Shown here one piece after another: positions 1 to 64,000 of a DNA stretch of 64,000 bases. A program made the translations under genes and the position numbers. Under the pieces are notes generated by a model. It worked only from the letters and a program-made list of their open reading frames with translations, did no database searches and was not told the DNA's origin. The DNA is from Streptococcus pneumoniae. GTDB taxonomy: Bacteria; Bacillota; Bacilli; Lactobacillales; Streptococcaceae. Within the stretch, counting starts at the first letter, position 1. Each line of letters starts with the position of its first letter. Where the stretch lies: the NCBI RefSeq assembly GCF_001457635.1, contig NZ_LN831051.1, forward strand, positions 1,488,001-1,552,000, written 5' to 3'.

Positions 1-396
1 GTAATAAATGGTGTTCCCTTTGAACGTTTTCGTGGAGACGGGCTAACAGTTTCGACACCGACTGGTAGTACTGCCTATAACAAGTCTCTTGGCGGTGCTG
101 TTTTACACCCTACCATTGAAGCTTTGCAATTAACGGAAATTGCCAGCCTTAATAATCGTGTTTATCGAACACTGGGCTCTTCCATTATTGTGCCTAAGAA
201 GGATAAGATTGAACTTATTCCAACAAGAAACGATTATCATACTATTTCGGTTGACAATAGCGTTTATTCTTTCCGTAATATTGAGCGTATTGAGTATCAA
301 ATCGACCATCATAAGATTCACTTTGTCGCGACTCCTAGCCATACCAGTTTCTGGAACCGTGTTAAGGATGCCTTTATCGGTGAGGTGGATGAATGA
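1..396 (+). CDS. nadK: NAD kinase, C-terminal part (start lies outside the window)
   Basis: The frame is open from base 1 and ends in TGA at 394-396. It encodes the C-terminal half of an ATP-NAD kinase, the cytosolic enzyme that makes NADP from NAD. The family signature is visible at the start of the window: [21 protein letters not shown], the glycine/threonine-rich nucleotide-binding segment, followed by a LGSSIIVP strand typical of the C-terminal beta-sandwich. The stop overlaps the ATG of the next gene (ATGA), so the two are translationally coupled in one operon, as is common for nadK-rluD pairs in Firmicutes. The identification is confident; the N-terminus cannot be assessed. Confidence 0.93.
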
Positions 397-1289
397 GGTT
401 TGAATTTATCGCAGATGAACATGTCAAGGTTAAGACCTTTTTAAAAAAGCACGAGGTTTCTAAGGGATTGCTGGCTAAGATTAAGTTTCGAGGTGGAGCT
501 ATTCTGGTCAATAATCAACCGCAAAATGCAACGTATCTATTGGACGTTGGAGACTACGTTACCATTTACATTCCCGCTGAGGAAGGCTTTGAAACCTTGG
601 AGGCTATTGAGCATCCATTAGATATTCTCTATGAGGATGACCACTTTCTAGTCTTGAATAAACCCTATGGAGTGGCTTCTATTCCTAGTGTCAATCACTC
701 TAACACCATTGCCAATTTTATCAAGGGTTACTATGTCAAGCAAAATTATGAAAATCAGCAGGTTCACATTGTTACCAGACTAGATAGGGACACTTCTGGC
801 TTGATGCTCTTTGCCAAGCACGGTTATGCCCATGCACGATTAGACAAGCAGTTGCAGAAGAAATCTATCGAGAAACGCTACTTTGCTTTGGTTAAGGGAG
901 ATGGACATTTGGAGCCAGAAGGGGAAATTATTGCTCCGATTGCGCGTGATGAAGATTCCATTATTACCAGACGAGTGGCTAAAGGCGGAAAGTATGCCCA
1001 TACTTCATACAAGATTGTAGCTTCTTATGGAAATATTCACTTGGTCTATATTCACCTGCACACTGGTCGAACCCATCAAATCCGAGTCCATTTTTCTCAT
1101 ATCGGTTTTCCTTTGCTGGGAGATGATTTGTATGGTGGTAGTCTGGAAGATGGTATTCAACGTCAGGCTCTGCATTGCCATTACCTATCCTTTTATCATC
1201 CATTTTTAGAGCAAGACTTGCAGTTAGAAAGTCCCTTGCCGGATGATTTCAGTAACCTTATTACCCAGTTATCAACTAATACTCTATAA
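393..1289 (+). CDS. RluD-family ribosomal RNA pseudouridine synthase
   Basis: This is a 298-residue RluA/RluD-family pseudouridine synthase, which isomerises uridine in structured RNA. Residues 1-60 resemble a short S4-like RNA-binding region. The catalytic core follows with LNKPYGV (about 89-95) and the motif RLDRDTSG, where D131 is the expected nucleophile. [10 protein letters not shown] and GDDLYGG further on are also family motifs. It starts at an ATG overlapping the nadK stop, with no need for its own promoter. Which RNA position is modified cannot be told from sequence; several paralogues are usual in these bacteria. Confidence 0.9.
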
Positions 1290-1303
1290 AAACTGTCTCA
1301 GAG

Positions 1304-1331
1304 TATAATTATTATCTTAAAGGAGAAAACT
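1304..1331 (+). promoter_or_regulatory. Candidate -10 box and ribosome-binding site for pta
   Basis: A perfect TATAAT lies at 1304-1309, about 23 nt before the ATG, and an AAAGGAG ribosome-binding site starts near 1319. This suggests pta has its own promoter in addition to any read-through from the upstream pair. No clear -35 box is visible. Confidence 0.5.
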
Positions 1332-1332
1332 C

Positions 1333-2307
1333 ATGGAAGTTTTTGAAAGTCTCAAAGCCAACCTTGTTGGTAAAAATGCTCGTATCGTTCTCCCTGAAGG
1401 GGAAGAGCCTCGTATTCTTCAAGCAACAAAACGCTTAGTAAAAGAAACAGAAGTGATTCCTGTTTTGCTTGGAAATCCTGAAAAAATTAAAATTTATCTT
1501 GAAATTGAAGGAATCATGGATGGTTATGAGGTCATCGACCCTCAACATTATCCTCAATTTGAAGAAATGGTTTCTGCCTTGGTGGAGCGTCGCAAGGGCA
1601 AAATGACTGAAGAAGATGTACGCAAGGTTTTGGTTGAAGATGTCAACTACTTTGGTGTGATGTTGGTTTACTTGGGCTTGGTTGATGGAATGGTGTCAGG
1701 AGCGATTCACTCAACAGCTTCAACAGTTCGTCCAGCTCTACAAATCATCAAAACTCGTCCAAATGTAACTCGTACTTCAGGAGCCTTCCTCATGGTTCGT
1801 GGTACGGAACGTTACCTATTTGGAGACTGTGCCATTAACATCAATCCAGATGCAGAAGCCTTGGCTGAAATTGCCATCAACTCAGCAATCACAGCTAAGA
1901 TGTTTGGCATCGAACCTAAAATTGCCATGTTGAGCTATTCTACTAAAGGTTCAGGGTTTGGTGAAAGCGTTGATAAGGTCGTTGAAGCAACTAAAATTGC
2001 TCACGACTTGCGTCCTGACCTTGAAATCGATGGTGAGTTGCAATTTGATGCAGCCTTTGTTCCTGAAACTGCAGCTCTGAAAGCTCCTGGAAGTACGGTA
2101 GCTGGTCAAGCAAATGTCTTCATCTTCCCAGGTATCGAGGCCGGAAATATCGGTTACAAGATGGCTGAACGCCTGGGTGGCTTTGCGGCTGTAGGACCTG
2201 TTTTGCAAGGTTTAAACAAGCCAGTTAATGATCTTTCTCGTGGATGTAATGCAGATGATGTTTACAAGTTGACCCTCATCACAGCAGCTCAAGCAGTTCA
2301 TCAATAG
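1333..2307 (+). CDS. pta: Phosphate acetyltransferase (phosphotransacetylase)
   Basis: The 324-residue protein is a full-length single-domain Pta, which interconverts acetyl-CoA and acetyl phosphate; with acetate kinase it gives ATP and sets the acetyl-phosphate pool. Seen in the sequence: NARIVLPEGEEPR near the start, VDGMVSGAIHSTASTVRPALQIIKT (about 114-140), LMVRG..YLFGDCAININP and the C-terminal ANVFIFPGIEAGNIGYKM, all hallmark blocks of the family. It lacks the N-terminal regulatory domains of the long enterobacterial form, as expected for Gram-positives. It is followed by noncoding DNA and an IS relic, so it ends its transcription unit. Confidence 0.95.
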   Translation: MEVFESLKANLVGKNARIVLPEGEEPRILQATKRLVKETEVIPVLLGNPEKIKIYLEIEGIMDGYEVIDPQHYPQFEEMVSALVERRKGKMTEEDVRKVLVEDVNYFGVMLVYLGLVDGMVSGAIHSTASTVRPALQIIKTRPNVTRTSGAFLMVRGTERYLFGDCAININPDAEALAEIAINSAITAKMFGIEPKIAMLSYSTKGSGFGESVDKVVEATKIAHDLRPDLEIDGELQFDAAFVPETAALKAPGSTVAGQANVFIFPGIEAGNIGYKMAERLGGFAAVGPVLQGLNKPVNDLSRGCNADDVYKLTLITAAQAVHQ

Positions 2308-2539
2308 TGAAAACTATAAAGCGATATACTATGCTATACTGTAGTTATGAAACTATGTACGAAAAGCACTGCCATTAATTCCTGAGAACTAAATTACTGA
2401 TTGGTGTCAAAAAGGAAAACTTCCAAGCGATGATATCCTGTCTATACACGACCTATAGAAATCTGTAATATGTATGTCCGTAAAACGATAATTTCCCTTT
2501 TTGATTTTAAATGAGTATGAAAAGAGAATTTTTTCATGA

Positions 2540-2589
2540 GAAAACGCATAATATTAAGTGTCTTGACACCTGCTATTATGCGTTTTCTG
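2540..2589. terminator. Inverted repeat, probable terminator, abutting the IS left end
   Basis: A perfect 15-bp inverted repeat (arms 2540-2554 and 2575-2589, arm AGAAAACGCATAATA) encloses a 20-nt loop. It lies downstream of pta and ends exactly where the IS1167-like terminal repeat begins. The arms end in A/T runs, so it could terminate in either direction. A similar half-arm (ATACTATGCGTTTTTT) occurs just beyond the other end of the IS, around 3844. Confidence 0.55.
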
Positions 2590-2622
2590 GCTCTTTGTCA
2601 ACTGTAGTGGGTTGAAGAAAAG

Positions 2623-3700
2623 CTAAGCTCGAGAAAGGACAAATTTTGTCCTTTCTTTTTTGATATTCAGAGCGGTAAAAATCCGTTTTTTGAAGTTTTC
2701 AAAGTTCCGAAAACCAAAGGCATTGCGCTTGATAAGTTTGATGAGATTATTGGTCGCTTCCAATTTGGCGTTTGAATAGGGTAGTTGAAGGGCGTTGACG
2801 ATTTTCTCTTTGTCCTTTAGAAAGGTTTTAAAGACAGTCTGAAAAAGAGGATGAACCTGCTTTAGATTGTCCTCAATGAGTCCGAAAAATTTCTCCGGTT
2901 CCTTATTCTGAAAGTGAAACAGCAAGAGTTGATAGAGCTGATAGTGATGTTTCAAGTCTTGTGAATAGCTCAAAAGCTTGTCTAAAATCTCTTTATTGGT
3001 TAAATGCATACGAAAAGTAGGACGATAAAATCGCTTATCACTCAGTTTACGGCTATCCTGTTGAATGAGTTTCCAGTAGCGCTTGATAGCCTTGTATTCA
3101 TGGGATTTCGGATGATGGCTTGTGTTCTGCTCTCAAGAACAGTTATGATATTGAGCTTATCAAAGTCCTGAGCAATAAAGCTCATCTCCATCTCCCGATT
3201 GAAACAGTCACTCCCCGGACTGTTTCAACGTCCCAAGACATAATCTCAGGAAGACGCGAAAAATCATGCTCAAAGTGAAAATCATTGAGCTTACGAATAA
3301 CAGTTGAAGTTGAGATGGAAAGCTGATGGGCAATATCAGTCATAGAAATCTTTTCAATTAACTTTTGAGCAATCTTTTGGTTGATGATACGAGGGATTTG
3401 GTGATTCTTCTTGACGATAGAAGTTTCAGCGACCATCATTTTTGAACAGTGATAGCACTTGAATCGACGCTTTCTAAGGAGGATTCTAGTAGGCATACCA
3501 GTTGTCTCAAGGTAAGGAATCTTAGACGGTTTTTGAAAGTCATATTTCTTCATTTGACTTCCGCACTCAGGGCAAGATGGGGCGTCGTAGTCCAGTTTGG
3601 CGATGATTTCCTTGTGTGTATCCTTATTGATGATGTCTAAAATCTGGATATTAGGGTCTTTAATGTCTAGTAATTTTGTGATAAAATGTAATTGTCCCAT
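2623..3700 (-). pseudogene. ISL3-family (IS1167) transposase, broken into two frames
   Basis: The N-terminal piece (3182-3700) has the ISL3 zinc-ribbon/HTH start: CPECGS with CYHC, then a helix-turn-helix around ISMTDIAHQLSIST. The C-terminal piece (2623-3009, open further upstream) holds the end of the DDE domain, ANNLIKLIKRNAFGFRNFENF. Between them the sequence after MSWD is replaced by a foreign palindromic stretch. Reading resumes with MSFIAQDFDKL in a different frame, then a junction (IIRN to KSHEYKAI, around 3100) shows that roughly 70 residues of a normal ISL3 transposase are missing. The deletion may have used a short CGAAA homology. It cannot be active. Confidence 0.9.
3199..3228. 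repeat. Palindrome inside the transposase relic
   Basis: Arms TTGAAACAGTC (3199-3209) and GACTGTTTCAA (3218-3228) form a perfect 11-bp inverted repeat with an 8-nt GC-rich spacer. The stretch takes the place of residues (DEYAFTKGK in the usual family sequence, from memory) that should follow MSWD in the transposase. It therefore looks inserted or substituted rather than native to the IS. Confidence 0.6.
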
Positions 3701-3918
3701 ATGAATCTTTCTAATGAGTTGTTTGGTCGCTTTTCATTATAGATCTTATGGGATTTTTTTCTACAATAAAATAGGCTCCATAATATCTATAGTGGATTTA
3801 CCCACTACAAATATTATAGAGCCCAAAGTTTTAGGTTGCTTGATACTATGCGTTTTTTATAATTTTTGCACCTTTCTTAGCCTTTGTTATCGACAAGTAT
3901 TGTTCTAGCTCCTTGTTT

Positions 3919-4218
3919 TTAGAATGGCAATTTCCCAGCGAAAGCACCCAGTTTTTTCTTAGTAGTTTCATCGATTTGTTCAAGAGCAGAGTTGATGGCT
4001 TGAACGGTCATATCAGAAAGAGTCTCAAGGTCCTCTGGGTCAACGACAGCTGGATTGAAATCAATGCTGACAACTTTCTTATCGCCAGTTAAGGTCGCTT
4101 GGACAAGATCTTGAGCAGATTTGCCAACAAATTGCATAGCAGCAAGTTCAGCTTGGCTTTGTTCCATTTGTTTTTGAAGTTTTTGTGCTTGACGCATCAT
4201 GTTTTGCATGTTCATCAT
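3919..4218 (-). CDS. YbaB/EbfC family nucleoid-associated protein
   Basis: This 99-residue protein is of the usual YbaB/EbfC length. It begins with the Met/Gln-rich helix [19 protein letters not shown] and has the core block [30 protein letters not shown]. The family forms dimeric tweezers that bind DNA. In many bacteria the gene lies by dnaX and recR, but here it stands alone facing the IS relic. Either of the first two ATG codons could be the start; an AAAGGAAC ribosome-binding site lies upstream. A divergent AT-rich region separates it from the next gene. Confidence 0.9.
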
Positions 4219-4631
4219 AAGATTTCTAAAGTTCCTTTCATCTCAAGGGGATAATCCTTGTTGTTAACAAGTGCCTGATTTTCTCTCCTAATTGTTATTA
4301 GTAGCATAGCCATCAAGCCCAGGTATTGATTTTATTATACCATTTTTTTAAGACATAGTCTTTTATTGGTGAGAGTTATTTATGTCAAGGAGTGATTAGA
4401 AATAAATTAAAATAATGATTTTTGCTAAGAGGGGCTCTATTCTAGTTTCATGGAAATGATTTTACTAAAGGTTCGTATGCTTTGTTTGCAAACATGTTAC
4501 CTCTATCTATTTTTGGATAAATAGTTGTCTATTATTATTTTTATGCTAATAGTAAAATCTAAATGGTAGTCTACGATTTTTTAGAAAGAAATGGTACAAT
4601 ATTTCTAAGAGAAAATACAATGGGAGGGAAA
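4219..4631. other. AT-rich intergenic region with a promoter
   Basis: This stretch of about 410 bases between ybaB and the yoaK-like gene holds no convincing gene. It contains the leader of ybaB (minus strand) and, at 4595-4600, a TACAAT box preceded by TG, the likely -10 for the downstream gene. A GGGAGGGAA ribosome-binding site lies at 4622-4630. I see no BOX or RUP repeat here. Confidence 0.5.
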
Positions 4632-5287
4632 ATGAGGTTATTACCTATAAGAAAAATATCACGTCAGTCTAAAAGGTTAGCACTTTTTTGACATTTTGTG
4701 CTGGATATGTGGATGCTTACACTTTTATTGTTCGAGGGAATACCCTTGTAGCTGGACAAGCTGGAAATGTTGTCTTTCTTTCGGTAGAGCTAATACAAAA
4801 TAATGTTTCGGATGTTAGGGATAAGCTTTTAACCTTAATAACGTTTATAATGGGAGTCTTTTTATTAACGATTTATAAGGAAAAATTGAGAATTGTGAAA
4901 AAACCTATTCTGTCCTTGATTCCTTTAGCAATCCTATCAATAATTATTGGTTTTGTGCCACAAACTGTAGATAATATCTATCTAGTGCAGCCCTTGGCCT
5001 TCTGTATGGGACTGGTGACAACTGCTTTTGGTGAGGTTTCGGGTATTGCCTACAATAATGCCTTTATGACAGGGAATATCAAACGAACAATGCTAGCTTT
5101 TGGAGATTATTTCCGAACTAAGCACACTCCTTTTTTGCGTGAAGGGTTCATATTTGTTAGCCTGTTTAGTAGTTTTGTCCTTGGCGTTGTCTTTTCAGCC
5201 TATTTGACGATTTTCTATCATGAAAAGACCATTCTTGGTGTTCCTATTATGATGAGCATTTTTTATCTCAGTATGCTTTTTGCCTAG
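4632..5287 (+). pseudogene. YoaK-family (DUF1275) membrane protein, frameshifted in a T run
   Basis: From the ATG at 4632 (ribosome-binding site GGGAGGGAA) the frame reads MRLLPIRKISRQSKRLALF and stops at TGA 4689-4691. The rest of the protein (TFCAGYVDAYTFIVRG and onward) lies in the neighbouring frame from 4688 to 5287. One extra T in the T6 run at 4684-4689 would join both parts into about 219 residues with five to six hydrophobic segments, the normal YoaK/DUF1275 layout. The lesion sits in a homopolymer, so it could be a phase-variable slip, a sequencing error or true decay. The function of the family is unknown. Confidence 0.8.
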
Positions 5288-5333
5288 TGGCAGAAAAAAG
5301 TAAAAGAAAAAGCTTGATTTTAGGTGTTATTAC

Positions 5334-5362
5334 TTGTAAGAAAATAGGAGATATGCTATACT
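5334..5362 (+). promoter_or_regulatory. Promoter of the rplU operon
   Basis: An extended -10 TGCTATACT (5354-5362) has a TTGTAA-like -35 at 5334-5339 with 17-bp spacing. It drives the L21 leader and the rplU-prp-rpmA operon. Confidence 0.65.
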
Positions 5363-5369
5363 TGAAGAG

Positions 5370-5500
5370 TTGACTATGCACGATCCTGTGCAACCGCACG
5401 AACATCGTTGCTTGATTATTCAAGTTTAAGTGGTTTGTCCCACGATGCTAGGCGAGTCTTCACAAAAAATCGGGGAAACCCATAAAAATCATAGGAGGTG
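5370..5500 (+). ncRNA. Ribosomal protein L21 leader RNA
   Basis: The roughly 130-nt untranslated segment between the promoter and rplU has the expected position and pairing potential of the Firmicute L21 leader. There is a TGCACGATCCTGTGCA hairpin near 5377, complementary segments around CAAGTTTAAG/TTGATTATTC, and a GGCGAGTCTTC block before the ribosome-binding site. Such leaders let L21 repress its own operon. The assignment rests on position and hairpins, not on a covariance-model search. Confidence 0.65.
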
Positions 5501-5504
5501 CATA

Positions 5505-5819
5505 ATGAGCACATACGCAATTATCAAAACTGGCGGAAAACAAGTTAAAGTTGAAGTTGGTCAAGCAGTTTACATTGAAAAATTGAACGTTGAAGCTGGT
5601 CAAGAAGTTACTTTTAACGAAGTTGTTCTTGTTGGTGGTGAAAACACTGTTGTCGGAACTCCACTTGTTGCTGGAGCTACTGTAGTTGGAACTGTTGAAA
5701 AACAAGGAAAACAAAAGAAAGTTGTTACTTACAAGTACAAACCTAAAAAAGGTAGCCACCGTAAACAAGGTCACCGTCAACCATATACAAAAGTTGTCAT
5801 CAACGCAATTAACGCTTAA
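5505..5819 (+). CDS. rplU: 50S ribosomal protein L21
   Basis: The 104-residue protein starts at ATG 5505 behind AGGAGGTG. An upstream in-frame extension lies in the leader RNA and is rejected as coding. The sequence [20 protein letters not shown] and the basic C-terminus ([21 protein letters not shown]) are diagnostic of bL21. It is the first gene of rplU-prp-rpmA. Codon use is strongly biased to GTT, GAA and AAA, as for a highly expressed gene. Confidence 0.97.
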
Positions 5820-5825
5820 TTTTAA

Positions 5826-6179
<354 letters not shown>

Positions 6180-6195
6180 CACGGAGGAAAACATT

Positions 6196-6489
6196 ATGTT
6201 AAAAATGACTCTTAACAACTTGCAACTTTTCGCCCACAAAAAAGGTGGAGGTTCTACATCAAACGGACGTGATTCACAAGCAAAACGTCTTGGAGCTAAA
6301 GCAGCTGACGGACAAACTGTAACAGGTGGATCAATCCTTTACCGTCAACGTGGTACACACATCTATCCAGGTGTAAACGTTGGTCGTGGTGGAGACGATA
6401 CTTTGTTCGCTAAAGTTGAAGGCGTAGTACGCTTTGAACGTAAAGGACGCGATAAAAAACAAGTTTCTGTTTACCCAATCGCTAAATAA
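6196..6489 (+). CDS. rpmA: 50S ribosomal protein L27 with a Prp-cleavable N-terminal extension
   Basis: The 97-residue protein contains [21 protein letters not shown], the N-terminus of mature bL27 that reaches the peptidyl-transferase centre. It is preceded by a 12-residue extension, [12 protein letters not shown]. By analogy with other Firmicutes Prp should cut between F12 and A13. The ribosome-binding site is GGAGG. The stop codon merges with a hairpin in the 3' untranslated region that is shared with eno. Confidence 0.97.
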
Positions 6490-6594
6490 AAAGGTCCATT
6501 GAACCTTTTATCCCGAACCTTGAAATGTAAAGGTGAGGAAGCTAGAAACAGCTTAAAATAAGGCTTTCCGAGTTTTCGGAGAGCCTGTTTTTTT
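6487..6594 (+). terminator. rpmA 3' region: stop-proximal hairpin, conserved block, terminator
   Basis: Right at the stop codon lies a hairpin AAAGGT/ACCTTT, then the block TTTTATCCCGAACC and TGAAAT. A strong Rho-independent terminator follows: AGGCTTTCCGA / TCGGAGAGCCT at 6561-6585 with a T run. The order of hairpin, ATCCCGAACC block and terminator recurs after eno (see findings). Confidence 0.8.
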
Positions 6595-6621
6595 GTTTTG
6601 ATATCCATACTTTTTAATATG

Positions 6622-6817
6622 TATAGTGGATTGATACTCTTCGAAAATCAAATTCAAACCACGTCAGTTTCACCTTGCCGTACTCAAGTACAGCCTGCGG
6701 CTAACTTCCTAGTTTGCACTTTAATTTTCATTGAGTATGAATCTGGAATAGAACACTGTTAAAAATTGATATGAGTTTCCTACTCGATTTCTTCAGATTT
6801 TATTTCAATTGACTATA
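6622..6817 (+). repeat. RUP element interrupted by a BOX element
   Basis: The left part TATAGTGGATTGA (6622-6634) and the right part ATCTGGAATAGAACACTG...TTTCAATTGACTATA (from about 6741 to 6817) together make a RUP-like repeat of about 91 bp with TATA ends. The BOX element sits between them. RUPs are about 107-bp non-autonomous elements thought to be moved by the IS630-Spn1 transposase. This copy is degenerate. Confidence 0.75.
6634..6738 (-). repeat. BOX element (boxA-boxC, no boxB), nested in RUP
   Basis: Read on the minus strand it begins ATACTCAATGAAAAT (boxA) and ends with GACGTGGTTTGAATTTG and TTTTCGAAGAGTAT (boxC). No boxB module separates them. Its ends ATACTC/GAGTAT lie inside a RUP, so the BOX arrived later. 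A TGA trinucleotide flanks both sides, a possible short target duplication. Confidence 0.85.
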
Positions 6818-6976
6818 AGAACTGCTATCTGGTTTCAAATATTGGCTTGTCGTCCCTTCACTTGTCTGAATGGTTTGAGCCGTTCCTTCTGATAAGGGAA
6901 AAGATATTCTTTAGCTGAAACGGTCTGAGAATCCAAGCTAACAGATGGAGAGAAAAATAGCCCAGTCTGAAGCACA

Positions 6977-7263
6977 CTAGATGGGAGTTGTTGGAAAGCA
7001 GTCATCTAGTTTTTCTTTGCTGTTTTGGCTTTTTTCTTTGTCATCAGGGAAAGTGACTTGCTTCAAATCAGGGAGTTTAGGAAATTCTTCAAACATCTTG
7101 CCCAAGTTGTCTCATTTTGTAAATTTTACAGCCATAGGTGTACCTCGATTCTAAATTCTACCTTTTCGGCACCAATTAGTAATTTAAAGTTCTCAGGAGT
7201 TAGTTGCATTGCTTTTTCATACATAACATAGTATGACACTTTATGGTTACCGAACAAGTCTAA
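6977..7263 (-). pseudogene. Gene debris, two overlapping broken frames of unknown identity
   Basis: On the minus strand an open frame (7126-7263) reads LDLFGNHKVSYYVMYEKAMQ and continues LTPENFKLLIGAEKVEF. It runs into a second small frame starting ATG at 7135-7133 behind GAGGT, reading MAVKFTK, a TGA stop, then DNLGKMFEEFPKLPDLKQVT and ending at 6977. The acidic, lysine-rich character and the ribosome-binding site suggest remains of real genes rather than chance. I do not recognise the family. The remaining bases from 6818 to 6976 and 7264 to 7420 show nothing clear. Confidence 0.35.
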
Positions 7264-7426
7264 TCACTCCTTGCAAAATTTTGAAGATGTCCTACAAGTT
7301 TTTGAGAAGAATATTGCAAAGTTCATAGTTAAGCAACGATAGAATAAAGTGCTTTTTGAAAACAGGTACACTTCATGTGAAAAAAACAACATTTCAGATT
7401 TTCTGTTCCAGAAATAGCTATCGCTA

Positions 7427-7435
7427 TGATATAAT
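7427..7435 (+). promoter_or_regulatory. Extended -10 (TGATATAAT) of ribF, 6 nt before the ATG
   Basis: TGATATAAT at 7427-7435 is followed by ATTATT-type sequence and the ATG at 7442, only 6 nt later. The normal start of transcription (about 7 nt after the -10) falls on the ATG itself. There is no Shine-Dalgarno sequence. A leaderless mRNA is inferred. Confidence 0.6.
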
Positions 7436-7441
7436 TATTTT

Positions 7442-8359
7442 ATGATTATTACTATTCCTATAAAAAACCAAAAAGATATTGGCACACCATCTGATTCAGT
7501 CGTTGTTCTCGGCTATTTTGATGGCATACATAAGGGGCATCAAGAATTATTTCGTGTTGCCAACAAGGCTGCGAGAAAGGATTTATTACCTATCGTCGTT
7601 ATGACCTTTAATGAATCTCCAAAGATCGCTTTAGAGCCTTATCATCCGGATTTGTTTTTGCATATTTTGAACCCTGCTGAACGTGAAAGAAAATTAAAGC
7701 GCGAAGGTGTAGAAGAATTATATCTCCTTGATTTTAGTAGTCAATTCGCTAGTCTCACTGCACAAGAATTCTTTGCAACTTATATCAAGGCTATGAATGC
7801 CAAAATTATTGTTGCAGGTTTTGATTATACATTTGGTTCTGACAAAAAAACAGCAGAAGATTTAAAGGATTACTTTGATGGAGAAGTTATCATTGTTCCA
7901 CCTGTAGAAGATGAGAAAGGAAAGATTAGTTCAACTCGTATCCGTCAAGCTATTTTAGATGGAAATGTGAAAGAAGCAGGAAAACTTTTGGGGGCACCGC
8001 TTCCATCAAGAGGTATGGTGGTTCATGGTAATGCTCGTGGTCGTACAATTGGTTATCCGACAGCGAATTTAGTGCTTTTAGACCGTACTTATATGCCAGC
8101 AGATGGCGTTTATGTCGTTGATGTTGAGATTCAAAGACAGAAGTATCGTGCTATGGCTAGTGTCGGGAAAAATGTGACCTTTGATGGAGAAGAAGCACGT
8201 TTTGAAGTCAATATTTTTGATTTTAATCAAGATATTTATGGGGAAACCGTCATGGTTTATTGGCTTGATCGCATTCGTGATATGACCAAATTTGACTCAG
8301 TTGACCAATTAGTGGATCAGTTAAAGGCTGATGAAGAAGTAACTCGGAATTGGTCTTAA
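7442..8359 (+). CDS. ribF: Bifunctional riboflavin kinase / FAD synthetase
   Basis: This 305-residue protein makes FMN and FAD from riboflavin in the cytosol. The N-terminal nucleotidyltransferase shows GYFDGIHKGHQEL (about 24-36, the GxHxGH-type nucleotide motif) and SSTRIRQAILDG (ISSTxxR). The C-terminal flavokinase starts near residue 185 with GRTIGYPTANL (about 200-210). The length is normal. It begins at the ATG 6 nt after an extended -10 and has no ribosome-binding site. It is followed by a terminator shared with the convergent yitT-like gene. Confidence 0.96.
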   Translation: MIITIPIKNQKDIGTPSDSVVVLGYFDGIHKGHQELFRVANKAARKDLLPIVVMTFNESPKIALEPYHPDLFLHILNPAERERKLKREGVEELYLLDFSSQFASLTAQEFFATYIKAMNAKIIVAGFDYTFGSDKKTAEDLKDYFDGEVIIVPPVEDEKGKISSTRIRQAILDGNVKEAGKLLGAPLPSRGMVVHGNARGRTIGYPTANLVLLDRTYMPADGVYVVDVEIQRQKYRAMASVGKNVTFDGEEARFEVNIFDFNQDIYGETVMVYWLDRIRDMTKFDSVDQLVDQLKADEEVTRNWS

Positions 8360-8378
8360 GAGCTTGAGTAAATAAAAC

Positions 8379-8456
8379 AAAAAAGAGGTTGTCTGTAACC
8401 CAAAAGATAGATGATTTAGTCTAACTTTTGAGGTCACGACATTACCTCTTTTTATT
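8379..8456. terminator. Bidirectional terminator between ribF and the yitT-like gene
   Basis: AAAAAGAGGT (8381-8390) and ACCTCTTTTT (from about 8446) are complementary and flank a partly self-complementary loop (AAAAGATAGATGATTTAGTC). Both strands end in T runs. The right arm overlaps the end of the convergent gene. Confidence 0.65.
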
Positions 8457-9300
8457 CTTTTTCAAAGGTGAAGCCTTCTCCTAGGATTTCATGGGCTTCT
8501 GTAATAGTTATAAAGGCTTGAGGATCGATTCGATGAATCATTTCCTTCGTTTTCACAATTTCATTTCTTCCGACAATACAGTAGATGATTTTCAAATTTT
8601 CTTTACTATAGTAGCCTTGACCAGAAATAAAAGTAACACCTCTTCCGAGGTCATCATTAATCGCCTTAGCAAGTTGGTCAGGACGTTTTGTGATAATCAT
8701 AAAGCCTTTGCCGGCATATCCTCCTTCACCAATCAAATCAATAACACGAGAAACAATAAAATCAAACAAAAGCGTGTAGGAAACCAATCTCAAATCCTTG
8801 AAGATTAGGAGAATCAACATGAGAATACAAAAATCTAAGATAAAGAGCAGTTTTCCTATGGATATATGAGTGTATTTGTTGAGAATACGAGCTAGAATAT
8901 CAGTTCCACCAGTTGTACCTCCAGCATTAAAAATAATTCCAAGGCCAATTCCCAATAGGATTCCCGCTATAAGGGCTGTGATTAGTAAATCACCTTGAAG
9001 ATCAATATGAAGGGGAATATGCTCAAAAAAAGCTAACCAGCCGGACAAAGCTAAGGTTCCTAGTAAACTAGAATAGAGGGATTTGGCTCCAAAGATTTTC
9101 CAAGCTAGGATGAAAAGGGGAATATTAATCAGCAGGTTCATGAGGGAAACAGGGATTTTAAAAAGATAAAATGTGATGAGGGTAATACCTGTCGCCCCTC
9201 CTTCAAAGAGATGATGGGGAACTACAAAATAAGTCAGTCCAAAAGCATAAATAGCAGCACCTAGTAAAATGGTAAAAATGGGGTAAATTTTTTTAATCAT
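8452..9300 (-). CDS. YitT family membrane protein (DUF161 plus DUF2179)
   Basis: This 282-residue protein has five hydrophobic segments in residues 1-175 with the family blocks GGATGITLI and GIIFNAGGTTGGTDILARIL. A soluble C-terminal DUF2179 domain follows (KGFMIITKRPDQLAKAINDDLGRGVTFISGQGYYS, then ITEAHEILGEGF). Length and order are typical of YitT/YebE proteins, for which no transport activity is firmly known. The start lies behind GAGGTG. It is convergent with ribF and divergent from degV. Confidence 0.88.
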   Translation of the reverse strand: MIKKIYPIFTILLGAAIYAFGLTYFVVPHHLFEGGATGITLITFYLFKIPVSLMNLLINIPLFILAWKIFGAKSLYSSLLGTLALSGWLAFFEHIPLHIDLQGDLLITALIAGILLGIGLGIIFNAGGTTGGTDILARILNKYTHISIGKLLFILDFCILMLILLIFKDLRLVSYTLLFDFIVSRVIDLIGEGGYAGKGFMIITKRPDQLAKAINDDLGRGVTFISGQGYYSKENLKIIYCIVGRNEIVKTKEMIHRIDPQAFITITEAHEILGEGFTFEKE

Positions 9301-9384
9301 AGGACACCTCTTTTCTTATAAGTTGATTATATCAAATTTTACGGAAAATTTGATTGACTCCATTAGGATTTTTAATCTTTTTTT

Positions 9385-9393
9385 TGATATAAT
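9385..9393 (+). promoter_or_regulatory. Extended -10 of the degV-like gene
   Basis: TGATATAAT lies at 9385-9393, about 49 nt before the ATG, so this gene, unlike ribF, has a conventional leader. Confidence 0.55.
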
Positions 9394-9441
9394 TAGAAGT
9401 AAGGAAACCAATCTGAATCCTAAAATAGAAAGATTGATACT

Positions 9442-10281
9442 ATGACAAAAATTAAGATTGTAACCGATTCATCTGTTACTATTGAACCTGAACTAGTAAA
9501 GCAATTAGATATTACAATTGTTCCATTATCTGTAATGATTGATAATGTTGTTTATTCTGATGCGGATTTGAAAGAAGAAGGTAAATTTCTTCAGTTGATG
9601 CAAGAAAGTAAGAATCTTCCGAAAACAAGTCAGCCACCTGTAGGTGTCTTTGCTGAGATTTTTGAAGACCTATGCAAAGATGGTGGCCAGATTCTTGCTA
9701 TTCATATGTCCCATGCTCTTTCGGGTACGGTAGAAGCAGCACGCCAAGGTGCTAGCCTATCTACTGCAGATGTGACTGTTGTTGATAGTTCCTTCACTGA
9801 CCAAGCCCTGAAATTCCAAGTTGTTGAGGCTGCGAAGTTAGCTCAAGAAGGTAAAGATATGGAGGCAATTTTATGTCATGTAGAAGAGGTTAAAAACCAT
9901 ACAGAGCTTTATATTGGTGTTTCAACTTTGGAAAATCTTGTCAAAGGTGGACGAATTAGCCGTGTAACTGGCTTGTTGAGCTCTCTTCTCAATATCCGTG
10001 TTGTCATGCAAATGAAAGACCATGAATTGCAGCCAATGGTTAAAGGTCGTGGAACTAAAACATTTAAAAAATGGTTAGATGAGTTGATAACATCGCTTTC
10101 TGAACGTGCTGTAGCAGAGATTGGAATTTCATATTCTGGTAGTGATGATTGGGCAAAAGAGATGAAAGAAAGCTTACAAGCTTATGTTGAAAAGCCAATT
10201 TCTGTTTTGGAAACGGGTTCCATTATTCAAACTCACACGGGTGAGAACGCTTGGGCTATTTTGATACGTTACCACTCCTAA
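9442..10281 (+). CDS. DegV family fatty-acid-binding protein (FakB-like)
   Basis: The 279-residue protein has the DegV hallmarks: [14 protein letters not shown] at the N-terminus, TSQPPVGVF (about 60-68), [11 protein letters not shown] with the fatty-acid carboxylate-binding Ser region, and [11 protein letters not shown] (about 166-176). DegV proteins bind a fatty acid and, as FakB subunits, present it to the kinase FakA to make acyl phosphate for phospholipids. Streptococci have several paralogues, so the chain-length preference cannot be assigned. It stands alone, 106 bp before hup. Confidence 0.9.
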
Positions 10282-10387
10282 AAAAATAAATAAAATGGGA
10301 AGAAATAGCGTTTTTAACTTGACCTAAAAGGGATTTTAGGATATGATTATATTTGTTAATTAGAAATTATTTGGAGGAATCATTAAC

Positions 10388-10663
10388 ATGGCAAACAAAC
10401 AAGATTTGATCGCTAAAGTAGCAGAAGCTACAGAATTGACTAAGAAAGACTCAGCAGCAGCAGTTGAAGCTGTATTTGCAGCAGTAGCTGACTATCTTGC
10501 AGCTGGTGAAAAAGTTCAGTTGATCGGTTTTGGTAACTTTGAAGTTCGTGAGCGCGCAGAACGTAAAGGTCGCAACCCACAAACTGGTAAAGAAATGACA
10601 ATTGCAGCTTCTAAAGTACCAGCATTCAAAGCTGGTAAAGCTCTTAAAGACGCTGTTAAATAA
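10388..10663 (+). CDS. hup: DNA-binding protein HU
   Basis: The 91-residue HU protein begins [20 protein letters not shown] and has the beta-arm signature [24 protein letters not shown] with the conserved Pro and Arg-rich stretch. It is the essential nucleoid protein of streptococci, which have a single HU. A strong GGAGGAA ribosome-binding site lies upstream. Codon bias is strong. It is followed at once by a terminator. Confidence 0.97.
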
Positions 10664-10671
10664 TCAGTCTT

Positions 10672-10722
10672 TAAAAAGCCTATTGTATCAAGCTTTCTAG
10701 CTTGGTCAGTAGGCTTTTTAAT
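10672..10722 (+). terminator. Terminator of hup
   Basis: AAAAAGCCTA (from 10673) pairs with TAGGCTTTTT (to about 10718); an inner pairing AAGCTTTCTAGCTT reinforces the hairpin. A T-rich tail follows. Confidence 0.8.
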
Positions 10723-10779
10723 TATGAAATCTAGTAATAAATAGAGTTAAAAAGTTGAATGTTCCGAAAATATTGTATA

Positions 10780-10886
10780 TATAGTAGACTGAATCTAAAA
10801 TAGTACGAAACAATTGCTAAAACATTTATAGAAATTAATTTTACTTTCCCAATCGATTTGTTCTCATCTTATTTCAATCTGCTATA
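10780..10886 (+). repeat. RUP element
   Basis: This 107-bp element starts TATAGTAGACTGAATCTAAA and ends TTTCAATCTGCTATA, with terminal inverted repeats and TA ends typical of RUP. It lies between hup and the ABC-F gene. The rest of 10664-11074 holds the hup terminator and AT-rich sequence without a gene. Confidence 0.85.
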
Positions 10887-11074
10887 CGTACGTAAATAAT
10901 GAAAAGAATTAAATAATAGGCTTGTGCGATAACTATTTGAAACAAGATTAGCTGGTTAGAAAATCCAACAAGATAGTGAAGAATCTAATATAAAATATAC
11001 ATAATTTAGTTTATTTTATGTTATAAAAGTTGTACTAAAAGACTTACGATTATCTTGAATGCCTTAGGGAAACA

Positions 11075-11083
11075 TGCTATACT
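11075..11083 (+). promoter_or_regulatory. Extended -10 (TGCTATACT) of the ABC-F gene, 6 nt before the ATG
   Basis: TGCTATACT at 11075-11083 is followed by ACTCTT and the ATG at 11090. There is no Shine-Dalgarno sequence in the gap. A leaderless transcript is inferred, as for ribF, ligA and yueI. Confidence 0.6.
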
Positions 11084-11089
11084 ACTCTT

Positions 11090-12991
11090 ATGATTATTTT
11101 ACAAGCTAATAAAATTGAACGTTCTTTTGCAGGAGAGGTTCTTTTCGATAATATCAACCTGCAGGTTGATGAACGAGATCGGATTGCCCTTGTTGGGAAA
11201 AATGGTGCAGGTAAGTCTACTCTTTTGAAGATTTTAGTTGGAGAAGAGGAGCCAACTAGCGGAGAAATCAATAAGAAAAAAGATATTTCTCTGTCTTACC
11301 TAGCCCAAGATAGCCGTTTTGAGTCTGAAAATACCATCTACGATGAAATGCTTCATGTCTTTAATAATTTGCGTCGGACGGAGAGACAACTGCGTCAGAT
11401 GGAGCTGGAGATGGGTGAAAAGTCTGGTGAGGATTTGGATAAACTGATGTCAGATTATGACCGCTTATCTGAGAATTTTCGCCAAGCAGGTGGCTTTACC
11501 TATGAAGCTGATATTCGAACGATTTTGAATGGATTCAAGTTTGACGAGTCTATGTGGCAGATGAAAATTGCTGAGCTTTCTGGTGGTCAAAATACTCGTT
11601 TGGCACTTGCCAAAATGCTCCTTGAAAAGCCCAATCTCTTGGTCTTGGACGAGCCAACTAACCACTTGGATATTGAAACCATCGCCTGGCTAGAGAATTA
11701 CTTGGTAAACTATAGCGGTGCCCTCATTATCGTCAGCCACGACCGTTATTTCTTGGACAAGGTTGCGACAATTACGCTAGATTTGACCAAGCATTCCTTG
11801 GATCGCTATGTGGGGAATTACTCTCGTTTTGTCGAATTGAAGGAGCAAAAGCTAGTTACTGAGGCAAAAAACTATGAAAAGCAACAGAAGGAAATCGCTG
11901 CTCTGGAAGACTTTGTCAATCGCAATCTAGTTCGTGCTTCAACGACTAAACGTGCTCAATCTCGCCGTAAACAACTAGAAAAAATGGAGCGTTTGGACAA
12001 GCCTGAAGCTGGCAAGAAAGCAGCCAACATGACCTTCCAGTCTGAACAAACGTCGGGCAATGTTGTTTTGACTGTTGAAAATACTGCTATTGGTTATGAC
12101 GGGGAAGTCTTGTCACAACCTATCAACCTAGATCTTCGTAAGATGAATGCTGTCGCTATCGTTGGTCCCAATGGTATCGGAAAATCAACCTTTATCAAAT
12201 CAATCGTGGATCAAATTCCGTTTATCAAGGGAGAAAAGCGCTTTGGCGCTAATGTTGAGGTTGGTTACTATGACCAAACCCAAAGCAAGCTGACACCAAG
12301 TAATACGGTGCTGGATGAACTCTGGAATGATTTCAAACTGACACCAGAAGTTGAAATCCGCAACCGTCTTGGAGCCTTCCTTTTCTCAGGAGATGATGTT
12401 AAAAAATCAGTCGGCATGCTATCTGGTGGCGAAAAAGCTCGTTTGCTTTTAGCCAAATTGTCTATGGAAAACAATAACTTTTTGATTCTGGATGAGCCGA
12501 CCAACCACTTGGATATTGATAGTAAGGAAGTGCTAGAAAATGCCTTGATTGACTTTGATGGTACCTTGCTTTTTGTCAGTCATGATCGTTACTTTATCAA
12601 TCGTGTGGCAACTCATGTTTTGGAATTGTCTGAGAATGGTTCAACTCTCTACCTTGGAGATTACGACTACTATGTTGAGAAGAAAGTAACAGCAGAAATG
12701 AGTCAGACTGAGGAAGCTTCAACTAGCAATCAAGCAAAGGAAGCAAGTCCAGTCAATGACTATCAGGCCCAGAAAGAAAGTCAAAAAGAAGTTCGCAAAC
12801 TCATGCGACAAATCGAAAGTCTAGAAGCTGAAATTGAAGAGCTAGAAAGTCAAAGCCAAGCCATTTCTGAACAAATGTTGGAAACAAACGATGCCGACAA
12901 ACTCATGGAATTACAGGCTGAGCTGGACAAAATCAGCCATCGTCAGGAAGAAGCTATGCTTGAGTGGGAAGAATTATCAGAGCAGGTGTAA
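11090..12991 (+). CDS. ABC-F family ATPase (translation factor type)
   Basis: This 633-residue protein contains two fused ABC ATPase domains and no membrane segment. Domain 1 has Walker A GKNGAGKST (about 36-44), signature LSGGQ (about 163) and Walker B LLVLDEPTNHLD (about 183). A lysine/arginine-rich linker (about 255-310) follows. Domain 2 has GPNGIGKST (about 359), LSGGE (about 444) and LDEPTNHLD (about 467). A charged coiled coil closes the protein (about 555-630). This is the layout of the YdiF/Uup-type ABC-F proteins, which act on the ribosome; some give antibiotic resistance, but nothing here points to a resistance role. Confidence 0.92.
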   Translation: MIILQANKIERSFAGEVLFDNINLQVDERDRIALVGKNGAGKSTLLKILVGEEEPTSGEINKKKDISLSYLAQDSRFESENTIYDEMLHVFNNLRRTERQLRQMELEMGEKSGEDLDKLMSDYDRLSENFRQAGGFTYEADIRTILNGFKFDESMWQMKIAELSGGQNTRLALAKMLLEKPNLLVLDEPTNHLDIETIAWLENYLVNYSGALIIVSHDRYFLDKVATITLDLTKHSLDRYVGNYSRFVELKEQKLVTEAKNYEKQQKEIAALEDFVNRNLVRASTTKRAQSRRKQLEKMERLDKPEAGKKAANMTFQSEQTSGNVVLTVENTAIGYDGEVLSQPINLDLRKMNAVAIVGPNGIGKSTFIKSIVDQIPFIKGEKRFGANVEVGYYDQTQSKLTPSNTVLDELWNDFKLTPEVEIRNRLGAFLFSGDDVKKSVGMLSGGEKARLLLAKLSMENNNFLILDEPTNHLDIDSKEVLENALIDFDGTLLFVSHDRYFINRVATHVLELSENGSTLYLGDYDYYVEKKVTAEMSQTEEASTSNQAKEASPVNDYQAQKESQKEVRKLMRQIESLEAEIEELESQSQAISEQMLETNDADKLMELQAELDKISHRQEEAMLEWEELSEQV

Positions 12992-12993
12992 AG

Positions 12994-13857
12994 ATGGAAC
13001 ATCTTGGAAAAGTATTTCGTGAATTTCGAACAAGTGGAAATTATTCTTTAAAGGAAGCAGCAGGCGAATCCTGCTCTACCTCTCAGTTATCTCGCTTTGA
13101 GCTTGGGGAGTCTGACCTGGCAGTCTCCCGTTTCTTTGAGATTTTGGATAACATTCATGTAACAATCGAAAATTTCATGGATAAGGCAAGGAATTTTCAT
13201 AATCATGAACATGTGTCTATGATGGCACAGATTATCCCACTTTACTATTCAAACGATATTGCAGGTTTTCAAAAGCTTCAAAGAGAACAACTTGAAAAGT
13301 CTAAGAGTTCGACGACTCCCCTTTATTTTGAGCTGAACTGGATTTTGCTACAAGGTCTGATTTGTCAAAGAGATGCGAGTTATGATATGAAGCAGGATGA
13401 TTTGGATAAGGTAGCAGATTATCTCTTCAAAACAGAAGAATGGACCATGTATGAGTTGATTCTTTTCGGTAACCTCTATAGTTTCTACGATGTAGACTAT
13501 GTCACTCGGATTGGTAGAGAAGTTATGGAGAGGGAGGAATTTTACCAAGAGATTAGTCGCCATAAGAGATTAGTGTTAATTTTGGCCCTCAATTGTTACC
13601 AGCATTGTTTAGAGCATTCTTCTTTTTATAATGCCAACTATTTTGAGGCTTATACAGAGAAGATTATTGACAAAGGTATTAAGCTTTATGAGCGTAATGT
13701 TTTCCATTATTTAAAAGGTTTGGCCTTATATCAAAAAGGACAGTGTAAAGAAGGCTGTAAGCAGATGCAAGAGGCCATGCATATTTTTGATGTGTTAGGT
13801 CTTCCAGAGCAAGTAGCCTATTATCAGGAACACTACGAAAAATTTGTCAAAAGTTAA
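12994..13857 (+). CDS. Rgg/GadR/MutR family transcriptional regulator
   Basis: This 287-residue protein has an N-terminal helix-turn-helix (about 5-60: LGKVFREFRTSGNYSLKEAAGESCSTSQLSRFELGESDLAVSRFF) and a long helical repeat region, the layout of Rgg regulators that sense short peptides. I chose ATG 12994; an upstream in-frame GTG lies inside the ABC-F gene. The nearest ribosome-binding site is weak (CAGGTG). The gene starts 2 bp after the ABC-F stop, so read-through is likely. It is followed by a divergently unrelated but co-oriented MFS transporter, the likely target. No small peptide gene is evident next to it. Confidence 0.88.
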   Translation: MEHLGKVFREFRTSGNYSLKEAAGESCSTSQLSRFELGESDLAVSRFFEILDNIHVTIENFMDKARNFHNHEHVSMMAQIIPLYYSNDIAGFQKLQREQLEKSKSSTTPLYFELNWILLQGLICQRDASYDMKQDDLDKVADYLFKTEEWTMYELILFGNLYSFYDVDYVTRIGREVMEREEFYQEISRHKRLVLILALNCYQHCLEHSSFYNANYFEAYTEKIIDKGIKLYERNVFHYLKGLALYQKGQCKEGCKQMQEAMHIFDVLGLPEQVAYYQEHYEKFVKS

Positions 13858-13882
13858 TTTTCCCAAATAAGGGAAAAAATAA

Positions 13883-13933
13883 AAAGCTCCTTTCGGTTTT
13901 GATACAATAGTTTCAAAATTTGAGAGGAGCTTT
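13883..13933 (+). promoter_or_regulatory. Promoter of the MFS gene with an inverted repeat covering the ribosome-binding site
   Basis: AAAGCTCCT (13883-13891) and AGGAGCTTT (13925-13933) form a perfect 9-bp inverted repeat. The right arm is the ribosome-binding site of the MFS gene. A TGATACAAT -10 box (13900-13908) lies in the loop. In transcripts that read through from rgg the hairpin would hide the ribosome-binding site; transcripts from the local promoter would lack the left arm. Confidence 0.5.
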
Positions 13934-13936
13934 AAT

Positions 13937-15115
13937 ATGAATCGCTATGCAGTGCAGTTGATTAGCCGTGGGGCTATCAATAAAATGGGAAATATGCTCT
14001 ATGATTATGGAAATAGTGTCTGGTTGGCTTCTATGGGGACTATAGGACAGACAGTTTTAGGAATGTATCAGATTTCTGAGCTCGTCACATCTATTCTCGT
14101 CAATCCCTTTGGCGGAGTTATTTCAGACCGTTTTTCTCGTCGTAAGATTTTAATGACGGCAGATCTTGTTTGTGGGATTCTTTGTCTGGCTATTTCTTTC
14201 ATAAGGAATGATAGCTGGATGATTGGCGCTTTGATTGTTGCTAACATTGTGCAGACTATTGCTTTTGCCTTTTCTCGCACAGCCAATAAAGCTATCATAA
14301 CTGAAGTGGTGGAGAAAGATGAGATTGTGATCTATAATTCTCGCTTAGAGCTGGTTTTGCAGGTTGTAGGTGTTAGCTCTCCTGTTCTTTCCTTCCTTGT
14401 TTTACAGTTTGCAAGTCTCCATATGACGCTACTGCTAGACTCGCTGACTTTTTTCATTGCTTTTGTTCTAGTGGCTTTCCTTCCAAAAGAGGAAGCAAAA
14501 GTTCAAGAGAAAAAGGCTTTTACTGGGAGAGATATTTTTGTAGATATCAAGGATGGGTTACACTATATCTGGCATCAGCAAGAAATTTTCTTCCTTTTGC
14601 TGGTAGCTTCCAGCGTTAATTTCTTTTTTGCAGCTTTTGAATTTCTACTTCCCTTTTCGAATCAGCTTTACGGGTCAGAAGGAGCCTATGCAAGTATTTT
14701 AACTATGGGGGCTATTGGTTCCATCATTGGGGCTCTTCTAGCTAGTAAAATTAAAGCTAATATTTATAATCTTTTGATTTTACTGGCTTTGACAGGTGTC
14801 GGAGTTTTTATGATGGGATTACCACTTCCAACTTTTCTTTCCTTTTCTGGAAATTTAGTTTGTGAATTGTTTATGACGATTTTTAATATTCACTTTTTTA
14901 CTCAAGTACAAACCAAGGTTGAGAGCGAATTTCTTGGGAGAGTACTGAGTACAATTTTTACCTTAGCTATTCTATTTATGCCTATTGCAAAAGGATTTAT
15001 GACAGTCTTGCCAAGTGTACATCTCTCTTCTTTCCTGATAATTGGAAGTGGTGTTATCATCTTGTCTTGTATATCGTTTATTTATGTTCGAACTCATTTT
15101 GAAAAATTGATATAA
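13937..15115 (+). CDS. MFS transporter (MFS_1/MFS_3 type efflux protein)
   Basis: The 392-residue protein has about twelve hydrophobic segments and the MFS loop 2-3 motif VNPFGGVISDRFSRRKILM (about 55-74), which fits the GxxxDRxxRR signature of multidrug-type permeases. A central charged loop (PKEEAKVQEKKAFTGRD) separates the two halves. It resembles macrolide- and drug-efflux MFS proteins, but the substrate cannot be inferred. Its position after the rgg gene suggests control by that regulator. Confidence 0.85.
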   Translation: MNRYAVQLISRGAINKMGNMLYDYGNSVWLASMGTIGQTVLGMYQISELVTSILVNPFGGVISDRFSRRKILMTADLVCGILCLAISFIRNDSWMIGALIVANIVQTIAFAFSRTANKAIITEVVEKDEIVIYNSRLELVLQVVGVSSPVLSFLVLQFASLHMTLLLDSLTFFIAFVLVAFLPKEEAKVQEKKAFTGRDIFVDIKDGLHYIWHQQEIFFLLLVASSVNFFFAAFEFLLPFSNQLYGSEGAYASILTMGAIGSIIGALLASKIKANIYNLLILLALTGVGVFMMGLPLPTFLSFSGNLVCELFMTIFNIHFFTQVQTKVESEFLGRVLSTIFTLAILFMPIAKGFMTVLPSVHLSSFLIIGSGVIILSCISFIYVRTHFEKLI

Positions 15116-15160
15116 GGTTGCTTGAGTTTCAAAAATAATTTCAAACTAAGTGTTTTTTCC

Positions 15161-15191
15161 GCCCTTCTCGTTTGTGAGGAGGGCTTGTTTT
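15161..15191 (+). terminator. Terminator of the MFS gene
   Basis: GCCCTTCTC (15161-15169) and GAGGAGGGC (15176-15184) form a hairpin followed by TTGTTTT. It lies directly before the ligA promoter. Confidence 0.75.
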
Positions 15192-15192
15192 A

Positions 15193-17166
<1,974 letters not shown>

Positions 17167-17277
17167 TGGATCGTTTAAAAACAGAGTTTAGAGAATATGA
17201 CTATGTCTGTTAATTGAGACGAGATTGACAAAAATTTATTAGTGAAATAGAAACAAAGTAAAAAGGAAAAATAAAAA

Positions 17278-19557
17278 ATGTATAACTACCCTATGCGCAT
17301 TCATTACCATCGCAAGAATGGTGAATATGACACTTGCTCCTTTGTAAAAAGTCAGGATCAACGAATTGATTTGCTAACCTACAAAGAAGATTATTTTGGA
17401 GCTTTATTTAGCTTTGAACACCCAAGTTCACATGTTATAGAAAGCTTGAATTTTGTGGTTCATACAGGTCAAACTAGTAAAGAATATTCTATCCGTTTTA
17501 ATCACTATCCCCTATTAACAGAAGTCTGGATTTTGGAAGGCGATGATAGGATTTATTACTCTGAAAATCCTGCTATTGCCAGTCCTTTCTATAAAAATCA
17601 AAATCCTTTTGCCTTTGATAAGGCCATTAACAGTGCTAGTTTTGACCATCATTGGGGTTACCAAGGAGAATTGGGTTGCCGTGTAGAGGACAATCAGGCT
17701 CATTTTTCCCTCTGGTCACCTACAGCGACAGAAGTGCAAGTTGTCGTTTATGAATCAGCTGCTAATGATGCACCCGTTTGGAAGACTTTTGAGATGAAAA
17801 GAGGCAATAGCTACTCTTATAATCATAAGGACAATACAATCGGTGTCTGGAGTTTGGATGTTGAGGAAGATTTGGTAGGTAAGGCTTATCAGTATCAAGT
17901 CCAATTCCCTCATCACCAAACACTGACACGTGATCCTTATACAATCGCGACCAGCCCTGATGGCAAACGTTCAGCTATTCTGAGCCATGTAGAAAAGCAA
18001 GTTGAAAACTTCGAGGTTAAGCACGGTTCGGAGGCTACTTGGCGCTTGGAAAATCCATGTAAGGCAGTTATCTGTGAAATGCACATTCGTGATTTGACTA
18101 AATCACCTACATCGGGTGTAGATGAACATCTTCGAGGAACTTTCTTGGGTGCTGCTCAGGCTGGAACAGTTAACCAATACGGCCAGTCAACTGCTTTTGA
18201 TTACATCAAGAAGCTGGGCTACAATTATGTTCAATTGCAACCAATTGCAGACCGTCATAAAGAATACGATGAGGATGGAAATGTAACCTACAACTGGGGT
18301 TATGATCCACAAAACTATAACGCGCCAGAAACTAGTTTTTCAACTAATCCAGATGATCCAGCTCAGGTCATTCGTGATTTGAAGGTGATGGTTCAAGCTT
18401 ATCACGATGCGGGTATTGGAGTCATTATGGATGTAGTCTATAACCATACCTTCTCAGTTGTTGATGCACCATTCCAAACAACAGTCCCTGATTACTATTA
18501 TCGTATGAATCCAGATGGTACCTTCCAGAATGGAACGGGTGTTGGAAATGAAACAGCCAGTGAACACGAAATGTTTCGCAAGTATATGATTGATTCTCTT
18601 CTATACTGGGTGCAGGAATATAATATTGACGGCTTCCGTTTTGACTTGATGGGGATTCATGATGTCAAGACCATGCAGATGATTCGTCAAAGCTTGGATG
18701 AAATCGACTCCAACATTATCCTCTATGGAGAAGGATGGGATATGGGAACAGGTCTTGCCCCTTATGATAAGGCCAAGAAGGACAATGCCTACCAGATGCC
18801 AAATATTGGTTTCTTTAATGACAATCAGCGCGATGCTGTCAAAGGGGGAGAAGTTTATGGTGCTATCAAGTCAGGTTTTGTCAGTGGTGCTGCGACAGAG
18901 CCAATTCTAGCTAAAGCAATCCTAGGAAGTCGTGAATTAGGAAGCTATACACATCCAAATCAGGTGCTTAACTATGTAGAAGCCCATGACAATTACAATC
19001 TTCACGATTTATTGGCAACCCTTCATCCAGACCAAAGTTCAGAGCAAATCATGCGCAAGGTCGAAACTGCCACAGCCATGAATCTGCTCATGCAGGGGAT
19101 GGCCTTTATGGAAATCGGTCAAGAATTTGGTCGTACCAAACTGGTTGCGACTGGTGAAAATGGTGAGTTGACCCATGATGATAGAGAGCGTGCGATGAAT
19201 AGCTATAATGCTCCTGACAGTGTGAACCAAGTGAACTGGAACTTGATTAATGAGCGTCAAGACAGTATTGAGTTTATCCGTCAAGTCATCCGATTGAAGA
19301 CAAAAACTGGTGCCTTTTCTTACTCTAGCTATGATGAAATTTACCATCATGTCTTTGTGCATTCGGCGATTGAACATAGCGGCTGCCTTATCTATGAAGT
19401 TCACGGCAAAGAACACCTCTTGGTGGTTGTGAATGCTAAATCAGAACCCTATCAATTTGAAAATGCAGGAAATTTAGCTATGTTGGTAACCAACAGTCGC
19501 TCAAAAGAAGATAATGTTTTAAATGATATTAGTCTAGCTGTCTTGAGTGTTTTATAA
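17278..19557 (+). CDS. pulA: Type I pullulanase, cytoplasmic
   Basis: This 759-residue GH13 enzyme hydrolyses alpha-1,6 bonds in pullulan, glycogen and limit dextrins. It lacks a signal peptide and LPxTG motif, unlike the surface SpuA of pneumococci, so it acts inside the cell. A CBM48-like domain (GYQGELGCRVEDNQAHFSLWSPTATEVQVVVY, about 128-160) precedes the barrel. Conserved regions are YNWGYDPQNYNAPE, DVVYNHT (about 384), GFRFDLMG with the Asp nucleophile (about 453), YGEGWDMG with the acid Glu (about 484) and AHDNYNLHD (about 570). It lies 109 bp after ligA and probably serves glycogen breakdown together with the glg genes downstream. Confidence 0.95.
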   Translation: MYNYPMRIHYHRKNGEYDTCSFVKSQDQRIDLLTYKEDYFGALFSFEHPSSHVIESLNFVVHTGQTSKEYSIRFNHYPLLTEVWILEGDDRIYYSENPAIASPFYKNQNPFAFDKAINSASFDHHWGYQGELGCRVEDNQAHFSLWSPTATEVQVVVYESAANDAPVWKTFEMKRGNSYSYNHKDNTIGVWSLDVEEDLVGKAYQYQVQFPHHQTLTRDPYTIATSPDGKRSAILSHVEKQVENFEVKHGSEATWRLENPCKAVICEMHIRDLTKSPTSGVDEHLRGTFLGAAQAGTVNQYGQSTAFDYIKKLGYNYVQLQPIADRHKEYDEDGNVTYNWGYDPQNYNAPETSFSTNPDDPAQVIRDLKVMVQAYHDAGIGVIMDVVYNHTFSVVDAPFQTTVPDYYYRMNPDGTFQNGTGVGNETASEHEMFRKYMIDSLLYWVQEYNIDGFRFDLMGIHDVKTMQMIRQSLDEIDSNIILYGEGWDMGTGLAPYDKAKKDNAYQMPNIGFFNDNQRDAVKGGEVYGAIKSGFVSGAATEPILAKAILGSRELGSYTHPNQVLNYVEAHDNYNLHDLLATLHPDQSSEQIMRKVETATAMNLLMQGMAFMEIGQEFGRTKLVATGENGELTHDDRERAMNSYNAPDSVNQVNWNLINERQDSIEFIRQVIRLKTKTGAFSYSSYDEIYHHVFVHSAIEHSGCLIYEVHGKEHLLVVVNAKSEPYQFENAGNLAMLVTNSRSKEDNVLNDISLAVLSVL

Positions 19558-19702
19558 ATACCATCTATCTCGCTATTTTTACACAGAAAAATTCCCAGTT
19601 ATGAGTATTGGTAAAAAATCCATTCATTGAAATTGAAAGAATAGAAAGAACCTGGCTAACAGCTCACTTGTATAGAAAATTTGATAAATATTTTCACGAA
19701 AC

Positions 19703-19748
19703 AAGACCTCCTATCAAAGTTTTTGAACATTTGATAGGAGGTCTTTTT
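19703..19748 (+). terminator. Strong terminator of pulA
   Basis: A perfect 16-bp stem (19703-19718 with 19730-19745; AAGACCTCCTATCAAA) is followed by a T run. It is the strongest hairpin in the pulA-gapN gap. Confidence 0.85.
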
Positions 19749-19795
19749 ATTATGAAGACTTTTACCTAGACTTTGTTTCAGCAATCTATGACAGT

Positions 19796-19900
19796 TATAG
19801 TAGCCTGAAATTGGAATAGCACACCCGTGTTTCTAAAACATTGTGAGAAATTGGTTTGACTGTCCCAAACCAAATTGTTCAGTTTTTTTATTTTACTATA
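19796..19900 (+). repeat. RUP element
   Basis: A repeat of about 105 bp starts TATAGTAGCCTGAAATTGGA and ends TTTTTATTTTACTATA. It contains the RUP core TTCTAAAACATTGTGAGAAA. Confidence 0.8.
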
Positions 19901-19904
19901 GATG

Positions 19905-19989
19905 ATACTCATTCACGCTCTTCGAAAATTTCTTCAAACCACATTAGCCTCGCCTTGACGTAGTGGATTTTTTTATTTTTATTGAGTAT
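19905..19989 (-). repeat. Degenerate BOX remnant
   Basis: CTCTTCGAAAATTTCTTCAA and ACATTAGCCTCGCCTTGACG resemble boxC. The part up to TTTTTATTGAGTATA resembles the outer end of boxA. The middle is deleted. It directly follows the RUP. Confidence 0.6.
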
Positions 19990-20100
19990 ACTTTGAAAAA
20001 TCAAGCTTGTGAAAATAATCTCAAAAATTTCGCAAAAAGGGTTGTGGTTTTCTGAAAATTTGGTAAAATATATCTTAATCATTTTCAGGAGGACAAGAAT

Positions 20101-21525
20101 TTGACAAGATATCAGAATTTAGTAAATGGAAAATGGAAATCATCTGAACAAGAAATTACGATTTATTCACCAATCAATCAAGAAGAATTGGGTACAGTTC
20201 CAGCCATGACTCAGACTGAAGCTGATGAGGCTATGCAAGCTGCGCGTGCAGCCCTGCCAGCATGGCGAGCTTTATCAGCAATTGAACGTGCGGCTTATTT
20301 GCATAAAACAGCAGCTATTTTAGAACGCGATAAGGAAGAAATTGGTACTATCCTTGCCAAAGAAGTAGCAAAAGGGATTAAAGCAGCAATTGGAGAAGTA
20401 GTGCGTACAGCAGACTTGATTCGTTATGCTGCTGAGGAAGGTCTCCGTATCACTGGACAAGCAATGGAAGGTGGTGGTTTTGAGGCAGCAAGTAAAAACA
20501 AACTGGCTGTTGTCCGTCGTGAACCAGTTGGTATCGTGCTAGCGATTGCTCCCTTTAATTATCCAGTTAATTTATCTGCTTCTAAAATTGCACCTGCCTT
20601 GATTGCAGGGAATGTGGTCATGTTTAAGCCACCAACACAAGGTTCCATTTCTGGACTCTTGTTGGCTAAAGCATTTGAAGAAGCAGGGATTCCGGCAGGT
20701 GTTTTCAACACCATTACAGGTCGTGGTTCAGAAATTGGGGATTATATCATTGAGCACAAAGAAGTCAACTTCATCAACTTTACAGGTTCAACTCCTATTG
20801 GAGAACGTATTGGTCGTTTAGCTGGTATGCGTCCTATCATGTTGGAACTTGGTGGGAAAGATGCAGCTCTTGTACTAGAAGATGCAGATTTGGAACATGC
20901 TGCCAAGCAAATTGTTGCGGGAGCCTTTAGCTACTCAGGACAACGTTGCACGGCCATTAAACGTGTCATTGTTCTCGAAAGTGTAGCAGATAAATTAGCT
21001 ACTTTGCTTCAGGAAGAAGTTTCTAAATTAACAGTTGGTGATCCATTTGACAATGCTGATATTACACCTGTTATTGACAATGCTTCAGCCGACTTCATTT
21101 GGGGCTTGATTGAGGATGCACAAGAAAAAGAGGCTCAGGCTCTTACACCAATCAAACGTGAGGGCAATCTCCTCTGGCCAGTGCTTTTTGACCAAGTTAC
21201 AAAAGATATGAAAGTGGCATGGGAAGAGCCATTTGGTCCTGTTTTACCAATCATTCGTGTGGCTAGTGTAGAGGAAGCTATTGCCTTTGCCAACGAATCT
21301 GAATTCGGCCTTCAATCATCAGTCTTTACAAATGATTTCAAAAAAGCCTTTGAAATTGCTGAAAAACTTGAAGTAGGTACAGTCCACATTAATAATAAAA
21401 CCCAGCGTGGTCCAGATAATTTCCCGTTCCTTGGTGTCAAAGGTTCTGGAGCTGGAGTGCAAGGGATTAAATATAGCATTGAAGCGATGACAAATGTCAA
21501 ATCCATTGTTTTTGATGTGAAATAA
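20101..21525 (+). CDS. gapN: NADP-dependent glyceraldehyde-3-phosphate dehydrogenase (non-phosphorylating)
   Basis: This 474-residue aldehyde dehydrogenase oxidises glyceraldehyde-3-phosphate directly to 3-phosphoglycerate and supplies NADPH, which streptococci need because they lack the oxidative pentose phosphate route. The N-terminus NLVNGKWKSSEQEITIYSPINQEELGTVPAM is characteristic of GapN. Active-site features are LELGGKDAALVLEDADLE (general base Glu) and SYSGQRCTAIKRV (catalytic Cys). The start is TTG at 20101, 7 nt after AGGAGG; no ATG is available near it. Confidence 0.94.
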   Translation: MTRYQNLVNGKWKSSEQEITIYSPINQEELGTVPAMTQTEADEAMQAARAALPAWRALSAIERAAYLHKTAAILERDKEEIGTILAKEVAKGIKAAIGEVVRTADLIRYAAEEGLRITGQAMEGGGFEAASKNKLAVVRREPVGIVLAIAPFNYPVNLSASKIAPALIAGNVVMFKPPTQGSISGLLLAKAFEEAGIPAGVFNTITGRGSEIGDYIIEHKEVNFINFTGSTPIGERIGRLAGMRPIMLELGGKDAALVLEDADLEHAAKQIVAGAFSYSGQRCTAIKRVIVLESVADKLATLLQEEVSKLTVGDPFDNADITPVIDNASADFIWGLIEDAQEKEAQALTPIKREGNLLWPVLFDQVTKDMKVAWEEPFGPVLPIIRVASVEEAIAFANESEFGLQSSVFTNDFKKAFEIAEKLEVGTVHINNKTQRGPDNFPFLGVKGSGAGVQGIKYSIEAMTNVKSIVFDVK

Positions 21526-21613
21526 CGTGTAAAATCAGGAAATTGTTTTCCTGGTTTTATTTTTTTGCTATAAAATAATAATAATTATAGAAAAAATACG
21601 AACTTTTTGGTAT

Positions 21614-21720
21614 TATAGTATATTGAAACTAGAATAGTACAGCTCTACTTCTAAAACATTGTTAGAAATCGATTTGACTGTCCTGATCGATTTGTCCTGT
21701 TATTATTTCATTTTACGATA
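21614..21720 (+). repeat. RUP element (first of a tandem pair)
   Basis: This 107-bp RUP starts TATAGTATATTGAAACTAGA and ends TTATTTCATTTTACGATA. It abuts the next RUP with no spacer. Confidence 0.88.
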
Positions 21721-21827
21721 TATAGTACATTGAAGTTAAAATAGTACACTTTGATTTCTAAGACATTGTTAGAAATTAGATTAAATTCCTTAATCGACTT
21801 GCGCATGTTTTATTTCATTTCACTATA
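21721..21827 (+). repeat. RUP element (second of a tandem pair)
   Basis: This 107-bp RUP starts TATAGTACATTGAAGTTAAA and ends TTTCATTTCACTATA. It has diverged from its neighbour, so it is not a recent tandem duplication. Both together fill the gapN-glgB gap, which holds no gene. Confidence 0.88.
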
Positions 21828-21964
21828 GTAGAAAAAGAAAGGCGTTTTCGCAATTTTTTGAAAAAATATTGATTTACAATTGAACGAGTAAGTGAACTTG
21901 TTGTAGATTTTCAAAATAATTAAAGAAGTATAGTAATTTACTTGAATCTTCTCTAAAAAGGTAG

Positions 21965-21992
21965 TATAATAAAAACATAGAAAACGCTTACA
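21965..21992 (+). promoter_or_regulatory. glg operon promoter with a cre-like CcpA site
   Basis: TATAAT lies at 21965-21970. AGAAAACGCTTACA at 21979-21992 fits the cre consensus TGNAARCGNWWNCA with one mismatch. It would sit across the transcription start, a place where CcpA blocks transcription. The ribosome-binding site AGGAGAAGGGG follows. Catabolite control of glycogen synthesis is inferred. Confidence 0.6.
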
Positions 21993-22007
21993 GGAGAAGG
22001 GGAGTAT

Positions 22008-23936
22008 ATGGATAATAGAGAAGCATTAAAAACCTTTATGACGGGTGAAAATTTTTATCTCCAACATTATCTAGGAGCACATAGGGAAGAACTAAATGGA
22101 GAGCATGGCTATACCTTCCGTGTTTGGGCACCTAATGCTCAGGCTGTTCACTTGGTTGGTGATTTTACCAACTGGATTGAAAATCAGATTCCAATGGTAA
22201 GAAATGATTTTGGGGTCTGGGAAGTCTTTACCAATATGGCTCAAGAAGGGCATATTTACAAATATCATGTCACACGTCAAAATGGTCATCAACTGATGAA
22301 GATTGACCCTTTTGCTGTCAGGTATGAGGCTCGTCCAGGAACAGGGGCAATCTTAACAGAGCTTCCTGAGAAGAAATGGAAGGATGGACTTTGGCTGGCA
22401 CGAAGAAAACGTTGGGGCTTTGAAGAGCGTCCTGTCAATATTTATGAAGTTCACGCTGGATCATGGAAAAGAAATTCTGATGGCAGTCCTTATAGTTTTG
22501 CCCAGCTCAAGGATGAACTCATTCCTTATCTCGTTGAAATGAACTATACTCATATTGAGTTTATGCCCTTGATGTCCCATCCTTTGGGCTTGAGTTGGGG
22601 GTATCAGCTTATGGGTTACTTCGCTTTAGAGCATGCTTATGGCAGACCAGAGGAGTTTCAAGATTTTGTCGAGGAGTGTCATACCCATAATATTGGGGTT
22701 ATTGTGGACTGGGTACCAGGTCACTTTACCATCAACGATGATGCCTTAGCCTATTATGATGGGACACCGACTTTTGAATACCAAGACCATAATAAGGCTC
22801 ATAACCATGGTTGGGGTGCCCTTAATTTTGACCTTGGAAAAAATGAAGTCCAGTCCTTCTTAATTTCTTGCATTAAGCATTGGATTGATGTCTATCATTT
22901 GGATGGTATTCGTGTGGATGCTGTTAGCAACATGCTCTATTTGGACTATGATAATGCTCCATGGACACCTAATAAAGATGGCGGAAATCTCAACTATGAA
23001 GGTTATTATTTTCTTCAACGCTTGAATGAAGTTATTAAGTTAGAATATCCAGATGTGATGATGATTGCAGAAGAAAGTTCGTCTGCGACCAAGATTACGG
23101 GAATGAAAGAGATTGGTAGTCTAGGATTTGACTACAAATGGAACATGGGCTGGATGAATGATATCCTCCGTTTCTACGAAGAAGATCCGATTTATCGTAA
23201 ATATGACTTTAACCTGGTGACTTTCAGCTTTATGTATGTTTTCAAGGAGAATTATCTCTTGCCATTCTCGCACGATGAAGTGGTTCATGGCAAGAAGAGT
23301 ATGATGCATAAGATGTGGGGAGATCGTTACAATCAATTCGCAGGCTTGCGCAATCTCTATACGTACCAAATTTGTCACCCTGGTAAGAAATTGCTCTTCA
23401 TGGGTAGCGAATACGGTCAATTCCTAGAATGGAAATCTGAAGAACAGTTGGAATGGTCTAACCTAGAAGACCCAATGAATGCTAAGATGAAGTATTTCGC
23501 TTCTCAGCTAAACCAGTTTTACAAAGATCATCGCTGTCTGTGGGAAATTGATACCAGCTATGATGGTATTGAAATCATTGATGCGGATAATCGAGACCAG
23601 AGTGTTCTTTCCTTTATTCGTAAGGGTAAAAAGGGAGAAATGTTAGTCTGTATCTTTAATATGGTACCTGTTGAGCGGAAAGATTTTACAATCGGACTAC
23701 CCGTTGCAGGAATTTACGAAGAAGTATGGAATACTGAGTTGGAAGAGTGGGGAGGCGTTTGGAAAGAACATAATCAAACTGTTCAAACGCAAGAAGGACT
23801 ATGGAAAGATTATGAGCAGACCTTAACCTTTACTCTACCGGCTATGGGAGCAAGTGTATGGAAAATCAAACGTCGCTTGAAATCTACTAAAACCGTCACA
23901 AATAAAAACCAAAAAGGAGTAGAAAATGAAAAATGA
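22008..23936 (+). CDS. glgB: 1,4-alpha-glucan branching enzyme
   Basis: The 642-residue GlgB introduces alpha-1,6 branches into glycogen. An N-terminal CBM48 domain ([24 protein letters not shown]) precedes the GH13 barrel with VDWVPGHF (about 233), [11 protein letters not shown] containing the nucleophile Asp (about 300), AEESS with the acid Glu (about 354) and [10 protein letters not shown] (about 420). The C-terminal tail is lysine-rich. It is the first gene of glgBCDA and overlaps glgC by 11 bp. Confidence 0.96.
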
Positions 23937-25068
23937 AATGTTAGCTTTGATTCTTGCTGGTGGGCAAGGAACTCGTCTCGGTAAACTCACTCAAAGCATC
24001 GCAAAACCAGCTGTGCAATTTGGTGGGCGCTACCGTATCATTGACTTTGCCCTATCAAACTGTGCCAACTCAGGGATTCATAATGTTGGGGTCGTTACAC
24101 AGTATCAACCACTTGCTCTCAACAACCATATTGGGAATGGTTCAAGCTGGGGACTAGACGGTATTAATTCAGGTGTCTCTATTCTTCAACCTTATTCTGC
24201 AAGTGAAGGAAATCGTTGGTTTGAGGGGACTAGTCACGCTATTTACCAAAATATCGACTATATCGACAGTGTCAATCCTGAGTATGTCTTGATTTTGTCT
24301 GGGGACCACATCTACAAAATGGACTATGATGATATGCTCCAGTCTCATAAGGATAATAATGCCAGCTTGACAGTAGCAGTTTTAGACGTCCCTCTTAAAG
24401 AAGCAAGCCGTTTTGGTATCATGAACACAGATGCTAACAATCGTATTGTTGAATTTGAAGAAAAACCAGCTCAACCTAAATCTACAAAAGCTTCTATGGG
24501 AATCTACATTTTTGATTGGCAACGCCTTCGTAATATGTTAGTCGCTGCTGAAAAGAGCAAGGTTGGCATGTCAGACTTTGGTAAAAATGTCATTCCAAAT
24601 TACCTTGAGTCAGGTGAAAGTGTTTATGCTTATGAATTTAGTGGTTATTGGAAAGATGTTGGTACTATTGAGTCACTTTGGGAAGCGAACATGGAGTATA
24701 TTTCTCCAGAAAATGCCTTGGATAGTCGTAACCGTCAATGGAAGATTTACTCAAGAAACTTGATTTCACCACCAAACTTCCTCGGGGCAAATGCTCATGT
24801 GGAAGACTCATTAGTTGTAGACGGATGTTTCGTTGATGGAACTGTTAAACATTCTATCCTTTCAACAGGCGCGCAAGTTCGCGAAGGAGCGGAAGTCCTT
24901 GATTCAGTTATCATGAGTGGAGCTATCATTGGTCAAGGAGCTAAGATTAAACGTGCCATTATTGGTGAAGGTGCGATTATTTCTGACGGTGTCGAAATTG
25001 ATGGAACAGATGAAGTACAAGTTGTAGGATATAATGAAGTAGTGGGGGTAGCAACAGATGAAGATTGA
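23926..25068 (+). CDS. glgC: Glucose-1-phosphate adenylyltransferase, catalytic subunit
   Basis: This 380-residue enzyme makes ADP-glucose, the donor for glycogen synthesis. It carries the nucleotidyltransferase motif [15 protein letters not shown] (about 8-22), [32 protein letters not shown], the sugar-phosphate site [20 protein letters not shown] and [15 protein letters not shown]. The C-terminal left-handed beta-helix follows. It overlaps glgD by 11 bp. The GlgC/GlgD pair is typical of Firmicutes; GlgC is the active partner. Confidence 0.96.
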
Positions 25069-26196
25069 TAAATATTCTGCCATTTTAGGAAATACAGTTG
25101 GTTTTCACAATATGTCGACATTGACGGACCACCGTCCAGTAGCAAGTTTGCCATTTGGTGGGAAATATCGTTTGATTGACTTCCCACTTTCAAGCCTTGC
25201 TAATGCAGGTGTTCGTAGTGTCTTTGGTATTTTCCAGCAGGATAATATCAGCTCAGTATTTGACCATATTCGTTCAGGACGCGAGTGGGGCTTATCAACC
25301 CTTCTTAGCCATTACTATCTAGGAATTTACAATACCCGTGTAGAAAGTAGTACAGTTGGAAAAGAATACTACCAACAGCTTCTTACTTATTTGAAACGTT
25401 CTGGCTCAAACCAAACGGTTGCCCTCAACTGCGATGTTCTTATTAACATTGATTTGAACCAAGTTTTCCACCTACATAGTACAACAAAAGAGCCTATCAC
25501 TGTAGTTTATAAAAAACTAGCTAAGAAAGATATTTCAGAAGTAATGCAATCTTGGATGTAGATGAAACAGACCATGTTCTTTCTCATAAACTCTTTGATA
25601 GCAAGTCAACAGCTGAAACGTTCAATATGTCTACAGATATCTTTGTCGTTGATACACCTTGGTTGATTGAACACTTGGAAGAAGAAGCTAAAAAAGAACA
25701 TCCAGAGAAATTGCGCTATGTTTTACGGGATTTGGCTGTAAAAGAGGGAGCTTTCGCCTACGAGTACACGGGCTATCTAGCCAATATTCACTCTGTTAAA
25801 TCTTATTATCAAGCGAATATCGATATGCTTGAATCACAAAAATTCTATTCTCTTTTCTCACCAAACCAAAAGATTTATACAAAGGTCAAAAACGAAGAGC
25901 CAACTTACTATGCTAATACATCTAAGGTAAGCACTTCTCAGTTTGCCTCTGGTAGTATTATTGAAGGTCAAGTAGCTAATTCTGTTCTATCACGTAATAT
26001 TCATGTCCATAAGGATAGCTTGGTTAAAGATAGCCTGCTATTCCCTCGTGTTGTTATTGGAGAAGGGGCTCAGGTCGAATATGCTATCTTGGACAAAGGG
26101 GTTGAAGTTGAGCCTGGTGTTGTGATTCGAGGAACTGCAGAACATCCAGTTGTGGTTAAGAAAGGTGCTAAAGTAACAGAGGATATTCATTCATGA
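25058..26196 (+). pseudogene. glgD: GlgD, glucose-1-phosphate adenylyltransferase regulatory subunit, single-base frameshift
   Basis: The first part (25058-25561) reads [19 protein letters not shown] to AKKDISEVMQSWM and stops. The second part (25552-26196) continues with LDVDETDHVLSHKLF in another frame. At 25541-25548 the bases GTAATGCA give the break; GTAAATGCA would restore EVNAILDVDE and a 379-residue protein of normal length. One A is therefore missing from an A3 run. Both halves are otherwise well preserved, so the lesion is recent or a sequencing error. GlgD modulates GlgC and is not always required. Confidence 0.9.
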
Positions 26197-27626
26197 AAAT
26201 TTTATTTGTAGCAGCAGAGGGTGCACCCTTTTCAAAAACAGGTGGTTTGGGAGACGTCATTGGCGCTCTTCCAAAATCACTGGTAAAAGCTGGGCACGAA
26301 GTTGCAGTGATTTTACCCTACTATGATATGGTAGAGGCTAAATTTGGAAGTCAGATTGAAGATGTGCTTCATTTTGAGGTGAGCGTTGGTTGGCGCAGAC
26401 AGTATTGTGGAATTAAGAAAACAGTATTAAATGGTGTAACCTTCTACTTTATTGACAATCAATATTATTTCTTCCGTGGTCATGTTTACGGTGATTTTGA
26501 TGACGGAGAACGCTTTGCCTTTTTCCAACTGGCTGCCATTGAGGCTATGGAAAGGATTGACTTTATTCCTGATCTTCTCCATGTTCATGACTACCATACA
26601 GCTATGATTCCTTTCTTGTTGAAGGAAAAATACCGTTGGATTCAAGCCTATGAGGACATTGAAACAGTTTTAACCATTCATAATTTAGAATTCCAAGGAC
26701 AATTTTCAGAAGGAATGTTGGGTGATTTGTTTGGAGTTGGCTTTGAACGTTACGCTGATGGCACCCTTCGATGGAACAACTGTCTGAACTGGATGAAGGC
26801 AGGTATTCTCTATGCGAACCGTGTTTCAACTGTTTCACCTAGCTATGCTCATGAAATTATGACTAGTCAGTTTGGATGTAATTTGGATCAGATTCTTAAA
26901 ATGGAGTCTGGTAAAGTATCTGGTATCGTGAATGGGATTGATGCTGATCTTTATAATCCTCAGACGGATGCTCTTTTAGACTATCATTTCAATCAGGAAG
27001 ATTTGTCTGGGAAAGCCAAAAATAAGGCAAAATTGCAAGAAAGAGTTGGCTTGCCTGTTAGAGCAGACGTTCCACTGGTGGGAATTGTTTCTCGTTTGAC
27101 ACGTCAAAAAGGTTTTGATGTGGTGGTCGAAAGTCTTCACCATATCTTGCAAGAAGATGTTCAGATTGTTCTTTTGGGAACTGGCGATCCAGCCTTTGAA
27201 GGAGCTTTCTCATGGTTTGCTCAGATTTACCCAGACAAGCTATCAACAAATATCACTTTTGATGTCAAACTTGCTCAGGAAATCTACGCTGCTTGTGACC
27301 TCTTCCTCATGCCAAGTCGTTTTGAACCGTGTGGCTTGTCTCAAATGATGGCTATGCGTTATGGAACCTTGCCATTGGTCCATGAAGTTGGAGGCTTGCG
27401 AGATACAGTTCGCGCTTTCAATCCAATCGAAGGAAGCGGTACTGGCTTTAGCTTTGACAATCTATCTCCTTATTGGTTAAATTGGACTTTCCAAACAGCA
27501 TTGGACTTGTATAGAAACCATCCAGACATTTGGAGAAACCTACAAAAACAAGCTATGGAGAGTGACTTCTCATGGGATACAGCCTGCAAGTCATACCTTG
27601 ACTTGTACCATAGTTTAGTTAATTAA
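26193..27626 (+). CDS. glgA: Glycogen synthase (ADP-glucose type)
   Basis: The 477-residue GT5 enzyme elongates glycogen from ADP-glucose. Motifs are [15 protein letters not shown] (about 14-28, KxGGL for ADP-glucose), [24 protein letters not shown] and the nucleotide-sugar site [19 protein letters not shown]. It overlaps the end of glgD (ATGA) and closes the operon before a terminator. Confidence 0.96.
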
Positions 27627-27631
27627 TAGAT

Positions 27632-27663
27632 AAAATCGTATGATGACTTCATACGATTTTTAG
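27632..27663 (+). terminator. Terminator of the glg operon
   Basis: AAAATCGTATGA (27632-27643) pairs with TCATACGATTTT (27649-27660) around a 5-nt loop, followed by a short T run. Confidence 0.8.
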
Positions 27664-27684
27664 GCTGTTTAGAGAGGAGAACTG

Positions 27685-28330
27685 ATGTCTCAAGTAAAAG
27701 GCTTGTGTGTTTTGGATGTAGATGGAACCTTAATCCTAGAAGAAGTGATTGATCTTTTAGGGAGAGAGGCAGGTCATGAGGCGGAAATTTCGCAGATTAC
27801 AAGTCGAGCAATGCGAGGAGAGTTGGTCTTTGAAAGCAGTTTAAGAAAAAGAGTGTCCTTGTTGGAAGGTCTTCCTATTTTGGTCTTTGATAACGTCTTC
27901 AACTCAATTCATCTATCGCTAAATGTCCCAGAGTTCATCTCTATTCTCCAAAAGAATGGCATCCTAGTTGGTCTGGTGTCTGGTGGATTTACACCAATAG
28001 TTGGAGAGATTAGCAAAATCCCTTGGTATTGCCTATTTCACTGCCAACCAGCTTGAAGTCAAAGAAGGTCTTTTAACAGGAAAATTAGTTGGACAAATTA
28101 TAAGTCCCCAGGTCAAAAAAGAAACTCTGGAAAAATGGAGAAAGAAACTAAAACTTTCTAAAGAAAGAACGGTGGCAATCGGTGATGGGGTCAATAATCT
28201 ATTAATGTTGAAGTCGGCGGAGTGAGGAATCGCCTTTTGTTCCAAAGAAATGCTCAAAAAAGAAATACCACATCATGTTGACAAGAGGGATTTTTTAGAA
28301 GTTCTTCCTTTGATTGACTGTTTAGAATGA
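27685..28330 (+). pseudogene. Phosphoserine phosphatase-like HAD protein, frameshifted and with an internal stop
   Basis: The N-terminal part (from 27685) has the HAD nucleophile motif VLDVDGTLI and LVSGGFTPIVGEI. The frame is then shifted near 28005: ERLAKSLGIAYFTANQLEVKEGLLTGK lies in another frame up to 28225. This second part has GDGVNNLLML, where GDGxND is expected, and then meets an in-frame TGA (28223-28225). Reading past it gives [34 protein letters not shown] and ends at 28330. Two independent lesions, and N in place of D in the last motif, show a decayed serB-type gene. The start is ATG 27685 behind AGAGGAG. Confidence 0.85.
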
Positions 28331-28338
28331 GGGAAAAT

Positions 28339-29454
28339 ATGAAGATTGTAATTGCACCGGATTCGTTTAAGGAAAGCTTGACAGCTCAACAGGTAGCTGA
28401 AGCAATAAAAAGAGGCTTCCAACAATCGATAGCAGATGTAGAATGTCTCCTCTGCCCTGTTGGTGATGGGGGAGAAGGTACTGTAGATGCTATCCGACAT
28501 TCTCTTGACCTAAAAGAAAAATGGATCCAAGTGACAGACCCTTCTGGACAAAAAGAAGCCATGCGCTATTTTCAAAAAGGGGAACTGGCACTATTTGAAG
28601 TAGCTGACTTGGTTGGTCTTGGAAAAATTCCGCTAGAGAAACGAAATCCACTTCAAATCCAAACTTGTGGTATTGGAGAGTTGATTCTCCATCTCATTTC
28701 TAAAGGGATTAAAGATATTTATATCGGTGTTGGTGGCACGGCCAGTAATGATGGAGGACTGGGGATTGCTGCTGGTTTAGGTTATCAATTTTATGATAGG
28801 GATGGAAATGTCTTGCCTGCTTCCGATCAATCCTTATTAAACTTAGCTTCTGTTTCAACAGAAAATTGCTATAAAATTCCTGAAGGTGTTCAAATTCATA
28901 TTCTAGCAGATGTCGTGAGTCCCTTATGTGGTCATCAAGGTGCGACTTACACTTTTGGCAATCAAAAAGGTCTACATCCGACTATGTTTGCAGTCGTAGA
29001 TCAGGCGATCCAAGATTTTTATGAAAAATTCTCACCTGCAACATTAGAAATTAAAGGAGCAGGAGCAGGTGGAGGCCTTGCTGGTGGTTTGTGTGCCTTT
29101 GCTCAGGCAAGTATCGTGTCTGGAATTGATACCTGCTTGGACTTAATCAACTTTGATAAGAAAGTTTCAGATGCTGACTTGGTTGTTGTTGGAGAAGGAA
29201 GACTTGATAGTCAAAGCTTTGCTGGGAAAGCGCCTATAGGTGTTGCAAAAAGAACCCCTGTTGGAGTTCCTGTTATTGCTATTTGCGGTAGTCTTGCTGA
29301 AGATTTACCTCCCCTACCATTTGAAAATATCCAAGCTGTCTTTTCTATTTTGGAGAAAAGTGAACCTTTAGAAGATAGTTTGAAAAATGCCAGTCTCTAT
29401 CTGGAGCGCACGGCTGCCAATATTGGGCACTTATTAAATATGTGCAAGATTTAG
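28339..29454 (+). CDS. glxK: Glycerate kinase
   Basis: The 371-residue protein is a GarK/GlxK-family kinase that phosphorylates glycerate. It has [20 protein letters not shown] at the start, [11 protein letters not shown] (about 45-55), [15 protein letters not shown] (about 130-144), [16 protein letters not shown] and [19 protein letters not shown] prefer ATG 28339 behind GAGGGA; an ATG 12 bp upstream (28327) overlaps the end of the broken serB. The stop overlaps that of the convergent yueI by 4 bp. Confidence 0.92.
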
Positions 29455-29897
29455 CTAAACCATTTCTTCCATAAGGATGTTTTGGCTGGTTCTTCCTTTT
29501 TAACTTCCCAAAGTTTTGGAAAAGCAAGTCGAAGGTCTTTTTCTTCTACTTGAACTGGTGCATTGCTATGAATAACCAGGCCCAAAGGAGAAGTAATATG
29601 CTCTTCAGATACTATGGTGGCTTGACTATCAGTTTCTTTTGCTTCTTTTAAGTAGAAAACTTGCTTATCAAATTCGATAGTTGGTGAAATCTTCACAAAT
29701 AGTGGCTCTGCTTTTTCCTGAAGGTTTTCTAAAATAAATAAAAAGCCTTTTTCTAACTGAGGGCTATTTGCTGTGTCAATATCTACATATCCAAGAACTC
29801 TTTCCTCAAAAGTACCAAGATAGCGTCTTTGCTCATCCGGATTTATTTTTAACCCACCATGAGCTTTTTCAAGTAATTGTTTTGATAAATCTGTCAT
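29451..29897 (-). CDS. YueI family protein (DUF1694)
   Basis: The 148-residue protein has the family core [27 protein letters not shown] near the N-terminus and [20 protein letters not shown] later. The function of YueI is unknown. The C-terminal tail ([10 protein letters not shown]) is basic and aromatic. The ATG follows an extended -10 by 6 nt, so the mRNA is probably leaderless. It converges on and overlaps the end of glxK. Confidence 0.85.
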
Positions 29898-29903
29898 GAA
29901 AAC

Positions 29904-29912
29904 AGTATATCA
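29904..29912 (-). promoter_or_regulatory. Extended -10 (TGATATACT) of yueI, 6 nt before the ATG
   Basis: On the minus strand TGATATACT (29912 to 29904) is followed by GTTTTC and ATG at 29897. No Shine-Dalgarno sequence is present. It is the fourth gene of the window with this exact geometry. Confidence 0.6.
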
Positions 29913-30057
29913 TAAAAGTTAGAATAAAACAGACAAAAGAAAGCGATTACTTTATAAAGTTAAGGAAAAGTTGCACAAAGATAACGTTTTTTCTTGAAAA
30001 AGGAGGGGTTTTAAGGTATTATAGAGGTGTAAAAAATTTAACTCATAAGGAGAGTAA

Positions 30058-31362
<1,305 letters not shown>

Positions 31363-31365
<3 letters not shown>

Positions 31366-31471
31366 AATAGTTCAGTGAACTATTTTATCCCGAACCATGA
31401 AATTCAAAAGTTCGGCCGTTGATTTAACAACGTTTCTAGCCCCTCGGATTTTATCCGAAGGGCTATTTTTG
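31363..31471 (+). terminator. eno 3' region: stop-proximal hairpin, conserved block, terminator
   Basis: A hairpin AATAGTTCAGTGAACTATT begins at the stop codon and is followed by TTATCCCGAACC and TGAAAT, as after rpmA. The final terminator is AGCCCCTCGGAT / ATCCGAAGGGCT at 31438-31464 with a T run. Confidence 0.8.
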
Positions 31472-31502
31472 TATTTAGAGGACAAAAAAGGGACAAAACT
31501 TT

Positions 31503-31838
31503 TTAAAAAATCTTTTTCATAACTTTATCCAGTACATTGATTGCTTCATCTTTCATGTTCTTTGTGACGTGGGTGTAGATGGAAGTAGTGACTTCAGAGT
31601 CGGAATGACCAACCCTGTCCGTGATTGTTTTTAAAGGAATTTTATTTTCTGATAAGATGCTAATAGTGGTGTGTCTGAAGATGTGAGGGGACAGATGTTT
31701 GGGAATTGGTTTTTTAAGGCGTTCGTTTGCTCGCTGGAGAGACTTGCTCAAGATAGAACTATGAACTGGTTTTCCTGTATTGGTAACAAAAATACGGTCG
31801 CTTTTGTGCCAATTCTTATCGGTTGTTTCGCTTAGACA
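31503..31838 (-). pseudogene. C-terminal fragment of a phage-type tyrosine integrase
   Basis: The minus-strand frame reads CLSETTDKNWHKSDRIFVTN, then LSPHIFRHTTISILSENKI (HxxR) and GHSDSEVTTSIYTHVTKN with the Tyr nucleophile. These are the last 110 or so residues of an integrase catalytic domain. The N-terminal side is cut off by the IS630 relic, so the open frame upstream of 31838 is IS sequence. It lies directly behind eno, a likely attachment region of a lost prophage or island. Confidence 0.85.
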
Positions 31839-31848
31839 ATTTATATAG

Positions 31849-32331
31849 TCAATTGAAACAAGAACAAGACAAAAGAGCCTCATAAAAGGTATTGCAACTT
31901 GGTAATACCCTTTTGAGGTGCTTTTTGATATGAGCCCATGTTTTCTCAATAAGATTGTACTCAGGCGAGTAGGGAGGAAGAGGTAAAAGTTTATGCCCAA
32001 ACTCTTCACACAAGAGTTCTAGCTTCCCCATTCTATGGAATCTTGCATTGTCCATTAATATAGTAGATTGAAACTAGAATAGTACACCTCTACTTCTAAA
32101 ACATTGTTAGAATTAGATTTTACTGTCCTGATCGATTTGTCCTATTCTTACTTCGTTTTAATATAATAACCAATGGTGCGGTTAATGTTGGTAAGAGAAA
32201 TTTCTGAAACCAAGCTTCAAAAAAGTCGCTCGTCATCGTCTCTTCGTAAGTCATTGGAGCGATTAACTCACCATTCATTTGTTAGACCTGTGCTAGGTGC
32301 TTTAAACTATTAAAATTCTTAAGAAATAAGG
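31849..32331 (-). pseudogene. IS630-Spn1 transposase second frame (DDE part), split by a RUP and deleted
   Basis: The part beyond the RUP (32165 to about 32280) reads NGELIAPMTYEETMTSDFFEAWFQKFLLP. After the RUP it continues MDNARFHRMGKLELLCEEFG and LPPYSPEYNLIEKTWAHIKKHLKR, the D..E part of the DDE domain, ending at 31849. The segment between the first frame and NGELIAP is shortened. The RUP sits just before MDNARFH. Confidence 0.85.
32059..32164 (+). repeat. RUP element inserted in the IS630-Spn1 relic
   Basis: The element of about 106 bp starts TATAGTAGATTGAAACTAGA and ends TTCGTTTTAATATA. It is bounded by the split transposase frame. Confidence 0.85.
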
Positions 32332-32682
32332 CTACTTTTTCTGGGTCTTGTTCATAGTAGGTGTGGTTCTTTTTTTTCGAGTGTAGCCCATAGCTTTGAG
32401 CGCATAGTGGATGGTAGTTGGATGACAGCCAAATTCAGAAGCTATTTCAGTCAAATAAGCGTCTGGATTGTCAGTAAGATAGTTTTTAAGTCTATCTCTA
32501 TCAACTTTTCTTGGTTTTGTTCCTTTTACTTGGTGATTTAGCTCTCCTGTTTTCTCTTTTAGCTTTAACCAGCCATAAATGGTATTACGTGAGATTTGGA
32601 AAACGTGTGATGCTTCTGTTATACTACCTGTTCGCTCACAATAAGAGAGAACTTTTTTACGAAAATCTATTGAATATGCCAT
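32332..32682 (-). pseudogene. IS630-Spn1 transposase first frame (helix-turn-helix part)
   Basis: From ATG at 32682 it reads MAYSIDFRKKVLSYCERTGS, a helix-turn-helix (TEASHVFQISRNTIYGWLK), and a second one near HPTTIHYALKAMGYTRKK. It ends at TAA near 32332. This frame is intact, but in the native element it is joined to the second frame by frameshifting, and that frame is broken here. A further in-frame start at 32700 exists. Confidence 0.8.
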
Positions 32683-32726
32683 AAGAAGATTATACCACAT
32701 TGTGTACTATTTTTGGTTCATTTTAC

Positions 32727-32833
32727 TATAGTAGATTGAAATAAGATACGAACAGCTTGATTAGGGAAATCAAATTAATTTCTAGAAATATTTTAGCATC
32801 CACGGTGTACTATTATAGTTTCAATTTACTATA
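32727..32833 (-). repeat. RUP element abutting the IS630-Spn1 end
   Basis: This 107-bp RUP, in reverse orientation, shares the TATA at 32727-32730 with the IS end. Its outer end is TTTCAATTTACTATA. Confidence 0.82.
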
Positions 32834-32834
32834 G

Positions 32835-33008
32835 TTCAATCATTCTATCAAGAATATTGAATATATAAAGGCACGTAATATTAAAACTTCTTCTGATATC
32901 GAATTAGAGTCCGATGTTGATGGCGATAAATCAGACAATCTACCAGTCGACATTAAGATACTGGGACAACACATTGAAGTGTATTCCGTACCTAAGAAAC
33001 AATCATAA
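32835..33008 (+). pseudogene. C-terminal fragment of an unidentified gene
   Basis: The open frame from the RUP border reads FNHSIKNIEYIKARNIKTSS and runs to VDIKILGQHIEVYSVPKKQS, stop TAA at 33006-33008. A terminator follows. The start is missing, cut off by the RUP. I do not recognise the family. It may belong to the same lost element as the integrase fragment. Confidence 0.45.
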
Positions 33009-33012
33009 AACT

Positions 33013-33044
33013 CAAAGCCTTGTTACCGAGGCTTTTTTATTATG
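33013..33044 (+). terminator. Terminator after the gene fragment
   Basis: AAGCCT and AGGCTT form a short hairpin around TGTTACCG with TTTTATT behind it (33016-33044). Confidence 0.6.
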
Positions 33045-33167
33045 TGATTTTCAGTAGCCAGACTTATTCTATCTAATACAAGTAAAGCTAAGTATTTAAG
33101 ATTTAGCAGATGATGAAGAAAAGAAAGGATGGCCTAAATATTTTAACAGATTTACGAGGCTAATCAT

Positions 33168-33176
33168 GGTATAATA
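33168..33176 (+). promoter_or_regulatory. Extended -10 (TGGTATAAT) of rexBA
   Basis: TGGTATAAT at 33168-33176 would start transcription near 33183. An in-frame ATG at 33184 would then be leaderless, but the ATG at 33208 has its own GAGG site 5 nt upstream and is preferred. Confidence 0.6.
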
Positions 33177-33207
33177 TAGGGTGATGAAAAATTCCAACGA
33201 GGCTGAG

Positions 33208-36200
33208 ATGAAATTACTTTATACTGATATTCGGACTTCTTTGACAGAAATTCTAACAAGAGAGGCAGAAGAGCTAGTTGCAGCTGGCAAGCGGGTCTTC
33301 TACATTGCCCCCAACTCTCTTTCTTTTGAAAAGGAACGCGCCGTGCTGGAATGCTTGTCCCAGCAGGCTTCTTTTTCGATTACCGTCACGCGCTTTGCTC
33401 AAATGGCTCGTTATCTGGTCTTGAATGATTTACCAGCTAAAACTACTCTTGATGATATCGGTCTTGGGTTGGCCTTTTACAAATGCCTTGCCGAACTCGA
33501 TCCCAAGGACTTGCGTGTTTATGGCGCTATTAAGCAGGATCCTCAATTGATCCAGCAGTTAATTGAGCTTTACCATGAGATGACCAAATCCCAGATGAGT
33601 TTTTTGGACTTGGAGAATTTAACAGATGAGGATAAGAGGGCGGATTTACTCTTGATTTTTGAGAAAGTAACAGCCTATCTTAATCAAGGTCAGTTAGCCC
33701 AGGGAAGTCAGTTGTCCCATTTGATTGAGGCTATTGAGAATGACAAGGTAAGTAGTGATTTTAATCAAATCACCTTGGTCATTGACGGCTTTACTCGTTT
33801 TTCTGCTGAGGAAGAGCGGGTTGTGGACTTACTTCACGGCAAAGGTGTTGAGATTGTTATCGGGGCTTATGCTAGTAAGAAAGCCTATACCAGTCCTTTT
33901 AGCGAGGGCAATCTCTACCAAGCCAGCGTAAAATTTCTCCATCATCTGGCTTCTAAATACCAAACGCCTGCTCAGGACTGTTCTCAAACTCATGAGAAGA
34001 TGGATAGTTTTGACAAGGCCTCTCGTTTGTTGGAGTCTTCTTATGACTTTTCAGAACTCGCTTTGGATGTCGATGAGAAAGACCGTGAAAATTTACAAAT
34101 CTGGTCTTGTTTGACGCAAAAGGAGGAGTTGGAGCTAGTAGCCCGTAGTATTCGTCAGAAATTACATGAGAACTCAGACCTGAGCTACAAGCATTTTCGT
34201 ATTCTCTTGGGGGATGTAGCTTCTTACCAGTTATCTCTCAAAACCATTTTTGACCAGTATCAGATTCCTTTTTATCTTGGTAGAAGCGAAGCCATGGCTC
34301 ATCATCCCTTGACTCAGTTTGTCGAGTCTATTTTAGCTTTAAAACGTTACCGTTTTCGTCAGGAGGATTTGATTAATCTTCTTAGAACTGATTTGTATAC
34401 TGACCTCAGTCAGTCTGATATTGATGCTTTTGAGCAATATATCCGCTATCTTGGTATCAATGGCTTGCCAGCCTTTCAGCAAATCTTCACCAAATCCCAC
34501 CATGGAAAATTTAATCTTGAGCGTTTGAATGTCCTCCGCCTGAGAATTTTAGCACCTCTTGAAACCCTCTTTGCCAGCCGAAAACAAAATGCTGAAAACC
34601 TCCTACAAAAATGGAGTGTCTTTCTAAAAGAAGGAGCTGTGACCAAGCAGTTACAAGATTTGACAACCACTTTGGAAGCTGTAGAACAGGAAAGACAAGC
34701 CGAAGTTTGGAAGGCTTTCTGCCATGTTTTAGAACAATTTGCGACTGTTTTTGCTGGTTCACAGGTTAGTCTGGAAGACTTCCTAGCCTTGCTCCATTCT
34801 GGAATGAGTTTGTCCCAATACCGTACCATTCCAGCAACAGTGGACACTGTTCTGGTGCAGAGTTACGATTTGATTGCACCATTGACTGCTGACTTTGTCT
34901 ATGCTATTGGACTAACTCAGGACAATTTACCAAAAATTTCTCAAAACACCAGTCTTCTGACAGATGAAGAAAGGCAAAACCTAAACCAAGCGACCGAAGA
35001 AGGCGTTCAATTACTGATTGCCAGCAGTGAAAATCTCAAGAAAAATCGCTACACTATGCTTTCCTTGGTCAATTCTGCTCGTAAGCAGTTGTTCTTGTCG
35101 GCTCCAAGCCTTTTTAACGAAAGTGAAAGTAAGGAATCTGCCTATCTTCAAGAGTTGATCCATTTTGGATTTAGGCGGAGAGAGAAGAGGATGAATCACA
35201 AAGGACTGTCTAAGGAGGATATGGGGTCCTATCACAGTCTTTTGTCTAGTCTGGTTGCCTATCACCAGCAGGGTGAGATGAGCGATACTGAGCAAGATTT
35301 GACTTTTGTCAAGGTTCTGTCGCGTGTCATAGGTAAAAAACTAGATCTGCAAGGTCTGGAAAATCCAGCTATCCCAACCAGTCCAAGCAGCAAGACCTTA
35401 GCCAAGGACACCTTGCAAGCTCTCTATCCTGCCAAACAGGAGTTTTACCTGTCTACGTCGGGTTTGACAGAGTTTTATCGCAATGAATACAGTTATTTCC
35501 TACGCTACGTTTTAGGCTTGCAGGAGGAATTACGTTTGCGTCCTGATGCCCGTAGTCACGGGAATTTCTTGCATCGTATCTTTGAACGCGCCTTACAGTT
35601 GCCTAATGAAGATTCCTTTGACCAACGTCTAGAACAAGCTATTCAAGAAACCAGTCAAGAACGCGAATTTGAAGCTATTTATCAAGAAAGTTTGGAAGCC
35701 CAGTTTACCAAGGAAGTTTTGCTTGATGTTGCACGGACGACTGGACATATTCTCCGACACAATCCAGCCATCGAAACCATCAAAGAAGAAGCAAATTTTG
35801 GTGGAAAAGACCAAGCCTTTATTCAATTAGACAATGGACGCAGTGTCTTTGTACGAGGCAAGGTGGACCGGATTGACCGTTTGAAAGCTAATGGAGCGAT
35901 AGGAGTAGTAGACTACAAATCCAGTCTGACTCAGTTCCAGTTTCCTCATTTCTTTAATGGGCTCAATTCTCAGTTACCAACCTATCTTGCTGCCCTAAAA
36001 AGAGAAGGGAAGCAGAACTTTTTCGGCGCCATGTACTTGGAAATGGCTGAACCTGTCCAATCTCTGATGGCGGTAAAAAGTCTGGCAGGAGCAGTGGTAG
36101 AAGCCAGCAAATCTATGAAATACCAAGGGCTCTTCTTGGAAAAAGAAAGCAGTTATTTAGGCGAATTTTATAACAAAAACAAGGCTAATCAACTGACAGA

Positions 36201-36483
36201 TGAGGAATTTCAGCTCCTACTGGACTACAATGCCTATCTTTACAAGAAAGCTGCTGAGAAGATTTTAGCAGGCCGGTTCGCCATCAATCCTTATACTGAA
36301 AATGGCAGAAGCATTGCCCCATACGTCCAGCAACATCAGGCTATTACAGGCTTTGAAGCCAATTACCATCTGGGCCAAGCCCGTTTCCTAGAAAAATTGG
36401 ACCTAGCTGATGGCAAGCGTCTGGTCGGAGAAAAACTCAAGCAAGCTTGGTTTGAAAAAATAAGAGAGGAGTTAAATCGATGA
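33208..36483 (+). CDS. rexB: RexB, subunit of the RexAB (AddAB-type) recombination nuclease
   Basis: This protein of 1091 residues is the AddB-like partner of RexA. RexAB degrades double-stranded DNA ends and loads recombination at Chi, and it also restricts foreign linear DNA. The N-terminus [20 protein letters not shown] matches the family. The C-terminal nuclease has VRGKVDRID (about 880) and GVVDYKSS (about 900) with the catalytic Asp and Lys. Unlike AddB, RexB lacks the four-Cys iron-sulphur cluster; I see no such set of cysteines. I chose ATG 33208 because of its GAGG site. It overlaps rexA by 4 bp. Confidence 0.94.
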
Positions 36484-39400
36484 AGCTTATTCCCTTTTTA
36501 AGTGAGGAGGAGATTCAAAAACTGCAAGAAGCAGAAGCAAATTCGAGCAAGGAACAGAAGAAAACTGCCGAACAAATCGAAGCTATCTACACTTCTGGTC
36601 AGAATATCCTGGTCTCAGCATCGGCTGGTTCTGGAAAGACCTTTGTCATGGCAGAGCGCATTCTGGACCAATTGGCGCGTGGTGTCGAAATTTCTCAACT
36701 CTTTATCTCAACCTTTACCGTCAAGGCTGCAACTGAACTTAAAGAACGTTTAGAGAAAAAAATCAGCAAGAAAATCCAAGAAACAGATGATGTCGATCTC
36801 AAACAACACTTGGGTCGCCAGTTGGCAGACCTACCCAACGCTGCCATCGGAACCATGGACTCTTTCACACAAAAATTCCTTGGCAAACATGGTTATCTGC
36901 TTGATATTGCACCTAATTTCCGTATTTTACAAAACCAAAGCGAGCAACTTCTTCTCGAAAACGAAGTCTTTCATGAGGTCTTTGAAGCGCATTACCAAGG
37001 TAAACAGAAAGAGAGCTTTAGTCATTTGCTGAAAAACTTTGCTGGGCGTGGCAAGGACGAACGGGGTCTGCGGCAGCAAGTCTATAAAATCTATGACTTC
37101 CTCCAATCCACCAGTAATCCTCAAAAGTGGCTGAGTGAATCTTTCCTCAAAGGCTTTGAGAAAGCTGATTTTACCAGTGAAAAAGAAAAACTGACTGAGC
37201 AAATCAAACAAGCCCTCTGGGATTTGGAAAGCTTTTTCCGTTACCATCTGGATAACGATGCCAAGGAGTTTGCAAAGGCTGCCTATTTAGAAAATGTTCA
37301 GTTAATTCTGGATGAAATTGGCTCCCTAAATCAGGAGTTCGATAGTCAGGCTTATCAGGCAGTACTTGCGCGTGTTGTCGCCATCTCTAAGGAGAAAAAC
37401 GGTCGTGCTCTGACTAATGCCAGCCGTAAGGCTGATTTGAAGCCCCTGGCTGATGCCTACAACGAAGAGAGAAAGACCCAGTTTACTAAACTAGGACAAT
37501 TATCAGACCAGATAGCGATTCTCGACTATCAAGAACGTTATCATGGAGACACTTGGAAACTAGCTAAAACCTTCCAATCTTTCATGAGCGATTTTGTAGA
37601 GGCTTATCGTCAGAGAAAACGACAGGAAAATGCCTTTGAATTCGCTGATATCAGCCATTACACCATTGAGATTTTAGAAAATTTCCCACAAGTTCGTGAG
37701 TCTTATCAGGAGCGCTTCCATGAAGTCATGGTCGATGAGTATCAGGATACCAACCATATTCAAGAACGGATGCTGGAATTGTTGTCTAATGGCCACAATC
37801 GCTTTATGGTGGGAGATATCAAGCAATCCATCTATCGTTTCCGTCAGGCAGACCCGCAGATTTTCAATGAGAAATTCCAACGCTATGCGCAAAATCCCCA
37901 AGAAGGCAAGCTCATTCTCCTCAAGGAAAATTTCCGTAGTAGTTCAGAAGTGCTGTCAGCAACCAATGATGTCTTTGAACGTCTCATGGACCAAGAGGTC
38001 GGCGAAATCAACTATGATAACAAGCACCAGCTTGTTTTTGCCAATACCAAACTGACTCCCAATCCAGACAACAAGGCAGAATTTCTCCTCTACGACAAGG
38101 ACGATACAGGTGAGGAAGAAGAGAGTCAAACAGAAACGAAACTAACAGGCGAAATGCGCTTAGTTATCAAGGAGATTCTGAAACTTCATCAAGAAAAAGG
38201 TGTTGCCTTTAAGGAAATTGCCCTTCTGACCTCCAGCCGCAGTCGTAATGACCAGATTCTCCTCGCCCTGTCTGAGTACGGGATTCCTGTCAAAACTGAC
38301 GGAGAGCAAAACAATTATCTCCAATCCCTAGAAGTGCAAGTCATGCTAGACACTCTTCGTGTCATTCACAATCCCCTGCAAGACTATGCCTTGGTTGCCC
38401 TTATGAAGTCTCCAATGTTTGGTTTTGATGAGGATGAGCTAGCACGTTTGTCCCTTCAGAAAGCAGAGGATAAAGTCCACGAAAATCTCTATGAGAAACT
38501 GGTCAATGCACAAAAAATGGCAAGTAGTCAAAAAGGCTTGATTCACACAGCTCTAGCTGAAAAACTAAAGCAATTCATGGATATCCTAGCTTCTTGGCGC
38601 TTGTATGCCAAAACCCACTCTCTCTATGACTTGATTTGGAAGATTTACAACGACCGTTTTTATTATGACTATGTTGGGGCTTTGCCGAATGGTCCTGCTA
38701 GGCAGGCCAATCTCTATGCCCTAGCACTGCGTGCTGATCAATTTGAAAAGAGCAATTTCAAAGGTTTGTCGCGTTTTATTCGTATGATTGACCAAGTCTT
38801 AGAAGCCCAGCACGATTTGGCAAGCGTGGCCGTCGCACCGCCAAAAGATGCAGTAGAGCTCATGACCATCCACAAGAGTAAAGGGCTGGAGTTTCCTTAC
38901 GTCTTTATCCTCAATATGGATCAAGATTTCAACAAGCAAGACTCTATGTCAGAAGTCATTCTCAGTCGTCAGAATGGTCTTGGTGTCAAATATATTGCCA
39001 AGATGGAGACAGGGGCAGTAGAAGACCACTATCCTAAAACCATCAAACTCTCCATTCCTAGTCTGACCTATAGGCAGAACGAAGAGGAATTACAGCTAGC
39101 AAGCTATTCTGAGCAGATGCGTTTGCTGTATGTTGCTATGACGCGGGCTGAGAAAAAGCTCTATCTTGTCGGCAAGGGTTCTCGTGAAAAGCTGGAAGTC
39201 AAGCAATACCCAGCAGCCAAAAATGGGAAACTAAATAGCAATACTAGACTGCAAGCACGGAATTTCCAAGATTGGCTTTGGGCTATCAGTAAAGTGTTTA
39301 CTAAGGACAAGCTCAACTTTAGTTATCGTTTTATTGGCGAAGATCAGTTGACCAGAGAAGCTATCGGAGAGTTGGAAACCAAGAGTCCTCTCCAAGATAG

Positions 39401-40130
39401 CTCCCAAGCAGACAATCGTCAGTCAGATACCATCAAAGAAGCTCTGGAAATGCTGAAGGAGGTGGAAGTTTATAATACTCTTCACCGCGCAGCTATTGAA
39501 CTTCCTAGTGTTCAAACCCCAAGTCAAATCAAGAAATTCTACGAACCAGTTATGGATATGGAAGGTGTCGAGATTGCTGGTCAAGGTCAGTCAGTAGGCA
39601 AGAAAATCAGCTTCGATTTGCCAGATTTTTCAACCAAAGAAAAGGTAACTGGAGCTGAGATTGGTAGTGCTACTCACGAACTCATGCAGAGAATTGACCT
39701 CAGCCAGCAACTAACCCTTGCTAGCCTAACAGAAACACTCAAACAAGTTCAAACTAGCCAAGCTGTCAGAGACAAGATCAATCTTGATAAAATTCTTGCT
39801 TTCTTTGACACAGTACTCGGTCAGGAAATTCTTGCTAATACCGACCATCTCTATCGCGAGCAACCTTTCTCCATGCTCAAACGAGACCAAAAGAGTCAGG
39901 AAGACTTTGTTGTCCGTGGTATCCTTGATGGCTATCTGCTTTACGAAAACAAAATTGTTCTGTTCGACTACAAGACAGACCGCTATGATGAACCAAGTCA
40001 ACTCGTAGACCGCTATCGTGGTCAGTTAGCTCTATACGAAGAGGCTTTATCACGAGCCTATTCGATTGAAAATATTGAAAAATACTTGATTTTACTCGGT
40101 AAAGACGAGGTTCAAGTTGTAAAAGTATAA
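36480..40130 (+). CDS. rexA: RexA, helicase-nuclease subunit
   Basis: The 1216-residue AddA-like protein is a UvrD-family helicase with a C-terminal nuclease. Walker A is [17 protein letters not shown] (about 45-60), motif [17 protein letters not shown] (about 417-431), a helicase motif [14 protein letters not shown] (about 796), motif [16 protein letters not shown] (about 880), and nuclease motifs [19 protein letters not shown] and LFDYKTDR (about 1145-1167). All active-site blocks are intact. Translation is coupled to rexB by ATGA. Confidence 0.96.
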
Positions 40131-40133
40131 CTT

Positions 40134-40284
40134 ATACTCTTTGAAAATCTCTTCAAACCACGTCAGCTTCGCCTTGCTGTATATATGGTTACTGACTTCG
40201 TCAGTTCTATCCACAACCTCAAAACAGTGTTTTGAGCTGATTGCGGCTAGCTTTCTAGTTTGCTCTTTGATTTTTATTGAGTAT
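40134..40284 (-). repeat. BOX element with one boxB module
   Basis: On the minus strand it reads boxA (ATACTCAATAAAAATC), then boxB (CAAAACACTGTTTTGAGG through GACGAAGTCAGTAACCA), then boxC (GACGTGGTTTGAAGAG to TTTTCAAAGAGTAT). It fills the gap between rexA and the next gene and can form a stable RNA stem. Confidence 0.9.
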
Positions 40285-40299
40285 TAGAAAGGAGACCTC

Positions 40300-41478
40300 A
40301 TGACACTTCCAGTTAGAAAATCCCTGCACGATGCAGTTTTACAGGCTTCGAAAGCGGATACTTGGGAACAAGCTACCAAGGAATGGAATGAAGTTTCCTT
40401 GATTTTTAACGGTATCGGCCGTAGCAATTGTGTCTGTGGAAATGCCATCAAATACGCTTATGAACTCTTTAACGGTGTCACAGGCCAACGCCTCTTTCCA
40501 ATTGGTAGCGACTGTGTTCGTCATTTTCATCGATTGTCCCTTGACCAGCAATTGGAAGAGGAAGAAAAACTGCTCAGAAAGGTTGAAAATCTAACCAGAA
40601 AAGCTCAGAAAAAGGAAAAAATCAAGGTCAATAAAAGTGACTTTGACGAGCGACTTCTAAAATGGCTCTGGGAAAAAGGTGTTTTCAAACCCAATCGTGG
40701 CAATCAATTTGCGCCTGAGAGAGACTACCAGCTTTTCCTAGAAGTCTTTCAGGGAGGAAGTTGGACCAAGGCGGAACCAAAGAAAAAGGCTCGGATGGAA
40801 GAAGTCCTTGAAAAGTGTATCAAACCCTTTTTACTTGGGAAATCGGATGACCAACTCTACCTTGTCAAGCTAGGCAAGGAGAAAATTGACTACGAACAAG
40901 AACTCCGTATCCAGGCAGAGAAAGAACGCAAGAAGAGGGATAAAATCGCCAAGCAATATGCAGACAATCTGGTTCTAGCCATGGGACCCGCAGAGCGTGC
41001 TTATCAAGATTACTTTGGCTTTACAGAGACCCTGACTCAAGAAGAACGCAAGTGGGAAAAAATTCTTTTTGGTAAAAATAGAGCAGAACGGGCTATCAAG
41101 GCCAAACAATACCAAAAAGAGCTGGAAAAAGACCAACGAATTGCCAGTCAGGATCCAATTGAAAGAAAACAGAAGCAGACTTGGCTCCTCAATTCCTATT
41201 TTCGTGAGCTTCCTGAAGAAAAAGCTCGATTTTCTAGGCTCTTATTAGAATATCGAAAAAGTGGTGAAGTACCCTTTTCAACTGAATACCTGTCCGATCA
41301 TCTCATCGACTTTTTCTATAAAATGAAAGCCTTTGAATTTGAAATCGCACCAGAACAAGTCCGAGATTTTCTAAAAAAAAGCCTGCAGGAAGACCATCGC
41401 TCATCAGCACAAGGAAGCTGGATAGAAGGAATTCTCCTCAACTGCCTCAAACCATTTTTAGAACGATTAGTGATATGA
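40300..41478 (+). CDS. Conserved hypothetical protein with an N-terminal Cys motif (possible zinc-binding)
   Basis: This 392-residue protein is not one I can name. Near residues 45-75 it has NCVCGNAIKYAYELFNG, then LFPIGSDCVRHF. The CxCG and GSDC pair resembles a small treble-clef-like zinc module found at the start of several phage and hypothetical proteins (family memory, not verified). The remainder is very rich in Lys, Glu and Arg with predicted helices (KKEKIKVNKSDF, EKERKKRDKIAKQYADN) and is soluble. The ribosome-binding site AAGGAG lies just after a BOX element. It is expected to be transcribed from within or across the BOX. It lies between rexA and the M26 genes, the usual pneumococcal gene order. 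Confidence 0.8.
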   Translation: MTLPVRKSLHDAVLQASKADTWEQATKEWNEVSLIFNGIGRSNCVCGNAIKYAYELFNGVTGQRLFPIGSDCVRHFHRLSLDQQLEEEEKLLRKVENLTRKAQKKEKIKVNKSDFDERLLKWLWEKGVFKPNRGNQFAPERDYQLFLEVFQGGSWTKAEPKKKARMEEVLEKCIKPFLLGKSDDQLYLVKLGKEKIDYEQELRIQAEKERKKRDKIAKQYADNLVLAMGPAERAYQDYFGFTETLTQEERKWEKILFGKNRAERAIKAKQYQKELEKDQRIASQDPIERKQKQTWLLNSYFRELPEEKARFSRLLLEYRKSGEVPFSTEYLSDHLIDFFYKMKAFEFEIAPEQVRDFLKKSLQEDHRSSAQGSWIEGILLNCLKPFLERLVI

Positions 41479-41518
41479 GTAACACCTACCGTGTAAATTT
41501 CATGGTAGGTGTTATTGT
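41479..41518 (+). terminator. Terminator before the M26 gene pair
   Basis: TAACACCTACC (from 41480) and GGTAGGTGTTA (to 41515) form an 11-bp stem followed by TTGTAC. The remaining 160 bases up to the M26 start are AT-rich leader with a TAAGAGTATAATTAAGGTATAC promoter-like region near 41590. Confidence 0.7.
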
Positions 41519-41686
41519 ACCCCCAAATAATATAAAACAAAGTATGAAAGCGCATCTCAATTTTAAGACTTTTTTGTAAATTAAGAGTATAATTAAGGTA
41601 TACTGCCTTTTCTATAGATAATAGATAATACACTAATATAATAAAGGTCTTTGTAACATATATAAATTTTATTTCAAGGAGGAATA

Positions 41687-44600
41687 ATGGAAAAGTATTT
41701 TGGTGAAAAACAAGAGCGTTTTTCATTTAGAAAATTATCAGTAGGACTTGTATCTGCAACGATTTCAAGTTTATTTTTTATGTCTGTATTAGCTAGTTCA
41801 TCTGTGGATGCTCAAGAAACTGCGGGAGTTCACTATAAATATGTGGCAGATTCAGAGCTATCATCAGAAGAAAAGAAGCAGCTTGTCTATGATATTCCGA
41901 CATACGTGGAGAATGATGATGAAACTTATTATCTTGTTTATAAGTTAAATTCTCAAAATCAACTGGCGGAATTACCAAATACTGGAAGCAAGAATGAGAG
42001 GCAAGCCCTAGTTGCTGGTGCTAGCTTAGCTGCTCTGGGAATTTTAATTTTTGCTGTTTCCAAGAAAAAGGTTAAGAATAAAACGGTATTACATTTAGTA
42101 TTGGTTGCGGGAATGGGAAATGGTGTCTTAGTTTCAGTCCATGCTTTAGAAAATCATCTTTTGCTAAATTACAATACGGACTATGAATTGACCTCTGGAG
42201 AAAAATTACCTCTTCCTAAAGAGATTTCAGGTTACACTTATATTGGATATATCAAAGAGGGAAAAACGACTTCTGATTTTGAAGTAAGTAATCAAGAAAA
42301 ATCAGCAGCCACTCCTACAAAACAACAAAAGGTGGATTATAATGTTACACCAAATTTTGTAGACCATCCATCAACAGTACAAGCTATTCAGGAACAAACA
42401 CCTGTTTCTTCAACTAAGCCGACAGAAGTTCAAGTAGTTGAAAAACCTTTCTCTACTGAATTAATCAATCCAAGAAAAGAAGAGAAACAATCTTCAGATT
42501 CTCAAGAACAATTAGCCGAACATAAGAATCTAGAAACGAAGAAAGAGGAGAAGATTTCTCCAAAGGAAAAGACTGGGGTAAATACATTAAATCCACAGGA
42601 TGAAGTGCTATCAGGTCAGTTGAACAAACCGGAACTCTTATATCGTGACGAAACTATAGAAACAAAAATAGATTTTCAAGAAGAAATTCAAGAAAATCCT
42701 GATTTAGCAGAAGGAACTGTAAGAGTAAAACAAGAAGGTGCATTAGGTAAGAAAGTTGAAATCGTCAGAATATTTTCTGTAAACAATGAAGAAGTTTCAC
42801 GAGAAATTATTTCAACTTCAACGACTGCGCCTGTTTCAAGAATAGTCGAAAAAGGTACTAAAAAAGCTCAAGTTATAAAGGAACAAGCTGAGACTGGTGC
42901 AGAACATAAGGAAGTACAGTCTGGAGCTATTGTTGAACCCGCAATTCAGCCTGAACTACCAGCAGCTGTATTAACCGACAAAGGTGAGTCAGCAGTCCAA
43001 CCAGAGTTGCCAGAAGCTGTAGTAAGTGATAAAGGCGTACCAGAAGTTCAACCAGCGTTACCAGAGGCAGTCATGACTGACAAGGGTGATCCAGAGCAGG
43101 TAGAACCGCTACCAGAATATACAGGAGTACAAGCTGGAGCTATTGTTGAACCTGAAAAAGTTGAACCGGAATATGCTGGAGTACAAGCTGGCGCTATTGT
43201 TGAACCAGAGCAGGTAGCACCACTACCAGAATACACAGGGGTGCAAGCCGGAGCGATAGTCGAGCCAGAGAAAGTAGAAGCACCGAAGGAATACACAGGA
43301 GTGCAGGCTGGAGCGATAGTCGAACCAGAGAAGGTAGAAGCACCGAAGGAATACACAGGAGTGCAAGCCGGAGCAATAGTAGAACCAGAAAAAGTAGAAC
43401 CATCAAAAGAATACACAGGGGTGCAGGCTGGCGCTATTGTTGAACCAGAGCAGATAGCACCACTACCAGAATACACAGGGGTGCAAGCCGGAGCGATAGT
43501 CGAGCCAGAGAAAGTAGAAGCACTGAAAGAATATACTGGTAAAATCGAACAACCTAGTGCAGAAGATACTAAACCAAATAATGAAAATACTAATACACCA
43601 GAAGAAATGAGTATTCAGAAAAAATCTAGTGCATTAATTAATATGAACTTTATTACAGATTCGTCGAAGGTTACTGGAGTAGGATCAGCTACTTTTATTG
43701 CACCAAATGTACTTTTAACAGTAGCACATAATTTCATTAATAATTCTACTGATAATACTACTGGCGAATTTAGAGGTGATAAATCTAAAAACGTATATGA
43801 GTGGGTGACTCCTGATGGACAAAAAGGAACATTTACTGCTAACAATATTCATTTTTATAATAAAAAAGATTATCCAAAAGGATTTATCTATGATTTAGCA
43901 GTGATTAAGCTACCTGAAACAACTGGCAGAGAACATGTAGAATTAGTTAAAAATTATTCGAAAGTAAATCTTAATGACAAACTAAATGTTCATGGATATC
44001 CAGCTGGGAAATATACGCACTTAAAAGATGCTACGGTAGAAATGGAACAAGAATATGCGAATAACACCTACGGTGTTCAATATCAAGGTGGAAATCCTGG
44101 TATGAGTGGTGGAGGAATATTTAATGCTAATGGTGAAGTTATTGGTGTGCATCAAAATGGAGCACAAAATCGCTCAGGCGGATTGATTTTATCTCCTACA
44201 CAATTAGCTTGGATTAAGAGTATTATAGCAGGTAATGAAATTCCACCAGTATACGATGAACTTTATCGTCATAAAGATGAGAAAAAAGATGACGCTAAAG
44301 ATGAAAAAGAAGTTATTAAGAAATTAGAACTTAGAAATATATCTTCTGTAGAACTATATTCAAAAGATGGTAATAAGTATCGACATGTAACTTCACTTGC
44401 TTCTTTACCAAGTAATGCAGAAAATTACTTTATGAAAGTTAAATCAGAGAACTTTAAAGATGTGATGCTACCAGTTACAAGCATTACTAATGATACTAAA
44501 GATAATAGAGATGTTTATAAGATAGTAGCAAGTGCAAATAGTCTGATACAACATGAAAATAATAATGTACTAGAAAATTATACATACTATTTACCAAAAA

Positions 44601-47600
44601 CTCAGCAAAGTGAAACTGGGGTATATACATCATTTAAAAATTTAGTAGATGCAATGAATAGCAATCCTAATGGCACATTCCGTTTAGGAGCAACTATGGA
44701 TGCTCGTGAAGTTGAACTTCCAGATGGTCAAGAAAGTTATGTGAATAATGTATTCCATGGAATATTAGTAGGAACAAATAATGAGAAATATTATGCTATT
44801 TATAATTTGAAAAAACCATTATTTGGGGAATTAAATGGTGCTACAGTAGAAAAACTTTCACTAAAAGATGTTAATATTTCCGCAAAGGACGATACTGCAA
44901 CACTTGCGAAAGAAGCAAATAACAATACTCATATTGATAACGTTCATGCTGATGGAGCGATAGCTGGGGAACGTAGCATAGGAGGATTAGTATCACAAGT
45001 TAATAATTCTACTATTTCTAACAGTAGCTATACAGGTAGAATAACTAATACATATAAAACAGTTGCTAGTTATCAAATCGGAGGTTTAGTAGGCAAACTT
45101 TCTGGTCCGAGGGGATTAATAGATAAGTCGTTCGCATCAATCGATTTATCTTCAAATGCAACACAAGGAGACCAGTCTATTGGTGGAATAGTTGGTGCAG
45201 TAGAAAATAGTGCGCTTATTAGTAATAGTTATGCTGAAGGAAATCTAAATAATGTTCAACGTTTTGCAAACGTTGGTGGAGTAGTTGGTAATCTTTGGGA
45301 TCCGGTTGGAGGATTAGAAAAATCCGGTCGACTTTCTAATGTACTAAGCGATGTTAATGTAACGAATGGTAATGCTATTGCAGGTTATAATTTTAATGGT
45401 ATAAAAGCAAATGGCACATACAGTAATAAAAATAATAAGGTTGTGAACGTAGTACAAGAAGATGATGAAATCTTAACTAAGGATTCTACTGTTCAAAGAG
45501 GAGAAGTATTAGAAGATGCACAAATAAAAGAGAAAAAAGCTACTTTTGTATCTAAAAATACTATTAAAACAGAAGATTTTAATTTCTCTTCTAGATATGT
45601 AACTGACTATAAAAATCTTGAGAATGCTGATTCATCAAAAGAAAAAGTATATAAAAATATTGAAAAACTATTACCGTTTTATAATAGAGAAACAATTGTT
45701 AAGTACGGAAATTTAGTAGAGACAAGTAGTAATCTTTATAATAAAGAATTATTGTCAGTAGTCCCTATGAAAGATAAAGAAGTAATTAGTGATATTAACA
45801 AAAATAAATCAAGTATAAATAAACTATTACTATATTACGCGGATAATACATCAGAGACACTTAATGTAAATTATCAAACTGATTTTTCAAATGTAGCAGA
45901 GTATAGAATAGGCGGTACAAACTTAATTTATACACCGAATACATTACTTCGCAATTATCAAAATATTTTAGATGAAGTATTACCAGCATTAAATAGTGTA
46001 GAATATAAATCAGAGGCAATTAGAAAAGTATTAGATGTTTCTAAGGATGTTAGTTTAACGGAGTTATATTTAGAAGAACAATTCAATACCACAAAAACTA
46101 ATTTGAAAGATAGTTTGACAAAACTTCTTACTGCAGATGCTGCAATAGCTGAAAATAACAATAAGGTAATAGATAATTATGTAATCGAGAAAATTAAAAA
46201 TAATAAAGAAGCTTTACTTCTAGGATTAACATACTTAGAGCGTTGGTACGACTTCAAATATCGTGATACAAAAGCGAAAGATTTAGTCATGTACCACTTG
46301 GATTTCTTCGGTAAATCAAATAGTTCAGCGTTAGATAATGTTATCGAACTAGGTAAATCGGGATATAATAACTTACTAGCAAAAAATAATGTTATAACTT
46401 ATAATGTTTTATTAGCGAAAAATTATAAGACTAATAATTTATTTGATGCATTAGAGAAATATAGAAAAGCATTTGTACCAGATAAAACAAATAATGAGTG
46501 GTTTAAAGAACAAACTAAAGCATATATTGTAGAAGAAAAATCTACTATTAAAGAGGTAAGTGATAAGCAATCAATAGCTGGTAGTCCATATTCAATTGGA
46601 GTATATGATAGATTAACTAGCCCATCTTGGAAATATCCAAGTATGGTGTTGCCGCTATTAACATTACCTGAAAAATCGGTGTTTATTATAGCCAACATTT
46701 CGACTATAGGTTTCGGTGCTTATGATAGATATAGAAGTAAAGAACATCCAGCAGGAACTGATTTAAATGACTATGTTGAGAAAAAAGCTAAAGAAGCGGC
46801 TGTTAGATTTAGAGATCACTATGATTATTGGTATAGAATACTAGATGATAAAAATAAAGAAAAATTATATAGAAGTGTTCTAGTCTATGATGCATTTAGA
46901 TTTGGTACAGATGAAAAAGAAGATAAAGATACATATCAAGCAACTTTTGAAACTAATCATCCAGCTATAAAACATTTCTTCGGTCCAGCGGGAAATAATG
47001 TTGTTCATAATTCTAATGGAGCATATGCTACAGGGGATGCATTCTATTATATGGCATATCGCATGCTTGATAAAGATGGTGCGGTAACTTATACACACGA
47101 AATGACACATAACTCAGATAGAGAAATTTATCTTGGAGGCTATGGAAGACGAAATGGACTTGGACCAGAGTTTTATGCTAAAGGACTGCTACAAGCTCCT
47201 GATCATCCTAATGATCCAACAGTCACTATTAATTCCATATTAAAATATGATCAATCAGAAGAATCAACAAGGCTTCAAGTAGCAGATCCAACTCAACGAT
47301 TTGGAAGTGTTGATGATCTAAATAAGTATATGCATAATATGTTTGATGTAATATACATGCTTGAAATACTAGAAGGTAAAGCTGTAGCTAAATTAGATAC
47401 AAATCAAAAATATGATTTATTAAGAAAAATAGAAAATGAATATAAACCTGATCCTGATGGAAATTCTGTTTATGCAACGAATGTTGTACGTAGATTAAAA
47501 CCAGAAGAACTTACTAAATTAACTACATTTAACAGTTTGATAGAACATGATATTATAACAAGAAGAGGTTATGTAGATGAAGCAACTTATAAGCGGAATG

Positions 47601-48166
47601 GCTACTATACAATTAATCTATTCTCACCAATTTATTCAGCATTGAGCAGTAAAATAGGAACACCAGGAGATTTAATGGGACGACGTATTGCATTTGAGTT
47701 ATTGGCAGCCAAGGGGTACAAAGACGGTATGGTTCCATATATTTCTAATCAGTATGAAAAAGAAGCGAAAGCTCAAGGAAAAGTTATTACATCATATGGT
47801 AAACAAATAGGTTTAGTTACTGATGAAATTGTTCTTTCAAAAGTATTTAATAACCAGTATAATTCTTGGATAGATTTCAAGAAAGATATGTATAAAGAAA
47901 GAGAAGATAAATTTGGAAAGTTAAATAAAGTTAGTTTTATCGATCCAAACGGTTCTTGGGCTCGACAACAGAAAGTGACTATTGATAATATTAATAGACT
48001 TGAAAAAATGATTGAAGATGCAGTAAAATTTGATGCTGAGGATGAAGTTGCCAAATTATATCCTGAGACAAATAGTAGAGTTCTTAAACTGAAAAAAGCA
48101 ATCTTTAAAGCTTATCTTGACCAAACCGGTGATTTTAGAAGTTCAATTTTTGAGAATAAAAAATAG
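41687..48166 (+). CDS. Surface M26 (IgA1-protease-like) zinc metalloprotease with an additional trypsin-like serine protease domain
   Basis: The 2159-residue protein starts with a YSIRK-like signal (FSFRKLSVGLVSA, about 13-25), an N-terminal sorting motif LPNTG (96-100) and two membrane segments (about 106-125, 133-154), the unusual arrangement of streptococcal M26 proteases. A G5-like domain (about 318-400) and seven 20-residue repeats of the form EYTGVQAGAIVEPEKVEAPK (about 478-620) follow. Then comes a chymotrypsin-fold domain (about 650-860) with H681 (TVAHNF), D736 (IYDLAVIKL) and S807 (NPGMSGGG). GLUG-type repeats (about 1085-1200) precede the metalloprotease with HEMTH (1804-1808) and E1828 as zinc ligands, plus YLGGYGRRNGLGPE. 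From about 43560 the DNA is much more AT-rich with AGA, ATA and TTA codons. Confidence 0.9.
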   Translation: MEKYFGEKQERFSFRKLSVGLVSATISSLFFMSVLASSSVDAQETAGVHYKYVADSELSSEEKKQLVYDIPTYVENDDETYYLVYKLNSQNQLAELPNTGSKNERQALVAGASLAALGILIFAVSKKKVKNKTVLHLVLVAGMGNGVLVSVHALENHLLLNYNTDYELTSGEKLPLPKEISGYTYIGYIKEGKTTSDFEVSNQEKSAATPTKQQKVDYNVTPNFVDHPSTVQAIQEQTPVSSTKPTEVQVVEKPFSTELINPRKEEKQSSDSQEQLAEHKNLETKKEEKISPKEKTGVNTLNPQDEVLSGQLNKPELLYRDETIETKIDFQEEIQENPDLAEGTVRVKQEGALGKKVEIVRIFSVNNEEVSREIISTSTTAPVSRIVEKGTKKAQVIKEQAETGAEHKEVQSGAIVEPAIQPELPAAVLTDKGESAVQPELPEAVVSDKGVPEVQPALPEAVMTDKGDPEQVEPLPEYTGVQAGAIVEPEKVEPEYAGVQAGAIVEPEQVAPLPEYTGVQAGAIVEPEKVEAPKEYTGVQAGAIVEPEKVEAPKEYTGVQAGAIVEPEKVEPSKEYTGVQAGAIVEPEQIAPLPEYTGVQAGAIVEPEKVEALKEYTGKIEQPSAEDTKPNNENTNTPEEMSIQKKSSALINMNFITDSSKVTGVGSATFIAPNVLLTVAHNFINNSTDNTTGEFRGDKSKNVYEWVTPDGQKGTFTANNIHFYNKKDYPKGFIYDLAVIKLPETTGREHVELVKNYSKVNLNDKLNVHGYPAGKYTHLKDATVEMEQEYANNTYGVQYQGGNPGMSGGGIFNANGEVIGVHQNGAQNRSGGLILSPTQLAWIKSIIAGNEIPPVYDELYRHKDEKKDDAKDEKEVIKKLELRNISSVELYSKDGNKYRHVTSLASLPSNAENYFMKVKSENFKDVMLPVTSITNDTKDNRDVYKIVASANSLIQHENNNVLENYTYYLPKTQQSETGVYTSFKNLVDAMNSNPNGTFRLGATMDAREVELPDGQESYVNNVFHGILVGTNNEKYYAIYNLKKPLFGELNGATVEKLSLKDVNISAKDDTATLAKEANNNTHIDNVHADGAIAGERSIGGLVSQVNNSTISNSSYTGRITNTYKTVASYQIGGLVGKLSGPRGLIDKSFASIDLSSNATQGDQSIGGIVGAVENSALISNSYAEGNLNNVQRFANVGGVVGNLWDPVGGLEKSGRLSNVLSDVNVTNGNAIAGYNFNGIKANGTYSNKNNKVVNVVQEDDEILTKDSTVQRGEVLEDAQIKEKKATFVSKNTIKTEDFNFSSRYVTDYKNLENADSSKEKVYKNIEKLLPFYNRETIVKYGNLVETSSNLYNKELLSVVPMKDKEVISDINKNKSSINKLLLYYADNTSETLNVNYQTDFSNVAEYRIGGTNLIYTPNTLLRNYQNILDEVLPALNSVEYKSEAIRKVLDVSKDVSLTELYLEEQFNTTKTNLKDSLTKLLTADAAIAENNNKVIDNYVIEKIKNNKEALLLGLTYLERWYDFKYRDTKAKDLVMYHLDFFGKSNSSALDNVIELGKSGYNNLLAKNNVITYNVLLAKNYKTNNLFDALEKYRKAFVPDKTNNEWFKEQTKAYIVEEKSTIKEVSDKQSIAGSPYSIGVYDRLTSPSWKYPSMVLPLLTLPEKSVFIIANISTIGFGAYDRYRSKEHPAGTDLNDYVEKKAKEAAVRFRDHYDYWYRILDDKNKEKLYRSVLVYDAFRFGTDEKEDKDTYQATFETNHPAIKHFFGPAGNNVVHNSNGAYATGDAFYYMAYRMLDKDGAVTYTHEMTHNSDREIYLGGYGRRNGLGPEFYAKGLLQAPDHPNDPTVTINSILKYDQSEESTRLQVADPTQRFGSVDDLNKYMHNMFDVIYMLEILEGKAVAKLDTNQKYDLLRKIENEYKPDPDGNSVYATNVVRRLKPEELTKLTTFNSLIEHDIITRRGYVDEATYKRNGYYTINLFSPIYSALSSKIGTPGDLMGRRIAFELLAAKGYKDGMVPYISNQYEKEAKAQGKVITSYGKQIGLVTDEIVLSKVFNNQYNSWIDFKKDMYKEREDKFGKLNKVSFIDPNGSWARQQKVTIDNINRLEKMIEDAVKFDAEDEVAKLYPETNSRVLKLKKAIFKAYLDQTGDFRSSIFENKK
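43120..43545 (+). repeat. In-frame 60-bp repeats in the M26 gene
   Basis: About seven copies of a 60-bp unit encode the EYTGVQAGAIVEPE-type 20-residue repeats, with variants ending KVEAPK, QVAPLP, KVEPSK or QIAPLP. The unit number should vary between strains. It is preceded by shorter repeats of QPELPEAVVTDKGEPE type, which also occur in the next gene. Confidence 0.85.
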
Positions 48167-48209
48167 TGTTTACTATTAGGAAATAAAAAGTGAAGGTGGA
48201 GGATTAGAA

Positions 48210-51200
48210 TTGTCATTATTAAAAAAAGATAAATTTTCCATTCGGAAAATAAAGGGTATTGTTGGTTCGGTATTCTTGGGGAGTCTTTTATTTGCACCGT
48301 CAGTTGTTGGTGCATCGACTTATCATTACTTAGATTATAGTAGTTTGACACAAACTGAACGTGATCAACTCAAACAAGGTAGACCTGATGAATCCAAAGA
48401 GTCATATGCTTTGGATTATGAAAAAGACGCACTACCAAACACAGGAAGTTCTCAATCTATTATGACTGCATTGGGTTTGTTAGCTATCGGGAGTCTTATT
48501 GTGATTATCACAAAAGATAATAGAAATAAAAAAATAGCTACATTTTTGATTGTAGGGGCGACAGGTTTAGTTACACTATCAACTGCTTCAGCACTTAATT
48601 TGAATGCTAACATCCATGAGTCTGGACGTGATGGTGTGTTGCAAATTTCTGGTTACAGATATGTTGGTTACTTGGAGCTTGATGATAAAACTGTTTCGTC
48701 GGTTTCTCCAGCATCAACTGTTTCGCCAGTTGAGCAACCCAAAGTTGTAACAGAGAAAGGCGAACCGGAAGTACAACCAGCTTTACCCGAAGCTGTTGTA
48801 ACCGACAAAGGGGAATCTGAGATTCAAGCAGAATTGCCAGTAGCCGTAGTCTCAGAAAAGGTAGAATCAGCAGTTCAACCATCCTTACCAGAAGCAATAG
48901 TCACTGAAAAGGGGGAACCAGAAGTTCAACCAGTGTTACCCGAAGCTGTTGTAACCGACAAAGGCGAACCGGAAGTTCATGAGAAGCCTGACTATACGCA
49001 ACCAATAGGTGCAAACCTTGTTGAGCCTGAAGTTCATGAGAAACTAGCATACACTGAACCAGTAGGGACAACAGGAGTAGATGAAAATGGAAACTTGATT
49101 GAACCACCTGTTAACGACATCCCAGAATATACTGAGCCAGTAGGTACAACAGGAGTGGATGAAAATGGAAACTTGATTGAGCCACCTGTTAGCGACATTC
49201 CAGAGTATACTGAACCAATATCTACAGTTTCAGAAGTTGCATCAGAAAGAGAAGAGTTGCCTTCTTTACATACCGATATTCGGACAGAGACTATTCCTAA
49301 AACCACTATAGAAGAATCTGATCCTAGCAAATTTATAGGCGATGATTCTGTTAGACAAGTTGGTGAGGATGGCGAACGTCAAATTGTTACTAGCTATGAA
49401 GAGTTACATGGCAAAAAAATCAGTGACCCAGTTGAAACAGTAACTATTTTGAAAGAAATGAAGCCTAAAATTCTTGTAAAAGGTACCAAAGAAAAACCTA
49501 AAGAAAAAACGGCTCCTGTTTTGACCTTAGATAGAACAAATACAAATGTATTAAACCGATCCGCAACTCTTTCTTATCATTTAGTTAATACAGATGGAGT
49601 CACAATCAATAAAATTACTGCGACAATTAAAGATGGAAATGAAATTGTCAAAACAGTAGATTTGACTTCAGAGCAATTAGATAAGCAGGTAGAAGATTTA
49701 AAATTCTACAAGGACTATAAGATAGAGACCACTATGACCTATGACCGTGGCAAGGGAGAAGAAACTGCAACATTAGAAGAGAAACCACTTCGCTTGGATT
49801 TGAAAAAAGTTGAAATTAAAAATATCGCATCTACTAATTTAGTGAAGGTAAATGACGATGGTACTGAAACACCTAGTGATTTTATGACTGAAAAACCTTC
49901 AGATGAAGATGTGAAGAAAATGTACTTAAAAATTACTAGTCGTGATAATAAAGTAACACGTTTAGCAGTTGATAAAATTGAAGAAGTGACTGAAGAAGGT
50001 AAGAAACTTTATAAAATCACTGCCGAAGCTCAAGATTTGATTCAACATACAGACCCAACGAAGGTTCGTAACAAGTATGTTCATTATATTGAAAAACCAG
50101 TTCCAAAAGTTGATGACGTTTATTATAACTTTAAAGAGTTAGTAGATGCCATGAATGCTGATAAAAATGGTACATTTAAAATCGGAGCAGATTTGAATGC
50201 AACGAATGTACCAACACCTAACAAACAATATGTTCCAGGTACGTTTAAGGGACATCTATCAAGTGTTGATGGTAAACAATATACAATTCATAACATTGCC
50301 CGTCCCTTATTTGACCGTGTTGAAAATGGTTCTGTGAAAAATATTAATTTAGGTAATGTGGATATCAATATGCCTTGGGCTGACGGAATAGCACCTGTTG
50401 CCAATATGGTGAAAAATGCAACTGTTGAAGATGTTAAGGTAACTGGTAATGTAGTTGCTAATAACAATATTGCGGGTATCGTCAATAAAATCGATAGTGG
50501 TGGTCAGTTGACAAATGTAGCCTTCATCGGTAATCTTACAGGTGTTGGTGATAAAGGTCAATATATGGCTGGCATTGCCGGTGAGATTTGGAGAGGTAAT
50601 CTTGCAAAAGCATATGTCGAGGCTGATATTGTTGCTAACAGAGCCCGTATAGGTGGTTTAGTTGCTAAAACAGATAATGGTAACGACTCTATGGGAATTG
50701 GTAAATACGGTTCAATTCGTAAATCAGTCACCAAAGGAACCATTAAGACTAAAGTTTTGTTTGAAACAGGTGGATTTATCAATAGCAATCTTCCTTTTGG
50801 TAAACTTGAAGATAATATTTCAATGATGAGAGTTGAAAATGGTGAAGAGTTCTTTGGTTCTTCCGATTTGGACTACGATGGTGGTTATTTCACAAATGGC
50901 TGGTTAGAGCGTAACTTTGTTGTCAAAGGTGTCAGTTCAGGTAAGCATTCATACAAACGTTCTCGTGACAAAATTAAAGAAATTAGTCAAGATGAAGCTA
51001 ATAAGAGAATTGCAAATTTTGGACTTACTGCTGATAAATACGAAATCAACGAACCTGTGGTCAATCGCTTAAATCGTTTAACCAGAAGAGAAGATGAATA
51101 TAAGTCAACTCAAGACTACAAATCCGAACGTGATTTAGCTTATCGTAATATTGAGAAACTTCAACCATTTTATAATAAAGAATGGATTGTCAACCAAGGT

Positions 51201-53627
51201 AACAAACTTGCAGAAGATTCAAACTTAGCTAAGAAAGAAGTCCTTTCTGTTACGGGGATGAAGGATGGTCAATTCGTGACCGATTTATCAGATATTGATA
51301 AGATTATGGTTCACTATGCTGATGGTACTAAGGAAGAAATGGATGTTACTAAGAATACTGATTCTAAAGTCCAACAAGTGCGTGAATATAGTGTATCTGG
51401 TCTTGGTGATGTTGTTTATACACCGAATATGGTTGTTAAAAATCGTGATAAATTGATTGCTGATGTTAAATCTCAATTATCAAGTGTGGAATTGATTTCA
51501 CAAGAAGTAAGAGATTTAATGAGTAGACGTGATAAACCTGCAGAGAATACGGATGAACGTAAGAATGGTTATATTAAAGATCTATACTTAGAAGAAAGCT
51601 TTGCCGAAGTGAAGCAAAATCTAGATAAGTTAGTCAAATCCTTGGTCGAAAATGAAGACCATCAATTGAATGGTGATGAAGCTGCGATAAAATCACTTCT
51701 CAAGAAAGTGGAAACCAATAAAGCTAAAATCATGATGGCTCTGACTTATCTCAATCGTTACTATGATATCAAATACGGTGACATAAGTATAAAAAACATC
51801 ATGATGTTCAAACCTGATTTTTATGGTAAAACACCAAGTGTTATTGACAGACTCATCAACATCGGTTCAAGTGAAAAGAACTTGAAAGGGGATCGGACTC
51901 AGGATGCTTACCGTGAAATCATCGCAGGTAATACTGGTAAAAGTAATTTGCGTAACTTCTTAGAATACAACATGCGTCTGTTTACAGAGGATAAAGACAT
52001 CAATGATTGGTTTATCCACTCAGCTAAGAATGTTTATGTTTCAGAACCTAAGACAACAAATACAGAGTTGAAAGATAAACGTCATCGTGTGTTCGATGGT
52101 TTAGATAACGGTGTTCATGGTCGTATGATTTTACCACTTCTAACGCTTAAAGATGCCCATATGTTCTTAATTTCAACATATAACACGATGGCGTACAGTT
52201 CATTTGAGAAATATGGAAAACATACAGAAGAAGCTCGTAATGAGTTCAAAACTAAGATTGATGAAGTTGCACATGCTCAACAAACTTATTTAGATTTCTG
52301 GTCCAGATTAGCTCTGCCTAATGTTCGTGATAGACTTCTTAAGAGTCAAAATATGGTACCGACACCAGTTTGGGATAACCAGACCTACAATGGTTCTCCT
52401 GTAGGTCGTCGAGGATTTGACAGTAAAGGTAACCCTATAGCTCCAATTCGTGAATTATATGGTCCAACATGGCGACACCATGATAGAGACTGGCGTATGG
52501 GCGCTATGGCATCAATATTCCCTAATCCAAATAATGATGACAAGGTCTTGTTTATGGTGACGGATATGATTAGCCCATTTGGTATTTCAGCCTTTACTCA
52601 CGAAACAACACACGTAAACGATAGAATGCTTTACTTCGGTGGTCATAAGCATCGTCAAGGTACAGACGTTGAAGCCTATGCTCAAGGTATGTTGCAAACA
52701 CCTGACAGCTCAACGACTAATGGTGAATACGGCGCACTTGGAATTAACATGGCTTACCATCGTCCAAATGATGGTAACCAATGGTACAACCCAGATCCTG
52801 ACAAATTAAAGACACGTGATGACATTGACCGCTACATGAGAAACTACAATGAAGCTATGATGTTGCTTGATCATGTAGAAGCTGATGCTGTACTTCCTAA
52901 AATTAAAGGAGACAATAGTAAGTGGTTCAAGAAGATTGACAAAGAAATGCGCTCTAAGATTCAGTATAATGATCTTTTAGGTCCAAACCAATGGGATAGT
53001 ATCCGTGATTTGAAAGATGAAGAAAAGGTAATGACTTTATCTAGCGTCAATGATTTAGTGGATAATAACTTCATGACAAAACATGGAAATCCAGGTAATG
53101 GACGTTATAGACCAGAAGATTTTACACCAAACTCAGCTTACGTAAATGTCAATATGATGGCAGGAATTTACGGTGGGAATACGAGTCAAGGTGCTCCTGG
53201 TTCATTATCATTTAAGCACAATGCTTTCCGTATGTGGGGCTATTATGGTTATGAAAATGGCTTTATTAGTTATGTATCAAATAAATACAAAGCAGAAGCA
53301 GATAAAAACAACCACGGTTTACTAAGCGATAAGCTAATAATTAATAAAGTATCGAAAGGAAACTTTAATACTCTTGAAGAGTGGAAGAGACATTGGTACG
53401 GGGAAGTTCTTGCTAAAGCTAAGAAAGGTTTTGAGGCTATCGATATTGATGGCGTCCATATCAGTAACTATGATGAGTTAAGGCCTTTATTTGATAAAGC
53501 AGTTGAAGAAGATTTGAAGAAACCAGATGACTTCTCTCACACTGTTGCTCTTAAATCTAAGGTCTTCAAAGCCCTTCTTAAAAACACAGACGGTTTCTTT
53601 AATAAACTGTTTAAAGAAGACATTTAA
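48210..53627 (+). CDS. Surface M26 zinc metalloprotease (ZmpB/ZmpD-like)
   Basis: The 1805-residue protein starts at TTG 48210 behind GGTGGAGGA. It has a signal-like N-terminus ([28 protein letters not shown]), LPNTG at 75-79 and two membrane segments. Repeats of the forms [16 protein letters not shown] and [20 protein letters not shown] follow, then a G5 domain (about 345-430). The metalloprotease carries HETTH (1464-1468) with E1488 as third ligand. There is no serine protease domain. Codon use is normal for the host (CGT, GGT), unlike the 3' part of the preceding gene. It lies 43 bp after that gene and is probably co-transcribed. The substrate cannot be assigned. Confidence 0.9.
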   Translation: [1805 protein letters not shown]

Positions 53628-53666
53628 ATGTTTAGAATATAGAAGGAACAGTTTTTTGCTCCCTCT

Positions 53667-53698
53667 GAAAAGTCATCATTTGATGGCTTTTTTCTATA
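53667..53698 (+). terminator. Terminator of the M26 pair
   Basis: AAAAGTCATC pairs with GATGGCTTTT around ATTT, with a T6 run (about 53669-53693). Confidence 0.65.
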
Positions 53699-53880
53699 TA
53701 GGGTACTTGAAAGGCTATCATCGGACAAAATAAAGAAGGCATGATATAATATAAGGTAGATTTCTATGTCATAAAACAAAAAACTGTTTGAACATCATTC
53801 ATTTGAGAACCCTTTATGTTCAAACGATAGTAAAATAAAATAGGATCTCTAAACCCTTGCTACGAAAGGAAAAAAACTCA

Positions 53881-54732
53881 ATGGCTACTATTCAATGGTT
53901 TCCTGGTCACATGTCTAAAGCGCGTCGACAGGTGCAGGAAAATTTAAAATTTGTTGATTTTGTAACGATTTTGGTGGATGCACGCTTACCTCTATCTAGT
54001 CAAAATCCTATGTTGACCAAGATTGTTGGTGATAAACCAAAACTCTTGATTTTAAATAAGGCGGATTTGGCTGATCCAGCAATGACCAAGGAATGGCGTC
54101 AGTATTTTGAATCACAAGGAATCCAAACTCTGGCTATCAACTCCAAGGAGCAAGTGACTGTAAAAGTTGTAACAGATGCTGCTAAAAAACTCATGGCTGA
54201 TAAGATTGCTCGCCAGAAAGAACGTGGGATTAAGATTGAAACCTTGCGTACCATGATTATCGGGATTCCAAACGCTGGCAAATCAACTCTCATGAATCGT
54301 TTGGCTGGCAAGAAAATTGCCGTTGTCGGCAACAAACCAGGGGTTACAAAGGGACAACAGTGGCTCAAAACTAATAAGGACCTTGAAATCCTAGACACAC
54401 CGGGGATTCTTTGGCCTAAGTTTGAAGATGAAACTGTTGCACTGAAACTGGCCTTGACTGGAGCTATCAAAGACCAGTTGCTTCCTATGGATGAGGTAAC
54501 TATTTTTGGCCTCAATTATTTCAAAGAACATTATCCAGAAAAGTTGGCTGAACGTTTCAAACAAATGAAAATTGAAGAAGAAGCTCCGATTATTATTATG
54601 GACATGACCCGCGCCCTCGGTTTCAGAGACGACTATGACCGTTTCTACAGTCTCTTCGTGAAGGAAGTCCGTGATGGCAAACTCGGTAACTATACCTTAG
54701 ATACATTGGAAGACCTAGATGGCGACGATTAA
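53881..54732 (+). CDS. rbgA: Ribosome biogenesis GTPase RbgA (YlqF)
   Basis: The 283-residue protein is a circularly permuted GTPase needed for late 50S assembly. The order is [12 protein letters not shown] (6-17), G4 ILNKADL (about 57-63), G1 [12 protein letters not shown] (about 127-138) and G3 LDTPGIL (about 170-177), as expected for YlqF. The start is ATG 53881 behind GAAAGGA; an upstream TTG start is unlikely. It overlaps rnhB by 14 bp. Confidence 0.95.
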
Positions 54733-55498
54733 AGAAATCAAAGAACTACTTGCTACAGTCAAGGACCTTGATAACCCTATTTTTTTAGATCTTGAAAAGG
54801 ACAATCGCTCTGGAGTTCAAAAGGAAATCAGCAAGCGTAAAAAAGCCATTCAAGCTGAATTGGATGAGGATCTTCGTTTGGAAGCTATGCTTTCCTACGA
54901 AAAAGAACTTTACAAGCAAGGAGTGACCTTAATTGCTGGTGTTGATGAGGTTGGCCGTGGTCCTCTGGCTGGACCTGTAGTCGCTGCAGCCGTTATTTTA
55001 CCTAAAAATTGTAAAATTAGAGGTCTCAACGACAGCAAGAAAATTCCTAAAAAGAAACATCTGGAGATTTTCAAAGCCGTTCAAAACCAAGCCCTGTCAA
55101 TCGGAATTGGTATCATGAATAATCAAGTCATCGACCAAGTCAATATCTATGAAGCGACCAAACTAGCTATGAAGGAAGCAATCTCCCAGCTCAGTCCTCA
55201 ACCTGAGTACCTTTTGATAGATGCCATGAAACTGGATTTACCAATTTCACAAACTTCCATCATCAAAGGAGATGCCAATTCCCTTTCAATTGCAGCAGCT
55301 TCCATAGTAGCCAAGGTGACACGTGATGAATTGATGAAGGAATACGATCAGCAGTTCCCTGGCTATGATTTCGCTGCAAATGCAGGATATGGAACTGCTA
55401 AACACCTAGAAGGACTCGAAAAATTAGGAGTTACCCCAATTCACCGAACCAGCTTTGAACCAATTAAATCACTGGTTTTAGATAAAAAAGAAAGTTAA
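54719..55498 (+). CDS. rnhB: Ribonuclease HII
   Basis: The 259-residue enzyme cuts RNA in RNA-DNA hybrids and at single ribonucleotides. It carries [21 protein letters not shown] (about 74-94) with the Asp and Glu of the active site, [12 protein letters not shown] with the third Asp, LLIDAMKL and [17 protein letters not shown]. The N-terminal 65 residues form the usual substrate-binding extension. The gene overlaps rbgA, a conserved pair. Confidence 0.95.
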
Positions 55499-55513
55499 TT
55501 AAAAGGAGATACC

Positions 55514-57064
55514 ATGGAGGAACAGTCGGAAATAGTCCGTTCTAAGAAAGAATTCGCCTTTGCATCCAGCACTATACTATCCCAAGTTGGTCGAGGAATC
55601 ATTGTCGGCCTCGTCGTTGGAATTATCGTCGGATCCTTTCGTTTCTTAATTGAAAAGGGCTTCCACCTGATACAAGGACTTTATCAAGATCAAGCGCACC
55701 TATTTGTTAATTTATTTATTATCGCCCTGTTTTATCTAATCATCTGCTGGCTCAGTGCCAAACTGACACGCTCTGAAAAAGATATTAAAGGCTCAGGAAT
55801 TCCGCAAGTCGAAGCCGAACTGAAAGGCCTCATGACCCTCAACTGGTGGGGCATTCTCTGGAAAAAATATATTCTAGGAATTCTAGCTATTGCCAGCGGA
55901 CTCATGCTGGGGCGTGAAGGGCCAAGTATCCAACTGGGAGCAGTTGGTGGTAAAGGAATTGCCAAGTGGCTCAAATCCAGTCCAGTGGAGGAACGTTCCT
56001 TGATTGCCAGTGGTGCTGCAGCAGGACTAGCCGCTGCCTTTAATGCACCGATTGCTGGACTTCTCTTTGTGGTAGAAGAAGTCTATCATCACTTTTCACG
56101 CTTTTTCTGGGTTTCTACACTAGCAGCCAGTCTCGTAGCAAACTTTGTTTCTCTGCTCATATTTGGCCTAACACCCGTACTGGATATGCCTGATAATATC
56201 CCTCTAATGACCCTAGATCAGTATTGGATATATCTCGTTATGGGAATTTTCCTTGGATTTTCAGGTTTTCTCTATGAGAAAGCTGTATTAAACGTCGGAA
56301 GAGTTTATGACTTGATTGGTCAAAAAATCCATTTGGATAGAGCATATTATCCAATTCTGGCCTTCATTCTCATCATACCAGTCGGAATCTTTTTACCCCA
56401 CATCCTTGGTGGTGGAAATCAGCTTGTACTTTCCTTAACTGAGCAAGATTTTAGTTTTCAAGTTCTATTAGCTTACTTTTTGATCCGTTTTATCTGGAGC
56501 ATGATTAGCTATGGAAGTGGTCTTCCAGGAGGAATTTTCCTACCAATTTTGGCTCTCGGTTCCTTGCTTGGTGCCTTAGTTGGTGTTATCTGTGTCAATC
56601 TTGGACTTGTCAGTCAAGAGCAATTCCCTATATTTGTCATTCTAGGAATGAGTGGTTATTTTGGAGCAATATCTAAGGCTCCCTTAACTGCTATGATACT
56701 CGTAACTGAGATGGTAGGAGATATTCGCAACCTCATGCCACTTGGTCTTGTCACTCTTGTTTCTTATATTATCATGGATTTACTCAAGGGTGCACCAGTC
56801 TATGAAGCCATGCTGGAAAAAATGCTTCCAGAAGAAGTATCCAGCGAAGGAGAAGTTACACTTATCGAAATACCAGTTTCTGATAAAATTGCTGGGAAAC
56901 AAGTTCATGAACTCAACTTACCACACAACGTCCTCATCACTACCCAAGTCCATAATGGCAAGAGCCAAACAGTTAACGGCTCAACCAGAATGTATCTGGG
57001 TGATATGATTCACCTGGTGATTCCAAAAAGTGAAATTGGAAAAGTCAAAGATTTGTTGTTGTAG
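55514..57064 (+). CDS. ClC-type chloride channel/antiporter with a C-terminal TrkA_C domain
   Basis: The 516-residue membrane protein has about ten hydrophobic segments and ClC signatures GSGIPQVE (about 94-101), GREGPSIQLGAVGG (about 133-146; the gating Glu) and GGIFLPILALGSLLGAL (about 342). The EEVYHHF glutamate (about 190) near the internal side suggests a proton-coupled antiporter rather than a channel. A cytosolic TrkA_C/RCK_C domain ends the protein (about 440-516). It starts 15 bp after rnhB with AAGGAG. Confidence 0.92.
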   Translation: MEEQSEIVRSKKEFAFASSTILSQVGRGIIVGLVVGIIVGSFRFLIEKGFHLIQGLYQDQAHLFVNLFIIALFYLIICWLSAKLTRSEKDIKGSGIPQVEAELKGLMTLNWWGILWKKYILGILAIASGLMLGREGPSIQLGAVGGKGIAKWLKSSPVEERSLIASGAAAGLAAAFNAPIAGLLFVVEEVYHHFSRFFWVSTLAASLVANFVSLLIFGLTPVLDMPDNIPLMTLDQYWIYLVMGIFLGFSGFLYEKAVLNVGRVYDLIGQKIHLDRAYYPILAFILIIPVGIFLPHILGGGNQLVLSLTEQDFSFQVLLAYFLIRFIWSMISYGSGLPGGIFLPILALGSLLGALVGVICVNLGLVSQEQFPIFVILGMSGYFGAISKAPLTAMILVTEMVGDIRNLMPLGLVTLVSYIIMDLLKGAPVYEAMLEKMLPEEVSSEGEVTLIEIPVSDKIAGKQVHELNLPHNVLITTQVHNGKSQTVNGSTRMYLGDMIHLVIPKSEIGKVKDLLL

Positions 57065-57113
57065 TATAATTGTTACATAATTTATGTTATGTAAATAACA
57101 ACTTAATTTATTT

Positions 57114-57153
57114 AAATAACCGATTCTCAGCAATGAGATCGGTTATTTTTTAC
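57114..57153 (+). terminator. Terminator of the ClC gene
   Basis: AAATAACCGATTCTC pairs with GAGATCGGTTATTT around AGCAAT (57115-57149), followed by Ts. Confidence 0.75.
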
Positions 57154-57281
57154 AGATAAGATATTTCTCATACAAATAATTGAACTTTGGTAAAAATAAG
57201 ACTATAATCAAGTTAGAAATGATAATGCATCAAGCTAGAAAGGAGTTTACTGTATCAAATCTGTACAGTAAGATTAAAATC

Positions 57282-57476
57282 ATGAAAAAGAAAACGATAG
57301 CAATTATACAATGCATTTTGTATCTCATAGCTCCTTATATAGCTCTTCAGTTATGTAGAATGAACAGAAGTATCGTTACTGATAATCTCTTTTTTATTTT
57401 CCTTATTCTGCTGACTATTTCATTCTGGTTTAGTATTTGGAAACTAGAAAAAGCATTAGATAATGATTCACAATGA
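57282..57476 (+). CDS. Small hydrophobic protein of unknown function
   Basis: From ATG 57282 it encodes MKKKTIAIIQCILYLIAPYI and continues with a second hydrophobic stretch (NLFFIFLILLTISFWFSIW), 64 residues in all: two membrane helices with a short acidic tail. The start is uncertain. The only good ribosome-binding site, AAGGAG at 57239-57244, lies 37 nt upstream, and the frame is open to 57180. It resembles no family I know. It could be an immunity-like or accessory membrane protein at the island border. Confidence 0.45.
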   Translation: MKKKTIAIIQCILYLIAPYIALQLCRMNRSIVTDNLFFIFLILLTISFWFSIWKLEKALDNDSQ

Positions 57477-57575
57477 AACTCCAAAGATTTAGATCTGTTT
57501 TACTCAAAAACTAAAAGTTTATGTACAATTGATTAAACTAAAGCTAAACCATTGATACAACTGAATTAGAAGCAT

Positions 57576-57774
57576 AAAGTACATTCTTTGAAAAGTGTAC
57601 TTTATTTTTGTTTTGTACATTATTCTGGAGTGGTATTTTGTGTGTTTTATAGTACATAATATCCTCAAATCTAAGAAATTGATTTGTACATTTTTTACTC
57701 AAGTAACAGCAGAAGAAGTGGTGGTTCAATTGTACATTTTTAAAAATAAAGTAGCTATTTCATTGATAGCTACT
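57576..57774. other. Intergenic hairpins at the island border
   Basis: AAAGTACA (57576-57583) / TGTACTTT (57596-57603) with a T run is a terminator on the plus strand. GTAGCTAT (57751-57758) / ATAGCTAC (57766-57773) followed on the minus strand by a T-rich tail can terminate the gene that ends at 57773. GTACATT-type words recur three times (57580, 57615, 57731). No gene is seen in 57477-57772. Confidence 0.55.
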
Positions 57775-58669
57775 ATTCTTGTGTTTGAACTTCTTTATTA
57801 AGGTCATTTAATAAATTGTTAATTTTTGATTCAACTGATATTCTTGTTACTTTTAAGATATTTTTTGGTTTTAGAGAAGGATTATTAGGGTTGTTTACTT
57901 CAAAACAATTTTCGTAATTTTTCAATTCAGGGATCGCTTCGTACCATTTTGCAAAGGAACGAGTAAGAATTATTATCACTTTATCATTTTTGTCATCTAT
58001 TCTTTTTTTAATTTTTCTGAAGAGGAATTTTTGTGTAGGAAGGTAATCTTTTATCTTTCTGTTACTATTTGGGGAAGTACCTTTAGCTAATTTGTCATAC
58101 ATATCATTATAAGATATAGAATGGTAGGGAAAGAACTCAGCAAGTGCAATATTTTTAGTTATCTTTTTTAAAGATTTAATAATTTTTTTGTTATATTTTT
58201 CTTTATCCTTTTCATTATCTTTTTCATCATGGTCTTCAACCCAGCATTTCATTTTATTTCCCCAATATCCTAGATCACTTTCATTTGCTAATTCAAATGC
58301 GTGGAAGAATGGCTGTTCCATTTCTAGATTTTCTTTTATAGTTTGTTCGTATTTAATGCCGTCTTTATTAGTGCTGTTTTTATAAGCATCATAATATTCT
58401 GTGCTATAGCCTGGGTTTAAACTTAAGATTATAATTTTTGCATTATCTATATCACCAACAAAATGTTGAGGATAAACATTTAGTCGGAGTTTATATTTTT
58501 CTTTGGCTGCTTTCTTTGTTTTTTCATTAGCATCATCATCTACTTTATCTACTGGGGGATATTTTTTTGAATTTAATAGCTTTTTAATATATTTCAGGTC
58601 CGCAGTAGCAACGATTATCTTCTCACCATTATATATTTCCGAAGTAGTATCTATCCAAGGATTTTCCAT
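57773..58669 (-). CDS. Accessory protein with an LSLNPG motif (weakly uracil-DNA-glycosylase-like)
   Basis: This 298-residue protein is not one I can name. The segment AKIIILSLNPGYSTEYYD (NPG at 85-87) looks like the active-site strand of uracil-DNA-glycosylase-like proteins. A later strand KVIIILTRSFAKWYEAIPEL (near residue 240) is where such folds carry a second motif, but the HPS signature is absent, so the match is weak. Two highly charged stretches (DDDANEKTKKAAKEKYK; DHDEKDNEKDKEKYNKK) flank the core. The start is ATG 58669, or GTG 58672, behind GAGG. The gene is AT-rich and sits among restriction-modification relics. It appears to have replaced the 5' end of the neighbouring nuclease gene. 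The function is unknown. Confidence 0.7.
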   Translation of the reverse strand: MENPWIDTTSEIYNGEKIIVATADLKYIKKLLNSKKYPPVDKVDDDANEKTKKAAKEKYKLRLNVYPQHFVGDIDNAKIIILSLNPGYSTEYYDAYKNSTNKDGIKYEQTIKENLEMEQPFFHAFELANESDLGYWGNKMKCWVEDHDEKDNEKDKEKYNKKIIKSLKKITKNIALAEFFPYHSISYNDMYDKLAKGTSPNSNRKIKDYLPTQKFLFRKIKKRIDDKNDKVIIILTRSFAKWYEAIPELKNYENCFEVNNPNNPSLKPKNILKVTRISVESKINNLLNDLNKEVQTQE

Positions 58670-58708
58670 CACAATAACCTCTAATTCAAATTAATAACAC
58701 TATTTTAT

Positions 58709-59170
58709 CATAAAAAAGAAATAATTAACGCTCTCGTCGAACGTGATTTTAATGATATAGAAGTTCACATCATTCAATGCAAAACAAATTGGAATGATAA
58801 TGCTCAAATTCCTATGTTATGGGACGCAGTATACCAAGCTGATAACTTTAGAAATGGCATATCTGTTGGAATAAACGGCAAATCAATTCGTTATGTAAAG
58901 AGATTTACCTATTCGTTTGTTACATTACCATCCAACAAACTTAAAAAAGATGGTAAAGATACATTTAAAACTACTTCTACGTCCGTTTTACGTGTTTTAA
59001 ATCTTTCTGGTGGAAATTACTGGGGTCTTCCTTCTAAAAGCGGTGTTGCTAGCTCAGTTAAAGAATTAGTTAATAGAAACTTACATACTGGGTACAATAA
59101 CCTTGTTATTAATACAATTGGTATGGCTATACCTCAGTTAAATTCAACATTTAATTATTTTAAATTATAA
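58709..59170 (+). pseudogene. C-terminal part of a probable restriction endonuclease, 5' end lost
   Basis: The open frame without a start codon reads KKEIINALVERDFNDIEVHI, then IQCKTNWNDNAQIPMLWDAV and so on to FNYFKL, stop TAA at 59168-59170. The IEVHIIQCKTNW strand fits the E-x-K half of a PD-(D/E)xK nuclease site. A convergent C5 methyltransferase follows, which makes a type II restriction enzyme the likely origin. The first half is missing and the gene borders the divergent NPG-motif gene. An ATG at 58814 exists but has no ribosome-binding site. Confidence 0.65.
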
Positions 59171-59182
59171 ATTTATAACATA

Positions 59183-59227
59183 AAAAACTTATAATCAGAA
59201 ATAGTTTAATTCTGATTATAAGTTTTT
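59183..59227. terminator. Bidirectional terminator between nuclease relic and methyltransferase
   Basis: A perfect 17-bp stem (59183-59199 with 59211-59227; arm AAAAACTTATAATCAGA) with A/T runs at both ends serves both convergent genes. Confidence 0.85.
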
Positions 59228-59244
59228 GTTTTTATGATGCTAAA

Positions 59245-60561
59245 TTATAAAACTTTCAGTATTTCATCAGCTAATGCTTTTGCTAGGAGTGGTGGTACAG
59301 CGTTACCTACTTGAGTATACTGAGGAACTTCAACCCGTCTCTTGAGCCCACCAGTTGTACGTTTTCCTAAAAATTCAAATGAATCATCAAAAGATTGACA
59401 GCGTGCCATTTCCCTAACTGTAAAAGTTCGATTTTCCCAAGGGCTTATATAATCATCAGCAATCGTTACAATAGTAGCCGATGGCTGATCTGGTGCCCAA
59501 CGTTGTCTTATATTTTTCTTAGTAAGAAGGACATCTAAATATTCTTTACTTACATTTTTATCTTTAAATTTAGAAACGACCTCTTGTTTAGAAAGGTTTA
59601 ATTTTTCACAACATAACTGAATTAACGCTTTGTGCCCAGATAAATCAATGCCTTCTTCAAAAATTCTTTTTCTTAAAGCGGTCCCAGTTTCACCTTGCTT
59701 AAACAACGAGAAGCGTTCTTTTACAATATCAGTTTGTTTCGATACCTCATTATTCAATATCTTTTTAGAAGCGATTGGTTCTCCATTTAGACTTGGTGTC
59801 CTACCTTCTTTGCTTTTATTTTGATAAGTGGAAGGAGATGGGTTAACCATTTCTTTGATCTCTTTATCAATAATAAGATCTCCGATAGCTTCTTCAAGTG
59901 AAATATAATTCTCTGGACCGTGAGTAGGAGCAGGGTATTGAGGTTGTTTAAGACCTTTCTTATACCCAATAAAAATAACTCTATTCCGTCTTTGAGGAAC
60001 CCCATAATCGGCAGCATTTAATATTCTAGGTTCTAAAGTTTCATATCCTATTTCATTTAACTCAGACTTTAATATATCAGGTGTAACTGATCCATCAGGG
60101 TATTCAATACCTGTAATCCCTTTATACCCTAGGAACTGCATATCCATAAATCCTTCAACATTTTCTAAAATAATATATTTTGGATGAATTTCATTGACAA
60201 CTCTCACATATTCGCCAAAAAGCATATTGCGAGGATCGGATTTATCTCTTCTACCAGCTCTTGAAAATCCTTGGCAGCTTGGACCTCCCATGATTAAATC
60301 AATTTCAGGTATTTCTTTGTTTTTAAAAATTTCTAATTCAGAGATATGTTTTTTTATATCTGATCCTGTCAACTCTCGAATGTCACGTCTTTCAAACCAA
60401 GTATTTTTTCCTTGTATCAATCCAAGTTGTTCGTGTCTATTTACATAAGTTTTTTCTACCATCTCACTGATATCTGAGCTAAATAAAATATGAAAACCTG
60501 ACTGGATTAATCCTTCCGAACAACCCCCTGCACCACAAAATAAATCTATTGCGTACGGCAT
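59245..60561 (-). CDS. DNA (cytosine-5) methyltransferase
   Basis: The 438-residue enzyme carries the ordered C5-methyltransferase motifs: I IDLFCGAGGCSEGLIQSGF (5-23), IV MGGPSCQGFSRAG with catalytic C96, VI LENVEGFM (132-139), VIII QRRNRVIFIG (about 190) and X YTQVGNAVPP near the end. The target-recognition region lies between VIII and X (about 250-380). All motifs are intact, so it should be active. The recognition site cannot be read from sequence. A GAAAGAGG ribosome-binding site is present. Its likely restriction partner is truncated, which makes it an orphan methylase. Confidence 0.95.
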   Translation of the reverse strand: MPYAIDLFCGAGGCSEGLIQSGFHILFSSDISEMVEKTYVNRHEQLGLIQGKNTWFERRDIRELTGSDIKKHISELEIFKNKEIPEIDLIMGGPSCQGFSRAGRRDKSDPRNMLFGEYVRVVNEIHPKYIILENVEGFMDMQFLGYKGITGIEYPDGSVTPDILKSELNEIGYETLEPRILNAADYGVPQRRNRVIFIGYKKGLKQPQYPAPTHGPENYISLEEAIGDLIIDKEIKEMVNPSPSTYQNKSKEGRTPSLNGEPIASKKILNNEVSKQTDIVKERFSLFKQGETGTALRKRIFEEGIDLSGHKALIQLCCEKLNLSKQEVVSKFKDKNVSKEYLDVLLTKKNIRQRWAPDQPSATIVTIADDYISPWENRTFTVREMARCQSFDDSFEFLGKRTTGGLKRRVEVPQYTQVGNAVPPLLAKALADEILKVL

Positions 60562-60679
60562 TAAGAACCTCTTTCTAAGTATTTTCTCTATTATAATTTA
60601 TTTTTTTAAAAAAGTCCAGGAAAAAGAATCTTTCCACTTAAAACCTTTTTAAATATAATTCTTTATCATTAATATAATC

Positions 60680-61369
60680 TTATTTCACATCATCAATAGG
60701 TGTAAAATGACCAACAATCTTTCCAATAATTCGAGGGTTTTCTTCATATGGAGCATATATATCATCATACTTCTCATTTATTGAAACAAGTCGTAGATAC
60801 GTTTTGTAACGATATACTTTTTTTACATATGTTTGGTTATTAAACTCAATCGCATAAATTTGGCCATCCTCGATGTTTGTGGATTGTTTAATCAAAACTA
60901 CATCACCATCAGGAAGTTCTGGTTCCATTGAGTCACCTACAACCCATGAGGCAAAATCATGAGGAATATTCTCAGTTGAATAAGTAAGAGTATATTTCCC
61001 ATCTCCAAAGTAGGAGTAGCCTGTTCCTGCAGAAAGACCTTTATAGGTTTTATAACTGAATATATCAACAACCTTGTTATCGAATTTTTCTTGTTCCTCA
61101 AGTAATTCTGAGGAATATACGACAACTTTATTTTTGTTAGCTTTATTTAATTGACGATAGATGCTGATCACTTCGCTATGCTCCTCGAAATAATGAGGTT
61201 CAACCTCAAGAACCTTAGCAAGTTCATTTAGATTATCCATGGTTGGAAAAGATTTTGCGTTCTCCCAGTTACAGACTGCAACTTTAGAAATATTTAACAG
61301 AGAGCCGAGTTTTTCTTGGCTCATTTTTTTCTCTTTTCGAAGAGATTTTAAACGTTGACCTGAAAACAT
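60680..61369 (-). CDS. XRE/S24-type repressor (CI/LexA-like, self-cleaving)
   Basis: The 229-residue protein has an N-terminal helix-turn-helix (SQEKLGSLLNISKVAVCNWENAKSFP, about 17-42) and a C-terminal S24 peptidase. The cleavage site is A114-G115 in GLSAGTGYSY. The Ser nucleophile is S147 in VVGDSMEPELPDGD and the Lys base is in TYVKKVY (183/184). Such proteins repress phages and integrative elements and cleave themselves after DNA damage. It is divergent from the integrase relic, with palindromic operators between them. Confidence 0.92.
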   Translation of the reverse strand: MFSGQRLKSLRKEKKMSQEKLGSLLNISKVAVCNWENAKSFPTMDNLNELAKVLEVEPHYFEEHSEVISIYRQLNKANKNKVVVYSSELLEEQEKFDNKVVDIFSYKTYKGLSAGTGYSYFGDGKYTLTYSTENIPHDFASWVVGDSMEPELPDGDVVLIKQSTNIEDGQIYAIEFNNQTYVKKVYRYKTYLRLVSINEKYDDIYAPYEENPRIIGKIVGHFTPIDDVK

Positions 61370-61394
61370 GTATGACTTATTTTCCTTTACTTTT

Positions 61395-61497
61395 GTTAAT
61401 TAACTTTTTTTATTTTTCTCTTTTTGTTAAGTTTTCACTTTACAAGAATTCTATCAAAAAGTTATAATAAAATCAAATAGTTAATTATATAATTAAC
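61395..61497. promoter_or_regulatory. Palindromic operator candidates between repressor and integrase
   Basis: GTTAATTAAC (61395-61404) and GTTAATTATATAATTAAC (61480-61497) are perfect palindromes with the same half-site GTTAATT. A third half-site, TTTTTGTTAAG, lies near 61424. They flank the divergent promoters (TATAAT-like at 61463) and are the natural targets of the S24 repressor. Confidence 0.6.
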
Positions 61498-61510
61498 AAA
61501 TGGAGAAGAA

Positions 61511-62478
61511 ATGAAATTTGTAGTTTATAAACATTCGCTGGTTTTAGGTGACAACAACATCGTAACAAAACAATTTATCGTTTTAAAGCACGATGACGGC
61601 AATCTACAATTTACTGATTTTCATCGTTATGTTAAATCTGCTTCAAAAATCAGGTCGATCTCAGATGATGGGAATAAATGCTTTTCTTATGTTGTTAAGT
61701 TTCTAAATTTTATATTTGGTACTCTTGGACTTAAAAGTGTAGATCAACTTACACTTGAAATGGTTAGAGAGTTTTTTACGCTTTATGGATTATCTCAATT
61801 ACCAGGGGATAGAGGAAAAAGAAAGAAAAGCACTGTTGAAAAATGCGTAAATGCAGTTCTTGACTTCTTAACTCTTTATTTAAGTGAGCGAAAGGAGAAG
61901 GCTAAGTTAAAAGTAGAAGAATTGTATTCTACGACGACTTTTACGAATAGTAGAGGACGAGTTGTAAAGCGTAAAGAACCAAATTTTGAAATCTACGTGG
62001 ATGATAGCAACACTGAGAAAGCTATTTTTCGTGATATGCCAAATAGCGCCTTTGAGATGTTGTTTTCTCACATTGCACACTATCATAAAGATCTACTTAT
62101 GGTTGTAGCCTTGGGAGCCTTTGTTGGTTTAAGACCATCAGAAGCATGCAACGTAAGACGTGAAGATAGTCCTCTAGGGCCAGGTATTTTATTTCACCAA
62201 AGTGATGGCCAAGTATTTAAAATTGAAATTGACTTACGAAAAGAAATACCTCTTAGAAGCTATTTAAAGCCAACTGGACGAATTGAAAAGAAAAGGAAAG
62301 ACTTCAAGCAGTACCTTATATCTTCTTAGAGGTCTTTTTAGACACCTACAATGACTATATGACTTATCTGGAAGGTAAGAAGTATGAGAAGGTCTATGGA
62401 CCATTAAATCTTAATAGACGAGGAAAAGCATTATCATACGATGTATACTATCAACGATTTCGTATGAAAAATTTTTAA
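61511..62478 (+). pseudogene. Site-specific tyrosine integrase, frameshifted and truncated
   Basis: The first frame (61511-62329) has a SAM-like N-terminal domain and the catalytic Arg region LGAFVGLRPSEACNVR. At about 62310 the frame shifts; the continuation VPYIFLEVFLDTYNDYMTYLEG lies in another frame and runs to RFRMKNF, stop at 62476-62478. The HxxR and Tyr catalytic motifs are absent, so the C-terminus is gone. It starts behind GGAGAAG. It is dead and probably mobilised the island once. Confidence 0.88.
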
Positions 62479-62530
62479 TTTTCACTTTAATAAGGTACAT
62501 TTTAGGCAATTTTGAACGAAAAAATTTTTT

Positions 62531-62643
62531 TATACTCAATAAAAATCAAAAAGCAAACTAGGAAGCTAGCCGCAGGCTGTACTTTGTACTTGAGTATAGT
62601 AAGGCGACATTGACGTGGTTTGAATTTAATTTTCGAAGAGTAT
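62531..62643 (+). repeat. BOX element (boxA-boxC, no boxB)
   Basis: It starts TATACTCAATAAAAATCAAA, contains GCAAACTAGGAAGCTAGCCG and ends TTTTCGAAGAGTATT. It lies between the integrase relic and xerS. Confidence 0.9.
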
Positions 62644-62709
62644 TAGTTATTTAGCTGACTTAGATCCGTATTACTCAGGTCTAAGTCTTTTTTAAAAAGC
62701 TCTATAACA

Positions 62710-62740
62710 TCTTTCCGAAAAACTATAATTTTCTTGAAAA
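62710..62740 (+). other. dif-like XerS recombination site
   Basis: The 31 bases begin TCTTTCCGAAAAACTATAAT and end TTTCTTGAAAA. They match my memory of the unconventional streptococcal/lactococcal dif (difSL), and the site lies directly upstream of xerS as in other streptococci. XerS resolves chromosome dimers here, so this marks the terminus region. Confidence 0.8.
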
Positions 62741-62791
62741 ATATACAAGTCTATGCTATACTACTAGTATACTTAATTATGGAGAAAATAC

Positions 62792-63862
62792 ATGAAACGT
62801 GAGATTTTACTGGAACGAATCGACAAACTAAAACAACTCATGCCCTGGTATGTTCTGGAATACTACCAATCTAAACTGGCTGTGCCCTACAGTTTTACAA
62901 CCCTGTACGAATACCTTAAGGAATATGACCGATTTTTCAGCTGGGTTTTGGAGTCTGGTATTTCAAACGCTGATAAAATATCCGATATTCCTTTATCAGT
63001 TTTGGAAAATATGTCTAAGAAAGACATGGAATCCTTTATCCTTTATCTACGTGAACGTCCCTTGCTGAATGCTAATACAACAAAACAAGGTGTTTCACAG
63101 ACAACTATCAATCGAACCTTATCAGCACTTTCTAGTCTTTACAAGTATCTAACCGAGGAGGTTGAAAATGATCAGGGGGAACCTTATTTCTATCGTAATG
63201 TAATGAAAAAAGTTTCAACCAAGAAAAAGAAAGAAACCCTTGCTGCCAGAGCTGAAAATATCAAGCAAAAACTCTTTCTAGGTGATGAAACAGCAGGTTT
63301 TCTAACTTATATCGATCAAGAGCACCCACAACAGCTTTCAAATCGAGCTCTCTCATCATTCAACAAAAATAAAGAACGAGATTTAGCCATTATTGCCCTT
63401 CTCTTGGCATCTGGTGTTCGCTTATCTGAAGCTGTTAATCTAGATCTAAGAGATCTCAATCTAAAAATGATGGTTATTGATGTTACTCGAAAAGGTGGCA
63501 AACGTGACTCAGTCAATGTCGCTGCTTTTGCTAAACCTTATTTAGAGAATTATCTGGCCATTCGGAATCAACGCTATAAAACGGAAAAAACAGATACAGC
63601 CCTTTTTTTAACTCTCTACAGAGGTGTTCCTAATCGTATCGATGCTTCTAGCGTTGAGAAAATGGTTGCTAAATACTCAGAGGATTTTAAAGTGCGTGTA
63701 ACACCCCATAAACTGCGCCATACGCTAGCAACTAGGCTCTATGATGCGACTAAATCACAAGTTTTAGTCAGTCACCAACTAGGACATGCCAGCACACAAG
63801 TCACTGACCTCTATACCCATATTGTTAATGATGAACAAAAGAATGCTCTAGATAGTTTATAA
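62792..63862 (+). CDS. xerS: Tyrosine recombinase XerS
   Basis: The 356-residue recombinase resolves chromosome dimers at dif in streptococci, replacing the XerC/XerD pair. The N-terminal DNA-binding domain covers about 1-150. Catalytic blocks are [14 protein letters not shown] (Arg), [15 protein letters not shown] (HxxR), [16 protein letters not shown] (His and Tyr nucleophile). The start is ATG 62792 behind GGAG. The dif-like site lies 52 bp upstream. A TGCTATACT promoter (62754-62762) lies between. Confidence 0.96.
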
Positions 63863-63897
63863 TTTTACGTATTTTAAATTATGTAAATAAATATCAA

Positions 63898-63931
63898 AAA
63901 AAGAAGTTGGTTAGTTGGCCAACTTCTTTTT
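63898..63931. terminator. Bidirectional terminator between xerS and the next gene
   Basis: AAAAAGAAGTTGG (63898-63910) pairs with CCAACTTCTTTTT (63919-63931). Confidence 0.85.
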
Positions 63932-63934
63932 GAT

Positions 63935-64000
63935 TTATCCAACTACCGCTTCAGCGATTTCTTCACGGCTAATACCAGCGAAGTAGCGTGTGATATCAAT
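63935..64000 (-). CDS. C-terminal end of a probable lipoate-protein ligase (rest outside the window)
   Basis: The minus strand reads IDITRYFAGISREEIAEAVVG and stop TAA at 63935-63937. The short ending resembles the C-terminus of the LplA that lies next to xerS in pneumococci. Twenty-one residues are too few for a firm call. Confidence 0.5.
   Translation of the reverse strand: MDITRYFAGISREEIAEAVVG

Follow-up and report, generated by a model that had tools for sequence, protein, structure and literature searches.

Trypsin-like domains in M26 IgA1 proteases have been described in Gemella haemolysans, with structures of the IgA1 protease (PDB: 7UVK, 7UVL) and of its trypsin-like domain, GhTrp (PDB: 9ECT; PMC9637739, PMC11970125). 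According to the accessible text of these reports, the isolated domain was inactive on chromogenic peptides, an E. coli peptide library, the Glu ester Boc-Glu-OPhenyl and IgA1; in the crystal, loop 2 obstructs its S1 pocket (PMC11970125). An NMR titration of the Gemella enzyme is reported, in the accessible portion of PMC9637739, to have given no contact between the trypsin-like module and M26. What the domain does in M26 proteases is treated as unsettled in the literature (Tran 2025, PMC11970125). The pneumococcal IgA1 protease (PDB: 7JGJ, 6XJA) is described, as far as the available text of the same two papers goes, without a trypsin-like domain. An extra S1B domain has been reported on commensal ZmpA and on SpGH101, and Cbp33 combines trypsin-like, G5 and choline-binding domains; these are fusions of the kind that we analyse here, in S. 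mitis and S. oralis strains, with the domains noted singly and the GH29 and sialidase fusions going unmentioned in the available text (PMC12211801). S. pneumoniae also has CbpG, a choline-binding protease with reported activity on fibronectin and casein, which resembles our module in being a surface trypsin-like domain but is a single small protein. The review concerned counts, in its accessible part, four pneumococcal extracellular serine proteases, this domain not among them (PMC8592123); in strains that carry this iga allele, the module would bring the number to five.

In the window, the whole 64,000-nucleotide stretch of S. pneumoniae DNA that was analysed, positions 41687-48166 form a single open frame that opens with the ATG at 41687 and encodes 2159 amino acids (Table 1). 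The initial annotation had placed a two-protease surface protein at 43600-48166, an interval that holds the serine domain onward and misses the start of the frame. The product belongs to the ZmpA-type IgA1 metalloproteases, in the M26 subfamily that has a trypsin-like domain: the other NCBIfam Zmp profiles fall below their own cut-offs (ZmpC 1289.7, ZmpB 580.9 and ZmpD 529.6 bits), and M26_N, M26_C and HEMTH with a downstream Glu accompany a YSIRK signal, an N-terminal LPXTG and a G5 domain. The trypsin-like module sits between G5 and M26_N, and the linker ahead of it (aa 394-657) contains 45 Glu in 264 residues. Both catalytic sites that had been read in this one chain, H681/D736/S807 and HEMTH with E1828, are confirmed, and the pairing is not a chance match, as Pfam finds Trypsin_2, M26_N and M26_C. 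The family search of that domain suggested at the outset gave Trypsin_2 at 39.7 bits (cut-off 27.6), and a comparison with the crystal structure of the Gemella domain (9ect) gave a match to the module at E 8e-110. For the ZmpD-type neighbour, the Pfam/NCBIfam profile search lists no trypsin family.

Table 1. Features of the zmpA/iga-type gene and its surroundings (positions in the window; aa, residues of the ZmpA product).
Feature	Position	Strand	Evidence
rexB/addB and rexA/addA (context)	33181..40130	+	TIGR02774 1810 bits, TIGR02785 1459 bits
zmpA/iga-type gene, M26 IgA1 protease with trypsin-like module	41687..48166	+	NCBIfam NF046017 ZmpA 4046.8 bits, cut-off 3000, whole length
YSIRK-type signal peptide, aa 7-32	41705..41782	+	PF04650 35.9 bits
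N-terminal LPXTG anchor region (LPNTG), aa 89-131	41951..42079	+	PF00746 29.2 bits; TIGR01167 21.1 bits, cut-off 15.9
G5 domain, aa 320-392	42644..42862	+	PF07501 62.9 bits
Glu-rich tandem repeat linker, G5 to module, ~20-aa units, EYTGVQAGAIVEPEKVEAPK type	43087..43533	+	Tandem Repeats Finder period 60/120, score 551
Trypsin-like (S1B-type) module, aa 640-862	43604..44272	+	Pfam Trypsin_2 at aa 666-821
Catalytic His681 (TVAHNF)	43727..43729	+	His in 96/96 distinct modules
Catalytic Asp736 (IYDLAVIKL)	43892..43894	+	Asp in 96/96 distinct modules
Catalytic Ser807 (NPGMSGGG), oxyanion Gly805	44105..44107	+	Ser, Gly in 96/96 distinct modules
His822, S1-His position of glutamyl endopeptidases (presumed assignment)	44150..44152	+	His in 96/96 distinct modules
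Peptidase_M26_N, aa 855-1090	44249..44956	+	PF05342 264.6 bits
Peptidase_M26_C, aa 1402-2155	45890..48151	+	PF07580 911.1 bits
Zinc site HEMTH, aa 1804-1808	47096..47110	+	sequence
Glu1828, downstream zinc ligand, 24 residues past first His of HEMTH	47168..47170	+	sequence
Neighbour: ZmpD-type M26 protease without module	48210..53627	+	NF046024 ZmpD 3681.9 bits, cut-off 3000

The protein and the Gemella IgA1 protease come from different genera and share their domain order and catalytic triad: the ZmpA residues align with the published H724/D779/S850 at a constant offset of 43, the module is 75% identical (Foldseek alignment), and no sequence difference is seen in the catalytic residues. The M26 region here scores 2125 bits against the Gemella enzyme; against the pneumococcal enzyme of 7JGJ and 6XJA, likewise a ZmpA M26 protease, the score is lower (1635 bits). 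The trypsin-like domain that the initial annotation named for Gemella M26 proteins is real. Its interpretation holds in part: one chain does have two protease domains, but the layout was given too much weight, the subfamily having already been described and the structure of its serine domain solved. The fusion of an IgA1 protease with a trypsin-like domain is therefore known, and the sharing of the module across other enzymes is what we add.

The ZmpA module has a chymotrypsin fold with a catalytic triad, as expected of S1B, and the triad is intact in all 96 distinct modules from seven architectures (median pairwise identity 36%), a count to be read with the caveat that decayed copies may escape similarity searches. 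For this set, near-identical cores were merged, and partnerless fragments (L007-L010, L138) and short modules (L055, L133) were excluded; the latter two are the same GH101 protein, whose module is in frame for its final portion only. We take His822 to be the S1 His (213, chymotrypsin numbering) of the S1B glutamyl endopeptidases, and a His also occupies its position in 33/33 modules gathered with no pattern containing it. Staphylococcal V8 protease, the exfoliative toxins and the Bacillus intermedius glutamyl endopeptidase (1P3C) share this His with the module, as they do the fold and triad; they differ in being separate secreted enzymes, at ~16-20% identity in structural alignments, whereas the module is fused. 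Among the structural matches (Foldseek, VIA), V8 and HtrA-type chains tie beyond rank 2, 1p3c apart, so that the fold leaves specificity unfixed; glutamyl endopeptidases are not singled out as the uniquely closest fold by either method. The Asp194 of a chymotrypsinogen-type zymogen (Ile16-Asp194 salt bridge) is absent: M806 stands there in ZmpA, and Met, Ala, Leu or Phe in 96/96 modules. Activation modes other than that salt bridge may remain for the module.

Bearing in mind that two Gemella constructs had no measurable activity, and that crystal and authors' model alike show an occluded S1 pocket, the module could be a pseudo-enzyme, no longer catalytic and acting in binding or as a spacer, a possibility that those authors keep (PMC11970125). 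We consider this rather doubtful: His, Asp, Ser and the oxyanion Gly never vary among the distinct modules, which argues against a mere binding domain, as that would not need all of them.

The module is not peculiar to IgA1 proteases. It is a predicted S1B (V8/exfoliative-toxin) fold unit that is joined to different surface enzymes with host glycoproteins as targets in mitis-group streptococci and one Gemella: its partners are M26, GH101, GH29 fucosidase, GH29 with sialidase, sialidase (two modules) and choline-binding proteins (two), and it also occurs, as two modules, on wall-anchored proteins with no further recognised enzyme. Since the module is shared beyond M26, its role is not peculiar to IgA1; its spread over at least five recognised enzyme or anchor types, together with a triad that never varies, speaks against decay. 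Module sequences 99-100% identical occur in S. pneumoniae (e.g., P0014, P0021, P0051), S. mitis (P0053) and other Streptococcus, the comparison covering 120 of 1402 proteins, whose cluster sizes are no population sample. Weak matches (about 1e-6 to 1e-12, e.g., G028, G087, G136, G159, G221, G277) were left out and may be other trypsin-like proteases. The pneumococcal GH101 of the genome analysed here (L206) was considered as another carrier and rejected: neither module query matches this 1767-aa frame at E 1e-4, and its GH101 match runs from residue 125. Searches of open-licence papers turned up no GH29 or sialidase fusions of the module, a result that only weakly suggests that none is in print.

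With the module shared in this way, a simple prediction from geometry can tell apart two models raised in the initial annotation, self-release and cleavage of host substrates. In the first, the chain would be cut by its own module within the Glu-rich linker, detaching M26, with or without the module, from the wall anchor; this lies close to the proposal of Tran et al. that N-terminal excision activates the domain (PMC11970125). The M26 layout, with LPxTG N-terminal of the module in 4/4 full-length proteins, permits such release, and the linker's Glu content is in keeping with it. It is, however, the only layout that does. In 62/72 full-length module proteins, LPxTG is C-terminal and the module lies towards the opposite end, so that a cut beside it would free the module, not the enzyme, and freeing the enzyme cannot be the module's general role. 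(A choline-binding protein scored 0/1 for ‘module before partner’ through an artefact of partner-match recording; Pfam puts its modules ahead of the choline-binding repeats.) Also against self-release are the lack of module-M26 contact in the titration, as far as the available report goes, and a module-less iga allele (L196) with the same N-terminal anchor region (91% identical) and a 96% identical M26_C. We regard self-release as unlikely, and putative host-protein cleavage fits the partner set better.

Alternatively, the module might process other bacterial surface proteins. Every architecture found has it on a wall-located protein (anchor survey and Pfam), and one genome (G200) has five modules over four proteins; on the other hand, host glycans or IgA1 are the targets of all partners yet recognised, and nothing here suggests a bacterial target. 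This we judge very improbable.

We return to host proteins, and hypothesize, at about an even chance, that the module is an endoprotease that is latent yet still competent for catalysis: joined to IgA1 protease, endo-alpha-GalNAcase, fucosidase or sialidase, it would cut host glycoproteins in their polypeptide part, beside its partner enzyme. More tentatively, and with some doubt, these modules may form a separate host-glycoprotein protease family ahead of deglycosylating or IgA1-cutting enzymes, the same molecule trimming O-glycans and cutting the exposed polypeptide. If they were latent on plain peptides and needed a glycoprotein substrate or N-terminal trimming, the published negative assays would be explained. 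A link to the S. oralis protease MdpS, which acts on MUC5B, was dropped, the accessible text giving no sequence tie (PMC10830703). A CbpG-like piece in this genome gives no more than a partial match to the module profile (E 5e-11).

Several observations stand against the host-glycoprotein reading: the inactivity of a Gemella domain about 75% identical, its blocked S1 pocket, the unfixed specificity of the fold, and two from the comparison of alleles and rates. Alleles of iga that lack the module are common, making up 13 of the 18 nearest to the ZmpA gene here, and the module is therefore dispensable there. The module, itself under purifying selection (at most 60 random pairs per class; pairs with dS 0.05-1.5 kept), evolves faster than its partner in GH101 proteins (dN/dS 0.053 versus 0.019) and in GH29 proteins (0.098 versus 0.027).

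The 2159-residue product of zmpA is assigned to ZmpA along its entire length (NCBIfam, 4046.8 bits; cut-off 3000), and the initial annotation was right to place two proteases in this one chain: H681, D736 and S807 all lie within the expected serine protease motifs, and the metalloprotease site comprises HEMTH at 1804 and Glu1828. As first stated, this two-protease ZmpA is genuine but ordinary, being a further protein of an already described M26 subfamily; among the matches listed, modules 99-100% identical to its trypsin-like module (residues ~640-862) occur in proteins of S. pneumoniae, S. mitis and Streptococcus sp.

zmpA, the parts of its product (aa) and its surroundings in the window (nucleotides)
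Feature	Position	Remarks
rexB and rexA		upstream of zmpA
ORF, 392 aa	40300-41478	between rexA and zmpA; no family found in Pfam or NCBIfam at 1e-3
zmpA	41687-48166 (+)
YSIRK signal	aa 7-32	Pfam
LPXTG anchor	aa 89-131	Pfam
G5	aa 320-392	Pfam
Trypsin_2	aa 666-821	Pfam
M26_N	aa 855-1090	Pfam
Glug		Pfam, same protein
M26_C	aa 1402-2155	Pfam
ZmpD-type M26 protease	48210-53627 (+)	directly downstream of zmpA; no trypsin-like module; TTG start in ORF list; SIALI-17-like and 51/78-base repeats
ORF, 299 aa	57773-58672 (-)	unmatched in Pfam at 1e-3; short tandem repeat of 12 bases, 58191-58227
Tyrosine-recombinase (phage integrase family) gene	62792-63862	close to window end

What extends the annotation is that one conserved protease module is joined to several glycoprotein-degrading surface enzymes. 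This is partly in print: PMC12211801 describes such fusions of ZmpA, GH101 and choline-binding proteins. Searches of open-licence papers found no report of a fusion to GH29 or sialidase. The module is matched at 1e-6 in 83 of 284 Streptococcus genomes; M26 proteins with 77-100% identical modules occupy only five places in four of these, and the remaining matches (33-42% identity) lie on non-M26 proteins. A family scan of representatives placed it on GH101 endo-alpha-N-acetylgalactosaminidase, on GH29 alpha-L-fucosidase and, in two copies each, on a sialidase and a choline-binding protein. A single 2595-aa surface protein combines module, GH29 fucosidase and sialidase (L113:7479-15266, L052:1419-9206; Streptococcus sp. 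DD10), and one genome (G200) carries five modules over four proteins: M26, sialidase (two modules), GH29 and GH101. Double-module LPXTG proteins contain no further enzyme by Pfam; their counterpart in Gemella haemolysans DNF01167 (L070:6537-9356) has two modules followed by G5-like repeats. The other module proteins were placed in these architecture classes by local comparison. Class-wide, 28 of 398 sampled genomes contain a hit to the module profile at 1e-10, with all matches below 1e-60 in the same genus and the best in another genus at 4e-16; the 78 loci from named genomes, gathered via a single pattern around the S1 His, comprise 77 from Streptococcus and one from G. haemolysans. One double-module choline-binding protein (L041:5759-9382, the same stretch as L060) has a weak G5 match, and its genome has an iga gene without the module.

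Presence of the module varies at the iga locus: among 18 places sharing 69% identity or more with the M26 N-terminal query, it is present in 5 and absent from 13 (11 of the 13 were read directly). One module-less allele (L196) is 91% identical to the window protein in its N-terminal region and 96% in M26_C, with a different linker; in another (L200), a KEYTGKIEQ-type linker leads directly into the M26_N start. The module tree has two supported sets, one of 38 rows (GH29 modules and first modules of double proteins) and one of 58 (M26, GH101 and second modules), within which M26 and GH101 modules form separate groups (100/99 each); the number of joinings is uncertain because the tree is midpoint-rooted and drew a long-branch warning from the program.

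The catalytic His, Asp and Ser, the oxyanion Gly and His822 are invariant in 96 of 96 distinct modules (35 GH101, 17 GH29, 1 GH29 plus sialidase, 4 M26, 15 and 14 from double-module LPXTG proteins, 3 and 3 from sialidase proteins, 2 and 2 from choline-binding proteins); at the median column the commonest residue occupies 53% of rows, and median pairwise identity is 36%. Since His822 is in the 78-locus search pattern, the 33 modules obtained by similarity search alone were counted separately: all 33 have it. Position 194 is Asp in none of the 96, which excludes classical Ile16-Asp194 activation. The pocket-blocking loop of the Gemella crystal corresponds to residues 825-829 here (offset 43) and adjoins the invariant H822, Q823 and G825. 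In M26 proteins, dN/dS is similar for module (0.189) and M26_C (0.183); modules of GH101 and GH29 proteins have low ratios that still exceed those of their partners (0.053 vs 0.019; 0.098 vs 0.027).

All 60 proteins that also contain a partner enzyme have the module ahead of it. Of the 72 distinct proteins that are full-length, 62 carry LPxTG at the C-terminus, the module lying towards the N-terminus, four (all M26) an N-terminal LPxTG, and six neither by the pattern used. With this order and anchor, it is only in M26 proteins that a cut beside the module would detach the enzyme from the wall; metalloprotease release by the serine domain, as initially proposed, is therefore allowed there and not in the other layouts, and self-release, ranked third, is unlikely to be the module's function. 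Whatever role the layouts share has to be exerted at the exposed end, next to an enzyme working on host glycoproteins. Bearing in mind this geometry, the invariance of the triad and the existence of double-module proteins, we hypothesize from sequence that the module would be a latent endoprotease of host glycoproteins: this is the best explanation, held at about even confidence and no higher because activity assays of the Gemella domain, in Tran 2025 (PMC11970125) and Redzic 2022 (PMC9637739), were negative. That it is a pseudo-enzyme ranks next and seems doubtful; that it processes the bacterial surface comes last and is improbable.

The window's own genome (G000; 2,110,968 bases) also holds an M26_C remnant with four internal stops (L006; G000:C1:589914-590255). 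A trypsin-like piece of 156 aa (L210:2687-3157 (-); G000:C1 ~106.7-107.2 kb) is matched by the module profile over its first half only; from its position near GH101, and from SP numbers, it may be a shortened CbpG.
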